A stretch of 64,000 nt of DNA from NCBI GenBank assembly GCA_905160935.1, contig CAJHZI010000513.1, positions 1,885,001-1,949,000 on the forward strand. Reading direction: 5' to 3'. Shown here piece after piece: positions 1 through 64,000 of the stretch. The translations under genes were made by a program, and so were the position numbers. Source of the stretch: Enchytraeus crypticus. Lineage: Eukaryota; Annelida; Clitellata; Enchytraeida; Enchytraeidae. The notes beneath the pieces are model-generated. The model saw nothing but the letters and a program-made list of their open reading frames with translations. It was not told the DNA's origin and ran no database searches. The first letter of the stretch is position 1, and each line of letters opens with the position of its first letter.

Positions 1-151
1 GTTCGATATCAGTTTGGACGTCGATAGATCAAATTAATTTGATGTTGTTGTCCCTATTGTCATTAATTTGGTAGACTTACGACCCGTTCAATAAGTTACT
101 CCTCACCTAGTCTTACTTTGACCTGTGCAAGATAAATTTAAAGCAACCAGA

Positions 152-831
152 CACATGTGTATGAAGAAATATCATATGTTAATGACGATTTATCACATGT
201 GTAAGACGATGTATCACACGTGTATGACGGTGTATCACATGTGTATGACGATGTATCACATGTGTATGAGATGTATCACATGTGTATGACGAAATATCAC
301 ATGTGTATAACGAAGTATCACATGTGTATGACGAGGTATCACATGTGTATGAGATGTGTCACATGTGTATGAGGATGTATCACATGTGCATGAGGATGTA
401 TCACATGTGTATGACGAGGTATCACATGTGTATGACGAAGTATCACATGTGTATGAGATGTATCACATGTGTATGAGATGTATCACATGTGTATGACGAG
501 GTATCACATGTGTATGAGGATGTGTCACATGTGTATGAGATGTGTCACATGTGTATGACGAGGTATCACATGTGTATGACGAGGTATCACATGTGTATGA
601 CGAGGTATCACATGTGTATGAGGATGTATCACATGTGTATGAGGATGTATCACATGTGTATGAGGATGTATCACATGTGTATGACGATGTATTACATGTG
701 TATGACGATGTATCACAAGTGTATCACGATGTATTACAAGTGTATCACGATGTATCACAAGTGTATCACGATGTATCACAAGTGTATCACGATGTATCAC
801 AAGTGTATCACGATGTATCACAAGTGTTTGG
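152..831. repeat. 20-21 bp minisatellite with CACATGTG cores
   Basis: About 30 tandem units of roughly 20-21 bp read TATCACATGTGTATGACGA with small variants (GAGGA, GAGAT). Nearly every unit holds the palindromic E-box-like octamer CACATGTG, and one early unit has CACACGTG. From about 710 the array changes to a homogenised subtype with CACAAGTG and a strict 21-bp period. Because 21 is a multiple of 3, both strands stay open as His/Val/Tyr-rich frames; these are shadows of the repeat and not genes. Confidence 0.95.
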
Positions 832-1279
832 TTCCACAATTTTTCAATGATGACGTTAGCACTGTAATTGTTGTTGTGATATGTCATTTGGAGATTTAAA
901 AAACCAAAGAGTCACGTATCTAATAGTATACTAGCACGTAGTGGGTAAATAGACGTTAAACTTGGCTTATCATGAAACTTTAGTGTAAAACAAACGAGTA
1001 ATCTGGGGTATTTTATGATGCTCTTATACAATTTTAGAGGCCTATTCTTGAGTAGAACTGCAGCAATAATGCTACTAGAATAAAGTAATGGCTCTTAGTA
1101 TTGACTACGATATATGTAATGGAAATGTATGCACAGGCCCTATCGTCTTACGTTGTTCTTGATAATTTGCTCATCATGTTGAAGCTGCAATCATAGAATT
1201 CTTATTAACATTCATAATGGTACAAAAGCAAATGCTCTTAATTATGTCTTTAATATATTTTTGAATTCTATGAATTAAA
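832..1279. other. Spacer without recognised features
   Basis: Ordinary AT-rich sequence between the first minisatellite and a LINE scrap. No convincing exon, repeat or RNA gene was seen. Confidence 0.5.
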
Positions 1280-1405
1280 ATGCACAATGCATCGGATCAG
1301 TTAACCGTTATGTCATGGAATCTTCGTGGTAGTGGTGCTTCAGTAACTCACTTAATGAGGGTATTAAAATTCTACAATATACAGATAGTATTCTTCTTCT
1401 TCTTT
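1280..1405 (+). pseudogene. N-terminal scrap of a LINE endonuclease (EEP) domain
   Basis: The frame from 1280 gives a peptide containing MSWNLRGSG and, about 25 residues on, NIQIVFF. This order matches the opening of the apurinic-type endonuclease (EEP) domain of non-LTR retrotransposons: the conserved Asn in a W-N-hydrophobic-RG motif, then a strand ending before the catalytic Q-E. Homology is lost after the Phe run at about 1400 and no catalytic Glu follows. It is therefore read as a short relic. With so few residues, chance resemblance is possible. Confidence 0.3.
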
Positions 1406-1654
1406 TCTCTGCGTGACGTCACTTTGTGGACACCAGAGCAGCCTCTTTTACCTCTCTCTCCACTGATACCGGTCCTGGGCAAGATCATACACATCACCCT
1501 TTGCTACATATAGTTTTAGCCCATATTCTAACCTACGTAACTTTAAATTTATACATTGAATATATTTCACCAGATGTCTGCACTATACAACTTCAGTGCA
1601 ATGTTACTGTAAATTCTAAATTTCTTTTTATTAAAGTTATTAATTTTTTATTAA

Positions 1655-1765
1655 TAAAATAATAATTATAATAACAGTAATAATAATTATTATTATAATT
1701 AATAATAATTATAATATAAATTACTTTTTTAAAATTAGAATTATTATATAAATTTTTCTGTCAAA
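1655..1765. repeat. AT-only low-complexity tract
   Basis: More than 100 bases composed almost entirely of A and T, with repeated ATAATTATTATT-type words. Confidence 0.8.
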
Positions 1766-1874
1766 TTACTTATCTTAGTTTTCTCGCAAGATGTCACAAA
1801 TTAACAGTACGACACAATATTATTCCACGGATGTTGAACAGTGTACATGCAAATGCTGTATGTAAACTTCATAA

Positions 1875-2315
1875 AAGCTACATTATTGTTGTATATAAAT
1901 ACTGCATTACTGTTGTATATAAATACTGCATTACTGTTGTATATAAATACTGCATTACCGTTGTATATAAATGCTGCATTACGGTTGTATATAAGTACTG
2001 CATTACTGTTGTATATAAATGCTGCATTACTGTTCTATATAAATGATGCATTAATGTTGTATATAACTGCAACATTACAGTTGCATATAAATGCTACATT
2101 ACTGTTGCATATAAATGCTGCATTATTGTAGTATATAAATGCTGCATTACTGTTATATATAAATACTGCATTACTGTTGTATATAAATGCTGCATTGCTG
2201 TTCAACATAAATGCTAGATTACTGTTTTATACAAATACTGCATTACTGTTGTATATAAACGCTACATTACAGTTGTATATAAAAATGCTGCATTACTGCT
2301 GTATATAAATGTTTT
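1875..2315. repeat. 24-bp minisatellite carrying a TATA-box-like word
   Basis: About 18 tandem units of roughly 24 bp, consensus CTGCATTACTGTTGTATATA followed by AATG or AATA. Each unit carries TATATAAA, a good match to a TATA box. The 24-bp (8-codon) period keeps several frames open on both strands; those frames are artefacts of the period. The last units are more diverged. Confidence 0.95.
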
Positions 2316-3029
2316 TCTATACAACAAGATTGATATGTAGTATTACTGCATATCTAGATTTAATTAGAATGTAAATTTATAGCAAACATAAAGAGTTAGG
2401 TTTATAGCTAACTTAAAGAAATAGCTACAAAGCTACTCGTAGTGATGGCTTTAAGACTAATTTAAAGAGAATTATTTCTTAAGAGCTGGACTGAGAATTA
2501 TTACTGGATACGAATCGCCGGCTTGCATTAGTCACTTGCTAGAACTCAAGTTTAATCCATATGTTTGGGTAATAAAGTGCTAAATAGCATTTAGCTTCTA
2601 AAGTAAAGCAACCAGTTTGAGATTGCTTTTAAACTGTAATCAAGGTCTACAGGTCATTACTGAAACTGCTTCTTAACTTTTACAAATTTCAAAAGCGATA
2701 CAACTTCACTCAAATGCCAAATGTTTAATAACTTGCACCGATAATGCCAAAAGTGAATAAAATGTACGACGTTTCAAAGCTAAAATCACTACTTCTTTAA
2801 GAAATGAATTACCTCGTAACGCTTCGGAACATTTAGCTTTAAAAGAAGCTTCGTTATTAACAAAAAGGATTACCAGCGACCGACAGCCGGAAACAAAACT
2901 AACAATTTCAGGAGTAATAGGACGTAGATATAAGTGTTAGCATGAATGCAGCAGTTACCAATCCATGCACATATTAAAATTCCTGCACGTTGTTATACTA
3001 TCGCAAGGTTGAGATTCCACAATGGAGCA

Positions 3030-3200
3030 GCCAGGATTCAATATTGGGGGGGGGGGGAACTATAATCTTTCGGGCTCTTTGGAGGAGGCACACACTTTAT
3101 AGTAGGTAAGCACTAATATTTTCGACATAAAAGTTTTTACAAGTCACTTTGGGTGGAGCACATGACCCATTCTGCCCCCCCCCCTCGCTACGCCACAGCC
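3030..3200. repeat. G12/C10-containing repeat piece
   Basis: A run of twelve G at 3046-3057 and a run of ten C at 3175-3184 bracket about 120 bp. The C run is followed by CTCGCTACGCCAC, a word I associate with repeat remnants in marine invertebrate genomes. The exact family is not recognised. Confidence 0.45.
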
Positions 3201-3817
3201 AATGAGGTTAAGTTGACAGAAATATTGCTGGAAAAGAAAGAGAAGAATTAGCTAACAATTATCTTAACCAGATAAAAATTTAATGAATGCAATAACGGTT
3301 TCATATAAAACATGGCATTCAATTTCCATTCTTCCATTCTGCTGAATTACACGTACAAAACAAACAGTAACTAGTAGATCTAATTTGATACAAAAGAAAT
3401 TTTTTTTAGGTACATGTAGATCTAATAATATACACAAAACAAATGGTTGATAGATAGAATGATAAGTTGAAAAGATCGTCTATTCAAACGTGTTTGTAAA
3501 GTATAAAAAAAATTTAATTTAAAAAAAAACATATTTTAATATAAAGCTTTTAAAAAATTTTCAATAATAGTGCTACCGAAAGTCTGCTGAGATGCTTCAA
3601 GAATTCCCACTAGAATCTAACAGGGATTTTTAAATTCTTCGGAAATAATGTTGAAGTTAATTCGTTTTTCAAGGAAAATTATGGTCAATATTCTAGACCA
3701 GTAATGAAAGTTCATTTCACAAAGCTATCCAAAACAATTATTCAGAGTAAATCAAAACTTGTTTAATATTAACAACTGACCACCTACAAGAAATGATGCG
3801 TCACGTTCCATTTTAAT

Positions 3818-4046
3818 CATCATCATCATCTTCCCTTAAATCCCAGTCCAACCAGGGTCGGGACACGAACAAATTTTCTCCAATATCAATTCGTTTAAGT
3901 TTTTGTAGCAGTTTCTGGAGCCTAGGCGCTCACCAATCGAATGCTCTTTCTGACGTTGGTTTGCATTTAGTTTTTATGTTGCCTTCTATGACACGTGCAT
4001 ATCTACACGGTTGGTCTATTCTTCAAGCAACCCAGACACAACACGG
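3818..4046 (+). repeat. Dispersed repeat family R1, copy 1
   Basis: Shares long stretches with a second copy at 62008-62208. Shared blocks in the same order are TCATCTTCCCTT, AATCCCAGT, AGGGTCGG, CTTTCT(G/A)ACGTTGGTTTG, CGGTTGGTCTATTCTTCA and CACAACACGG. It carries no coding capacity. A shorter related piece near 61180-61205 has the GGTTGGTCTATTCT block. It could be a SINE or MITE-like family; no tRNA-like promoter is visible. Confidence 0.7.
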
Positions 4047-5269
4047 GGAAAACATGGACACAACACGCTCCATTCCAATAATTCTAAAATAATTACTGCA
4101 AAGAATTTTCTGTATAATTTTGATTGTATTCTAAACGCCCTCGACTCGGCTAAAGCACAGCAAAACTTTTACCATAGCAGAAGTATTAAATATTAGCACA
4201 ACAAGTTCTATACAAAAAAATCTCAAGTCGCTTTCTTTCTAATGGAGTCCTTCAAGTTAACAACATTCTCGTCTATCAGTAATGATATTATGTCTATTTG
4301 TATAATAACGACGTCTCTGCCACCATCATTAGACAAAAAACAGACGTTAAACCTCAAACAGTAACAGGGAAGTCTCAAACAATACACTGCATGCTAGATC
4401 AGCTGATCCAACTCAAAGCTGGCAAATATAACTTCAGATAGCTGAACCATTAGAAATCCAGAAAGTATTTAAATGACAATAGACAAAATAACGAAACAAA
4501 ACCATGAGCTTTAACACAACGCGCATTACTTTCTTATCGCAACAACGAATCGTTCACTGTAAACAAAGATGAGCAATACATTGCTTAGCGTCTTTATTGA
4601 GAGCTTTGGCCTTGGGTTCAAGATTAAAGAATCTGTATAATGAGACTACAACAACACGGACACTGAAATAAAGTTTCATGTAGAATACAGTTACACTGAG
4701 CTATGACACGCGTGCTAGATATAAAATCAAAGTTATAATCGTAAGAGATCTGATATTTTGCAGTATTCTGAATCAAATTCAAGGCTGCAAGCATGTAACT
4801 CACCGACTTTCATTCAACTATTACTTATGTTTTTGACAATAGTCGTAAATGCTGCTATATAAAACATACAATACACAACTACTCGCTCATTTTAGAGATC
4901 TGCTGAATATAATACGGTATAATTGATACAGTTTTATGAGTTCTCTATTGACCAATATGCATCCACTACTCATTCACCTTTCCTTTTTGCACTATTTTGA
5001 ACCTTACTTTTGCTCATCAGCTGGGATTTGATGCAATAGTGCTCGATACTGTTAATATCAAAAGCATCATGAACGAAAGTTGCATTCTAATTGTTGTTAT
5101 TTTATGTTAGAACAAGAAATATAATCTAAGTCTTAAGTGTCCCGGACACAACTTGGGAAACTAATTCTGCCTGTCTAATTTCTAAATTGACTTCTCAAAA
5201 CAATTAATATTAAATAATTTATCTTTTAATCAAGAAATAATTTTATAATTTATAATTAATTTCTAGACC

Positions 5270-5325
5270 GTCTCAGAAAATACCCCTTGTGGTATACTAA
5301 GGACGTTAAACTAAGCTTTCATATA
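5270..5325 (+). repeat. SINE-tail-like repeat, TACTAAGGACGTTAAAC type
   Basis: The stretch with CCCCTTGTGGTATACTAAGG and GACGTTAAACTAAGC matches the tail of the plus-strand SINE at 8925-9070 (CCCTTGTGATACAG, GGACATTAAATTGAGC). No head is visible upstream. Confidence 0.5.
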
Positions 5326-5814
5326 ATTTACTTAATAGTCAATTATTTAAAATTCCAGCAAAATGTTAAACATACCTTTTTACATCGATGCTGAGATCAA
5401 TAATTACCAATAATTAATTAATAGATCAATAATTAAAAGATCAGTAATTATTGAAATCAATTACTAGATCAATAATTATAATAACTGATGTTGAGACACT
5501 AAGAAAAAGATTCAGACTTTACAGCAAAATCGAGCGCCAGTTGCATATTTAACAAAAACAATCGAATAAATGAAAATCTCTCTGACACGGATTTACTTAC
5601 AGTACAGTATACCCTATGAAATGAGATGTTAAATAAATAAAGTTAAAAAACAGGCAAAATTTTCAACACACATTATCTATGAAGTACAAAGGCAAACTCA
5701 ATTTATAATTTATATCTAAATTATAAACCACTACACTTTGTAGAAATATTAAAATCCGTGGCCTTTAAATTTTACTAACAATATCCCTAAGTTTAGAGAG
5801 TAATTTGTATGAGA

Positions 5815-5853
<39 letters not shown>
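5815..5853. repeat. (TA)n microsatellite
   Basis: About 19 uninterrupted TA units. The Ile/Tyr frames crossing it are not genes. Confidence 0.97.
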
Positions 5854-5856
<3 letters not shown>

Positions 5857-6797
5857 CTTCCGTAACAAAATACATAACTGTGCATAATCACTTTCTGACT
5901 ACAATTTATTATACATATATGTCTAACTTATTACATCTTACTCTTCTTAAACAGACAGCAATTTCAACTCATGAGGCATCAAATTCTGTATGTTTGATGC
6001 CTAAAATGAATACAATTATACCTGAAACTATCTATGAGTTGATGAAATTCAAATAAAGTGAATATTTAAATTAAAAAAACACATAACAGTTCATCATTAA
6101 CAGTCAGTACAGTAACAGTAAGTATTACAAGTGAAATGAACGTAGGAAGATTCTTTATACCAGGCAGTTTTTCAATAAACACTCTCTGCATAGTAGTTTA
6201 TAAACACTAATTCACACTACATAGAAAGTTAAAAAAAAGTACAAGTGCGAGTAGAAAGCATCACACACTGCAAATATATCTAAGTGAGCCTTCTAGAAAA
6301 CAACAAAAACACAGCAACATGCAAGTCACTACAATCAGGTTTATAAAGTTTATCAATCTAAGCAGATCACGAGAGCATTCGTTGATTTGCCTTATTAGAA
6401 GTAAAAATTATGAGGTTCATTGATGCCTCCTTAATCATCATTCACGCAGCAAAAATTAGCATCTAACTGGTATCTAATTCAATAGAAAGAATTTGACAAA
6501 GCTATTCTCTAGTGCAAATACTAAATAACTGATACCTTAATAGGAAGAGTCTTTAAACACAGTAAGCTTTCTACACAAACCCAACAACAAGAGCAACTTT
6601 CAGAACACAATTTAATCTAGCGTAGCGCTAAGTTAAACTTTATCGTCCTGCAGACCGTCAAAAGCAGTAATTATTTTAACCAGAACCAGATGATTCAGCA
6701 AGTTAACTTTGTGTTTTAGATGAGATACAATTTAAAATACCAGAGCAACCAGAGGTTAAATTGTGCTCAAAAACTTGCCTAACTCCTCCACTCTACC

Positions 6798-9700
6798 CTA
6801 AGTGGCCATCGACATTGCCCTCTTTCCAGCCATACCTCCCTGTGAAGCCTTCTTCTCCCCCTCTCTCCTCTTTTCCGTACCCACCTCCCCTGCTGCACCC
6901 GCAACTGACATGCTACCACCTTGGGAACCCTTCTTACCGCCCGAGGCAAATCTCTGGCGCAAGTGTGCGGCGAATGAGTCGCCCGAAGTGTTGCGGGATT
7001 TCCCGGTCTGGTCAGCCCCTGATGGGCGGCGTTTCCGGTCGAGCTCAGCCGGGTCTCTGACAACGATGACAGGGCACAGGGCGTGACCCACGACGTAGTC
7101 TGAGACTGACCCGAGGAAGGTTCTCTGGACCTTACCCAGAGCCCGTGTGCCAGTGATGATCAGCGCAGCCTGCTCCTGCTCGGCTATGGCACATATGGTT
7201 TCACCAGGTCTGCCGGCTACAGTACGCAACTCACCGGGCACCTGCCACAGTGAATGAACACGACTTGGTAAGTCTACTGGCAGATAACTTAACATTACTT
7301 GGCAATTTTAGAATTTACCATTATTTAGCAATGCTGAGTCTGGGCCACTGAAGTAAAGACTATTGTTAATGCATGTGTGGAAGAGGCCTAGTCAATCAGT
7401 ACCTGAGGAATGTAAAGTGGAACAGTCTTAGAAATCACACTTTTCAGAGTAAAGGCTGGAATAAGATGGCTGGATGGACTAAGATAGATGAAGGCAAAAC
7501 CTTTCAGAAGAAGCCAAGCGTTGGTAGATGGGGGCATCAAACAATGATGCCTCCATCATTGCAATGAAAGAGGCATCATTTAATGATGGAGACATCCTTA
7601 TAAATAAATATATCATCATATCAAAATATAAATGTCATTAATGATAAATTATTTAATTATAAGAAATTAATTTAGGAATAAGGCAGTCAGAAGCTTCCCA
7701 AGTTGTGTCTGAGACACTTCAGACTTGATGCCTCCATTTTTTCTATCATTACAACAGATTTTATACAAAATAGTTACACATGAGCTTACACATACAATAT
7801 CAAGAAATACTGTATGTACACTGATTCTACAGCATATGCAGTTACAAGAAGTAACATTAAGATTAAAGAATAAATGATATCTTCAATTCTTAAAGTCATA
7901 TGACAATCAAACGAGAGAATTAACGCAAGGCATTTGGCATTGACCAATCTCAAAGATCAGTCAATCAGACAGCGACCCTAGATTACTTACTGTATGCTTT
8001 AGCTTTGTTGTAAATCAAACAATCAATGAATTTTTTTTTTATATTTAAAGAATTAAAACTGGTCTCCTAAGACCAACCATTAATTTTGTCCTGACAGTCT
8101 AAAAGTATTCTTAACTAAAGATAATGCAATGATTACGTTTAGGTTGCACAACGTAAATAATTTCAACTTCTTTATGAAGCCGTTTTAAAGTATATATTAC
8201 TTATTTTAGGTTTCTCTGTTCTAGTCTAGTGACTAAATAATTGAACTAGTTCGAAGGGCTTAGTCCGATTCAGCCTGCGGATACAATGTTGTTGGTTAAG
8301 CAGTTGAAGGGCTTGCGGATTGATGTGATGACTGAGTTGGTCTTGATGTCTTGTTGCCGAGTTTCTTATTTCTTCTACTACCAGGGGTATTTTCAGATCA
8401 CAATGAATATCTTTATTTCTGAAGTACCAAGGAGCATTTACAATGTTTCTTAACACCTTATTCTGGAACGTCTGGATAATCTTAGTATTAGATGATCTGG
8501 TACAGCCCCAAATTTGACATCCATATAGCCAGAATAAACAATGAATGAAACACAAGGCATGACAGCGGGCCTACCTGTTTAGCAGTGAGTAATTCCTTCA
8601 TCTTGGTCTCCAGAGCTCTGGTCTTTGCATCATCAGGCTGCCACATGGTTGCTAGACCTGTAGGGGAGGCCTGGCTGTCTCCTAGCAAACAAACAAATAA
8701 TCTGTGCGACTATGCAGTAGTATTGTGACACTCAAATCCACAAGCCAAGACAAACAACAAATTTATTTAAAACTACATATTGGGACAGAGCCACAGCTTT
8801 TACAAAAAAGCTGATGTTAACGTCTGTTTCCTCACTCGAAAGTGATGTCAGTGACAGGTGAGCCCAGGATTTGAACCCAGCACGTACTGATCTGCGGTTG
8901 AATATCTTGTACAACGAATTGACTAGTTGGCTGAATCGATAGAAAGCTTTCCTGACAAAAAGTAGGCCATCGGATTGATTCCCAGCTGGAATGTCTCTGA
9001 GAGTATCCCTTGTGATACAGAAAAGGACATTAAATTGAGCTATATGGCTTGTGAAGAATTCACAGGCTGAATCCCACTGAAGAACTAGGCCCAAAGAAGC
9101 CCGGATAGGTGGACGATTCACCATATTATCTGACATGAAGCTAGGCAGCTATGAGGTGTAAGCTGGATATACGAGACCAGCATTTCAATTTTTTCGGACA
9201 CAAAATGATCTCAGGACTGCTACTAGCCACTTGAGATTATAGACAGCAATTTACTCATCTTCAAACAAGATTGAGCACCTCACCAACAATGACACCCATC
9301 AACAGTGATGATGTTACGAGAAAGTTTCTTGCTTAAAAATCTTGAATACTTAGACCAACCAATAGTGTCAATCCTGTAACGGTCGCAGACACAACTTGGC
9401 ATTGTGAAGCCTGTTATTATGTGTATTTTGTCGTATAGTGTTTATTTTACTGTTTATAATTTTTTAAATATAGAGAAGCCCTTGCATGACATTCACTATT
9501 AATATTACATCTGGTATTATTCATGTAGCGGACTATCTAACTGAAGATGATTATTTTAAGCAGGTGATTTAGACAATTATTGAATATGCAATAAGGTAAT
9601 GGAGCATGAGGTAATTGATTATGTTATGGTATTGCCTGTCTAAATCCAGAAAATAGAGAGTTTTGGTATATGATACGCTATCAAATATCGAATATGATTT

Positions 9701-10765
9701 GAAATCAATATATAAATCTCATTTGCAATAGATATATCGCACCAAATTTAGCAATTTAAACCGGTTAACCTCAAAGCCAACAATGAGAAAATCCTTCTCC
9801 TCAGCCTGTAGCATATAAATCTATCATAAGTAGTGTAGTAGTGTCTAGTCAATATGTACCCATGCAGATTGTTTCACACTGCGAGATATGACTAACTAGT
9901 TTCATTTTTAAGATTCAACATTTGAGAATTAAGAAAGCAATCTTTTGAAAGTTTCCTGCAGACTAGGCACCTGCTGACGTGTCCGAGTAAAATCATAATA
10001 AGCACCTAATGTGGGTTTGTACAATTCAAGGGCATAAAATTTTCATTCTTAGACATATACACGCAAGTTACAGTATTGTGACCAAAACAGGAAATGGGAG
10101 TAAAAAACCTACGGATGTACAGAAAGACCATGTACCGAAAATGAGCCAGATTTACCAGCAAGAGATTGAAAGCAACTCACGTGTTTTATTCAGATTCAGC
10201 TCATGTAGTTCTATACAATGAACCAGCACCACTTTATTGCCTGGACGATGAACTTTATCCAGATAAACTGCATACCAAAACATAAAAATCTAAATGTAAC
10301 AAATGTACCTGCTCAAGGAATTGCCTTGTTCTTTATCACTTGTCTATTTTAAGAAGTTTTTAGATTTATCAAAATTTCACTACCATATATCATACACAAT
10401 GCAGCAAAGAGATTAATGTACAAGAATACAACACCCTGGCTATATTCCTAACCACTAAATTCCAGATTTTGAACACAAGATCCATAGATTAACGTATCAT
10501 AGACTACACTAAACACTTAAATTTGGCTAACATCCATTTTACCACTAGAGAAAAATGAATAAAGAATTTTTTAAATAGACATCATTAGCAATGGCATACT
10601 GATCAGTAAAATAATTTGAGAGTAAAGCAATTATCAAGAAGCTAAATGAAACCTTGTTTCAGGCTTCATTACTCTTCAGATCAATTCTCAGAATCAATAC
10701 TTACATCTGAGAGTAGACTCAGCAAGCTGTGTATGATCAATGGCTATAATAACGTTCTGCATCAT
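6798..10765 (-). CDS. Universal stress protein A-like, four coding exons
   Basis: Spliced CDS on the minus strand: 10765-10705, 10267-10181, 8681-8575 and 7241-6798. This gives 232 aa, with GT/AG at every junction and consistent phases. It is a UspA-fold, probably ATP-binding cytosolic stress protein. Seen: a strand ending in AIDH with the conserved Asp at residue 10, AEST helix, HRPGNKVVLVHC second strand (about 28-39), LIITGTRALG at 112-121, and FLGSVSDY followed by CPVIVV. The ATP loop is G116-x2-A119-x9-G129-S130, so the usual second Gly is Ala. Residues 149-232 are a Gly/Ser/Lys/Arg-rich extension not found in a typical 150-170 residue USP. The start is the first of two tandem ATGs, with an in-frame TAG four codons upstream. 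A further 5' non-coding exon is possible. Confidence 0.9.
8226..8560 (-). pseudogene. C-terminal fragment of a Jockey-like LINE polymerase
   Basis: An open frame of about 109 residues inside the third USP intron, same strand as the gene. It contains YGCQIWGCTRSSN, IIQTFQNKVLRNIVNAPWY, RNKDIHCDL and a closing RRLNRTKPFEL. These are the characteristic blocks of the region after the RT fingers and palm in Jockey-clade non-LTR retrotransposons. The RT catalytic core is missing, so this is a 5'-truncated insertion. The frame is unbroken, suggesting moderate age at most. Confidence 0.85.
8813..8930 (-). mobile_element. tRNA-derived SINE (family S1), minus strand
   Basis: On the minus strand a tRNA-like head with a B box GGGTTCAAATCC (top-strand complement at about 8868-8880) is followed by the shared tail CACTGACATCACTTTCGAGT then GAGGAAACAGACGTTA. 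It is nearly the same as the plus-strand copy at 24912-25037. It lies in the second USP intron and meets another SINE head-to-head at its 5' end. Confidence 0.8.
8925..9075 (+). mobile_element. Second SINE, plus strand, abutting the first
   Basis: A tRNA-like head with an A-box-like TGGCTGAATCGATAGA and a B-box-like GGATTGATTCCCAG is followed by CCCTTGTGATACAGAAAAGG and ACATTAAATTGAGC. The tail resembles the piece at 5270-5325. The two SINEs share roughly 8925-8930 as a junction. Confidence 0.6.
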
Positions 10766-11594
10766 GATTGTCCTCTATTCCCTTCACGACTGACCTGGGC
10801 ACATCGACTTTTAAATCTCTGAAACCATTGTATAAGTTAAGCATTATTTCACAATTCAAATCATAAGAGACAAATTGTCGCAAATATACAAAAATTGATT
10901 CTGCTTTCGAGAAAATGTCTCTTTTGGACACGATCTGTTCTGAATACGATGTAACAACATATGAATATCTAACAATGATTCATTCGAACCACATTATAAC
11001 ACGGTTTCTGTCTAAAGATTTTAGAATATTACAGGTAAATAATATAGACAACTAGCGATAAAAAAAATATCATACACTGTTCAATATAAATTATACATTT
11101 TAATAAATAGTATTTAACAGACTGCGTAGAATTCGTAGAGCTTCTTATGAAGTAATGTAACATAAATAAAAAATATCCTATTTTTTCTAAATCATTCGGA
11201 TAAAAATTTTCCAATCGAAATGTAAATAAAAACACCGGAAGTACTAAATTGACTGCATCTAAATGGAATCTTAAATAAATATTTGATCACCTTTTTATTA
11301 TTTATGCTAACTACATATTATTTACTAATTTATTACAGGTTAGTCCAATTATTTATTATTCTTTGTAAATGATTGATTTAACTCTAAGCACCATTTACAT
11401 AAGATGTTAGTATTTAATTCAGCTATTTTTCTACAAATGCATTATTATGGGATATTTGAGGTATTATAGGTAGGCTTTCACAAAGATATAGAACGGGTCC
11501 ACAGTATGTAACTTTCTAACCAGCACTCCAGATAGAACTGCTTAACGACCTACGATCAGAATCTGTCATTTAAATTACCTGATTCTATAACTGA
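10766..11594. other. Spacer between USP gene and LINE
   Basis: This stretch should contain the USP promoter or 5' UTR. No TATA box or clear upstream exon could be fixed. Very AT-rich from about 11030 to 11460. Confidence 0.4.
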
Positions 11595-14500
11595 CGAGCA
11601 AAGCTATTGAGTCAACTATATAACTTAGTAAGTTACAATATGCATGGTTTTAATCAAGGCATAACTATGTTAAAATCAATATGCAATAACTATATGGCTG
11701 ATGTTATATTCCTGCAGGAATACTGGTTGACTCCTGATCAGTTAAATAATTTTAATTATTTCAATGATAAATATGTGGTGTACAGTTCTTCGCCAATGGA
11801 AAACACTTTGAAGAATAGTATTTTACGTGGTCGTCCTTTTAAAGGTTTGGCCGTTCTGTTAGACTTTATATTATGTAGCTTATTTAATTCAGTATCTGTT
11901 TTTGCATGTGAGGATCGTTATATGCTTGTGGCATTAGATCAGTTATTATTAGTTAATATGTATCTTCCTACTTGTAAAACGGCAGTGGAGCGTGACGAGT
12001 TGGAGTTAACGTTCAGTAGGTTAGAGTCCGATATAGCAGGAATTAACTATAGCTATGCAATAATAGGGGGTGACATGAATTGCAATTGGTTGAAGACGAA
12101 TACTCAATCCACAATTATTAATGCTAGATTTAATAGCCTAGGCTTTGAGTTGTGTAATGCACATCTTGAGACTCCTAGTGAAGTTATGTATACTTTCGAC
12201 GTGGAGAAGCGCAATGCTTATTCATACATTGATCATTTTCTTGTCAGTAATGTTAATATGAGATTTGTTACTATTAATGATTTTGACAATCTGTCTGATC
12301 ACTTTCCAGTTCTATTGAACCTCAGGCGTGAAGCTATTGTGCCATGTATTGTTAATAATTTACCAGCAGTGAATGACATTAGCACTTCCACTCCGAATGT
12401 TAAACTCAATCTAGATTGGGTCAATTCTAATAAAGCAGAATACTATAAAATGACACGAGAAGAATGTTACCCGTTATTCTTGTTACTAAATGAAACTGAT
12501 ATTAACCGGTTTTATGATAGTAGACCTGAGTTATTTGATCAATCATCTATTAATAACGTTTACAATGAAGTTGTTACCGTATTATACAATGCTTCTATGA
12601 AAACTATTAAAAACAGAGATAAGAAAGGGGTCAAAAAATTTTGGTGGAACAGTTCTTTGACTGAGGTTAAGGGTTATTCCGCTAAACGGTTTAGTGAGTG
12701 GGAAAAAGCTGGGAGGCCCAATGAAGGGCCTTTATATGATGCTAAGCAGAAAGCTCATAAGGATTACAAGAAAGCTGTCAATCTTTCTAAAATCAATTCA
12801 ACTAAAATAATATCTGATAAATTACAACAACAGCTTTTAGAAACGAATGTCAATAATTTTTGGAAATGCTGGAAGGGTCATTTTAAAAATAATAATACTT
12901 TCAATAGAATAAAGGTTGATGGCTTTCAAAATAATCGTGACATTGCTAACCACATAGCAATAATTTCAAATCTGCTTGTACACCAAACTCTGAAATATTT
13001 CATAATAAATTTAAAGAGACATACGAAAAACAAAAATTGGTATATACTTCCGAAGCAAATGATGTTGTTATCGATGTAAGATCCTTGGGAAATGCTATTA
13101 ATTGTCTTGAGTTAAATAAAGCTGCAGGTAGTGATGGTCTGATGATCGAACATTTGTTGTATGCCCATGAATCTGTGTTGATAATAATTAAAACGCTCTT
13201 CAATATAATGCTTCGCACTGGACTGGTTCCCGACGCTTTTGGTATCGGTAGAACTACACCTATACCAAAATTCAAAGGGTGTAAAAGGGTCGTCTCAGCT
13301 GATGATTTTAGAGGATCACTATATGCCCCGTCATCTCCAAAGTTTTTGAACATAGTATAAAAAAGTTCATTCAATTACCAACTTCAAGTGGGCAGTTTGG
13401 TTTCAAAGATAAGGTTGGATGTATTAATGCAATACATGCCGTAAGAAAGGTCATAAAGTATTTCAATGTCAAGCTTAGTACTGTCAATGTCAATTGGCGT
13501 AAAGCATTTGACAAATGTAATGTTTATGGCATATTACATATGCTTCAATGTAGAAAAGTAAATGCATGTATCATTAATACTCTTGAAAATTGGTTCAGCA
13601 AAAATAGTACAACTGTAAATTGGGCTGATTCTGTATCGGATTGTGTCCAACTGCTATCGGGAGTTAAACAAGGTGGGGTTCTTTCACCTTCTTTGTTTGC
13701 CCTTTTTGTTGACACAGTTTTAGACAAATTAGAAGCTTCTAAATTAGGTTGTTTCATAAATTATAACTGTTATAATAGTTTTATGTATGCAGATGATCTT
13801 ATTTTATTGAGTATCTCTGTCACTGATCTTCAGAAATTATTTAATATTTGTGACATGGCTTTTACAGAGTTAGATTTACCAATAAATGTATCGAAATGTC
13901 ACTGTATGCGCATCGGTCCTAGGCACAATTTTCAGTGCAAGCCATTTCAAATTAGAGATACTTGTATTAATTGGGTGGATAGTAGCAAGTATTTGGGAAT
14001 AAATATTTTAAGAGCTAAATCTTTTAAATGTGATTGGAAAGACAGTAAATGTAAATTTTATACTTCAGTAAACACTATACTGGGGAGACTTGGAACAAAG
14101 GTGCATATTGATGTTTTATTAAAATTAATATTCGCTCAGGCGGTGCCGATCTTACTCTATGGCATTGCGCCCTCCGATTTGTCCTCTTCTGAATTAAAAG
14201 ACTACGTATGTGTATAACAGTATTTTCTTTAAAACATTTAAATCTTATGATAAAAATGTTGTACTGAATTGTCAATGGTATTGTGGTTTCTGGCCATTTG
14301 AAATATTATTTGATTTTCATAGGTATAACTTTTTGAGTAAATTAATTGCCTGTAATCAGTTAAATGATAAAATAGAAGTAGACAATTCTGACTATTTGGA
14401 TTACAAAGTTTTAAAAAATAAATATGCACTCCAGACAAAAGATTCACCAGCTGTGACTCGGTTTAGGTTTTGGTCATATTTTGAAAGTCTAGTTTTAAAT

Positions 14501-14694
14501 ACTGAATAGGTAAATTTTGGTTTAAACAATTATCTATTTAGTAAGAATTTTAGTTTTGTTTAGTTTTATTTGTGATGATAAGGTATATCTTATGTTGTAT
14601 CTGTAGGTGATACTTGTTTGTTTTTTGTTTTCGTTTTTGTTTACTGCCATGACTTTGGTGAAATAAAGATTATATATATATATATATATATAGC
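11595..14694 (+). mobile_element. Near-complete non-LTR retrotransposon (CR1/L2-like), inactivated
   Basis: An EEP endonuclease plus reverse transcriptase element. The EEP domain (11607-12350) looks intact, with SYNMHG, LQEYW, GGDMN, SYIDHFLVS and LSDHFP. The RT has KAAGSDG, GIGRTTPIPK, SGVKQGGVLSP and FMYADD. The reading frame changes three times: near 12975, near 13318 and near 14210. RT motif A reads VNWRKAFD where F-x-D is expected, so the first catalytic Asp is Asn. No ORF1 is visible upstream, so the 5' end may be truncated. The 3' UTR ends in TGAAATAAAGAT followed by a (TA)n run at 14671-14692, as in microsatellite-tailed CR1/L2 elements. The clade call is by motif style only. Confidence 0.88.
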
Positions 14695-14794
14695 TCTTTT
14701 TATGCGTAGACCCAGTGTATTGATAGGCACTGTCATGCATTGCAACTAAAAGTTTCATCCATAATAGAAAGTCGACCCTTAAGTGAACTTATAA

Positions 14795-15035
14795 CTCTCA
14801 CGAGCTGCTGATAGATCAATATAGATCAGCTGTTCGATTAATAGATCAGCTGCTCGATCAATAGATCAATTATCGATCAACTGATCAGCTGTTCGATCAA
14901 TTGATCAGTTGTAAAATCATTTTATCAGTTGTTCGATCAATTTATCAGATGTTCGATCAAGTGATAAGCTGTTAGATCAATAGATCAGCTCTTCGATCAT
15001 TTGATAAGCTGTTAGATCAATTATTCAGCTGTAGC
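14795..15035. repeat. Minisatellite of GATCAGCTGTTCGATCAAT units
   Basis: About ten irregular units of around 20-21 bp built from GATCAGCTGTTCGATCAAT, with variants such as ATAAGCTGTTAGATCAAT. Rich in GATC and in the palindromic E-box CAGCTG. Non-coding. Confidence 0.9.
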
Positions 15036-16615
15036 TTAATGGCATTTAAGTTCTTGATAGTCCACAGAATTGTTATGTTCAACTTAACTTACTTAACTTA
15101 AATATACTGCTTCAGGAAGTCCTGAAGACTTGTAACAGCAGTCTATAGTTTAGGCCTATAGGCCGGGCCTACTTTTTAGTTTTATGTTGTCGAAACTCTG
15201 ATCGTTGCTATAGATAGCAAACCGGGCTCTAAAGTAAGGGATCGACCTACAACGTTCTGTAGTTGCGGACCTACGGTTAAATGACAACCATCTAAAAGCT
15301 ATTAAAATGTACAAATTAAAGAAATATAAAAATTAATTTAAAAACTTAAAACTGACAACGAAATCAAGTAGTGAGAGTCTTCAGTTGAAACGTTAGCACA
15401 ATTAAAGTATTGCTTCCAATTGATACAGTAGATATCAGTTACATGTAATTTCAGTTAATACAATGAAATCAATATACTCGTATGCACATGTATAGAGTCT
15501 TTGAATTATAATTAATTATAATTTTAAACATTCTATTTCTAGCCCAGATAATGCAAACTTATCATTAAAACAATTCAAAAGAGTTCATCTGCTACGTAAT
15601 ATATCAATAAATGATTCTTCAATTAATAACATTTTTCAATTGATAAAATTCTCAAAAATGTTAATATTCAAATTATTAATGAATGAATATATTTATTTGC
15701 AGGAAAATCACAATGGCCATACATGCCCGAAGGTAGTGACGTAGGCCAATCAAGACTACAATTATTTTAAGAACAACTGATAAGAATAATTGATGACATT
15801 TTCTAAATAGGCATTCTGTAGAAAGCATATAGGCCTACACTGCGAATACGCCCATTAGATACATCAGTATGGCAGTATGGCAGAATGTACAGAACGCCCT
15901 CTGGTGCCCAATGGGAGGTGACACAATTCAAACAGAGTAATTAAATTAGAGAAATTCATAAATGTCGAAGATTCTACAGGAGAACAATTTACAGAATGTA
16001 TTGCTATAGCTGGCCTCAAGCAATTCTGAAAACTCAACTGTTCGTGTTGTCATATAAAATGGTACTGTTGGTAATTTACTTTTAGCGATTTACAGGCAAC
16101 TGTAAAATAAAATCAATGCCATATAGGCCCAGAAGCACATGTAGATGTCGATGGTTCTGAATGCCATTTTATATTTTTATACCCCCATATATAGACAACT
16201 GAGCAGTTAGGTTTAACACTGTATCGTTAACTCGATCCTTCGCAGCAATGCAAGCTTCTGTCATTATGTCAGTGGTCTAGAAATTCATAAAAGTTCTTTG
16301 AGTTATTCAGTTTTTAACGTATTTCGCACTTGTTCATTTATATTTATATTTATTCTATTTTTTCGCACTTGATCGTTGATACATCATTTCGCTGCTGACT
16401 GCATTGGCTGCGTGTTGTTGAAACGAGAGATTCTTTCGATTAACTGTGAAATTAGGCCGACTGGTTGGTTCTACTCTGCCGACAATAGTCATATTGAGTT
16501 ATAAGTCAATTTATAAAACCTTATACTTTTCTGAGACGTTTTGAAGAGATTTTAATATTGCTTTCCAAATTAAGTTCACTTTGATTCAAGATTTTTAGTG
16601 ATGTATGGCATAGTA
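15036..16615. other. AT-rich spacer
   Basis: No gene, RNA or defined mobile element was recognised. Several GGCCTA-rich words near 15150-15175 and 15835 recur elsewhere in the window. Confidence 0.4.
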
Positions 16616-16639
16616 TTTTATTTGATTTTGTGACGATGC

Positions 16640-16925
16640 ATAGCTAGGCATCAAATCGCATCATATAGTATCGAACTGCATCGCATCACATTGTATTGCA
16701 TCGTATCGTATCGTATCTTATTGTGTCATATCACATTATATCATATTACATGTATTTCATATAGTATCGTATCATATCATATCGCATCGTTTCTTATCGT
16801 TTCTTATCGTTTCTTATCGTTTCTTATCGTTTCTTATCGTTTCTCATCGTTTCTTATCGTTTCGCATTGTTTTGCATCGCATCTCATCGCAGCGTGTCGC
16901 AACGTATCGCATTGTATGTATTGTA
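16640..16925. repeat. Pentamer-based array (ATCGT / TTTCTTATCG)
   Basis: Starts as degenerate five-base units (CATCG, TATCG, TATCA) and becomes a 10-bp unit TTTCTTATCG repeated about seven times at 16790-16862. The 5-mer period keeps a Ser/Tyr/Ile-rich frame open. Confidence 0.9.
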
Positions 16926-16934
16926 TTATATTAA

Positions 16935-17084
16935 ATAATTTTCATTGTAGTGCCCTACTGCACGTACGCCCCACCTCAACAGGTGACTACAGGATTGAAC
17001 GTGCTGAAGAAGAAGCGTATGAAGCTGTTTAGGAAGCATCAAAAGCTGGCGAGAGTGGATTTCAATATTTTAGAGCGGAGATAA
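16935..17084 (+). CDS. Candidate terminal exon, very basic C-terminal peptide
   Basis: The frame ending at TAA 17082-17084 gives VPYCTYAPPQQ then NVLKKKRMKLFRKHQKLARV and a short ILERR tail. A good 3' splice site (TTTTCATTGTAG, ending 16950) would start the exon with the second base of the Val codon. The NVLK-basic-KM-HxKL pattern recalls the C-terminal region of mitochondrial small-subunit protein mS38 (AURKAIP1). That family continues further, however, and this frame stops about 10 residues later. No upstream exon was found. It may be a real last exon, a retrocopy scrap or chance. Confidence 0.3.
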   Translation: MIFIVVPYCTYAPPQQVTTGLNVLKKKRMKLFRKHQKLARVDFNILERR

Positions 17085-17137
17085 GTGGAATTTAAATACT
17101 TGCAAGTCTTTTTATCTTTTTTATCAGATTCTTAGGA

Positions 17138-17502
17138 ACAGGAGCAACTGTCACAGTAGTACACAGATCTTTACTCTATGTCACAGTAGCGCACAGATCT
17201 TTACTCTATGACATAGTAGCACACAGATCTTACTCTATATCATAATAGCATACAGATCTTTACTCTATGTTACAGTAGCACACAGATCTTTACTCTATGA
17301 CATAGTAGCACACAGATCTTTACTCTATGTCACAGTAGTACACAGATCTTTACTCTATGTCACAGTAGCACACAGATCTTTACTCTGTGTCATAGTAGCA
17401 CCCAGATCTTTACTCTATGACATAGTAGCACATAGATCTTTATGTCACAGTAGCACACAGATCTTTACTCTATGTCACAGTAGCACACAGATCTTTACTC
17501 TG
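17138..17502. repeat. 30-bp minisatellite with AGATCT
   Basis: About twelve units of roughly 30 bp: CACAGATCTTTACTCTATGT then CACAGTAGCA, with variants ATAGTAGCA. The array ends directly at an (ATT)n run, which is the tail of the neighbouring LINE fragment. Confidence 0.95.
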
Positions 17503-17503
17503 T

Positions 17504-17940
17504 CTATTATTATTATTATTATTATTTATTAATTTTTTTATTTTATTTATTTATTTTATTTTTTTATTTTTTTTATTTTACCCCGGTGTAAAGAACCTGG
17601 GGTTTGATAAAAACGATTCAAGCAATACGTGCTGAATCGCCGCCGGGCTACTCGAGGTCATCAAACAGCTTAAAAGAATTATTGAAGCAGACTGCATTAA
17701 ATCTTTGCAAAGTCATGGAAAGCCTTTGCCAAAGAAAAGAAGTCTCTCGCTTATAGCCGGTTTGCTCTGAAATAAGTCTGCCTATGCCATTAATAAAGTC
17801 AGCTCCTTCGGGATTCATCGGGCCCATGGTTTCAATGGCCACCGGAACAACTTCATATCCTAAGGACAGATCACGGTATTTATCCAACTTCCTAGAGACG
17901 GCATGAACAGCAGCTCCACCGGCTGTGACTGAAGTGAAAA
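17504..17940 (-). mobile_element. RLE-type LINE fragment, copy 1 (most diverged)
   Basis: Minus-strand open frame at 17887-17648 with VPVAIETMGPMNPEGADF, FLWQRLSMTLQRFNAVCF. It aligns by eye with the last third of copy 3 (18150-18953). The frame ends at 17648; a 3' UTR and an A/T-rich tail ending in (AAT)n run to 17504. Its 5' end is truncated exactly at an (AAT)n tract. It is a remnant of the C-terminal part of a non-LTR element. Confidence 0.8.
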
Positions 17941-18128
17941 TATTATTATTATTATTATTATTATAAAAGAGACTTTATTTAATTAAAAGTTTTTTTTTAA
18001 AAAGCGATTAAAATAATTCCTCTGCACTCTGGGAAGCCGCTTTAGCCAAAGTGCCACTGAAGCAGACTGCATTGAATCGCTGGAGAGCAATAGACAGTCG
18101 CTGCCTCAGAAAAGATTTTTCGCGCTTA
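17941..18128 (-). mobile_element. RLE-type LINE fragment, copy 2 (shortest)
   Basis: Top-strand 18001-18128 is close to identical to 18130-18260, i.e. to the last about 40 codons and 3' UTR of copy 3. Read on the minus strand it ends in the same Glu-Glu-Leu-Phe-stop. Its 3' tail is the (AAT)n at 17941-17964, where copy 1 begins. Its own 5' truncation point lies in the TAAGCGCG word, next to the (AAT)n tail of copy 3. Confidence 0.85.
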
Positions 18129-18980
18129 TTATTATTATAAAAGAAGCAATTAAAATAATTCCTCTACACTCTGGGAAGCCGCATTAGCCAAAGTGCCACT
18201 GAAACAGACTGCATTGAATCGCTGGATAGCAATAGACAGTCGCTGCCAAAGAAAAGCTTTTTCGCGCTTATCACCAGTAATGGCGCTGGTCCTCCTGCCT
18301 ATTTCGTCAATAAAGCCTGATGCGACATAGTTGACGTGGCCCAGGGTCTCAAAGGCAATAGGCATGAAGATATAGCTGCTAGATATTTCGGCATACTTCA
18401 GAGTTTTCCTATTAGCCGCACCCTCTGCAGCAGCACCAGCAGCAGCGCAAGATAGGCCAAGATTGCTTACTGAGAAAGTGTCCGTAACGGTGACGTCCCA
18501 GCTAACACACTTGCCCTCTGCCCATGGAATTTGTGAGACACCGTCCGGACGCTTCCCATCAGTGCGGATCAACCCCAAGGGCTCTTTAACGGCTGGGATA
18601 TTCGCTCGACCCAGGGCGCGCCAGATCAAATCGTTTAGGAACTGACGTCTTGTGAATCTGCCGGCACTACGCTTGCACGACAGGCCGTGAATGCCTAACG
18701 CATTGACTGAGACACCACAAATGCAGTTGTGTGGCTCACATAAGGTGGTGCCCAGACGGAGACCGGCCGCGACTCTGACAGCTTCATCGTCCAGACGGAG
18801 GCCACATAATGCGATTGGTAAAGCTTTGATCCAGTCTCCACTATGGGGGGCCGACACACCGAGCAGCCGCGCCTTTTCTTGTGGCAATAGCGGCTTCGCA
18901 AGGAGTTCCGTGTGCAAAGCGGTAGTGACCTTTGAGTCCCAAGCCTTCATGCTCTTATTATTATTATTATTATTATTACT
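18129..18980 (-). mobile_element. RLE-type LINE C-terminal region, copy 3 (longest)
   Basis: A 266-residue minus-strand frame (18950-18150). Seen: CGLRLDDEAVRVAAGLRLG, then CICG, HGLSC (a CxC..H..C zinc-knuckle-like set), a basic RRQFLNDLIW stretch, KRPDG, and CVSWDVTVTD. The C-C-H-C set followed by R, P-D and W-D-V-T-V matches the restriction-like endonuclease layout (PD-(D/E)xK) of R2/NeSL/Hero-type elements. The polymerase domain is missing, so the copy is 5'-truncated next to (ATT)n at 18956-18980. The function assignment is from motif order. The exact clade is uncertain. Confidence 0.75.
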
Positions 18981-20555
18981 ACTACTACTATTATATTACT
19001 ATCATCATCTTTCTTCATGGAACGCTTTTACCAATTACCACGTTATGCTTGTTTGGCAAAGCATAAGAATGAGACACATTTATGACAAACAGTTTTAGTG
19101 TGCTTAACATCAAGCTTCAGCAACTCACTGCTTGGACATACGACGACTCTACACATGTAAAGTCTAGCTACCTTTTAAATATCACTTCAGAAATATCTGT
19201 TTAGTACATTCTAGTACTGAGAAAGTATACATATCTCATGTGTCAGGAACGTCATATTATACAAATAATAAGGCTGCGAAAACAATTAAATTAATCTTTA
19301 ACTTTCGATTAACTTAATCATTAGCGATTAACTATTGTAAATTTGATCGATTAATTGAAGGTCTTTTTATGCTTAAATTGGCATAACCGAAAGAAATTTT
19401 CGGGAGCATAAAGTAAACAAAATTGGTCAAAAAAGCCAAAGTCGTTGGCACATCTAACACATACGACAGTACTAATAGTCAAACAATGAAAGTGCTACAG
19501 TCATCATTGTCATTACTGAGTTATATTAGCAATCAAAACACCATCGACAATTAGAGTGCTACCGTCATCAGTGACAACGTCGAGCACGATGCAACCAATG
19601 TATAGCAATGTATAATCTAAGAGCAGAAACAAAAAGGTTCAAAACGGTTCACATTCACTATCCAAAAAATCAGTTCAATTACAAGGAATTATAGGAAAGT
19701 AAGTTTACTCGATGGTATTAATTGTCATCATGGACAGCTGACGAAAAAGATTTCGAAAAGATACAGGTAAAGAACGACCTGATATAAACTGAGTAAACTC
19801 CAAAAAAGTTAAATAATATAGCTTATTTCCATTAGTGATATAGACATTTATAGTAATTTCGCCTATATTATCACCGAAGCTGTAAAATACAGAAATAACT
19901 GTAATAATTTTTGTACAGTATTGTCGAAAATGTAATTGTTTCATAAAATATTTTAGCACTAATTTATGCGTAAACTTTTAAAATAGCCGTCAGCTTATAA
20001 CTATTAAAACATCGAATATTGAATAACGAAATATTACAATTCCAAGGACAATCATTCATTGCTCTCTTGCATTAATTGCAATACATTCTGCAATTTCCTC
20101 CTTTCGGCTTCAGAAATGCGGCCAATGGGATTAATTGAGAGTTGAGGAGAGACTATTATTATAAAATTTACTTACAGGAATATTGACAATTTATTAAATC
20201 TGAATTATTGGCACTTTGTCCTACACTATTTGCATCTTTATTTATTTATAGAATTTATGGTCTTAGAAGATTACGTTTTAAATTAGAGACCTTTAGCTAG
20301 AATACTGACGACAAGAGCTCGCCACTCCAGTGTAGGGAGAACTCTTCGTAGAAGCTCTATTTAGGGTCCTGGTGTTCAGTCAGCTCTTCCCTCACTCTCT
20401 AACCTTCTTTCTTAATTTAACGCTTCGAGCGTTCATTCGCAGTAATTGTTTGCACCCGTACACCCACACACACAGTGTGGCAGTCCTGTAATCAATCAAT
20501 CGATGATCGATTTATTTCACTGTACTTTGCAAAGTAAATTAGTTCTGATAATAGA
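18981..20555. other. AT-rich spacer upstream of the precursor gene
   Basis: No supported exon. Contains words such as GTGCTAC(A/C)GTCATCA(T/G)TG and AACGTCGAGCAC near 19490-19590 that recur near 21930-21965 and 34360-34390, suggesting an unclassified dispersed repeat. Confidence 0.4.
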
Positions 20556-20559
20556 ATCG

Positions 20560-20710
20560 CTTTCTAGTGCTAGTCTAACCGATAGGATACCTTAATTAAG
20601 CTGAAAATCGCAGATTCGATTTCAATTTGACCTTTGTTATCATTTATTAAAACCTGTCATCATTAGCGACGGCATAGTCTGATATTAAAGATTTTATCGT
20701 CTTTAACCAC
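20560..20710 (+). mobile_element. SINE-like element with tRNA-related head
   Basis: TAGTCTAACCGATAGGATAC resembles a tRNA-type A-box region and AGATTCGATTTC a B box, at about the right spacing. The tail is different from family S1. No terminal duplication was identified. Confidence 0.4.
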
Positions 20711-21188
20711 AGAGAAGGATAGCACAGCAATGATAATTAATGCAGTGTAAAGCGGAAATGGGACTACCGGAAGTCGGTTGAGCTTGTTCCACAGTCACTG
20801 ATCCAGTCGATTCCTAAGAACTCACTGAACGACTTCTAGACGAGCAAACGGCACATCTCTGCCAGTCACGAGGCATCAAAAGATTGTACCGAACAAATAG
20901 ATTACGCCATAGAAGGAAGTTTGAGCAGTAGAGGCAGTAGAAAGGGTAGACAAACTTATTCTTTGAGGTAAAGGTTTTAATAATAACACTCTGCGAAATA
21001 AAAAAAGGTATTAACTGTCGAGAAATATCGATATAGCTGATTAGAGTATTTGATTGACTTTTGTTCTCTATAGGGACATCAAAAGTGCTTTGCAATCAAA
21101 TGGATTAACTAATGCTTAAATATTCCTGACAAAGAATCGTTGCCAAATTCTATCACGAGTTAAGATCATAATTTTCTCAAAATCGAGC

Positions 21189-21852
21189 ATGTTTTGCACA
21201 ATCTTCTTCCCTCTGATGGTTTATCTTCTACTTACAGCGGCGTGTGGAGCATTTTCTGTCGCTGGTTCCAGATTTGATTCCAGAACAAACCGGTTTAATT
21301 CAGGTAGGTTAATATATGATAAGTTAAGCTGTTTAATTTTATGATTACTCAAAGTTAAATTCAGTGAGAAATTTAAATATGTAATTAATCCGAGGTGAAA
21401 ATCAACTCACGCTGGAATTTTCAAAGTATTATATTTTTGTAACGTTTCGTCAAATTCAACCAATAATTGAAGGGGTTACACACTTAAGAGTTCATTTGCA
21501 CACTATTTCAATGTTTATGTTAAAAGCAAAATAAATTACGAATAGCAGCAAATGTCGAAACATGCATTTATTTATTATAAGTTGTGTCAATTTTTAAAAT
21601 ATACAGAAATTGTAAATTATTTTCAAAATTTACTAAAATTCTCGCATTTGTCATATACATACAGCTTTTTGTTCCTAATATTAGAATGAGCTTTAAAGTT
21701 GTTATAGCACCAGCATTAGTATTTATTTCAGACGTAAAACAGTCCATAGTTCTTTACAAAATGTAAAGAACTATGGACTTAAGAATTGATTAGGCGCCCT
21801 ATATAACTGAGATAAAGGGCATATTGTTGTGAAGGGATTATTCGTATATAAA

Positions 21853-21890
<38 letters not shown>

Positions 21891-22421
21891 TTAGATAATT
21901 ATATAATAATATAATTAGACAATAAGGAGAGTGCTACTGTCATTCATGACAACATTGAGCACTATGGTGACAAATCCAGGCCTGTGACCAAAATTAAGGT
22001 CCGATCATTCCTGATTAGATATCACAAATTATATATTAGGGCCTACACGCAGTACAAGTCTCTAAAATCATTTGACAGTTTAGCTTTTTAGCCATTTACC
22101 TATCCAATGTGTTTGTTCACGATTTACTCACTGATCGGTTTACTCCTTATTTGAATCGATCAGATTATAAATTTCCTCGAAGTCGCTGAGTAAAATTCTA
22201 CGATATCTACATATATCCTTTCTCTCTATCATCTAAACTTTTAAAAGCTCACCTTTGATGGTCATGAAATAATTAGAATGTTATATAAAGACTCTTATTA
22301 AGTTTTTTTAAAAATATGTCTACATGTGTTTATTGTTTTCTATATTGATATTTGTATATGTCTAAGTTCTCTGCGGTATGTCATATTTCATATAATAAGC
22401 AATGAATAATTTCTATATATA

Positions 22422-22459
<38 letters not shown>

Positions 22460-22507
22460 TATATATATATATATACATACATACATACACACATACATAC
22501 ACGTATG

Positions 22508-22541
<34 letters not shown>

Positions 22542-22566
22542 CATATATATATGCAGTATATATACA

Positions 22567-22616
<50 letters not shown>

Positions 22617-25100
22617 GAAATTCAAGATGTTAAAGGCGGTCGTTAAAAATAATTGACTTGCAGTAATTGCATAAATTTTTGAAAAGTTAAAATGGCAAAT
22701 ATTCGCTTTAAGCATACAGATATGACGCTATTTTTTCGGTACACTTGGCAGTGCACTGAGGAAGAAGACTCTCTATTCAATGCTTACACGCGTATCTTTT
22801 AAATTGATTATACTATAATATTGGCAATATATCGCAATGTTAACTTCACGAATCACACCGAGAACATTAAGTTTGTTGCGGTGCACTAATTAATTTCTTT
22901 CCATATCCACCCACCTCTCGTACAGTTCCTTGTCCTTGTATCCAGGTCCACCGCTAGTCCACGGCTACTCCTGGAATTGACCTACGAACTTCTGAGTGTG
23001 AGATTGGATCTCAAGACCTCCTTTATCATTCGTTGTAAGCAATAACTGAGAAGTATTAATTTCCCTGATTTAATAAGTGCAGTATATTACTAGCAGTATG
23101 TGCAATACTTCTAGACTGGAATGAGCGTTGTATGAGGAGAGGGTGGGGTGTGGGGGAGTACCCCCACTTTGATTTAGATCTGAGAGAAATGTAACCAGAT
23201 ATGTGCAATATTTCCTTTAAAAATTAGTTTTAGCTGCGGTCTGTTTACTATATCCCCTCCTCTTTAAACTTCTAAATCCCCTGTTGCATCTGTAAATGAA
23301 CTGTAAATAGAAATTATCTGCTAGTTTTTGTTTTTCATTGTATTTAGGCATACAATCTTGTCTACTTGTAGAGGTGGCACTGGGGGCTTATAGTTGAAGA
23401 ACTAACAATGTGCGACGCTATATAAAGCCAAAATTTAAGACAAAAACCAAAGTTCTATCAAATTTAGTTGAACGTCAGTTTCCTGTACAGCATTGGTGGC
23501 TGGAACTGGGTTTTGAACCGTACACCTGTTTACACTCAGTCGGATAACTTACCGATATACCTTATGCTACAGGCCATAATGAAATATGACTAAAAAGAAA
23601 ATATTTACAGAAGAATTTATTGCTCATACCTGGTGACTGCAGCTGACACTCAAGGTTTATGATCGTTCAACTCAACACGTTGATGGGGAGAGGAATAGCG
23701 CATGTAGTAGAGCATTCGCGTTAAAAAGAAAGCTAAGCAACGTCGAGATCGTTAGTAATTAGATGGACGACCACCACGGATGACCGAGTGATGACACCTT
23801 TGATTAAAAAAGCCCTGGAAGTTTGAAGGGTTTTAAGGCCGTTGGAAGCCAACGTAAGGTGTTGGAATGTTTTCTTAAATCCGCGCTAGCTCCAGTTGCG
23901 CTGTCAAAAGGTGCCGAGTAATGATAATGATAGAATGAAGGAGGCAGTATCGTAAACTATAAAAACAGCAACTAACAAAAGAAACTTTGTAAACACGTAC
24001 GTTGTGTCATGCGTGAATCACTAACGAAGAACATAATATATTATCTTATATCATAGATATCGTAATGAAGAGGAAAGCGGAAGATAGAGAAGAGTAGAGG
24101 CGTTATATACCATGGACCTTCCAGTAGACATTGCACTACGAGAAAGATCGAGATCGTAATGAAGAATTAGTGTAACAATTAGATCAACTAGATCAAGCTG
24201 CTCCTAATATGAGCGGGGGAGTAAGAAAGCAATAATAATTGTGATTTGAGCCGCGTTGTTGAGCTGTGAGCGCTGTTCAATCTGTTACACTGCGGGTATC
24301 TCTGCTCTCTACAGTCTCACATTATTCTCTCTACAGGAGAAATTGCTTATGAGTAGCAATATTTATAAGGTTACTCACAGAATATATAGGTTCCTTAATA
24401 ACAATAGTTTATGTAACCCTCCGGATTAAGTCTCTATATTATATATACATACATATATATATCTCACTGTCTCCCTCTCTCTCTCCCTATGTCTCTGTGT
24501 CTCTGTCTCTCTATCTCTCTCTATCTCTGTCTCTGCCTCTCTCGCTCTCTGTTTCCCCCTCTCTCTCTTTCTCTCTCTCTCTTAGTGTACTTCTACTGGC
24601 AGGTCCATGGTAAATAACGCCTCCACGCTTATCTGTCTTTCGTTTTCTTGACGGCTATGTAGATTGAAAAAGTGGACATGGTTGTCTGGGAGGAGGCAAT
24701 TATAATTTAAATATCATGCACGAATCAAAAACGTTAATGCTTTATATATAGTACAGAGTGCACACTGAAACACAAACCGTTTGCGCTTGTATAGTTTCGC
24801 GACTCCTTAATGAAAAGCAAAAAATCATTGGAGCCTTCGAAGTGCTATTTCTATCAATGCAGTCATTGAAAATTGCACAAATATATATAAATATAGTATA
24901 CACCTACAATACTGGCTGGAGCCAGTGGCGAAGTCGGTAAGATACTCGACCATGGATCAGTATGTGCGGGGTTCAAATCCTGGGCTCGCCCCTCACTGAC
25001 ATCGCTTTCGAGTGAGGAAACTGACGTTAACCTTTGCTATACCAGCTTTTACATGTATAGTTTTTGTTTACATGTATTCAATGTACTTATATATATATAC

Positions 25101-25191
<91 letters not shown>

Positions 25192-25243
25192 CATGTATGT
25201 ATATGTGTATACATGTATATACATGTATGTGTGTATACTGCAT

Positions 25244-25315
<72 letters not shown>

Positions 25316-26096
25316 ATATATAATTGCAAACGGCATCTGTTGGCCCAAATCTGAAGAATTTGTAAGGGGGTGTGTCTGTAGTTGAGATATTTGAGTGCTT
25401 GAATTTACAATATCCTTTTTGAAATGATTTAAATAAAATTGGCTGTAAGTGTAAGTAAAGTCTTACGAAATCAAGCAAAATTTCATTGTCATTTATATGT
25501 TGTTCCCCCAATCTCTTCAATTTTAAGTATTCTGTTCATTTTCATTTACAATCTATCATTAATTTCATGGAGTCTAACAGGATTTATCATTCATGCATCC
25601 AATAATTTTCCATATCCGCCGCATTGGCAATTTGTAAAGTTATCAACTATTTCTTTCTCACTGTCACTTCATAACGCCCAGTATTAGGTTGATTTTATAG
25701 TCAATAGCATTTGTGTTATTTCAGTAAAGATTTTATTTTGAATTCAACTAGCGCCCTTAGACTTAACAATCCAACAAAATTTCCCGTCGATATATCCCGG
25801 AATTCAGTCAATTACGGACTTCCTGTTCTGACTCGTAGGCTGAAGAACTCCCTGCTATCGATGTAATGACTGGAGTGATCATGATCATATCTCCAGATAT
25901 CGATCTGGGAGATCAATGATCCGAACAAGAATCGAATCCTAATCGACTGCTCCGGACTGGAATACTAAATCAGCTTCCTACAATATCAGCACAAGAGTCG
26001 CCATAAAAAGATATCAGTGAGGAATATTATAGTCTAGACCAACATTTATTGTCATGGACTTCTTTCTCTCCCTCTCCCTCTCTACATATGTATGTA

Positions 26097-26166
<70 letters not shown>

Positions 26167-26441
26167 TACATATACATGTATATATATATTATATATATAC
26201 TGTATATATATAAAGGTGTACATGTAAATATATATGTAGATATATGTATATATCTACATATATCTACATATGTATATATATATACATATAGACCCACGCA
26301 TATGTGGAAATGAAGAGGAAGGCGGAAGACAGAGAAGAGTGGAGGCGCTATGTACCATGAACCTGCCAGTAGCCAGTGCACTAAGAGAGAGAGATGTATA
26401 TACATCATGTATATATACATTATGTATATATGTATATATAC

Positions 26442-26485
<44 letters not shown>

Positions 26486-29400
26486 AGGCATATATATAGG
26501 CCTATATATATATATCATATATATATATATATCAGTGCATACGTATATAAATATAATGTAATTAATGTGAAATTATCAGTATGAATTCTCATATAACCCT
26601 TTAATGTGCCCAATAAAAAGTACACTTTGCCTTCGTCAGTTATTGAATTTGCACAATGGACTGGGTTCTTAATTAACGTACATTTTGTCTGATGCCATGC
26701 CATGTAAGTGAAAATTGGTGACTACTGATTTTCTAACTATTCTGGAATTTACTTATTCAACTTTGTTTCCTGTTATCATTTATTTTTGCTCTTTCATACC
26801 TTTTGCTACTTGATTTTTGCTTTTTTTAACATGCGCCGTTTAGTTACGACCTATCTTATATCTGCCACTGATTTGCAGCTCATTAAAATCTACCAGTGAT
26901 TTTTGATTCACTGGGTTTTCAGAATTGATTTGCAGCCCATCTTACCTTCTACTTGGGACTTTAACGTTTCTCACGCTTTTCCCTCATCCATATTAAACTC
27001 TACTACTTAGATCACAACTACGTTTGGAATTTTTATAGCTTTTCTGCTACATATAACACAGCATTTCATCATTCTTCGTCTCACTCATTAGTTCAAGACT
27101 GGAAGCGATTGACTGATCGTTGACTGATTTAATTGATTGATTAGTTTGATGAGACTATTGCATCATACCTAATTAACCTTCTGTAGCGGATTTGAACTTT
27201 TTACTCCCACTGGAGGAGATACAAGCTGGTGATCCGCTATAAGACTTGTGGCTTTTCATCACGCCATGGTAACGCGGCTGATATAGCGCCAATTTATTCC
27301 TTCCTTCTTTCATTCTTCTGTTTGTTTCGTTATTACTTCCCACATTTTTACATTACATAAGAAATCAGTAGAAAGTTTATTTTGTAGTTTTCTATAATCG
27401 ATACATATATAATCTAGAGAGAGTTGGTACAGATAGACTGTAGATAAATGCATTAATAAATAGGAAGAAGAGTTGGATAGGACACATTCTAAGGGGGAGG
27501 GGGGGACTATTAAAATAGGTCATTGAAGGCAGAATGGAAGGAAATAGAGGCAGAGGTAGGCCGAGATGATTTAAAGATCCTCTGATATAGGGACATAAAG
27601 AGGAAAGCGGAAGACCGAGAAGAGTGGAGGCGTTATATACAATGGACCTGCCAGTAGGCAGTGCACTAAGATATATATATATATATAATAGAACATATAT
27701 CGTCAAAAAGTTAAAGCTCGTCAACGTAGGTTTCCTGCTCCATAGCATGTCAAGGATCGGGAGAATACAGATTCGAATTCTAAACCTACAGATCAGCTGT
27801 CGAACAATTTGCCATTAAGGCGTGGATAATGCAAACCTTTTGTGAATGAATTTATTGTCTGATCGATGGATTTCTCTTATTTGAAGCTTGAAGGTGAATA
27901 CACGCCTTGAATCTGCAAATGTGGTAGATAAAGAGAATTATTTTTAAGAGAGTGAGTAAGAGAGAGAGAGTGCGAGAATGAGTGAGTGAGTGCGTGAGTG
28001 AGTGAGTGAGTGAGTGAGTGAGTGAGTGAGTGAGTGAGTGAGTGAGTGAGTGAGTGAGTGAGTGAGTGAGTGAGTGAGTGAGTGAGTGAGTGCATGAGTG
28101 AGAGAGAGAGAGAGAGAGAAAGAGAATGAGAATGAGATAAAGTCAAACTAAGGGCTTGAGATAGAGAGAGGAAGAGGAATAGAGAAGAGACAGGAGGGGA
28201 GAAAGAGGAAAAACAAAAAAGGAAATTCTGAAAGAGATATTAATGTAGGAAGTTTCGCACTCAACAGAAGACTCTACCTATAACTTGGTAGTTGATTAAT
28301 TGATTATCATGGTCAGCTGGATAAAGATTTGAACCTGACATAAATAGTAAATGTATCAAATAGCTTGAATTATAGGCTGTATAATTAATTACGAAATATT
28401 ATAATAACTATGTTTAAAGAAAAACAATTTGTTTGATATTTTTGTCTTTTATATTTAGCTATAAGATATTCCTGCCACTAGATAGCTCCGTATAATTGAG
28501 GCTCAATTACATATGACTTCTTAACAATTATAAAAATTTAATTATATTCAACTTTCAAAATATTATATTTAGTTAGTATTTATTATAGTTTGGAGTTAAT
28601 TGTATATTACATTAATTATAGGCCCCAATGTTACATCAAAATTACATTGATAATTGTATGTTACATTAGTTATAGTATTTATAAAAGTATTTCAATACCT
28701 TGCAAAGCATTAATTAAAAAAACCTAGTATGAATGAAATCTATACTTTTATATTTTCAACAGATAAATCTGTCGTTAGCTCGTTAAGGCATGGTGATGAC
28801 TCGAGAGTCAACTTTGTCTCCGCAAAGTTCAACCCAGTTCCGTGGAGTGAACGGCCGCGACGAGAAACAGCTGGTGGAGAAAAGATTGCTGGTGAACTAA
28901 AACACCAGCAACAACAACAACAACAACAACAAATCAGACAACGACAACAACAAATCATACAACAACAACGACAGTATATTGAAAACGACGAGAACAGACT
29001 GGGACAGCAGCAGAGTAATCGACAACTGGTACAATCAGCAAAAGAAAACAAACAGCTGCAGCAGCGTGTTTCACCCGCACAACAGCTGCAGCAACATAGC
29101 AACCAGCAGCAACAGCAACAACTGTCTTTGTCGCAGAAAGTTCTGTCTGAAAAACAACAACAACATCAAGGACTCCATCTTGATAGAAATGGAATGCCAT
29201 CAAATGTACAGGAGAAAGCAGAAGACAAGATTCTTCCACGCGAAGTTATATTAAAGAATTACAACCCACAACTACATTTAATCTCTATTGATGGCAACAG
29301 AGATAAAGAAGCCGGAACTGATAATGACACCAGTAAAGATATCAATGGTGTGAGTACTTATGGAAACAAACCTTCTTCTAGCCCTAAGAGTTCTGGTGAG

Positions 29401-30393
29401 AGAATAAAGAAAATGCTTGATGAAGGACCTGAAGACAAAACTGAGATCAAGTCCGTGAGACGTTTTGGGAAGGATAAAGAGAACAGTGCAGGTACATCAA
29501 TAGGTCAAGACAAACATCTGGTTACATCTCAGGCGACATCATCAGAAGAGCTAGCAATGAAATCTAGAAGTCCAAGAACCAAATCAGAACTAGTAAAAGA
29601 AAAGTCAACTGGTTCTGAGACTCATAACGATCCATCTCCTTCAGAGTCGAAGGCCAAGGTCAGAGTTGCAAGAGAAGTTGACTTATTACCTGATGACATC
29701 ATACGACTGACCAGAATGGACCTACTGATGGGCAGAGGCAGCTCAAAGATGGCTGCTCATCAGAAGGTCACTGACTTCACTGATATCTCTAGCCCAGAAA
29801 CTAGGTTAGATAATAGTGAACTTGTCAACAAACTTCGAGACGCTATTCTTACTGGAAGAGTTTACTTTAAAAAAGTTGGACAAGAAAAAGACTCGGGTAC
29901 GAAAGCGAGCAGCGGCGGTTTAAATGAAGCTGGGAACAACAGGAAAGTCAAGAATGGCGCATCAACTGGAAGACGCACAACGAGGGCAAGACAGATCTTT
30001 GATCTGATTGGTGGGAGATTCGCTGCGGCTGTTAGAAACTACGGCAAGTTAGTCAATTTGGAGAAAAACGCTGCCACAGGAGTTAACAGTGAAGAAGGTG
30101 AGGTTTTGAAGGAAAGGCAGATTCCAGAATATTCCTCTGAACAAGATCTAACTCATAGGAGTAACACAGTGGAAGAGAGGAAGAGGCAGTATCCGTATAT
30201 TTCACCAGATGATATAAATGAAGTGAAGAGAATGCCGCTGAGAGCCTGGGGCTCTAGAATCGACTCCTCTAGGGTTCCCGGAGGTAAGAGGGGCTGCACG
30301 GTGTCAGACGAGGCGGACTGCCGCCCTCGAAGGGTGTATAAGACTGACAACGGCGTAGATCCCATGCTGCTCATGGTGGGCATCGGCAAATGA
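21189..30393 (+). CDS. Secreted Gln-rich precursor, prohormone-like, two coding exons
   Basis: Exons 21189-21303 and 28763-30393 (CAG|GTAGGT and TTTTCAACAG|AT, phase 1) encode 581 aa. Residues 1-21 look like a signal peptide: hydrophobic [17 protein letters not shown], then polar sequence. Residues 87-174 are Gln-rich (CAA/CAG runs). The middle is hydrophilic, Lys/Ser/Glu-rich. The C-terminus has spaced dibasic sites: RKR at 511-513, KR at 527-528, KR at 547-548, RR at 561-562. They would release [13 protein letters not shown] (possible pyroGlu), [18 protein letters not shown] (Gly before KR, possible amidation), [12 protein letters not shown] (two Cys, seven residues between) and a C-terminal 19-mer. 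I do not recognise the family. Alternatively it is a non-hormonal secreted or matrix protein. The exon-1 start overlaps a pyrimidine-rich 3' splice site look-alike ending at 21237. Confidence 0.7.
21742..21778. repeat. Perfect 17-bp inverted repeat with 3-nt loop
   Basis: GTCCATAGTTCTTTACA at 21742-21758 and its exact reverse complement at 21762-21778 flank AAA. It lies in the first intron of the precursor gene. Transcribed, it would form a short perfect hairpin. No microRNA-like precursor structure is evident beyond the stem. Confidence 0.9.
21858..21885. repeat. (TA)n microsatellite
   Basis: Short TA run within the precursor-gene intron. Confidence 0.95.
22418..22613. repeat. Compound (TA)n/(CATA)n/(CA)n microsatellite
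   Basis: Three TA blocks (about 22427-22455, 22507-22531, 22566-22612) separated by CATACATA and ACACACA stretches. Located in the precursor-gene intron. Confidence 0.95.
22725..22775 (+). mobile_element. LINE 3'-end relic (family L3)
   Basis: ACACTTGGCAGTGCACTGAGGAAGAAGA matches the terminal block of the L3 pieces at 33470-33605 and 52800-52945. Only the last about 30 bases are retained. Confidence 0.5.
23463..23578 (-). mobile_element. tRNA-derived SINE (family S1), minus strand
   Basis: On the minus strand, GTAGCATAAGGTATATCGG (A-box region) and ACGGTTCAAAACCCAG (B box) are followed by a shorter body and the family tail CAGGAAACTGACGTTCAAC. The tail identifies the family. The body is diverged. 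Confidence 0.7.
23685..23930 (+). mobile_element. Possible SINE with tRNA-like start
   Basis: AATAGCGCATGTAGTAGAGC resembles a tRNA A-box region; GTCGAGATCGTTAG is a weak B box. A GC-richer body follows with GGCCGTTGGAAGCCAACG, a short palindrome. No second copy of the whole unit is seen in this window. Confidence 0.3.
24060..24160 (+). mobile_element. LINE 3'-end relic (family L3)
   Basis: GAAGAGGAAAGCGGAAGATA, GAAGAGTAGAGGCGTTATAT and ACCATGGACCTTCCAGTAGA match the longer fragment at 27425-27690. One frame reads KRKAEDREE...RRYIPWT, the usual C-terminal stretch of a LINE polymerase. Confidence 0.75.
24440..24585. repeat. (TC)n-rich low-complexity tract
   Basis: Degenerate CTCTCT/TCTGTC repeats, directly beside an inverted L3 LINE end. 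Confidence 0.9.
24588..24640 (-). mobile_element. LINE 3'-end relic (family L3), minus strand
   Basis: Top-strand ACTGGCAGGTCCATGG and ACGCCTCCACGCTTA are the reverse complement of the family 3' end. On the minus strand it runs straight into the (GA)n complement of the TC tract, the same LINE-end/microsatellite arrangement as elsewhere in the window. Confidence 0.75.
24912..25037 (+). mobile_element. tRNA-derived SINE (family S1), best copy
   Basis: Starts GGAGCCAGTGGCGAAGTCGG (A-box region), with B box GGGTTCAAATCC, then GGGCTCGCC and the family tail TGACATCGCTTTCGAGTGAG / GAAACTGACGTTAACC. Head and tail orders are those of a tRNA-derived SINE transcribed by RNA polymerase III. It lies in the precursor-gene intron. 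Confidence 0.88.
25088..25324. repeat. Compound (TA)n/(GT)n/(CATG) microsatellite
   Basis: TGTGTG run at 25101-25123, TA runs at about 25123-25187 and 25250-25307, with TGTATACATG words between. Six overlapping Ile/Tyr/Val frames cross it; none is a gene. Confidence 0.97.
26088..26300. repeat. Compound (TA)n microsatellite
   Basis: TA run at 26101-26160 followed by degenerate TATATACA/TATCTACA units up to the LINE end at about 26300. Confidence 0.95.
26300..26398 (+). mobile_element. LINE 3'-end relic (family L3)
   Basis: GGAAATGAAGAGGAAGGCGG through CCATGAACCTGCCAGTAGCC and AGTGCACTAAG, then GAGAGAGA and (TA)-rich DNA. Microsatellite lies on both sides. Confidence 0.8.
26398..26560. repeat. 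Compound (TA)n microsatellite
   Basis: Follows the 3' end of the L3 fragment directly. TA run at 26445-26479 plus TATAGGC words. Confidence 0.95.
27425..27690 (+). mobile_element. LINE 3' fragment (family L3), longest copy
   Basis: Translation with frame breaks gives IGHILRGGGG-like, [27 protein letters not shown] and PWTCQ words. This is the standard C-terminus of a class of LINE reverse transcriptases (GRGRPR then a basic EWRR end). The stop is followed by GGCAGTGCACTAAGA and a (TA)n run at 27671-27687. It is 5'-truncated and mutated. Confidence 0.8.
27955..28135. repeat. (GAGT)n tetranucleotide array
   Basis: About 25 GAGT units (27981-28090), flanked by GA-rich ends. The Leu-Thr-His-Ser frame on the minus strand is an artefact. 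An array of the complementary unit lies at 56358-56455. Confidence 0.97.
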
Positions 30394-30705
30394 ACAGCGA
30401 CACCTATAGACGTGTACGCTTTTGGTATTTTGTGATTGCATTAAACGATGGGCCTGTTTTGTAGGCCTAGGCTGATAGGCCTGTTTGATAGGCCTATGCA
30501 CATAGACCCGTTTGTTAAGACTATGTTGATTGATCTGTTTTGATAGTCCTGTGCAGATATGCCAGTTTGATAGGCCTGTGCTGATAGGCCGCTTGATAGT
30601 TCTATGCTAATAGGGATGTTTGATAAGCCTATGTTGATAGGCCTGAGCTGATAGATAGGCCTATGTGTTTTTAGGTCTATGTTAATAGGTCTGTGTGGCA
30701 ATTCT
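30394..30705. repeat. GATAGGCCTGT minisatellite in the precursor 3' region
   Basis: From about 30445, irregular 12-24 bp units built on TTGATAGGCCTGTGCTGATA and variants. The AGGCCT palindrome recurs about eight times. It begins about 50 bp past the precursor stop codon, so it is probably part of that 3' UTR. Confidence 0.85.
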
Positions 30706-32180
30706 ACAGCATTCGTGTTGATTGGGAAGATAAATGAATTCTGATACAATTCTACTCTTATTATTCCTTAGCCCTAGTCTATCTATATACATGTGTTTAT
30801 TCTAAATGATTATTGTTTATTGTCACCAACGAAAACTCTTTCAGCAGAATCACGGCCGAACTCGGTCTTCTAGACTACTTCACAAAGAGAGTTGAATAAT
30901 CATAAAAGAAAAAATAGGCCAAAGCTTAAAATTTACCATATGAAGTCGTAACCAAGGTACGTACGGAATTTGGCATCAGACACAGAAACACATAGAAAGC
31001 ATATAACCATTGTAACCTCTACATTTTCTCTGCTTATTGACATCCCAAACGGTTCTCTGAATCTCAGGTAATTTAATTTTGAGAAAACAATTCATCTGAT
31101 AAAGCGGCTCTGTAACAAGACAAATGACATTGTTTCACGGGTTTTAATTGACGAGGATAGTCATGTATAAGAATGCGACAAGCTTCGTTGGCTAAATTAC
31201 CGTTGTCAAACTGAACAGAATTGAGTCGATTCGATCACTTGATGCTTCAGCGAGCCTAATAACGACTTCAGGAAAAGAAATTGCCGAAGTGAAACAATTG
31301 GAATCAAAATTTTACCATTCCATTTAAGTGAACCAATTTAAACATTTAGAACTTGAGTATAAAGCGTCCATGTAGAGAACTTCAATTAGCCTACTTTGAG
31401 ATCTAATTAATATCTGTTTAATTATTAATTTTATCCATTACGCGTTTGATAATGCTCTGGACTTAAAGACATTGTGTCATAACGATATGATTAAATTTCG
31501 TATTTCGTGGATTTATCAACCATCTGCTGACCAGGTAGAGTTTGTTTTCACTGAAATCAATTCTATGCAATTGGTAGATCATAGCAAGTTTAATTTCATA
31601 GCAGAAAATTACTTCTTGAAGCTCCATCTGACGAATAGATCTCATACAAATAATACAATTATGTTACTGACTGGCACACAGCCACTATAGTCCCATACGT
31701 TCGTCAACAAAGTTAATCGAGACTTTAGAGGCAGCTTCGAGCTCCCGTCTTGAAGGGAAGCCTTTGAGGCTTCTGACCTTGTCGTTAATCCCACACCCAC
31801 AGCAGGGCACAGAGCCATCTTGTGAGTGAAGTAAAAATTACTATCTGTTACAGGTAAACCCATTAGAACCGATGACTAAATCCAATAACAAAATATATTT
31901 CGCTGCCATCTGGCGATTAATAGGATTTCTTAATAGTATATTTTAAAAAATTAAATTTTTGGCGAATGGGAATTAATGGAGACCGCAATTATAAATGAAT
32001 GACAACAGCAGAGGCGACATCTTTTGAGTGTGACAGACTCAGCGAGTAAATAAGCCGCCAAAAAGGGCAGAAATTTGTCAAGTAAAAACTAATTCTTGGT
32101 TTTATTTGTGAGCTTATAGATATAAAATACTCTTGTACTGCTAGTGACACTCCTGTTAAAGCAAAATCATCGACATTTTT
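30706..32180. other. Intergenic stretch downstream of the precursor gene
   Basis: No convincing exon. A GC-richer piece at about 31725-31830 holds open frames on both strands but lacks splice signals that would make it an exon. It may be repeat-derived. Confidence 0.4.
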
Positions 32181-32185
32181 ACTTT

Positions 32186-32227
32186 GCAAAAGGAATTATT
32201 TAATTTAAATTAAATAATTCTTTTTGC
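32186..32227. repeat. 42-bp near-perfect palindrome
   Basis: GCAAAAGGAATTATTTAATT and onward is followed without a spacer by its reverse complement, with a single mismatch in 21 pairs. It could form a cruciform, or be the collapsed core of a foldback element. Confidence 0.9.
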
Positions 32228-32819
32228 ACAATAGCAATAATAGGTAAAGTAAAATATTAATAATAAAGCTAAAAAATACAAAATAATAGTAATAATAATA
32301 ATAAAAGTAATAAAGGTTCAACGTTCTTCTTCTCGTCCGAAGATGACTTCAGGGTCCTAGAGTAGTGGATAAGTGACAGTTTAGAAGAAAACATGTTTAG
32401 GTAGCAATTTTTACGATTATCTACTTCCAGAAATGATATCCATTTATGCAGCTATGAAGTTATTCTGTGTGAGCAAATTGTATTAAACAAACGAGCATAG
32501 AAATTTAATGTTGAATATGGAGTTTAATTAATTTTAAATATAATTAATTTAAATGAATTCATTTTCAATTTAACTGTCAATGATTAATACGGAATGCTGG
32601 TAAATTAATATATAAATTTCGTAAAGGAGGGGAATAACTCTTTTTGTCGTCTTTAATGACTCATTATTCCCTAATCTATGCAGATTGTCACATAGAACAA
32701 CCACTTCACACTCTCACCTATCTGCCACCCCAACCTTTAACACCCTTGCGCCGCTGCATCTTTACACCTTCTAACCGCTACTAACTACCCCGCAATTATC
32801 ACCCTCGTGCCAGCGCGGT

Positions 32820-32932
32820 AAAGCACCCATATTCACCCATGATGCAGGGAGGATTGTAACAATTAGCATCACCCATGATACAGAGAGGATTATAACAATT
32901 AGCATCACCAATGATACAGAGTGGAAATTATT
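32820..32932. repeat. Short tandem repeat, about 38 bp x 2.5
   Basis: Three successive copies of CACCCATGATGCAGGGAGGA / TTGTAACAATTAGCAT with point changes (GATACAGAG in the later units). Confidence 0.85.
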
Positions 32933-33149
32933 AATATTGAGAAAGAAAGTTCATGGATTATCATTCACTATCGGCCTTCTAAAATTTTACGACATAATTA
33001 GAGGAATAATAATATTATTTACAGTTACCGTCCGGCTTTTAGTATGTTAATGTACTGCGTGATATACATGCAGAGTTGCTCGACTGCAGTAACTAAAAAG
33101 AGGAATTATAAGTCGCAGTCTGTCTATAGTAGCATTTTGCTATTGGTAC

Positions 33150-33200
33150 CGATGTCATAGTAGTGCTGACGTCATCGTAGTGCTGACGTCATCGTGGATG
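33150..33200. promoter_or_regulatory. Tandem CRE-type palindromes (TGACGTCA x 2)
   Basis: The 17-bp unit TAGTGCTGACGTCATCG occurs twice in tandem, putting full consensus CRE octamers at 33167-33174 and 33184-33191; a degenerate GATGTCATAG precedes them. Binding is an inference. No nearby transcription start is known. Confidence 0.45.
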
Positions 33201-33469
33201 ATAGATCATACAATACACTCACTTTTAAGATAAACTAAAGTCTTTATGCTTCGCCCATGTTGTACTCGAGTGTGGTTGGACCACAGCAGAATAGGGCAAC
33301 CTCAAACAATCTGCTGCGTGTACGGAAGAGGCGATGAAGGCAGGAGCTGATGATGGCTAGAAGGGGCCCACCTCACCATGAAATATTTCCCCCAGGATTA
33401 AATGGCAATTAATCCATCAAACTTAGGAATGGAACGGGAATACTTTTCCCAGACAATAGGCTACATTAG

Positions 33470-33605
33470 GAATGGCTAAGGCGTAGTCTTTGTGAAGGGA
33501 TTAACTTGGTGATCTAAGGAATGCTCTTACGGAGAGAGAAAGCAGACTTTGAGTATGATTATGTACCTTGAACCTGCCACTTGGCAGAGCACTGAAGAAG
33601 AAGAC
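33470..33605 (+). mobile_element. LINE 3'-end relic (family L3, subtype b)
   Basis: GGCGTAGTCTTTGTGAAGGG, ATTAACTTGGTGATCTAAGG, GTACCTTGAACCTGCCACTT and GGCAGAGCACTGAAGAAGAAG match 52800-52945 and 53335-53460 block for block. They share the final ACCTGCC..GGCA..GCACT with the L3 fragments at 24-27 kb. Confidence 0.75.
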
Positions 33606-34171
33606 GTTTTGCCAAGTGAGTTTTGACTATGGTTTAAGTATAATTTTACAAACAGCACTGAACACAAGCGCTACTTAAGTTCTTAAACATGAAGCAATAT
33701 CACAAACTTATTGTAAAGTACTACAGAAGTTCTCTATAGACTCGTGTTTATGCACAAAGTTTAATAAAATTCTGCAAATGCAAATACCGCCAATTTTCAG
33801 GATGTCATAAAGTTTGACATAGCATGAAAGTTGTGCTTACGGCGGCAATTTCGGAAAGAAACTTATAAATAAATCTAACATAAGTAATTCGAGACATTTT
33901 AGGAAGCATAGTGACGCTATTATAGCAGCTAAGTGACGAAATATCTTGTTACAATAGATCAATTAATTATGATATTATCTACTAATTATTATTTCTGTGT
34001 TCTATTAATTAGAATTATTGAGACTCTTTAGTAATTCTTTCAGTCGCGTAATTTGACGACGGCAACGCAGTTCTCGATGACATTTAGCACTCTCGCTAAA
34101 AGCTACGTTATCCGTGTGACTTACTGTTGTCACCCTCTGTCAGTGACGTCACAGTTGTTGCAGGTGTCGAC

Positions 34172-34190
34172 ATGGGGGGGGGGGAGAGTA

Positions 34191-34225
<35 letters not shown>
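34172..34225. repeat. G10 run and (GA)n tract
   Basis: Ten G in a row followed by GAGAGA repeats. A full CRE palindrome TGACGTCA lies just upstream at about 34144-34151. Confidence 0.9.
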
Positions 34226-36170
34226 GATAGGAGTGAATGATTTATGAGTGAATGTATAAATGAATGAATGAGTGAATGAGTTCAAATTTAGTGCTCGCTT
34301 GGCTACTGCCATGCATTAACGGCACGGAAACTTAGCTAAACTAATAATAATAACAACAATTCGAGTGCTACAGTGATCAATGACAACATCGAACACTATT
34401 GAGACAAAATCAAGCCAGAGAGCAAAAAGAAGGTCCAATAAAGGTGAAAATTCTAAAATCCAGATAATCAGTGGAAACTTGACTCTAGTTCTGCCCTTCT
34501 AAGCTTCTACTTGATTATACCACACACACAGGACATACGATGCACGTAATAGTTTAAATATGTCTCTTAAAGTTCTAACGTTTAGTAAACTCATTCATAG
34601 GCCTCAAGCGGTCAATCTAGACCTTCAGTATTTGCGCATTGTCAAAACATTGATTAATGCAAGTTACACAAAAGTGTTCTCATCGTCAGCTATGCACGCA
34701 GACCTAGTAATCCTAATTGTTTCATTATAATATCTGCTGTAACCGTCTCAATCGTAAGAAAACTCGACCATTGAATATATTATTATTAACTTGTTAACAC
34801 TGCATAACTTTAAACCTGGTTAAATCTAATTTAGTTAATTATTCTAGATTCCTAATTTAGGTTAGCCCTGGAATTCTACTTCCTGCCAGTAATCTTTCAT
34901 TACCTACCAGAAGTAAACTGAAGAGATAATGAAGCTGTAAATTGCTTGCAAAACCAAGATAATTATCTAATTCATCCAGCTATTCACGCCAAATAGATTA
35001 ATATTGTTAAGATGATCGAGTCTTTAGCCCTTGGGGTAGCATTCCTGATCATCCATTCACTCTACGACTGACACAAATAATTGAGCACTGTATTTTGTGC
35101 AAAACATGCATGCTGTCCCTGAATTATCTAAGTATTTAACAAATTTTCATTGGCAACGTTTTCTGAGTGACATGAGAGGGGTATATTGCCTCACATGATT
35201 CTTGTACATTTTATTAACAAAAACAGTAAAATATTTCACAGGCTATTTGGGGATATAATATCATCGGATCCTTAATTTAATTCCAGTAGAGCTATCCATA
35301 CTGATATCTTCAGTACACGACTACTACATCGTCATCATCATCGCCGTCATCAACATCAACATCATCATCAACGTTATCATCATCATTATCATTTCAATTC
35401 CAATTTCCAGAGTCCAATTTCCTAAACATATACTGCTGCTATTACTGCAAATATTTTCCCTATCGCCAAGTCAACGGCCGGAAAGGAATTGTCTTATAAT
35501 ACCTATATAACTCGTGTATAAACGAACACTTGTTGATAGTTTACGTGACAACACTAAATAGTAGATGATAAACGGTAATAAGATTACCTTAATCTTTGTG
35601 ACGGTAGCTCGAGTCGTCTTGAAGAGAAGCCATGTGCTTCTGAACCTTGACGTTAAACACACTAAAACCTACCTAACACTAAATAGTGAGCAATTTTCGA
35701 CCTGGATATATGGCTTGAGGCAAAGATTGTTAGTTAATACGGCTTATTTAACTGGCAGATATCTGACGACATGTATATTGAATAATATTCATATAAATTC
35801 CTGCAGCTTATTTTACTATATTAACTTGAATGCAATATTATAAATGCTGTGCTAAAATTCTCTTTCAGAAATATATTAGGATCACTAAATTTAATAATTG
35901 ACCTGGGCTTTAAACACAGGCCACTTTCATACGAGACGACAGCCTTTAATCCTTACACTACAACCCCACTTAATTGAAGAACTATTATTAGTAGTAGTTA
36001 TTGCCTGTCAATTTATTGCAGCATTTAATTTCAAATTACACATTTCTGGAGACTGCGGAGTGTGGAGAGTAAAAACTACAACACGTCCTCTATTTAAATA
36101 TTGCATTTTTCATAGACGCGGTATTGCAGAAAAATTGTTGGAGAAGATTCGTAAGAATGAGTCTTAAAAA
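34226..36170. other. Intergenic stretch without recognised genes
   Basis: Contains an ATCATC-rich tract at about 35328-35395. Open frames near 35565-35843 and 35898-36167 have no family resemblance and no matching splice sites, and are not called. Confidence 0.4.
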
Positions 36171-36177
36171 ATCTAAT

Positions 36178-36220
36178 GTTAACGTCAGTTTCCTCACTCG
36201 AAAGTGATGTCAGTGACGGA
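36178..36220 (-). mobile_element. SINE S1 tail only, minus strand
   Basis: TTAACGTCAGTTTCCTCACT CGAAAGTGATGTCAGTGACG is the exact complement-type tail of the S1 copies at 8.8 and 24.9 kb; the tRNA head is missing. Confidence 0.75.
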
Positions 36221-37690
36221 AAAAGAATTAGCCTTAGCTTACATTTATTTTTACATAACTGGGATGTAAGGCTGGATCAGGAATAAATACTGATAGCTAA
36301 TCTAATAAATGCCGGTATACATTATAATTAATTAGCGTTAAAATTATACTGAAGACAGAATGAATACGAAAACTGTAGCCTAATCAAACATAACGTTTTG
36401 AGTTAATAACTTGTAAGCTTAAATTAAACTGCCGGTTTACTTTTACAACTTAACAGTTTTACAGGAATGGGATAATTTTGACCGTTGTTGTACTTTTACA
36501 TCCGTTACTGATAATTACAATTATGACAATCGACATTTAAATGGCATAAATTTCGAAACGCCTCGGGGTGGATGAGAAGAAAGCTATGTATTGCCTAACC
36601 CTTTACCAGAGAGTGCCAGTTTCTCTGCAATGTTTGTACAGCAATCATATTGCATGGAACTCAAACAAGTAAGCACCCTGTTGACTTCATTCATCGCTAC
36701 AAGCGACACTATAATTGTCTCATATCACGGAATGTCGAAACAAACCAGTTCGCATTGTTGTTGCATTAAGTATTTTCCTGGAGTCAAATTCAAGCATTCT
36801 GTATTCACAGTGATCAATTATATGAGCACCACTTAACCGAATACATCTTGTATTGTTGGTCTGCCACTTATTTCTGCACTACATATACTGTATATCTGTT
36901 CTCGTGCTCTAAATGTACTCCCTATTCCAATTAGTTAATCTATTATAAAGGCCATGTTATGCCAATTATATACAGTTTTAAATTTCTAAACTTTATCTTA
37001 GTTTTCACCGTTGTCATAAAATGACTAAACTTTTTCTTAAACAAATGAATCTGACGCTGTTGTTCATTGCCTTAATCACTTACTGAATATTCCATTTACG
37101 ACAATGCGCATAGTAAGCGGTTAGTTTTTTTGCAGTGAATACAAAAAAAAACAACAATATGACAGAATACAAATCTTGCAATACTAAAACTTTGCTTTTA
37201 AATAATAGAAAATAAATAAAATAAAATGAATAGAATAGAATAAAAATAGTAAAATAAAATGAGTTTTCGTTGAAATTTATCTCTAATTGGCAAGTTTTTA
37301 TCCTACTAGTAATTTTCATGCCAAATCTTTAATTCATATTGATCTAAGCTGTATGTTGCACTTTAAAATACACTAAATTTTATGAATTCGTCTTAAATCA
37401 TATGTTAAGAATAGCAGTTAGTATTCTATACTATATATATATATATATAGGCCTACCAGCTACTTTTATTTTTTTATTACTACTGTTGAATGAATGAAGG
37501 AAGAAGAACCCTATTTCGATTTCTAATATTTGGAATACAATTTCAATGTATATTTGCCAGATGATGATTATGATATGCATAATTATGATATAGCCAATAT
37601 GATTTCAAAACCTCACACTATCTTAGACACTCTCATTATAGCGACAGTCTAGATCTTTGCAATTTGAGCGTCCAACTAATCTAACCTTTA
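36221..37690. other. Intergenic AT-rich stretch
   Basis: No supported features apart from a short (TA)n at about 37433-37450. The 81-residue frame at 36591-36836 is Ser/Cys/His-rich with no family resemblance and is left uncalled. Confidence 0.4.
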
Positions 37691-37695
37691 TTGTT

Positions 37696-37757
37696 CCTGG
37701 CAGCATCCTTGGATGAGGAAACGGACGTTAAACCTTTATTGTTATTAGAATTATTAA
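37696..37757 (+). mobile_element. SINE tail (S1, subtype b)
   Basis: GCATCCTTGGATGAGGAAAC GGACGTTAAACCTTTATTGTTATTAG: the S1 tail with the subtype CATCCTTGGATGAGG hairpin and a (TTA)-type end. No head is present. Confidence 0.75.
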
Positions 37758-38107
37758 CCCTCTGGTGTCCAAATCACTTCCTATCTATAGAACTCCTACA
37801 AGCGAAGCGAGATAAGCTCATGCATGCACTCGTGTAAATGAATTCATCTGCGATATTTACCCCCAAATAATAGGTCAAATATTTCAGGGGCCAGTTGCCC
37901 CAGGGCTACGACATCGAAAGAGGGGTGATGAGATTATCAGGGCAGATGTTTGGACTGCGGGTGTACAGCTAGGGTGGACTAGGGATGAACTAGGGTGGAC
38001 CGTGAGGACTATGGACTCGTGTGGGAGTCTAATATCCAGAGGTTATGAAGTCCTGCACTTGTGCATGCCTGGGATAAGGTAAATGCGTGGCAGGTGCTTC
38101 TGTTGTA

Positions 38108-38500
38108 ATGATATCATCGGCCTAGAGGTGAAGTGATAGCCTATAGGTGAAGTGATAGCCTATAGGTAAAGTGATAGCCTATAGGTGAAGTGATAGCCTA
38201 TTGGTAAAGTGATAGCCTATAGGTGGGTGATGGCCTATAGTTGGAGTGATAGCCTATTGGTAAAGTGATAGCCTATAGGTGGGTGATGGCCTATAGTTGG
38301 AGTGATAGCCTATAGGCGAAGTGGTAGCCTATAGGTGAAGGGGTTGTCTATAGGTGGAGTGAAAGCCTATAGGTGAAGTGATAGCATATAGGTGAAGTGG
38401 TAGCCTATAGGTGGAGTGATATCCTATAGGTGGAGTGATAGCCTATAGGTGGAGTGATAGCCTATAGGTGGAGTGATAGCCTATAGGTGGAGTGGTAGAC
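38108..38500. repeat. 19-bp minisatellite TGATAGCCTATAGGTGGAG
   Basis: About 20 tandem units of 18-20 bp, TGATAGCCTATAGGTGAAG early and TGATAGCCTATAGGTGGAG in the more uniform last units. Each includes the palindrome-like GATAGCCTATAGG. Non-coding. Confidence 0.95.
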
Positions 38501-40100
38501 TCATTATGATCATGATTATGAACATCTTTATATTAATGATTTTAAGCATCATGACATTTTGTTGCCTACCATCCCTTATAGTAATAGTGTAGCCTAGTCA
38601 ACATCATCCACATGTGGGACGTCCTCAGCAGATGAGTCCAATCTCTCCTCCTTCCTGCAAGAAAGTACCTCAACCAAATTTCCACCTAGAAACAATCTCC
38701 ATGTCAAGTTCAAATAATGGGATTCACGTCAACGCATTGACTTTTTCCTTTAAATAATTAACCTGATACTCTTTGACTCAATACGAATGGTAAGCGATCA
38801 TATTTTAGTTATTAATTTCTATAATACCTCTTGATTCAATATTTTAAATGCTTTTTAAACATTAAATAAAAAATATTATTCAATCCTGAATAATTATTAA
38901 CAACTATTCAGGAATGAATAGACTACTATAGAATAGAACAAATACAAGTCAGAATACAATAGCGAGCACATTAATCCGATGAAAAACTCATTGTTCGTCT
39001 GTTTTTCTCAAAAGATTAAAGAAATTTTAACTCTTAAAAATATCTGTAACGATTTGGCCTAATCGAAAATATTACTTTGCTTACTTGACTGGTTGACATA
39101 ACCAGAAGCAATATTAGGGCTAGTAATGTAAACAACATTGGTCGACAACAAGGTTAAAATACTGGACTAGTTAAATCATTAGACTATTACTAGTTACCTT
39201 TACCATTTCATTGGACTAGTTAGACCATTACTGGCGTATATCTGATTATTTTGGAATTAAATTTTGTGATGATGGTACTGCATAGTGAGCTAGCAACACT
39301 CCCTGTGTGTTTCGACATAAATCATTCGCATATGGTTGGTCATCGACTACCAGTGAAGATATGATCTAGGTCTGCAACAAAATAAGAATTTTTACTTGAA
39401 ATGTTGGGACAAGACGACAATCGGGTTATGAGAGCCAAACAAAAATATTATTTTATTGTATGCATTCATGTAGAATAAAGGATTAAATATTTAAACGGTC
39501 AGCTGGAATTAACGCTTATGTATATCACATTTACAGCGGCGTTTCCCATTATCTTTGGCGCGCTTTCAGATGGCATATATTGATTTCCCGGGTTCATCAC
39601 GACCCGCTAACGCTGACATAGAGGCGGTTAAGAGAGACTCGTTGAAATGGAATGTTATTCGTTCATGCGGAACTATCTTGTGTGGGTAGGATGATAAGGC
39701 AGAGGGAGGGGGTTACTTTCTCGTTGTGGGGGTCAGCAGCTGACCGGTTGAGTTCCGTTAGAGGTTAGTTCAGGTAGAAATTGTTTTGAATTTAGCGATA
39801 TAAAAAATTAGGCATATCAAGGCATTTGACGTTTAGTATATTTCTTTAACTAATTACTTAGATTTATTAGATTTTAAACATCGCGTAGGTAGCTTAGTTT
39901 TGTGGTATCGATATTAAGTATTTATATAAGTCAGCTTCAAAAGTACGTTATAAGAGCTCAGAGCAGTGAAGCTAATTTTAACTTTTGTTTCCCTATCATA
40001 AAGTACAAAAATAATTAAAGAGTTTAGATATTTTAACATATATAGCCTACACCATATACTGCGTTACAGTATTAGGCTTATATACTTAGGGTTGATGTTA
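38501..40100. other. Intergenic stretch
   Basis: No supported exon. The region near 39520-39780 is less AT-rich, with CCCGGG and CAGCAGCTGACC words, but shows no family resemblance. Confidence 0.4.
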
Positions 40101-40107
40101 GTTGAAC

Positions 40108-40140
40108 ACCAGAGACAGAGAAAGAGAGAGCGAGAGCGAG

Positions 40141-40183
<43 letters not shown>

Positions 40184-40235
40184 CAGAGGGAAGAGATAGA
40201 GAGAGAGAAAGACTCTACGAGAGAGAAAGATCGTC
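40108..40235. repeat. (GA)n-rich tract
   Basis: GAGAGA run, pure at about 40143-40181, with GAGAGCGAGAGCG before and GAGAAAGA after. The Arg/Glu frame across it is an artefact. Confidence 0.95.
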
Positions 40236-40604
40236 ATCAGGACTATTTTCTACCTCAATTAGTCTCATGGGTCCCACGTTGACCATGGGTCCCAAGTAAC
40301 GTGACGCGCGTGGACGCTAAGAGAGGGATGGAGGAGGGGGAGTGGGGAGTATATTACGTGTAATAGACTTCACTTGTCACATTGCACTCATAACTCTTTA
40401 CACCTGCCGCACTAATTACAATCCATGGCTTCCTGACGAATGGTTCAACCCTAGTCCAACTGGATCAGATGCACAGTGGGTTCAGCGACTGCATCTCACT
40501 AACAACCTCATTTATATTTAGAAGGCCGCTAAGAGAGATAATGTTTTAAATGAGAGCGAGGGAAGCGACGGTTTGAGCGGGCTTTTGTATAGAACGCAGC
40601 GTTC

Positions 40605-40692
40605 TATACAATAATCAATCAATAATCAATCAATAAGAATTTAACATCCGGTTCCTCGCCATAAGGCAATGTCAGGGACGTCTCTTGCAGAC
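40605..40692 (-). mobile_element. SINE tail (S1-related), minus strand
   Basis: TTTAACATCCGGTTCCTCGCC then AATGTCAGGGACGTC is a diverged S1 tail in reverse orientation. It is preceded by (AATC)n repeats at about 40612-40635, which would be the 3' simple-repeat end. Confidence 0.6.
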
Positions 40693-41122
40693 ACTACACA
40701 AACAGGCGCCAATATTCTAAACTACGTTCTGCAGTCACATTTGATTAAATTCTTTTCAACAACAAATGCTGATCCCTAACAATCTTCTGAATTCTTTAGC
40801 TCGATGTTGATATAGAAAATATTTACACTATTTTCTATTACACTTTCAGTTACACTCTCAATATGTATTGTTGTTCTTTTATTATTTTAAGTTTTTGCGT
40901 TTTTATTATTTATTGCAGTTTATTGAACGCTATGCCAATTATTTAAAGATCTCCCCCCTCAAAGCTTCTAGACGTGTGCGCATTCTATTTCATATTTATT
41001 TGAATAGGCCTAATAAAATTTTATATTTATATTTAACTAAATCCTCTTATTTTTGAATATAGAATTAAGATCATTTTCCATTGCCTTCCACGGTATATCC
41101 TTTTATTATATCTATTTTAGCA

Positions 41123-41253
41123 GTCCATGTGTGGATGGAAAAATTCTTAGTTACTTCAGACCGACCGGTGAAAGTCGAATGAGAAAAAAGTTACCTGTGT
41201 TAGAACAGAATCATACAGAACCTGTGTCAAATCATGGACTTCTAGATAATTAA
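41123..41253 (+). CDS. Candidate terminal coding exon, unknown protein
   Basis: A strong 3' splice site (TTATTATATCTATTTTAG, ending 41122) opens a frame that runs to TAA at 41251-41253. It reads [20 protein letters not shown], then a basic RKK and [20 protein letters not shown]. The composition looks coding and the exon would enter in phase 2. No partner exon is identified; about 730 bp upstream a Trp/Pro-rich frame (40395-40521) contains YNPWLPDEWFNP and could be related. Family not recognised. Confidence 0.3.
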
Positions 41254-41255
41254 TA

Positions 41256-41367
41256 TATAATGTATCATCTATATGCTACATATGTTATATACATAGCATA
41301 TACTGTATATACATACGTTATATATATAAATATATACGTTATATATATACATATGTATATACATATT

Positions 41368-41416
<49 letters not shown>

Positions 41417-41422
41417 ATATAC

Positions 41423-41503
<81 letters not shown>

Positions 41504-41515
41504 TATGCTATATAT
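41256..41515. repeat. Compound (TA)n microsatellite
   Basis: TA runs at about 41377-41408 and 41431-41497 with TATACATA/TATACGTTA units on the left. No genes. Confidence 0.95.
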
Positions 41516-42535
41516 ATCAAGGTGTCCATGATCAGATGAACCTGTTTCAGATGAGGCAGCTGCTATATGGAATGCAGGGCTGACGCTAATAGGGTGAAAC
41601 ACATGCGACCAAATCAACCACGCCTTTGTCATCAACTAACGCCCCAAATCTGCAGGTTGTAAAAAATGTCTTGGAAAATATTTGGCGATTTTTTTGCAGA
41701 AACTGAAAAATGCTTTGAGATTTGATTTAGCTCAATGAAATTAGTGAGAATGAGTTGAAGCTATCATATTTACGAAAGCAAGCCTATTGGAATAGGCATT
41801 ACTACTTTATATTACATTAAATATGTGGTAGGGCCTAACTTAATTCATTCACAAATGGCTTTGCCTTACTTATACCTTATGCAGTATAATTATAGCATAG
41901 GAAAAATATGGATTCTGAGCTCATTTAACCTTCCTCAGTTTCCGTTTTATAGTTTCTTACGACACTTGCAGTTATTGGCTTGTCTTTTTTGTGTTCCTGA
42001 CTCCACAAGGGGAACACATACTCTAATATTTGATAAATTCTATATAAATTTACCACAAGACGTTTTCTATAAAAACATTGCGCTGAAGTAATTTAATTTC
42101 ATCATAACTTAAACATTAAATATCAACAAAATAAAAATTGTTGTTTAGTGAATGTTGCTCGTATATTCATAAGTATCGACATGTGTATATTACCTGAGTT
42201 GTTTGGAGACAAAAGCACATTTATTCTAAATTTTAGCGGCACAACTAAATTAATTTGATCTGATGCATTGTCATATCCTGGGAATAAGCTTGTTATACAC
42301 TCACAGAAATACCAGACTTGACATTATTGAGACAGCTGTATGGTATGTATTGTATTATGCCGACCCAATGCTGATCTTTCAATGCTCGCCAATGATTAGA
42401 TGACTACAACAGAGAAATAAAGAGGCTGAATGTGTAAAGCGACATCTAGATTAAATCTTGTTCCCCGTGGAGTAAACTGCTGATATGATTATCTGCATAA
42501 TATACAGCGATTTCAACTTTAAATATGTCATATTT
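41516..42535. other. Intergenic stretch
   Basis: No supported exon. The 88-residue frame at 41825-42091 is hydrophobic and Phe/Leu-rich with no family resemblance. Confidence 0.4.
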
Positions 42536-42540
42536 AAAGT

Positions 42541-42604
42541 CCTGACATCATCCTTGAATGAGGAAGCGGAGATTGAACTTTTATTATTATTATTATTATT
42601 ATTT
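42541..42604 (+). mobile_element. SINE tail (S1, subtype b) with (ATT)n
   Basis: CTGACATCATCCTTGAATGA GGAAGCGGAGATTGAAC then TTTTATTATTATTATTATT. Same tail and same simple-repeat end as the copies at 37.7 and 44.2 kb. Confidence 0.75.
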
Positions 42605-42819
42605 AGGATGGAGAAGAGAAATCGACTCCATATTCCCGACTCTATAATGCTATCATATTATTTGGAAATGGAAGCTATTGTCGCTTTACAATATATGTTG
42701 AAACCTAAATGTTAGTATCTCGATCGAATATGTGTTCGTTTAATGAGCCAACAGAAAGAATAGGAAAATAAATTTTGACAATGGCATCTCACAGTTCCTT
42801 GGAAGGAATTCCTAGGTGA

Positions 42820-43048
42820 CACAGAGTGAGAGAGAGGGGGGGGGGAGAGAAGCAGAGTGACAGAGAGAGAGGAGAAAAACAGAACCACAGAGAGAGATCT
42901 AGAGAGAGCGTGAGAGAGAGCGATAGCGAGAGCGAGAGAGACAGAGAGAGAGAGAGAGACAGAGAAAGACAGCGAGTGAGAGAGAAAAGAGAGAGAGACA
43001 GAGAGAGAGAGAGGAGAGAGAGAGCGAGAGAGAGAGAGGGAGATATCT
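42820..43048. repeat. Long degenerate (GA)n tract
   Basis: About 225 bp of GAGAGA with C and A interruptions, including GAGAGCGATAGCGAGAGCG. Open on both strands as Arg/Glu or Ser/Leu frames; these are artefacts. Confidence 0.97.
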
Positions 43049-43094
43049 AAGCATTTATTGTAGCATTGATATCGCAGATCATCATCTCGCCGTA

Positions 43095-43300
43095 GTGTCA
43101 CAAAGTTTTATCTCTTCGCGGTTATTCGCGCAGCGCGGCTCTCGCGCTTGCGCGGCGCCGAGCTTCTCGCCAATGTTTGCTTAACATCTGTCGTAGGTTT
43201 AAATGCCCCCTGCGCGTGCTATACATGTATAGTTGAGATATCAATAGCGCCCGGTCTAAGCCATGTCCTGCGGTGTCGCCTGCGTGAACGACTTTTAAAT
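43095..43300. promoter_or_regulatory. CpG-dense patch in AT-rich DNA
   Basis: CGCGGTTATTCGCGCAGCGCGGCTCTCGCGCTTGCGCGGCGCCG-type sequence (described in parts; centre about 43118-43160) is the most CpG-dense part of the window. It could be an unmethylated promoter of an unseen gene or simply an unusual repeat. No TATA box or exon could be tied to it. Confidence 0.3.
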
Positions 43301-43490
43301 ACCCGACATTATCTGTTAAATAGACTTGTATTATTGAGTAGTTATGTAATCGACAAAGTAGCGCATACCGACGTTTAAATACTCGCAGGCATACAAACAG
43401 TTGCTTAAGATAAATACGCGACTACTTCGAGAAAAACCAAGAAGTATGCTTGTGCAGAAAAGTGCAAATACATTGAAGGCGGGTAATATA

Positions 43491-43495
43491 TCCAC

Positions 43496-43540
<45 letters not shown>

Positions 43541-43550
43541 TACATATATG
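43491..43550. repeat. (CA)n microsatellite
   Basis: About 20 CA units, then ATACATACATAT. Confidence 0.97.
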
Positions 43551-44095
43551 GAGAAAATCAGTCAAATTTGATAACACGAGGGTGATTCATTTTCTAGAAA
43601 ATAGGGCCTACATGTAGGCCTATATGCGCATATACATGTAGACCATTTAAAAGCTAACACATCCTCGTGCACTTATACGCATCTAGAATTAGATTACGTT
43701 AGTACAAATTGCATACAAATTTTCCCATTTACTCATTCGAGAGAAACCAAATGGCATGTCCAGTATACGTGTGCGATCGACGCTATTTTTTATAAAGCCT
43801 AAATCAGCTCCAGCCTATCTCTCTCATACTAATAATAACAGTAATCAGCAATTCATGGTTAATACGTGTGTTTCATATATTCGGCCTGTGGACAATGGCT
43901 GAGAGTGGCATGTCACTATGTGTAGCAATATGCATTTTAAATATTCTTCAATGTTTGGTACAAATAATAGTCCCACATCAAAAGGGTCCCAGCGCAACGA
44001 TAATTGAACAAAAAGAAACAGAATTGGATTTATAATTAAAAAATTGAAAAAATGCTTTATTATATATTTGGCCCAGGTATTTTTTGCAACGCATG

Positions 44096-44096
44096 G

Positions 44097-44176
<80 letters not shown>

Positions 44177-44182
44177 TACGAA
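44096..44182. repeat. (TA)n microsatellite
   Basis: About 35 TA units. Confidence 0.97.
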
Positions 44183-44243
44183 GTAAATTATTTTCTAAAA
44201 AGAATGGTAAGTTAATGAAAGTTTGATTTCCATCATTATGTAG

Positions 44244-44328
44244 TGCTGTGTCCTGAGGGGACGTCCCTGACATCATACTTGGATGAGGAAACGGACGTTC
44301 AACCTTTATTATTAATATTATTAACGTC
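44244..44328 (+). mobile_element. SINE 3' part (S1, subtype b) with (ATT)n
   Basis: GTCCTGAGGGGACGTCCCTG ACATCATACTTGGATGAGGA AACGGACGTTCAACC then TTTATTATTAATATTATTA. It includes about 25 bases of body upstream of the tail, which also appear complemented in the 50.1-kb copy. Confidence 0.75.
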
Positions 44329-44329
44329 T

Positions 44330-46000
44330 TTACGTCTTTCGACTCTTCTTTGACTTGGAATTTTACAATGCGCTCTGAGAAGAAAATAAAATTTACATTA
44401 CATGTAGGCGTACATGTATATTTAAACTTGTTCTACTTATCCAAAAGATGATAGGAAAGTTTAGCCAACTAACATAGAAGCAGTTTCGAAATGCATTTCC
44501 TACTTTGGCAAACTTTCTCAATTTCCAATTAAAATATAAATATTTTCGAAAATGCATTTCCTAATTTGGCAAGCTTACTCAATATTATTTATTTTGTGTC
44601 AATTACGTAAACATATACTCTCAGAAAGTTACCATTGAGTCATTAATGTAATTATACTGTCAGATTACTGTTAGACATCAAATTAGTTACCATCAGAACA
44701 TAAAGAATTTGGTTTGAATTTTGTCAGTCGTGCCACTGGCTTACTCAAGCCAATGTGCTTGCCAAACTACTATTGCCATAATTTAAAGGCTTTACACATT
44801 CCTAGAACAGCTGTGCACATGCTTGACGGCTGCCTGCATTAAGCAGTGATCTCTCTCAATTACTGCAATACCTCGTAGTAATAGTGATATTATACTTGTC
44901 CTGTTGAATTGTGTTACTATAGCAGACAGTATTAGCTTAGAGTATATTAGCTTAGCTACAGCCGAGAATGTATTGAGGCTTAGGTGGAGTAATTGACAAT
45001 TAGGGAGTATCGCGCATGTCGAGGTAAATTGAAATGTACTCGGGTGGACATGGAGTGGGAGGGGGTGTAATCATGCGGCATGAAGAAATTCTTGGGGGAG
45101 GGTGAGTACATCTGCCAATGATCCCAGTGCGTGTCTTAATCCATTTCACTCGTGGAATTTGTACCACAGATCTGCTAATTAATAGTGATGAATTTTAATG
45201 AATTCTGAAAAATTTTGCTCACTGAATGTAATATTGGCTATGAGCACTCATTTGAGATAATGAAGAGGCTGTTTATAGTGAAGCATAAATGATTTTGTTT
45301 GACTGCGCCATATGTCAATGTAAAAATCTCCAAAAAATGTAATTATAACTCAAAATTAATAAATAAAATAATAATACAAAAATAAATCATTTAAATATTA
45401 TTTACAATACGTCAGCTTTGGCGTTCTTTAGGACAAACTGTACCTTTCAGCAAAGTCATTTTCAGCATTGCCACCTTTGCTTGTTTCATAAGTTTCATAT
45501 ACAAGATTGAGCTTTACTTCACTGTCTTTAAATTATTATAAGATTGAGCTAAACACTATCTTTGAATAAATATATGATTGAGCAAAATGTTGTCTTTAAA
45601 TTATTATAACATTGAGCTAAATACCATCTTTGGATTGATTGATCAAGTTGCAGAAAAGTTAAAGAAACGCACCTGGTCATCTGAGGGTACATGGCACGGG
45701 CAGATGGGGTTGAGGGGGGGGTTGATTAAGGTGACGGAGGGGTTAGGGGGCGGAATGTTTCAGAAATTCCTGATAGTCATTTGTAGAGTGTTGTGCGCAG
45801 GTTATTAGCGATATAAGCCGTATTATATGAGTTTAATGAGTAGCCTACAATTACACTTAGGTCTATATGATATCTTTGCTATTAAATGTATTTTATTGTA
45901 AAGCTACCAGCTAGAAAATTTAGCGTCTGTTTCATTGTACCACCAGCTTATGGAAAACTCAAGGAACTTTTTCTTACTGTGAAAAATTAACCGTTTATGG
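44330..46000. other. Intergenic stretch upstream of HES
   Basis: No supported exon. Repeated phrases (TTTCGAAATGCATTTCCTA..TTTGGCAA at about 44485 and 44545; GATTGAGC..TTTAAATTATTATAA at about 45505-45615) show local duplications. Confidence 0.4.
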
Positions 46001-46009
46001 TTATATTTG

Positions 46010-46800
46010 TTTGTGTTGTGCTGTAAGATGTGAGAGTGTATACAGTGTATGAGTGTGTCACTATGTATTATAATGTGTATTATTACACTTGTATCTGAGT
46101 GTGTTGTTGTATGTGTAACTGTGTGTGAGAATGTGTTCTGACGCGCACTCATGTATGTGGAAATATGTGAGAGTATATGTATGTATATGAGTACAAAAGC
46201 CTGCCTTTTTTGTGTGGATATGTGTGAGTATGTATGCGTAAGCGTGCTTATGTCATTGTGAGTATGTGTGAGTTTGTGACAGTATGCTTGCTGACGTGTG
46301 TTGATGTCATTGTGAGTATGTGTGAGTATGTGACAGTATGCTTGCTGACGTGTGTTTATGTCATTGTGAGTACGTGACAGTATGCTTGCTGACGTGTGTT
46401 TATGTCATTGTGAGTGTGTAGAGTGCATGTGAGTACCCGTGTTAATGCTTTCTTATGTTTGTGTTAGTATCTGTGAGTATACTTATTGACGCGAGCGCAT
46501 GTCATTTTAGGTATGTGAGAGAGTATGTATGTTGGAGTGTATGTGGGAGTATGTGTACATGTGTTTTAGAGTGCGTGGAAATATGTGTGAGTATATGAGA
46601 GTGTGTTTGAGTATGTTATTGTGGTTATGTGCGAGTGTATTTGAGAGTATGTGTGCTGACGCGTACGTATGTCATTGTAGGTATGTGAGAGTGTGTGTGT
46701 TAAACGTGCGTATATCACTGTGAGTATGTGAGAATATGTGTGAGTGTGTGTGTTAACACGTGCGTATGTCATTGTGGCTATGTGAGAGTGTGTGAGACAG
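46010..46800. repeat. Degenerate TGTGAG-rich array
   Basis: Long GT/GA-rich array of TGTGAGTATG words. Higher-order units of about 45-55 bp containing TTGCTGACGTGTGTTTATGT and CATTGTGAGTATGTG are clearest at 46240-46420. It ends about 250 bp upstream of the HES TATA box. Confidence 0.85.
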
Positions 46801-47039
46801 AAGAGTCTCACGGGGTTAAGCACGCCGAGCACGCACGGGGCAAGCGCTGCAGGTTGCGGCTTGGGCGGCAGGGGTTAGGACAGGTTGTGGCGTGGGGTGG
46901 GGAGGTTAAAGCCAAGCATTCGAGGTGTGAGCCACTGGTAATTAGTGTCAGCCTCCACACACACCTGCCCCCTTACGCCAGGAATTCAGTAATCACTCAA
47001 CCATAGCGTCCTATGCGGCATTTTAAACGCCATTCTTTC

Positions 47040-47193
47040 ACTTCAGCCTGGCTATATAAACCCCAACTCGGTTATTTCCTGGTGTTATTCGACAGTTGGT
47101 AGTTGTTGGATACAGTTCTATATACGATTCTACAGTTTGCATTAGTTTAATTTACCGACTGCTGCACTTCATAGCTACAGAAGGATCTACAGT
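47040..47193 (+). promoter_or_regulatory. HES core promoter and non-coding first exon
   Basis: A clean TATA box (GGCTATATAAACC; TATATAA at 47053-47059) is followed about 30 bp later by the likely start site near 47085. The transcript would run to a strong 5' splice site ACAGT|GTAAGT (exon end 47193). No ATG-led frame of note lies in the exon, so it is read as 5' UTR. Promoter assignment to HES rests on strand, distance and the need for a 5' exon. Confidence 0.6.
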
Positions 47194-47982
47194 GTAAGTA
47201 TCTGGATTACATTTTGATTAACAAAGTATAATTTAAAATATAAATATAAAGTTTAAAGGCGTATTGCAGTAAGAATTTCTTACTGTTGGCATTTCGGCTA
47301 AGTAGCCATTCGTTAAGAAATTAGTAAACCGGGATAGTAGTAATTGAAATATTATACGCAATCAACAGTTTTGACGTTAATTTTTATTAAATGTAGTTAA
47401 ATGTAAATGTAGATTATATTTTGATATTAGAATTTCTAAAACAGTTCTGAAGTGATTTTGCAGAACATACTTCCCACTGTTTACATTGAGACCAAACAGC
47501 TATTTAACAAATTAGGATAGTACATGAAACAATTGCTTAAATGGTTAAATGGAAAATTCAAATAGCATAGTTCTATATTATTTGGCGATTTGGAGAATTT
47601 AAACCACCTTTTAATGTTCGAAAAAGGCAACAAATGCAGGTACCGCTTACAGGAAACTGTATTATCTGCCGTGGTCCTTATTTATTTTTATTTATTTATT
47701 TAGACTATATTCAGTTATTATGCTACTTCAGTCTCGTTACTCGTTTAGATCTGATGGATTATTTTTTCATGGCGTAGTTTAGATATCTCTCTCTTTCTTT
47801 CTCTAGTGCACTCTCTACAAATGTCCTGCTGAGGGCAGGTCCAAGACACATTTTGCTCCGATTTAACGACCAGTAAGAGCAACCTACCCCGTAAGAGACG
47901 GCTGAAGACGAACTGAGAAACACAAAGGAAAACCAGCTCAGAAACCATATCTTTATGAAGTGTGAAAGTAAAATGTGACTAT

Positions 47983-47983
<1 letters not shown>

Positions 47984-48048
<65 letters not shown>
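47984..48048. repeat. (TA)n microsatellite in HES intron 1
   Basis: About 30 TA units. Confidence 0.97.
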
Positions 48049-48479
48049 GATCTCCCGTTTTGAAGAATACTAGAGAGAGAAAAATGTATGCAAATAGTTT
48101 AAAAATATAAGGCTCATGAAATGGTTTACCATTGCCTTCCTCAGTTTCTCCTGGTCTTCTTTTACGACAAATGCATCTTTTGTTAGTCTGTTCTTTAGCG
48201 GATATAAAATTTTGTCTTAAACATTTGTGATATATTTTATGGTAGCAGAGGTTCAATTAATTTCTTAAAAATGCGAGGTGATGAACAGTAAATAAGCCAA
48301 TAGAATAAAGTTTCAATAAACTGTTGATAATATCGTGCACTTCTTTATCAGATGGTACTATAAGAACCTTCGGGGCCAGTGTGAAGAAATCCCACCTTTT
48401 ATGACACTTTTAACAAATATCGGGAAACATTATCAGATAACGGAAAAAATGGCCCAAGGCATAATTCCTGCACAGTTGT

Positions 48480-48612
48480 GTTCAACGAATTGTTGCGCTT
48501 GGAGTCGGTTTTGAACTCGTGCCCCGTGCCTTTGATCTAATTATATAACATCCACTGTGGTCCAGTGTCTCGACTGTGTGCGTTATCACAGCGATATGAC
48601 GAAACAGATAAG
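48480..48612 (-). mobile_element. Probable SINE with tRNA-like head, minus strand
   Basis: On the minus strand, AACGCACACAGTCGAGACAC (A-box region) and GAGTTCAAAACC (B box) stand at tRNA-like spacing. The tail is not of S1 type. It lies in HES intron 1. Confidence 0.5.
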
Positions 48613-49262
48613 ATTACAAATAGTCGTGCCAGATAGTGTATAAATGTAGATAAGGGAATAGGCTTTTGCAGAGGAATATTTGTTACATAGTGTCTCGGCT
48701 TTCTAAACCACGACAGGTACGATTCTTGCTGTAGAAAGCTATGAGCTGAATATGAGTAGAATACTGTGGTTTTTCTCGTGTGGTGTAACGTTGTCTACAT
48801 TTTTATAGTCCGCTCGGCATGTTACTGGTAACTTCTTAAGATGTGAACCGGATACAAATAAATTCAGTGCTTGTAATATTGAGGGGTTAATTTATTATTT
48901 TCTCTCCCTCCAGTTGTCTGAAGTGGCTGGACCAAAGTAAATATTCGTAGAGTCTGCTTTCACGCCACGCAAAGATCACTCTATAGATTAGAACAACACG
49001 TCTTATCCACACCTTAATTGATTGATTTACACCTGATGATCTTATACTTATGGAAATAATTGATGATATTATGATTATGGAAATTCTACAAATAAATAAT
49101 AAATAGGCCTAATGCAAATTGGCAATGATTGCGTATGTTCATGTATTTCAGATTTCTAAAGACTGATTTGCTATCGACTGACAGAGAGTTTGGTACATAG
49201 TATCAGATTGAAAGTAGTCGAGTTCAAATTTTAGCGTGGTTCGTGAGGAGAAAGTAGAGAAG

Positions 49263-52200
49263 ATGAAGAGAAGATTGGGCTCAGAGGCGCTGATGATGAA
49301 TTCGGCTGATGAAGAGAACCGTCATCCTGGTTTGAGCTCGACTGACTGTGCAGAATTCTACAACAGTGAGCTTAAGTCGGAACGTAGAAAGGTTTGACTA
49401 AGCGATTGACTGATTTAGTTCTCTGCAGTAGGTTCATTGAAAAATTGACTTCCATCATTCAATTAAGTGCATTTAATTGATTAATTGAATCATTAACTTC
49501 ATCTGAAATTTGTAAATAAATTTGATATACAGCATTTAATTTTATATATATGAACTTATTAGTTAGATTCTCTCTTTCCTTATCCCTCTCTTTCTTTAGC
49601 CACTGTTCTGACAAGTGGCAGGTTCAAGGCACATATTTTTCCTAACAATTTTCCTTACGCTCAGTAACAATTACACAGCGGTGACAAACATTAGATGCAA
49701 TCACAAAGCTTAAACCTTTTCAAAACTTTAATTTATGTAGCGTTATCTTGAAAAATGCTTCTGAGGTGGTTGAATTTCTTTTCACAGTTTCAGCTTAGTT
49801 GCCTCTTGCCACTTGTGCTTTTTACGGTTGGTATATTTTGTACCAGCTCGAACATAATGGAACATTTAAACAGCGCTGTTGTATAGTTTAGTTCTATCAT
49901 AAAGCAGGAATTATGGTGCCAAATATTGGCATTCACTGTTTTTTGATTGGTTGATTGATTGATTGATTAATTGTTAGATACGTAAGGTGATAGTGGAGAG
50001 AAAGAGAAGAGAGAGAATCGACAGGTGTCTAGATCAGCTTAAACAATATCTGCAGGAGTCACACTCTGTGAGTAGAATATTATTATTAATAATAATAAAG
50101 GTTTAACATCCGTTTCCTCATCCAGGGATGATGTCAGGGACATCCCCAACAGCACACATCACTACAGATCAATTCTGCCAGACCAATCTGCAAAAGAAAT
50201 GTGCTGAAGAGAAGCACATTTCTTTTATCACATTTATCATATTGCTTGTTTATCTCCTACTATATTATTTTTCTTTAATATTAATCTGTTTAATTATACT
50301 TGAGTCTTATTTATATTAATTATTAATATTTTGTTACTCTTATATATCATATTGTTTAGGCTATTTTATGTATCGTAAAATTATTACTAAATAATAATGG
50401 TAGTTAAATTTATTTATTCAAGGTATTTAAATTTACTTCAGAGAATAATAAAAGGAAAACAATTAGTAAACGGTGCTAAGTACAATGAACTGTAAAGTAA
50501 TTCAGCACCCCTTTAAAAAGCATGCATTTTGTCCCCCGGTAATAATTTCACGTCGTTTTCTCCACCCCAGCCATTCCCCTCTAGTAAACTTTCCTTCAGA
50601 GAAGGTACTCGAAACATTAACGTATCTCAGTAGCCACTATTAAGATCTGCATTAGATTATCTTAATAGCGAATATTTTTAGAATGTCTTAATGTATATTG
50701 ACGTATATGATGCATATAATGTATGCGTATAATGTATATTGACATAACGTAGGGGTAACGTCATGTAGTTTTAAATGACAGATTCTAAGTTGAATTGAAC
50801 CCTCGTTGGTTCGAATCCATGCCGCGCTGATCTGGGAGTAAAATCTCAGACATTCACTGGGCTGGTTATGTGGATAATGGTCTAAATTGTCTAACGGTGT
50901 TAACATGTAGTATAATTAAAAGTTCGAATTTAAATTCTTTTTCCATTAGCAGCTACAGAAGCTGTAGCAGCTGTTCCAGCCTGCTGCTCATTGAGCTGAG
51001 CGTGCATCTTTTTAATCACCTCTCGCGTCTGGTTTATCTGAAAGATTTAAAAAAATCAGATTTATTATAAACTTAGAAAGTTATAGATATCAACACAAAA
51101 TTGATCATTTCACTATAATGCATGTATACTTTACTGTATGTTATGTCTGTCGCAGCCTGGAGATCAACCGCCCAACCTTGAGAAGGCAGACATCCTCGAG
51201 CTGACCGTAGATCACCTGAGATTACTGCGCGCTCGTCGTCTCACTCACAGAGCTGCCGGGTTCAAGGCATGCGCTCGTGAAGTTAACAACTTCTTGGCTA
51301 ACTCCCGGCTGGACGATCAGGTGAGGCAGAGGATGATGCAATACTTAGCCTCACGTCAGACCTGCCTCGTGGCTTCAGAGGAGCTCAACAGCGAGAACGA
51401 CTCCTCTGTGGCAGTCCAGCACAAGGACGGGTGTGGTCAACAACGAGGTTTGATGAGTCCCAGCCAACGTCGAGACGCTCTGACTCAGCCTCGAGAAATA
51501 CTGGGACAGCATAGAGAGGGATTGAACCAGGATATCGTAGGGCTGAATCATAATTCTGATGTCACTGATAGGAATGCGCTGGGATATCGCAACATGTTGA
51601 GTAGAAATATAGCAGGACAATACAATCCAGCCACAATATCCGGTGTGGTAAACAATCCGCTAGCGATCAATGCGAATATATTAGCAACGTCTTCGACAAC
51701 GAACAGACGGAGAGCTGATGAAGTTTTTAAATTTGGTTTATCGAACACGTCAGTAAATGTCTCCGCTCAGTGGGTTAACAGTAATCAGGTAGGCGGAAAC
51801 GAATCTTCGGTTGTTCCAATTACAGAGAGATTCAGAAATCTAAATGATATTCCTGTTTATGGCTCATCCTGGTCACTTCCAGATTACTCTCATCTCAGCA
51901 TGTGCAGCAGTAGCTATGACTCTACATCTCCTCCTCTCCCTAAATTATTTCAAACAAAGGCCAAGATTATTCCCGTAGAGGTCATCCAAAGGTCACGCAG
52001 CGCCGGTACACCGGAAGAAGTTCAGTCGTCAGACATCGATACTACGTCATCCGGTGACGTAAGTATGCTGTCGCTTAGCAATACTGACACGTCACACAAG
52101 TCTTCGGTTGCCCTGGAGATCAGTCACGACTGTGACATCACGAAGTCGTCAGGGGTCGACGTGGAATCATTCAGTGAGGAACGAGAGGAGGGCGAGATGT

Positions 52201-52268
52201 TGAAAGAAGGGTATGTTAGAGTAAAAGCAGAGCCGGTAGACAATGGAGACATGTGGAGACCCTGGTGA
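49263..52268 (+). CDS. HES/Hairy-type bHLH-Orange transcriptional repressor
   Basis: Coding exons 49263-49391, 49978-50067 and 51156-52268 (all phase 0, GT/AG) give 443 aa. The 5' UTR part of the first coding exon probably starts at 49152. Domains: bHLH at about 44-100 (RKVIVERKRRERID basic region and helix 1; LEKADILELTVDHLRLL helix 2), Orange at about 107-142, Ser/Thr-rich middle, a VKAEP sumoylation-like site near 430, and terminal WRPW. It should be a nuclear DNA-binding repressor that recruits Groucho/TLE through WRPW, usually downstream of Notch. The family's basic-region Pro is Val47. Introns inside the basic region and the loop are as expected for the family. Assignment to a single vertebrate HES orthologue is not possible. 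Confidence 0.95.
50078..50165 (-). mobile_element. SINE 3' part (S1, subtype b), minus strand, in HES intron 3
   Basis: Starts ten bases after the exon's 5' splice site: (TTA/AAT)n, then AAAGGTTTAACATCCGTTTC CTCATCCAGGGATGATGTCA GGGACATCC. It is the reverse complement of the family tail with its simple-repeat end. Confidence 0.8.
50930..51037 (-). CDS. Candidate terminal exon antisense within HES intron 3
   Basis: On the minus strand a textbook 3' splice site (TTTTTTTAAATCTTTCAG, AG at 51039-51038) opens a 35-codon frame ending at TAA 50932-50930. It reads INQTREVIKKMHAQLNEQQ, then an Ala-rich AGTAATASVAANGKRI. The amphipathic helix followed by a small-residue tail looks like a genuine protein C-terminus. 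Upstream exons would have to lie beyond HES exon 4 on the opposite strand, or the piece may be a relic. Family not recognised; a link with the Ala/Thr-rich minus-strand gene at 58-62 kb is possible but unproven. Confidence 0.4.
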   Translation of the reverse strand: MNQTREVIKKMHAQLNEQQAGTAATASVAANGKRI

Positions 52269-52452
52269 TGGATTCCACCAGTGGATTGTGGTGAAATGTG
52301 GAGACCCTGGTGATGTATTCCAACAGTGGACTGTGGAGACATGTGGAGACCCTGGAGATGGATTCCGCCACTGGACTATGGAGAAATGTGGTGACCCTAG
52401 GGATGGATTCCACCAGTAGACTGTGGAGACATGTGGAGACCCTGGGGATGGA
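52251..52452 (+). repeat. 45-bp minisatellite copying the HES WRPW-stop codons
   Basis: Five units begin at 52251, 52296, 52341, 52386 and 52431, exactly 45 bp apart. The first unit is the end of the HES CDS: ATGTGGAGACCCTGGTGA encodes MWRPW-stop. Units 2, 3 and 5 retain ATG TGG AGA CCC TGG; unit 4 is mutated (GTGACCCTAG). The stop after unit 3 has become AGA, and after unit 5 GGA. The rest of the unit is TGGATTCCACCAGTGGACTG. Confidence 0.97.
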
Positions 52453-52459
52453 TTTGTCG

Positions 52460-52522
52460 TAATAATAATAAGAAAGGTTTAACGTCCGTTTCGTCATACA
52501 AGGATGATGTCAGGGAAGTCAT
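52460..52522 (-). mobile_element. SINE tail (S1, subtype b), minus strand, HES 3' UTR
   Basis: AATAATAATAAGAAAGGTTT AACGTCCGTTTCGTCATACA AGGATGATGTCAGGGA, right after the WRPW minisatellite. Insertion at, or next to, the array end. Confidence 0.75.
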
Positions 52523-52799
52523 GTTGATGTTGATAACATTAGTAGTTAGGTAACAGGGTCATCAGAACAGTTAATTTCAGTTTGATTCCAGTAACGATTA
52601 TTATCAGGTTTCTGCAGATATTTCTGACGTAAGTTTAGCTATGTTATGAGTGCTGTCATGATAGCAGGAACATGAACTGTCGAGTTCACTTATATCTTGT
52701 GTTAATGTTAGAATTTGAAAGCGTTTTCATGTTTAGTATTACATGTATATTAATTAATTTGAATTGCAAACTTAATTTGTTAAGTGAATAGTCTATAGG

Positions 52800-52945
52800 C
52801 TAGACTTTGTCATAAGGCATAGACTTTGTGAAGGGATTAACTTGTTGATCTAAGGAGTGCTCTTATGGAGCGATAAAGCGGACTTTGAGTATGAATATGT
52901 ACCTTGAACCTGCCACTTGGCAGTGCACTGAAGAAGAAGAACCTA
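52800..52945 (+). mobile_element. LINE 3'-end relic (family L3, subtype b)
   Basis: Matches 33470-33605 in GACTTTGTGAAGGGATTAAC, GATCTAAGGA, GACTTTGAGTATGA and ACCTTGAACCTGCCACTTGG CAGTGCACTGAAGAAGAAGA. Confidence 0.75.
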
Positions 52946-53334
52946 TAAGCCCTGATATCAAGACTAATTAAATCTTTCATTGAGAAGGCTACACGCGTAT
53001 TCAAGCAGTCTTAAAGACAGTCAATTCCAATCATACGAGTTTCATATAGTATCCAACAGTACTAAGGAATCCTTTACTACATTGGGTCCAATACTCACAA
53101 TTAATTCCTACAGCCGCAGGACACCATACTGAGTGTTAGACCAGTGAATAACATACTGTATATAGCACTATAGTATTGATAGTTTTCCATGTAGTGTCCG
53201 AGACTGAATAATTGACCAACCGTTAACTGCGTGAGTCGTAAGAGGCGACAAAGCATAAACTAAACGAGGCAACGGAAAACCACATCAGAAGCCAAATTTT
53301 TTCTCAAGTTCTATGCTACATAAGATAAGGGGTT

Positions 53335-53500
53335 AGGCATAGACTTGTGTTAGGGATTAACTTGTTGTTCTAATTAGTGCTCTATATGGAGCGTGAAAGC
53401 AGACACGAGAGTATGAACATGTACCATGAACCTGCCGCTTGGCAGAACATCAGAGAGAGAGAGAGAGAAGAGAGAGGAGAGAGAGAGAGAGAGAGAGATC
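53335..53500 (+). mobile_element. LINE 3'-end relic (L3 subtype b) with (GA)n tail
   Basis: GCATAGACTTGTGTTAGGGA, ATTAACTTGTTGTTC and ACCATGAACCTGCCGCTTGG are followed directly by (GA)n at about 53451-53500. Another case of an L3 end running into a dinucleotide microsatellite. Confidence 0.75.
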
Positions 53501-54185
53501 ATTACAAGCCTTACAAACAGCATCAGATTTTTATTTATTCAATCAAGCACCCAGGGTTACAATAACTAAAGGCTGAATGCATAGAATTATAGGAGCAAAT
53601 CTGAGAGGCATTCACTGTAAAGCAATCGACACAATCAGTTGATAAAACAATACAGGTTTGACGACAATGTTGTCACTCTAAGATGACATCCAACATGTCT
53701 ATAAATAAAATATCTATTTATATTCAAATAGAAGGCTGAAACATATTTCAAATTGTCAGTTATAACAGTTGATCGCCTGTTGTGACCACTTACAGTTGCG
53801 AAATAGTTTCATTCTCATTTGAAATCATTCCAATTATAGAAATTTTCTAATAATATGCTGAATTGATAAAATCTATTATCAACTTGAGATATCAGCGAAC
53901 AGAAGTAGCGATTAAATTAAATATTCACTTGTTAGACTTTCTATTTCGTTTCTTAGTCATAATAAAAACTAAAAATTTCATTGTTAATGCTAATTACAAC
54001 TACCACTCTAACTATTATTACAATGATCAAAATTACAACTTACTAATTATCTAACATAACTGTTAGAGTTATTCTTTTCATTTGCCAATTATTGCTATTA
54101 TTATTGACAAAAAATTATGATTACTAATGCCATTATTATTAATATTAGTATTGCCAATATCATTATTATTAACATTATACTTGGC
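53501..54185. other. AT-rich spacer
   Basis: No recognised feature. Confidence 0.5.
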
Positions 54186-54187
54186 CA

Positions 54188-54189
<2 letters not shown>

Positions 54190-54236
<47 letters not shown>

Positions 54237-54238
54237 GC
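54190..54238. repeat. (ATT)n microsatellite
   Basis: About 16 ATT units. Confidence 0.97.
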
Positions 54239-54694
54239 TACTTATTACTTTTACAATTACTCAGAAGAAATCAGGTACAATTAGGCCTACATATTTATTG
54301 AGAGGCACACAAAAAGAGTTTTTCAAGTTTGTAACTCTATGAGTGTCTCTATATAAGTAACAGGCCCACATGCAATTTTGTGCCGTGTATTGTTTAAATA
54401 TTCTCACTGAGTTGCAAAAACCCTTTTTGTGTGCCTAATAAAAATAGAAATAATATACAACATATTTATTCGATACATAGTTACAGCTATATAACAAAAT
54501 AAACCACAACAACTACAATTCTACCATCTTCTCATGGAATAATTCAGAACCTGACAACTGAAATTTAGCCTACGATGGACGATAGATGGTAGTACTATAC
54601 AGTAGAGTTGAGTTCACTAAGAAAGGTTTACAGATCAGGCCTAGATCTTTTTACAGACCACCAAACAGCTTCAAAATCGATCTTGTAGTCAAAA

Positions 54695-54892
54695 TTAATC
54701 AATGTTCAATGAATTTATTGTCTCGAATTGATTATATTTTCAATCATAGAAAAAAATCATAGGGATTGAAAAATCCGTATGATTCTATGATTCAAAATTT
54801 TTTGATGATTCTATTTTTTATGATTGAAAATCCCTAAGATTTGAAATCATAGGGATTTTTATTTATACATTCAATGTTCGGTGATTTATTAT
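54695..54892. repeat. Foldback-like AT-rich element flanked by direct repeats
   Basis: The words AATCATAGGGATT and AATCCCTAAGATT / AATCATAGAA and TTCTATGATT recur in both orientations between about 54742 and 54858, so the piece can fold. It is flanked by imperfect direct repeats CAATGTTCAATGAATTTATT (about 54701) and CAATGTTCGGTGATTTATT (about 54868). MITE-like, family unknown. Confidence 0.5.
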
Positions 54893-55261
54893 AGATGTAC
54901 ATGATCATGATCATGCGCAAAAGTCAGTAGTATACAGTATGTTATGATCCAGTCATATATAGGATTTCAGGTTCTGTACGGTATACGCAGGCTTATAGTG
55001 CGATTGAGTCAGGGTATTATATAATTCACAAGATTAAGCATATGAGATTCAAAATTGAATATTTTCAATATTCTAGCCAGTATCTGAAATTTACCATAAA
55101 CTGATGTCAGCGATGAAAAATATAACAACACGCTCAACAATGAATGTACATTAAACAAACTAAATAATCTAGTTGGAGAAAATCAATAAAACGACTGCCT
55201 TATTTAACTAAATTAAATCATTGTGTCTGACTGTTTCAACAATAGTAACCCGGCAGAAATT

Positions 55262-55372
55262 TGCCCGGTTTAAGTCATGATAGAGACCAAGAGGTCTAAG
55301 ATAAAGTCATGATTGAGACCATGAGATCTAAGGTAAAGTCATGATTGAGACCATGAGGTCTAAGATAAATGA
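55262..55372. repeat. 36-37 bp tandem repeat, three units
   Basis: Three copies of AAGTCATGATTGAGACCATG AGGTCTAAGATAA with point differences. Confidence 0.85.
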
Positions 55373-56335
55373 CCGATTACTCAATAACAATATTACAAAC
55401 AGTTATGACCGAGATTACAAAATAAAACATACACCAAGAAATGTGAAAATCTCAAAATGTGAGTAAAACAGAAAAAATAGAAAACTAAGAAAACAAAACA
55501 ACCACATAATTAGATAAAAAGCAATTAAGTATTCAGCAACAGCCTAAATTAGGCCACACAGATTCATCAGTTGTATATATTGTGATGCAAGAGATTTATA
55601 AATTATCTTATGCCAAGAAATATTTACTTGCGAAAGCGAAGTTGGTGAGATATTGTAGAAACTAATTTTCTACGATCTGTAAACACTAAATGAGCAAGTT
55701 ATGAAATTGTACGCATTCCAATGACATACACTCTAGCATCTTGCAGAATGAATAAAATCAACATACAAATCTGCATCAAAATACCAACAACAGTTGTTAA
55801 ACCGTTAAGTACGGTCTAGTATCACGGGTAATAATTAAAATCAATACATAAATCTGCATTAACTTTAATATAGCTCACCCAACAACGATTGTTAGACGGT
55901 AAAAACGTCAATTATTCCAGCGCATGGCGAGTTGTTAAACAGGAGGCTGTGGGTTTCGCATCCTAGACGAAAGCAGAGAACTTCAGTAAGAGATCAAAGC
56001 AATTGAGATACAGGATGAGAGATTCAGTTTCCTTCGATAAAGCTACAAATTACGTTAAATATCACTTAGAGTGTATTAATCACAACATGACTGCAGAAAC
56101 AAACCAAAACAATCTGCAAGAGATTCTAAGAAATGAAAAGCGATTTGAGAATCAACGTTCACACAGGATGATTAGCACACATCACTTGTCGTTAGAGATG
56201 TATAAACATCTCAGCGTTACAGCTACTATATATACAATCCTTCAAATACAACTCGCATTCTTCGTTAAGACAAAGCTATCATCGATGCATGACAAATTAC
56301 ACATCAACTTCGAGTGATCTCTCTTTTTATTCCTT
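55373..56335. other. Spacer with one unassigned open frame
   Basis: A tRNA-like scrap (GCGCATGGCGAGTTGTTAAAC..GTGGGTTTCGCATCC, about 55921-55967) may be a SINE head. The 104-residue frame at 56003-56317 has a normal amino-acid mix but no family resemblance, and no splice or promoter support. Confidence 0.35.
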
Positions 56336-56339
56336 TAAT

Positions 56340-56456
56340 CCTCTCTCTCTTTCTCTCTCACTCACTCACTCACTCACTCACTCACTCACTCACTCACTCA
56401 CTCACTCACTCACTCACTCACTCACTCACTCACTCACTCACTCACTCACTCACTCA
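56340..56456. repeat. (CACT)n tetranucleotide array
   Basis: About 24 CACT units at 56358-56455 after a CTCTCT lead. It is the reverse-complement repeat class of the array at 27981-28090. Confidence 0.97.
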
Positions 56457-58225
56457 GCGATTAAACTATAAATAGTTCAGCCATTAAAAGGCAAAACCAT
56501 AGCCGCAGACATTTATCAAATCTTATACTCCCAATGAAACCTAAAGCTAGATAATAAAATAAACGAAAGCCCTGAAGCCATTTACAATATTCTAACCTAT
56601 TACCACCTGGCGACTAGAGTTTAAAAGAATAAGCATTTCTTACATTTGACGATTAAAGTTAGAACGAATAAAGCCACAATCATCAACTAGCACTCAGTCA
56701 CAACCAGTAGACTTAGATAGAAAACTAGAGCATATATAAATAGTAAATAGATGGACTTGAAAGCAGATGAAAGTTCGTTATTTATCAGATGATATTAGGG
56801 TATTTTAACACATTAAAAATACAAAAACACACTCAAAACTATAATAATGAACACACATTCACACGATAGAGTTTTCACCTGCACACGCATTGTCGTTGAG
56901 ATTATCTGAATATGTTTACTTAGATCATTTTCAAATTGAACATGTTTCTTATAAAAAGACTGACTTTCAAGGTTGAAAAATTTATTTTGACAGGTATTTT
57001 TTGTAATTTTAAAGAATACACTTTGAAAGTCGTCTAAGAATATTACAAACCTGTGGCATAATATTTACAACATGGATTAATATAACAATATGCATAATTC
57101 TATATTATTTACAATTATGTTAGGAAAAAGAGAAAAAGACGCACAACCGCACAAATACGTTTGATAAATAACGGAAGCCAAGAGCTTCGGGCAAAATATA
57201 TGAAGCCAGCAGGTTCTACCGCAGCAGATAGTCAGTGGGTAAAACATGAATGCGGCAATAGAGTACAATACGGTTTGGAGTCCATAATACTCACTGAAAG
57301 CAAAACTAATGAATCTAGAAACCAATACCAATTCTTGCGCATATATACAGTACATATGCAACTAGTTTACATGCAAACAACGCAACGAAATAAGTGTTCA
57401 GAATTATTCACGCACACGCGCAATTAAATTTAAATTAGTTTAGTCTATTATGTCACAAGAACACTCACGCAAAAAATTAACATTTGAAAGTTCATTTTTG
57501 CTCAAAATTATGAAATACCATAAAGAATAACTCTACAGTGAGAAGCAAATATACAAATATCTACATCTCAATGACTACTGAGCAAAATGACTACAAATAG
57601 TTGATGACTAAACAACAACAACAAAGATCACCAAAAATAAGCGTTCGCTTTTGTTGAATTAAATAATAATTATTATTTGTTACTTGCATTAAAGCATCCA
57701 TCTTAAAAGTCTAAAATTACGTTTATTGTATAGAAAAATATGGGTAAAAAGTTAACTATCACTAATACTCTACAATATTTACACTAAAAAAATAATTTAC
57801 TTGTTAAAATTTTACAACTATCGTAAAAGCATAGCAATTAAAAAAGTCGTCTACAGTTGTTAACAATACCGTCCTTAGACTATGTTAAGTAAGATTGGTG
57901 TAAATGGCCTTTAAGATCAAAACAAAATGTGGTGCAGTAAAGCATTAGTTGAAAAACTGGATAAATTTTGTCTAAAGCGACTAGTTAATGATTAATAAAT
58001 AATTTGTAATATGTCTATGAACAAATCTGGGCACTAGAAACAACATGATTTAGTATAACAGTAGTGTTAATTATAAACGAGTCAGGCAATGATGCAATTA
58101 ACTAGCAAAAGTTGTGTAATTAATTGCTCACACCAGATGGCGGATTACCATGACATTCTTTCACGCAGTCACACAAAGCAAGACTTACTAATCAAATACT
58201 GACTGCTGCTTTGATAGTGACGAAC
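56457..58225. other. AT-rich spacer
   Basis: No convincing exon; the frame at 57161-57427 has no resemblance to a known family. Confidence 0.4.
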
Positions 58226-58229
58226 AAAT

Positions 58230-58320
58230 CAGCTCTCTGAATGTTTCAGCTTGATTTGAACTAGCCACGTCCTGCTTTCAAGGCTACTCTGTTACCACTA
58301 GGAGATTGAGTAGTCCGATA
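58230..58320 (-). mobile_element. Probable SINE head, minus strand
   Basis: On the minus strand, CCTAGTGGTAACAGAGTAGC (A box) and GGCTAGTTCAAATCAAG (B box) lie at tRNA-like spacing. Cloverleaf pairing is poor, so this is a SINE head rather than a tRNA gene. Confidence 0.55.
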
Positions 58321-58463
58321 AAAAATTTTAGTATTTAGCGCAATTGAAGCACAACAAAGAGATAATTTAGAGAAAAAGCATAGAGAATCTCGACGAGTAT
58401 TGAAACCAAAACAACGATAAACAACAATCAGTTAATAGTTGCAAATAATAAACGAAAGAGAGG

Positions 58464-59540
58464 TCAGGAGCTTCTATATACACTGTTTGTAGCCAGTGTT
58501 GTTGGCCTTTTGACTGCTGCAGCAGCTGTATCACTGGCAGCAGAGGAGTCAGCAGGTGCTGCAATAGACATAGCTCGATCAGCAACAGACCCCACAGCAG
58601 CTGAGGTAGCAGCTGCTACAGAATTACCAGCAGCAGTTGAACACTTGCTCACATTAAGAGGCGGGTTTGAAGTAGCTGCTACACTGGCATTAGGAACTGT
58701 ATTAGAGGAAATAGAGCAATTGAGAGTTGAGGTATAGAGAGCACGGCCTACAGGGGCAGTTGAGTTATCAGCAGCAGCTGCTGTTAAAGAGATTTTATTG
58801 TTAGCTGTAGTACCGGTGCAACCAGCAGCAGAACTATTGATAGTGACAGTTACACCAGTTGTATGAGGAGCTGTGGTAGGAATAGCTCTGGAAGCAGCTA
58901 CAGCTATTGAACCAGCTGTATGAGGAGCTTTGGTAGGATTAGCTCTGGTAGCAGCTACAGCTACAGAGCCAGCTGTATGAGAAGCTGTGATAGGATTAGC
59001 CCTGGCAGCAGCTGCAGCTACAGAACCAGCTGTATGAGGAGCTGTGATAGGATTAGCTCTGACAGCAGCTACAGCTAGAGAGTCAGCTGTATGAGAAGCT
59101 GTGGTAGGATTAGCTCCGGCAGCAGCTACAGCTAGCGAACCAGCTGTATGAGCAGCTGTAGTAGGATTAGCTCTGGCAGCAGTTACAGCTAGAGAGCCAG
59201 TGTTCACGGCACCAGTACATTTAGCAGTAGAAGTAGTTGAATTACATGCAATGCTAGCAGTAGATTTACCACTATAAGCAGTCGAAGAGTGAGAAATAGT
59301 AGTGGTAGAACTATTAGCATCAGCTGCTGTAGCTTTAGCAGCAGCTGCACCAGTATCTGTTGTATCAGCAGCTGTTGTGTCAGCAGCTGTTGTATCAGCA
59401 GCTGTTGTATCAGCAGCTGTTGTGTCAGCAGAATTATCTGAAATAGAGTTAAGATGACGTTGTTGTTGTTGTTCACCAGCAGAGTCAGAGCTTATCTTGC
59501 GGGATTTCTCCGGATTAAGTTTACTCAATGCTGTCAGCTC
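58464..59540 (-). CDS. Ala/Thr-rich repeat exon (terminal exon of an unknown gene)
   Basis: A 3' splice site (GATTGATTGATTGTAG, AG at 59542-59541; the TAG is itself an in-frame stop, so the frame needs splicing) opens 358 codons ending at TGA 58466-58464. It begins ELTALSKLNPEKSRKISSD, has five ADTTA units (15-bp DNA repeat, about 59340-59425) and six 19-residue units of the type TAGSLAVAAARANPTTAPH (57-bp repeats, about 59200-58855), then Ser/Ala/Thr-rich sequence with scattered Cys. The unbroken frame through GC-rich repeats argues for selection. It could be a mucin-like or low-complexity protein. No catalytic domain is visible. Function unknown. Confidence 0.6.
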   Translation of the reverse strand, partial: ELTALSKLNPEKSRKISSDSAGEQQQQRHLNSISDNSADTTAADTTAADTTAADTTAADTTDTGAAAAKATAADANSSTTTISHSSTAYSGKSTASIACNSTTSTAKCTGAVNTGSLAVTAARANPTTAAHTAGSLAVAAAGANPTTASHTADSLAVAAVRANPITAPHTAGSVAAAAARANPITASHTAGSVAVAATRANPTKAPHTAGSIAVAASRAIPTTAPHTTGVTVTINSSAAGCTGTTANNKISLTAAAADNSTAPVGRALYTSTLNCSISSNTVPNASVAATSNPPLNVSKCSTAAGNSVAAATSAAVGSVADRAMSIAAPADSSAASDTAAAAVKRPTTLATNSVYRSS

Positions 59541-60900
59541 CTACAATCAATCAATAAATCAATCAATCAATGTATGTATGTCTGAAAGAATCTGTCAAAC
59601 AATCAATCAACCAACCAATCAATCAATTAACAAAACCAGTAAAAGTAATTCAGAGTAGCAATCAATTAAACAATACATTGAATTATCAATCAAACAATCT
59701 ATTATTCACCCATACAGCGAAATAATAAATAATTCAATTATAATAAAATAATTCGCGAAGTCAGTAAATCTATCGATTAGTCAGTCAGTTACACAGTTAG
59801 TATGTCATTCAGTCAGTTAACAACAAAAGTATCAATAGATTATAATGTCGTCTATGCCAATTGACAGTAATGGATATTATTCTGTAATATTTATAAGTTA
59901 CTATTAATGATACAAATATCCAAGGCCTCAACAATTTTAAATCTAACCCTGCTCAAATCTACATAGCCGACTAAATACTGCATTTTATAAGTCACAAATA
60001 TTTCACTAGTATAACTGTAGTGAACGCTACATGTATAGCATCACCAAATTTTATCGGTGAGAGCTAATTGGCTATCAAAGCTCCAGGAACATCAAACAAT
60101 CGAATAGTACACCTAATTGGATGGGTAGTAGACTGACAAGAGAATTTAACTGAATTTAATCTGATGCGAAAATATAATAATTTCGAGATTTAGTCGATAT
60201 AAAATGAAAGAAAATGATGGGTGATCTTTGGTCAAAAGTATCACTAATAAATCCTAAATTTTATTCATATTATCTTCTTTGATGTACTGATTACAAACTT
60301 TCATCGAAAGTTAATATCGTTTCATAGAAAGTTTATATCGAAAGTTGAGGTTTTAATTCGAATGTAACTATCTGATATCAATGCAGTTTGGCATTAATAG
60401 GTTTTAATATAAATGAAGAAAGACAGTTGATTAGCCCTAAATATATACGTTAATAAATAAATAAAGTAGTAAAATAGAAACAAATTGAAGCAGCAGAAAA
60501 TATTAAAATCACGAAGTTCTAGAATATATCCGACGCACAACAAGTATAGACAATGTCTGCCATGCTAAACTGTAAATTAAACAAGCCATGCACTCTTCTG
60601 AATCGAACACTTAAAACAGGCCGAAACAAAAATATTAATGTACAAACTATTAATGAACAAATTGAAAGCGTCAACATGATTGGCAATGATGTTTATGAAG
60701 TATATTTATATTTATGCGCATCACATCAGCATAATTTGAAAACAATTCAACTACAGCAGAACCAATCCAATGTAATTTAACTATAAATTTTCTCCAAGTA
60801 ATTTGTAGGCCTATTTTTGAAATAGGTAAATTTTACAATTAACAATAAATCTAGCGTGAGCATATAGATATAGAAAACTAACTCAGATCTTTATTTATTT
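59541..60900. other. Intron or intergenic AT-rich stretch
   Basis: Contains (AATC)n words at 59545-59640. The 75-residue frame at 60553-60780 is Asn/Leu-rich with no family resemblance and is not called. Confidence 0.4.
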
Positions 60901-61886
60901 GATTCCTTTTATTTATTCTTGAGTTCAAGAGCTGGAAGGCGTTAGAAATTACTAAGAGAAAGACTGGTAGCGTATGTGAGAGGCCACTATTTCCATGTTC
61001 TCTTAAACTGCCAGGCTCAATACAAATATTCCTACTCACACTCTGCTTTCTCGCTCAGTAAGAGCACTCACTGATCTTGAAGTTGATCAAATCACAAATG
61101 CTAAGCCTTTATCACAAGAAAATATAGGTTTTGAGGTTGTTCCACATTGCATTCCGCTGTTCATTGCTCTTAGGACACGTGCAATTTAAGGTTGGTCTAT
61201 TCTGTAGTGGCATGGAAGGATACTACAGAATATAGAATATACTCTAGGGAGTATATGCCGTATTATATAATATTGTATATTATAACTAATGTCTTAATAA
61301 GAAAAATATTCTTAACATAATATCAATTACCGATACACAAAATTTAAATGGTTAGAAATGAAAATAATAAAATTAAATTGAAACAGAGTTTTGTTTACTT
61401 TCAGGTTTCTCATATTCTTTCAGGGAGGTTATATTTTCTATTCAGACCTAAAGTTGTTTTATGCTGTTATGCTACTTGAAAGAAAGTAATCACACATACG
61501 TAACTAACAGCTAGGCAAACACTACGAATACTTAAAATTAGTATCAATTATTTAACTAACAAAATATTAGACACCATTTTCTCGAATTGTAGCAAAACAA
61601 TTGACATTAGGATATGTATTGTATTCTCTATGTTAATCAAAAATTGTTTAATGTTTTTGAAGCTTTTTAAAAAAACAAATGAATTTTATCAGATAGTAGG
61701 TCTACGTACAAGTAGTAAGTTATATGAAAGGTCCACAGTTAATTGCTAGAGTTAATTACTACAATATATAATTGTAAAAGCTGTTATCGTGAAATCTTAC
61801 GGCATGAAATTAAGAAATTAATCTAAATCTAATACAAGCAGTAAAACAGCTAGCATTCCGTAGTTTGAGAGCTCGTAAAACCTTAC

Positions 61887-61945
61887 ATCCAGCATTGAAT
61901 CATCGCCGAGCGAATGCAGTGCTGCTGGTTCTCTTGGAGAAACGG
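61887..61945 (-). CDS. Candidate upstream exon of the Ala/Thr-rich gene
   Basis: On the minus strand the frame PVSPREPAALHSLGDDSMLD ends exactly at a good 5' splice site (GGAT|GTAAGG; exon end 61887), in phase 0. That is the phase needed to join ELTALSKLNPEKSRK at 59540, giving a smooth acidic-then-basic sequence. An in-frame TGA at about 61955 limits the exon upstream. The acceptor could be CCCGTTTCTCCAAG or nearby, or the ATG in SML could be the start. The evidence is compatibility only. Confidence 0.35.
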
Positions 61946-62007
61946 GTCAACTTTATTTTCTGACATACATTCACAGCGATATTGTTTACTCAGCATTCAT
62001 TCGACAT

Positions 62008-62208
62008 CATTCATCTTCCCTTCTTGAATCCCAGTTTAACTAGGGTCGGGTTTTAGACAATTTTGCAGCAATTTCTAAAGCCTATGCGTTCACCAACCGA
62101 ATGCCCTTTCTAACGTTGGTTTGGATCTTAGTGTTTTCGCCTTTTACGACACAAACAGTCCACGGTTGGTCTATTCTTCAGCAATCCGGACACAACACGG
62201 ATAATTCA
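62008..62208 (+). repeat. Dispersed repeat family R1, copy 2
   Basis: Second copy of the element at 3818-4046, with the same block order and orientation. Confidence 0.7.
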
Positions 62209-62539
62209 GCATTCATTACAAACTAAAAACGAATTTCAAACAGAAATGTTCCAGACATCGCCTACAGGCATCGATGCGGATGACGATTCTTCACTAAACT
62301 GCAATTAAGATACAGAGTATCTAATCAATATGTTTCTCATGTTTTTAAAGAAATGAAGTAATTTATTTAATCATTGATGAATCGCTTTGTTAAAAGGCAA
62401 TACTATAGCGATATCTTCTCTGATCCAGGACTACTTTCATATATCAACACTAGATCTCTGATTGGCTATGTAAATGTGGGCACGGATACAATATTCTCAG
62501 CTCATTACGTCGAGATGATCACAGTACACAACTAAAAGG

Positions 62540-62720
62540 GAGGGATATGGCGTAACGGTTAGAGTATTCGCCTCAGAGGTTAGTGGCCTGAATTAAAATC
62601 CAGGTCAGTCAACCACTGAAGGACATCTCCTATGGCCCCAGGAAGGGAATCATGTATCAGAGCTTGCTGCCATTTGGCGTTATCAAAACCAAAGATGTGA
62701 TTAGTCATGAGGAGGATTCA
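62540..62720 (+). mobile_element. SINE with tRNA-like head
   Basis: GGGATATGGCGTAACGGTTAGAG (A-box region, shortened here) and GCCTGAATTAAAATCCAGG (B-box region) at tRNA spacing are followed by about 100 bp of body containing ATGGCCCCAGGAAGGGAATC. The tail is different from S1. Confidence 0.6.
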
Positions 62721-64000
62721 CTGTAGTATGAGCGTCAGTCAAGTGCCTAACTTAAAAAGAAAAAATACACTATCATTATCATCAAAAGGTCATTTACGTA
62801 ATTTGAAAGTTTATCAAGAAACTTCACCCATTAAAACTTTCTCTCATTTTTAACATACAAAAATTTACATTGAATGAAAACGAGTTACCACGAATGTGAT
62901 TACAAATGTGTGGGCATGAAGAAATGTGTGGGAATCAAGAACACACTCTGGAAGCAAACCAGTGTCACAAATAACACTTCGAATTCATTAATTCAACTTA
63001 AGAAACAAAAATAGATGCAGTTTGAATTACAGACACAAAAACATAATTATTATGTAGCAAGTCTTAGAACAGATTCTAACTAGAGATAGGCTAATATGAA
63101 AATAAAGCAAGTCGAGTGATACAAAAATTTAGGCTTATTCATAGAACTGAAGGCTGAAGTGATAACTACTAATGATCTACTTCTGAACCACGTAGCGAAG
63201 GCTGTCCCAAATAAAACCTTCTTAAAAGAACGCTCTATCATAGTTGATTAATACAGTACCGCATAAATAGGCTTTGTTGCACAGTTTAGGTCTATTCGTA
63301 TCCTGACACTTACTAAACTGGGATTCAAGGGAAAATGACGATGATGATGCCATTGCATTGTAACGCAGCAATGCCTTATGATAGCATATTCTAACTAAGA
63401 ATTCAAAGTCAGGAAATTTTTAATTGAGCGTCAGTTAGATAAGCAGCGCCATCAACATAAAATGACTCAACAGTCTCTATTACCTGTGGAAGATCTCATG
63501 ACAAAAAATAAAATCTGTAACTTTTATATAAGTTTTTCCATTGAGAATAGCTATATTCGTTATTTTACGAACCAATTTGCAGCTGCATTGAATATAATGA
63601 GCAGCAACATTGTATACATTATTCGTAAGTAGTATTTTCAATGAAAGTGTTCTCAGTGTAGGAAGACAGAAATAATATAGAAATCAGAATATGTAAACGC
63701 ATTGATAAACAATAGGCTGCCTAATTCTAGAATTAACTCAAAAAGTTTGCAAAAAAATTACAGTTCAGCCTCTACTGCAGAACAGGTAGAATAATAAGTT
63801 TCAGATCACAAACAATTCCTCTGAGTGCAACTATAAAACAATTCCATTCAGGACAGCCTTCCTAATTAATGCTTTGATATTATCAAAAATAAAAATTTAA
63901 TTAAATTAAACTCAGAAAAAATATACAAACAAAAATGTTCACAAATGAAGTAAAAAATCGCATAGGTGAAATAAAAAAATTACACTTAAGCGCAGTGCTA
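62721..64000. other. AT-rich end of window
   Basis: No supported exon, RNA gene or repeat family was recognised. Confidence 0.4.

Follow-up and report, generated by a model that had tools for sequence, protein, structure and literature searches.

A 45-bp minisatellite across the stop codon of a HES-type gene in Enchytraeus crypticus carries copies of the gene's WRPW end

The HES-type gene and its paralogues

The window analysed here is a 64,000-nucleotide stretch of the Enchytraeus crypticus genome. It contains a HES-type gene on the plus strand, for which a splice model drawn from the sequence gives three coding exons at 49263–49391, 49978–50067 and 51156–52268. The coding part of exon 1 is followed by a GT donor after AAG, exon 2 holds the basic region and helix 1, and exon 3 holds helix 2, the Orange domain and a tail ending in VKAEPVDNGDMWRPW-TGA. 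All exon borders are GT/AG, both introns are in phase 0, and the first ATG has an upstream in-frame stop. The spliced protein has 443 residues, with a bHLH domain (PF00010, E = 1.5e-10, 41.1 bits against a cut-off of 20.7) followed by an Orange domain (Hairy_orange, PF07527, E = 4.5e-9, 36.9 bits against a cut-off of 25.3). The best PDB sequence match to its first 155 residues is HES-1 (2mh3, E = 5.8e-9); a PDB match to gp41-5 was taken as chance (E = 0.00019 for the whole sequence, about 3 for each stretch alone). The protein ends in DMWRPW, with the TGA ending at 52268. In the basic region encoded by exon 2, alignment to HES-1 places a valine where the HES-1 sequence SKPIMEKRRR has proline. 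This proline is typical of HES proteins and is not obligatory, and the DNA-binding preference of the valine-bearing protein may differ.

The bHLH and Orange domains and the C-terminal WRPW are common to this protein and the HES repressors described previously (PMC4172395; PMC3396596). Several human HES genes described there have introns of phases 0-0-1; the two introns here agree with the first two of these, and the third, phase-1 intron is missing from the gene model. In contrast to the HES repressors of those reports, this gene has a tandemly duplicated end. The WD40 domains of TLE are reported to bind WRPW and EH1 motifs, and bound factors to be degraded via FBXL14 (PMC13308096, preprint). 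On that basis, an additional motif might in principle influence repression as well as turnover.

A search of the 524-Mb genome with the Orange domain, in which all ten candidates were scored, gave five matches: the HES gene itself and four paralogues (loci L007 to L010), a count that is a lower bound since relatives without an Orange domain are invisible to it. Paralogues L007 and L010 end in MWRPW-stop. In L008 and L009, which we take to be HEY-like, YRPW is followed by 13 and 6 more residues, respectively, showing that members of this family can have a related motif a few residues short of the C-terminus. A six-frame scan of 7–9 kb around each paralogue found one such motif per locus and no second one. 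The stop of L008 is followed after 16 bases by an unrelated 31-bp × 16.5 array (3173–3695 of that locus), and that of L010 after 104 bases by an unrelated 39-bp × 2.8 array. No array of period 10 or more was found close past the stop of L007, where there is only a 4-base repeat, or of L009, where there is none. The idea that such arrays are a general HES trait was rejected, the WRPW-type array being missing from all four paralogues found.

A tandem array at the end of the gene

The end of the coding sequence forms part of a 222-bp tandem array on the plus strand (52233–52454). TRF reports it at 52244–52454, with 4.7 copies, 85% matches, 0% indels and a score of 317. With head-to-tail units of 45 bp, it is a minisatellite by unit length (about 10–100 bp). 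Five units start at 52251, 52296, 52341, 52386 and 52431, all in the HES frame. An initial reading of the sequence alone had proposed that the MWRPW-stop end of the HES protein is the first of five 45-bp units, and the exact 45-bp period without indels bears this out.

Unit 1 (52251–52295) is the gene's own end, MWRPW-TGA, and unit 2 (52296–52340) repeats MWRPW-TGA, making it the sole intact backup end. Unit 3 (52341–52385) reads MWRPW-AGA, so that the stop position is sense. In unit 4 (52386–52430) the motif is lost and two new stops have appeared (MW-TGA-P-TAG-GGA), the stop position again being sense, and the truncated unit 5 (52431–52454), in which matching ends at 52454, reads MWRPW-GGA. 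The first six codons of the five units therefore encode MWRPW-stop, MWRPW-stop, MWRPWR, MW-stop-P-stop-G and MWRPWG. MWRPW is thus present in the same frame in four of the five units, as had been proposed, and these copies (units 1, 2, 3 and 5) are the only places in the window at which a six-frame scan detected W[RK]PW or [FWY]RPW. The stop position runs TGA, TGA, AGA, GGA and GGA; three stops have decayed to sense codons, not the two counted earlier.

The four full units differ pairwise at 5–8 of their 45 bases, and 12 of the 45 unit columns are variable, with changes private to each full unit. The last 42 bases of the array (52413–52454) match 52233–52274 at 90.5%, which places the start of the duplicated segment inside the coding sequence, at the PVDNGD codons. 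The segment thus comprises PVDNGD-MWRPW-stop and about six bases of presumed 3′ UTR. The units are in register with the MWRPW codons at 52251, as in the sequence-only reading; the repeat itself begins 18 bases earlier, at 52233.

As a tandem repeat, the array exceeds chance. A pattern of WRPW codons, T-purine-purine and a second set of WRPW codons 28–40 bases on matched twice in the 524-Mb genome, both times within the array, and its reversed form did not match. A DNA search of the same genome, which skips simple repeats and very common words and scores the best candidates, matched the array once. Membership of a dispersed family was rejected on this single match and on the position of the neighbouring dispersed element, which begins only after the array. 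In two further collections, neither aimed at animals, no relative was confirmed among 11 stretches (viral_contigs) or 41 stretches (genome_contigs). An antisense open reading frame across the array (52216–52497, 93 amino acids) was rejected as a gene candidate, having no Pfam match up to E 0.01; it stays open since the unit length is divisible by three and the unit has no stops in that frame.

Repeats and other features of the window

Minisatellites are common around the HES gene. When all 107 TRF rows were merged and the best-scoring row was kept (period 10–100, length 80 bp or more, so that two repeats, of period 142 and 108, are excluded), 14 other arrays of at least 80 bp were counted, covering 5.6% of the window. 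By the same rule, coverage is 0, 7.4, 5.8 and 8.3% at L007, L008, L009 and L010, respectively. The period is divisible by three in nine of the 14 other arrays, and seven of the 14 have 0% indels, so neither the reading frame nor the indel-free state is special to the WRPW array. In a genome so rich in minisatellites, chance alone would be expected to place some arrays across stop codons. Two long arrays at 152–827 and 1871–2311 have units of 21 bp × 32 and 24 bp × 18, and the former yields open frames on both strands (489–899 plus, 525–887 minus). A 354-residue frame rich in Ala and Thr (58464–59528, minus) holds a 57-bp × 6.1 array and a 45-bp/15-bp array; Pfam returned nothing for it up to E 0.01.

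Dispersed repeats also occur. One copy starts six bases past the last base of the WRPW array (52460–52520, plus), and four other places in the window match it at 85–89% (50084–50140; 44260–44320, 42541–42595 and 37696–37747, the last three on the minus strand). These elements start near TAATAATAATAA and include TTTAACGTCCGTTTC-like sequence; one copy thus lies in intron 2 of the HES gene and one just past the array. A second dispersed repeat of about 90–130 bp, 76–92% identical between copies, is found at 52813–52940, 53335–53445, 33477–33604 and 61026–61117 (minus), twice downstream of the HES stop.

Among the remaining features, LINE-like remains on the plus strand comprise an endonuclease (PF03372, E = 1.1e-9, 11607–13076) and a reverse transcriptase (PF00078, E = 2.8e-15, 13540–14214). 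The frame at 6798–7292 (minus) matches the universal stress protein family in its C-terminal part (PF00582, E = 4.2e-17, profile positions 83–141 of 141) and continues into a long tail rich in Lys and Gly. No tRNA was found in the window.

Consequences for the protein end

The consequences of stop loss, readthrough and unit deletion were worked out in silico. All eight sense substitutions of the first stop yield a protein that ends in WRPW. One readthrough adds 15 amino acids, X-WIPPVDCGEMWRPW, and again gives a WRPW end, while two add 42 amino acids and end in DYGEMW at a stop in unit 4, and three add 44 amino acids with no WRPW end. Deletion of one unit keeps the WRPW end at all 178 of 178 possible start points; for deletions of two, three and four units the corresponding figures are 99 of 133, 54 of 88 and 9 of 43. 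Both frameshifts that were tried upstream, deletions of one and two bases, abolish the WRPW end. The backup is therefore one step deep in silico, the second stop being the only working one, rather than there being four. The proposal that the protein would still end in WRPW after readthrough, stop change or unit deletion holds when one stop is lost, when one readthrough occurs or when one unit is deleted, and fails for a second readthrough and for many of the larger deletions.

Origin of the array and selection on its spare copies

The account that we consider most likely, and quite probable, is neutral growth of a minisatellite across the stop codon, with a one-step buffer as an incidental result. 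A stretch of roughly 45 bp covering the close of the HES coding sequence (the PVDNGDMWRPW codons, the TGA and the first following bases) would have been duplicated in tandem, and could then have grown to about five copies through ordinary minisatellite slippage or unequal exchange. Judging from the frame, unit 1 alone would be translated under normal termination. The units past it, 2 to 5, fall in the presumed 3′ UTR and show decay, with WRPW lost from one and sense codons at three stop positions. With a period divisible by three and an intact unit 2, the array provides the one-step safety net seen in silico.

The main alternative is that the second WRPW-stop has been kept by selection as a buffer or for recoding, since the Groucho-binding end would otherwise become internal after readthrough or stop loss; under recoding, the readthrough isoform would bear WRPW both internally and at its terminus. 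We regard this as unlikely. It draws on unit 2, which retains both motif and stop so that readthrough adds exactly 15 residues and a WRPW end, and on the retention of MWRPW in three of the four downstream units against a mean of 0.97 of four in an independent-site simulation. That simulation, run on units 2–5, gave 4.7% for MWRPW and 11.4% for WRPW alone. The MWRPW core is the sole 15-base circular window intact in three of units 2–5, and over all five units its 15 bases include two variable columns, a minimum shared with the circular windows that start at unit positions 43 and 44.

Further comparisons set the core against the rest of the unit. Relative to the unit consensus, 2 of 75 MWRPW core positions and 13 of 129 other positions are changed (Fisher p = 0.056); by column, 2 of 15 core and 10 of 30 remaining columns are variable (p = 0.28). 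When columns were permuted over all five units, at least four intact units were obtained in 853 of 20,000 permutations and at most two core changes in 2,065 of 20,000. Unit 1 is better omitted because it is under selection as the real end, and with units 2–5 only the intact-unit value was reached in 1,966 and the core-change value in 3,997 of 20,000. These tests all treat related units as independent; their values range from 4% to 28%, with two at 4 to 5% and the others at about 6 to 28%. The comparison of WRPW codons with the rest of the unit, which the sequence-only reading had put forward as a check, is thus borderline and varies with the test, and the motif has been lost from unit 4.

The kinds of change speak against selection. 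The 15 changes in all units relative to the consensus comprise 4 synonymous, 7 non-synonymous and 4 to stop, against 25, 99 and 11 among all possible single changes, and four synonymous changes among 15 do not clearly signal constraint. Two of the four changes to stop correspond to the TGA that units 1 and 2 carry as their stop, which is scored as a change because the consensus has G at unit position 16; TGA is probably ancestral at this position. Taken together, the evidence on selection at the spare copies is equivocal and leans to neutral.

Functional readthrough is reported for an animal transcription factor, Vvl/Dfr (PMC8417969). Among stop codons, UGA is described as equalling or exceeding UAG in its tendency to be read through, and as exceeding UAA (PMC7764779). 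The most frequent readthrough context is given as UGA-C (PMC6655844), and UGA-CU is described as leaky (PMC4207609). The stops here are TGA-TGG (stop 1) and TGA-TGT (stop 2), so that UGA-UGG matches neither. Structure-aided readthrough was rejected, as the array folds no better than its shuffles: its RNA fold has z = 0.50, with 147 of 200 shuffles at least as stable, and the stretch from stop 1 onward is ordinary too (z = −0.32; 70 of 200). Unit 4 is destroyed, which likewise speaks against selected buffering. In the fly Glass gene, a conserved readthrough form is reported to be dispensable in the laboratory (PMC6655844). Of the two readings raised earlier, neutral slippage is a better default than selected buffering; the in silico results uphold a one-step buffer, and a selected function for it is unproved.

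It is still less probable that the array is a regulatory element of the 3′ UTR, in which RNA or DNA motifs recurring from unit to unit adjust how stable the HES mRNA is or how well it is translated, with the coding content as a passenger. Its position just past the stop, the similarity of its units and their GC content of 53% in a window of 35% would fit such a role. However, exon 3 ahead of the array is already at 49% GC, so the composition is largely inherited, the fold is ordinary, and Rfam gave no match at gathering scores in the window. Tandem repeats are prone to mis-assembly, which could have lengthened or shortened the array, but a copy number produced by assembly artefact is very improbable for an array of merely 222 bp whose variable columns and private changes in every full unit argue that the copies are not one stretch re-used.

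Relation to known systems and significance

Like coding and 3′ UTR minisatellites, the array has head-to-tail copies and slightly diverged units and lies in an array-rich region. Unlike ordinary minisatellites, it spans a stop codon, and its unit carries a whole functional C-terminus together with the stop. In the titles and abstract openings of the open-licence papers listed, no stop-spanning tandem array of this kind was found, and a search of that literature gave nothing on WRPW combined with readthrough. The arrangement, in which a minisatellite includes the terminal motif and stop of its own host gene, is real, tidy and uncommon.

Two further systems offer parallels. Tandem backup stops are described in yeasts and ciliates, where, as here, readthrough is made less costly by a further stop in the same frame (PMC1088959; PMC6879139). 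Those stops lie within a few codons and limit length only, whereas the backup stop of the HES gene comes 15 codons later and re-creates a terminal peptide motif. In the yeast and ciliate reports the key evidence is conservation across species, and here there is one assembly. In LDHB and MDH1, a short C-terminal motif, PTS1, lies in frame past the first stop, as WRPW does in the HES gene (PMC4207609). Readthrough of those genes adds a new motif at a leaky UGA-CU, while any readthrough here would repeat the same motif, at UGA-UGG.

A bolder reading, which we think doubtful, is that the array is a selected, self-renewing C-terminus, whose in-frame copies of motif and stop would, with low-level readthrough, give a HES isoform with two Groucho-binding motifs. 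If this were true, stop loss, readthrough or slippage would each re-create a WRPW end. Slippage across a stop codon offers a gene a simple way to gain a spare copy of its C-terminal motif and stop. Even under the neutral growth that we favour, the array is a clean natural case for following how a terminal motif and a stop decay when freed from selection or are held by it, and how new C-termini may come from duplicated old ones and not from the 3′ UTR, to be compared with the stop-loss extensions described elsewhere (PMC4494051).
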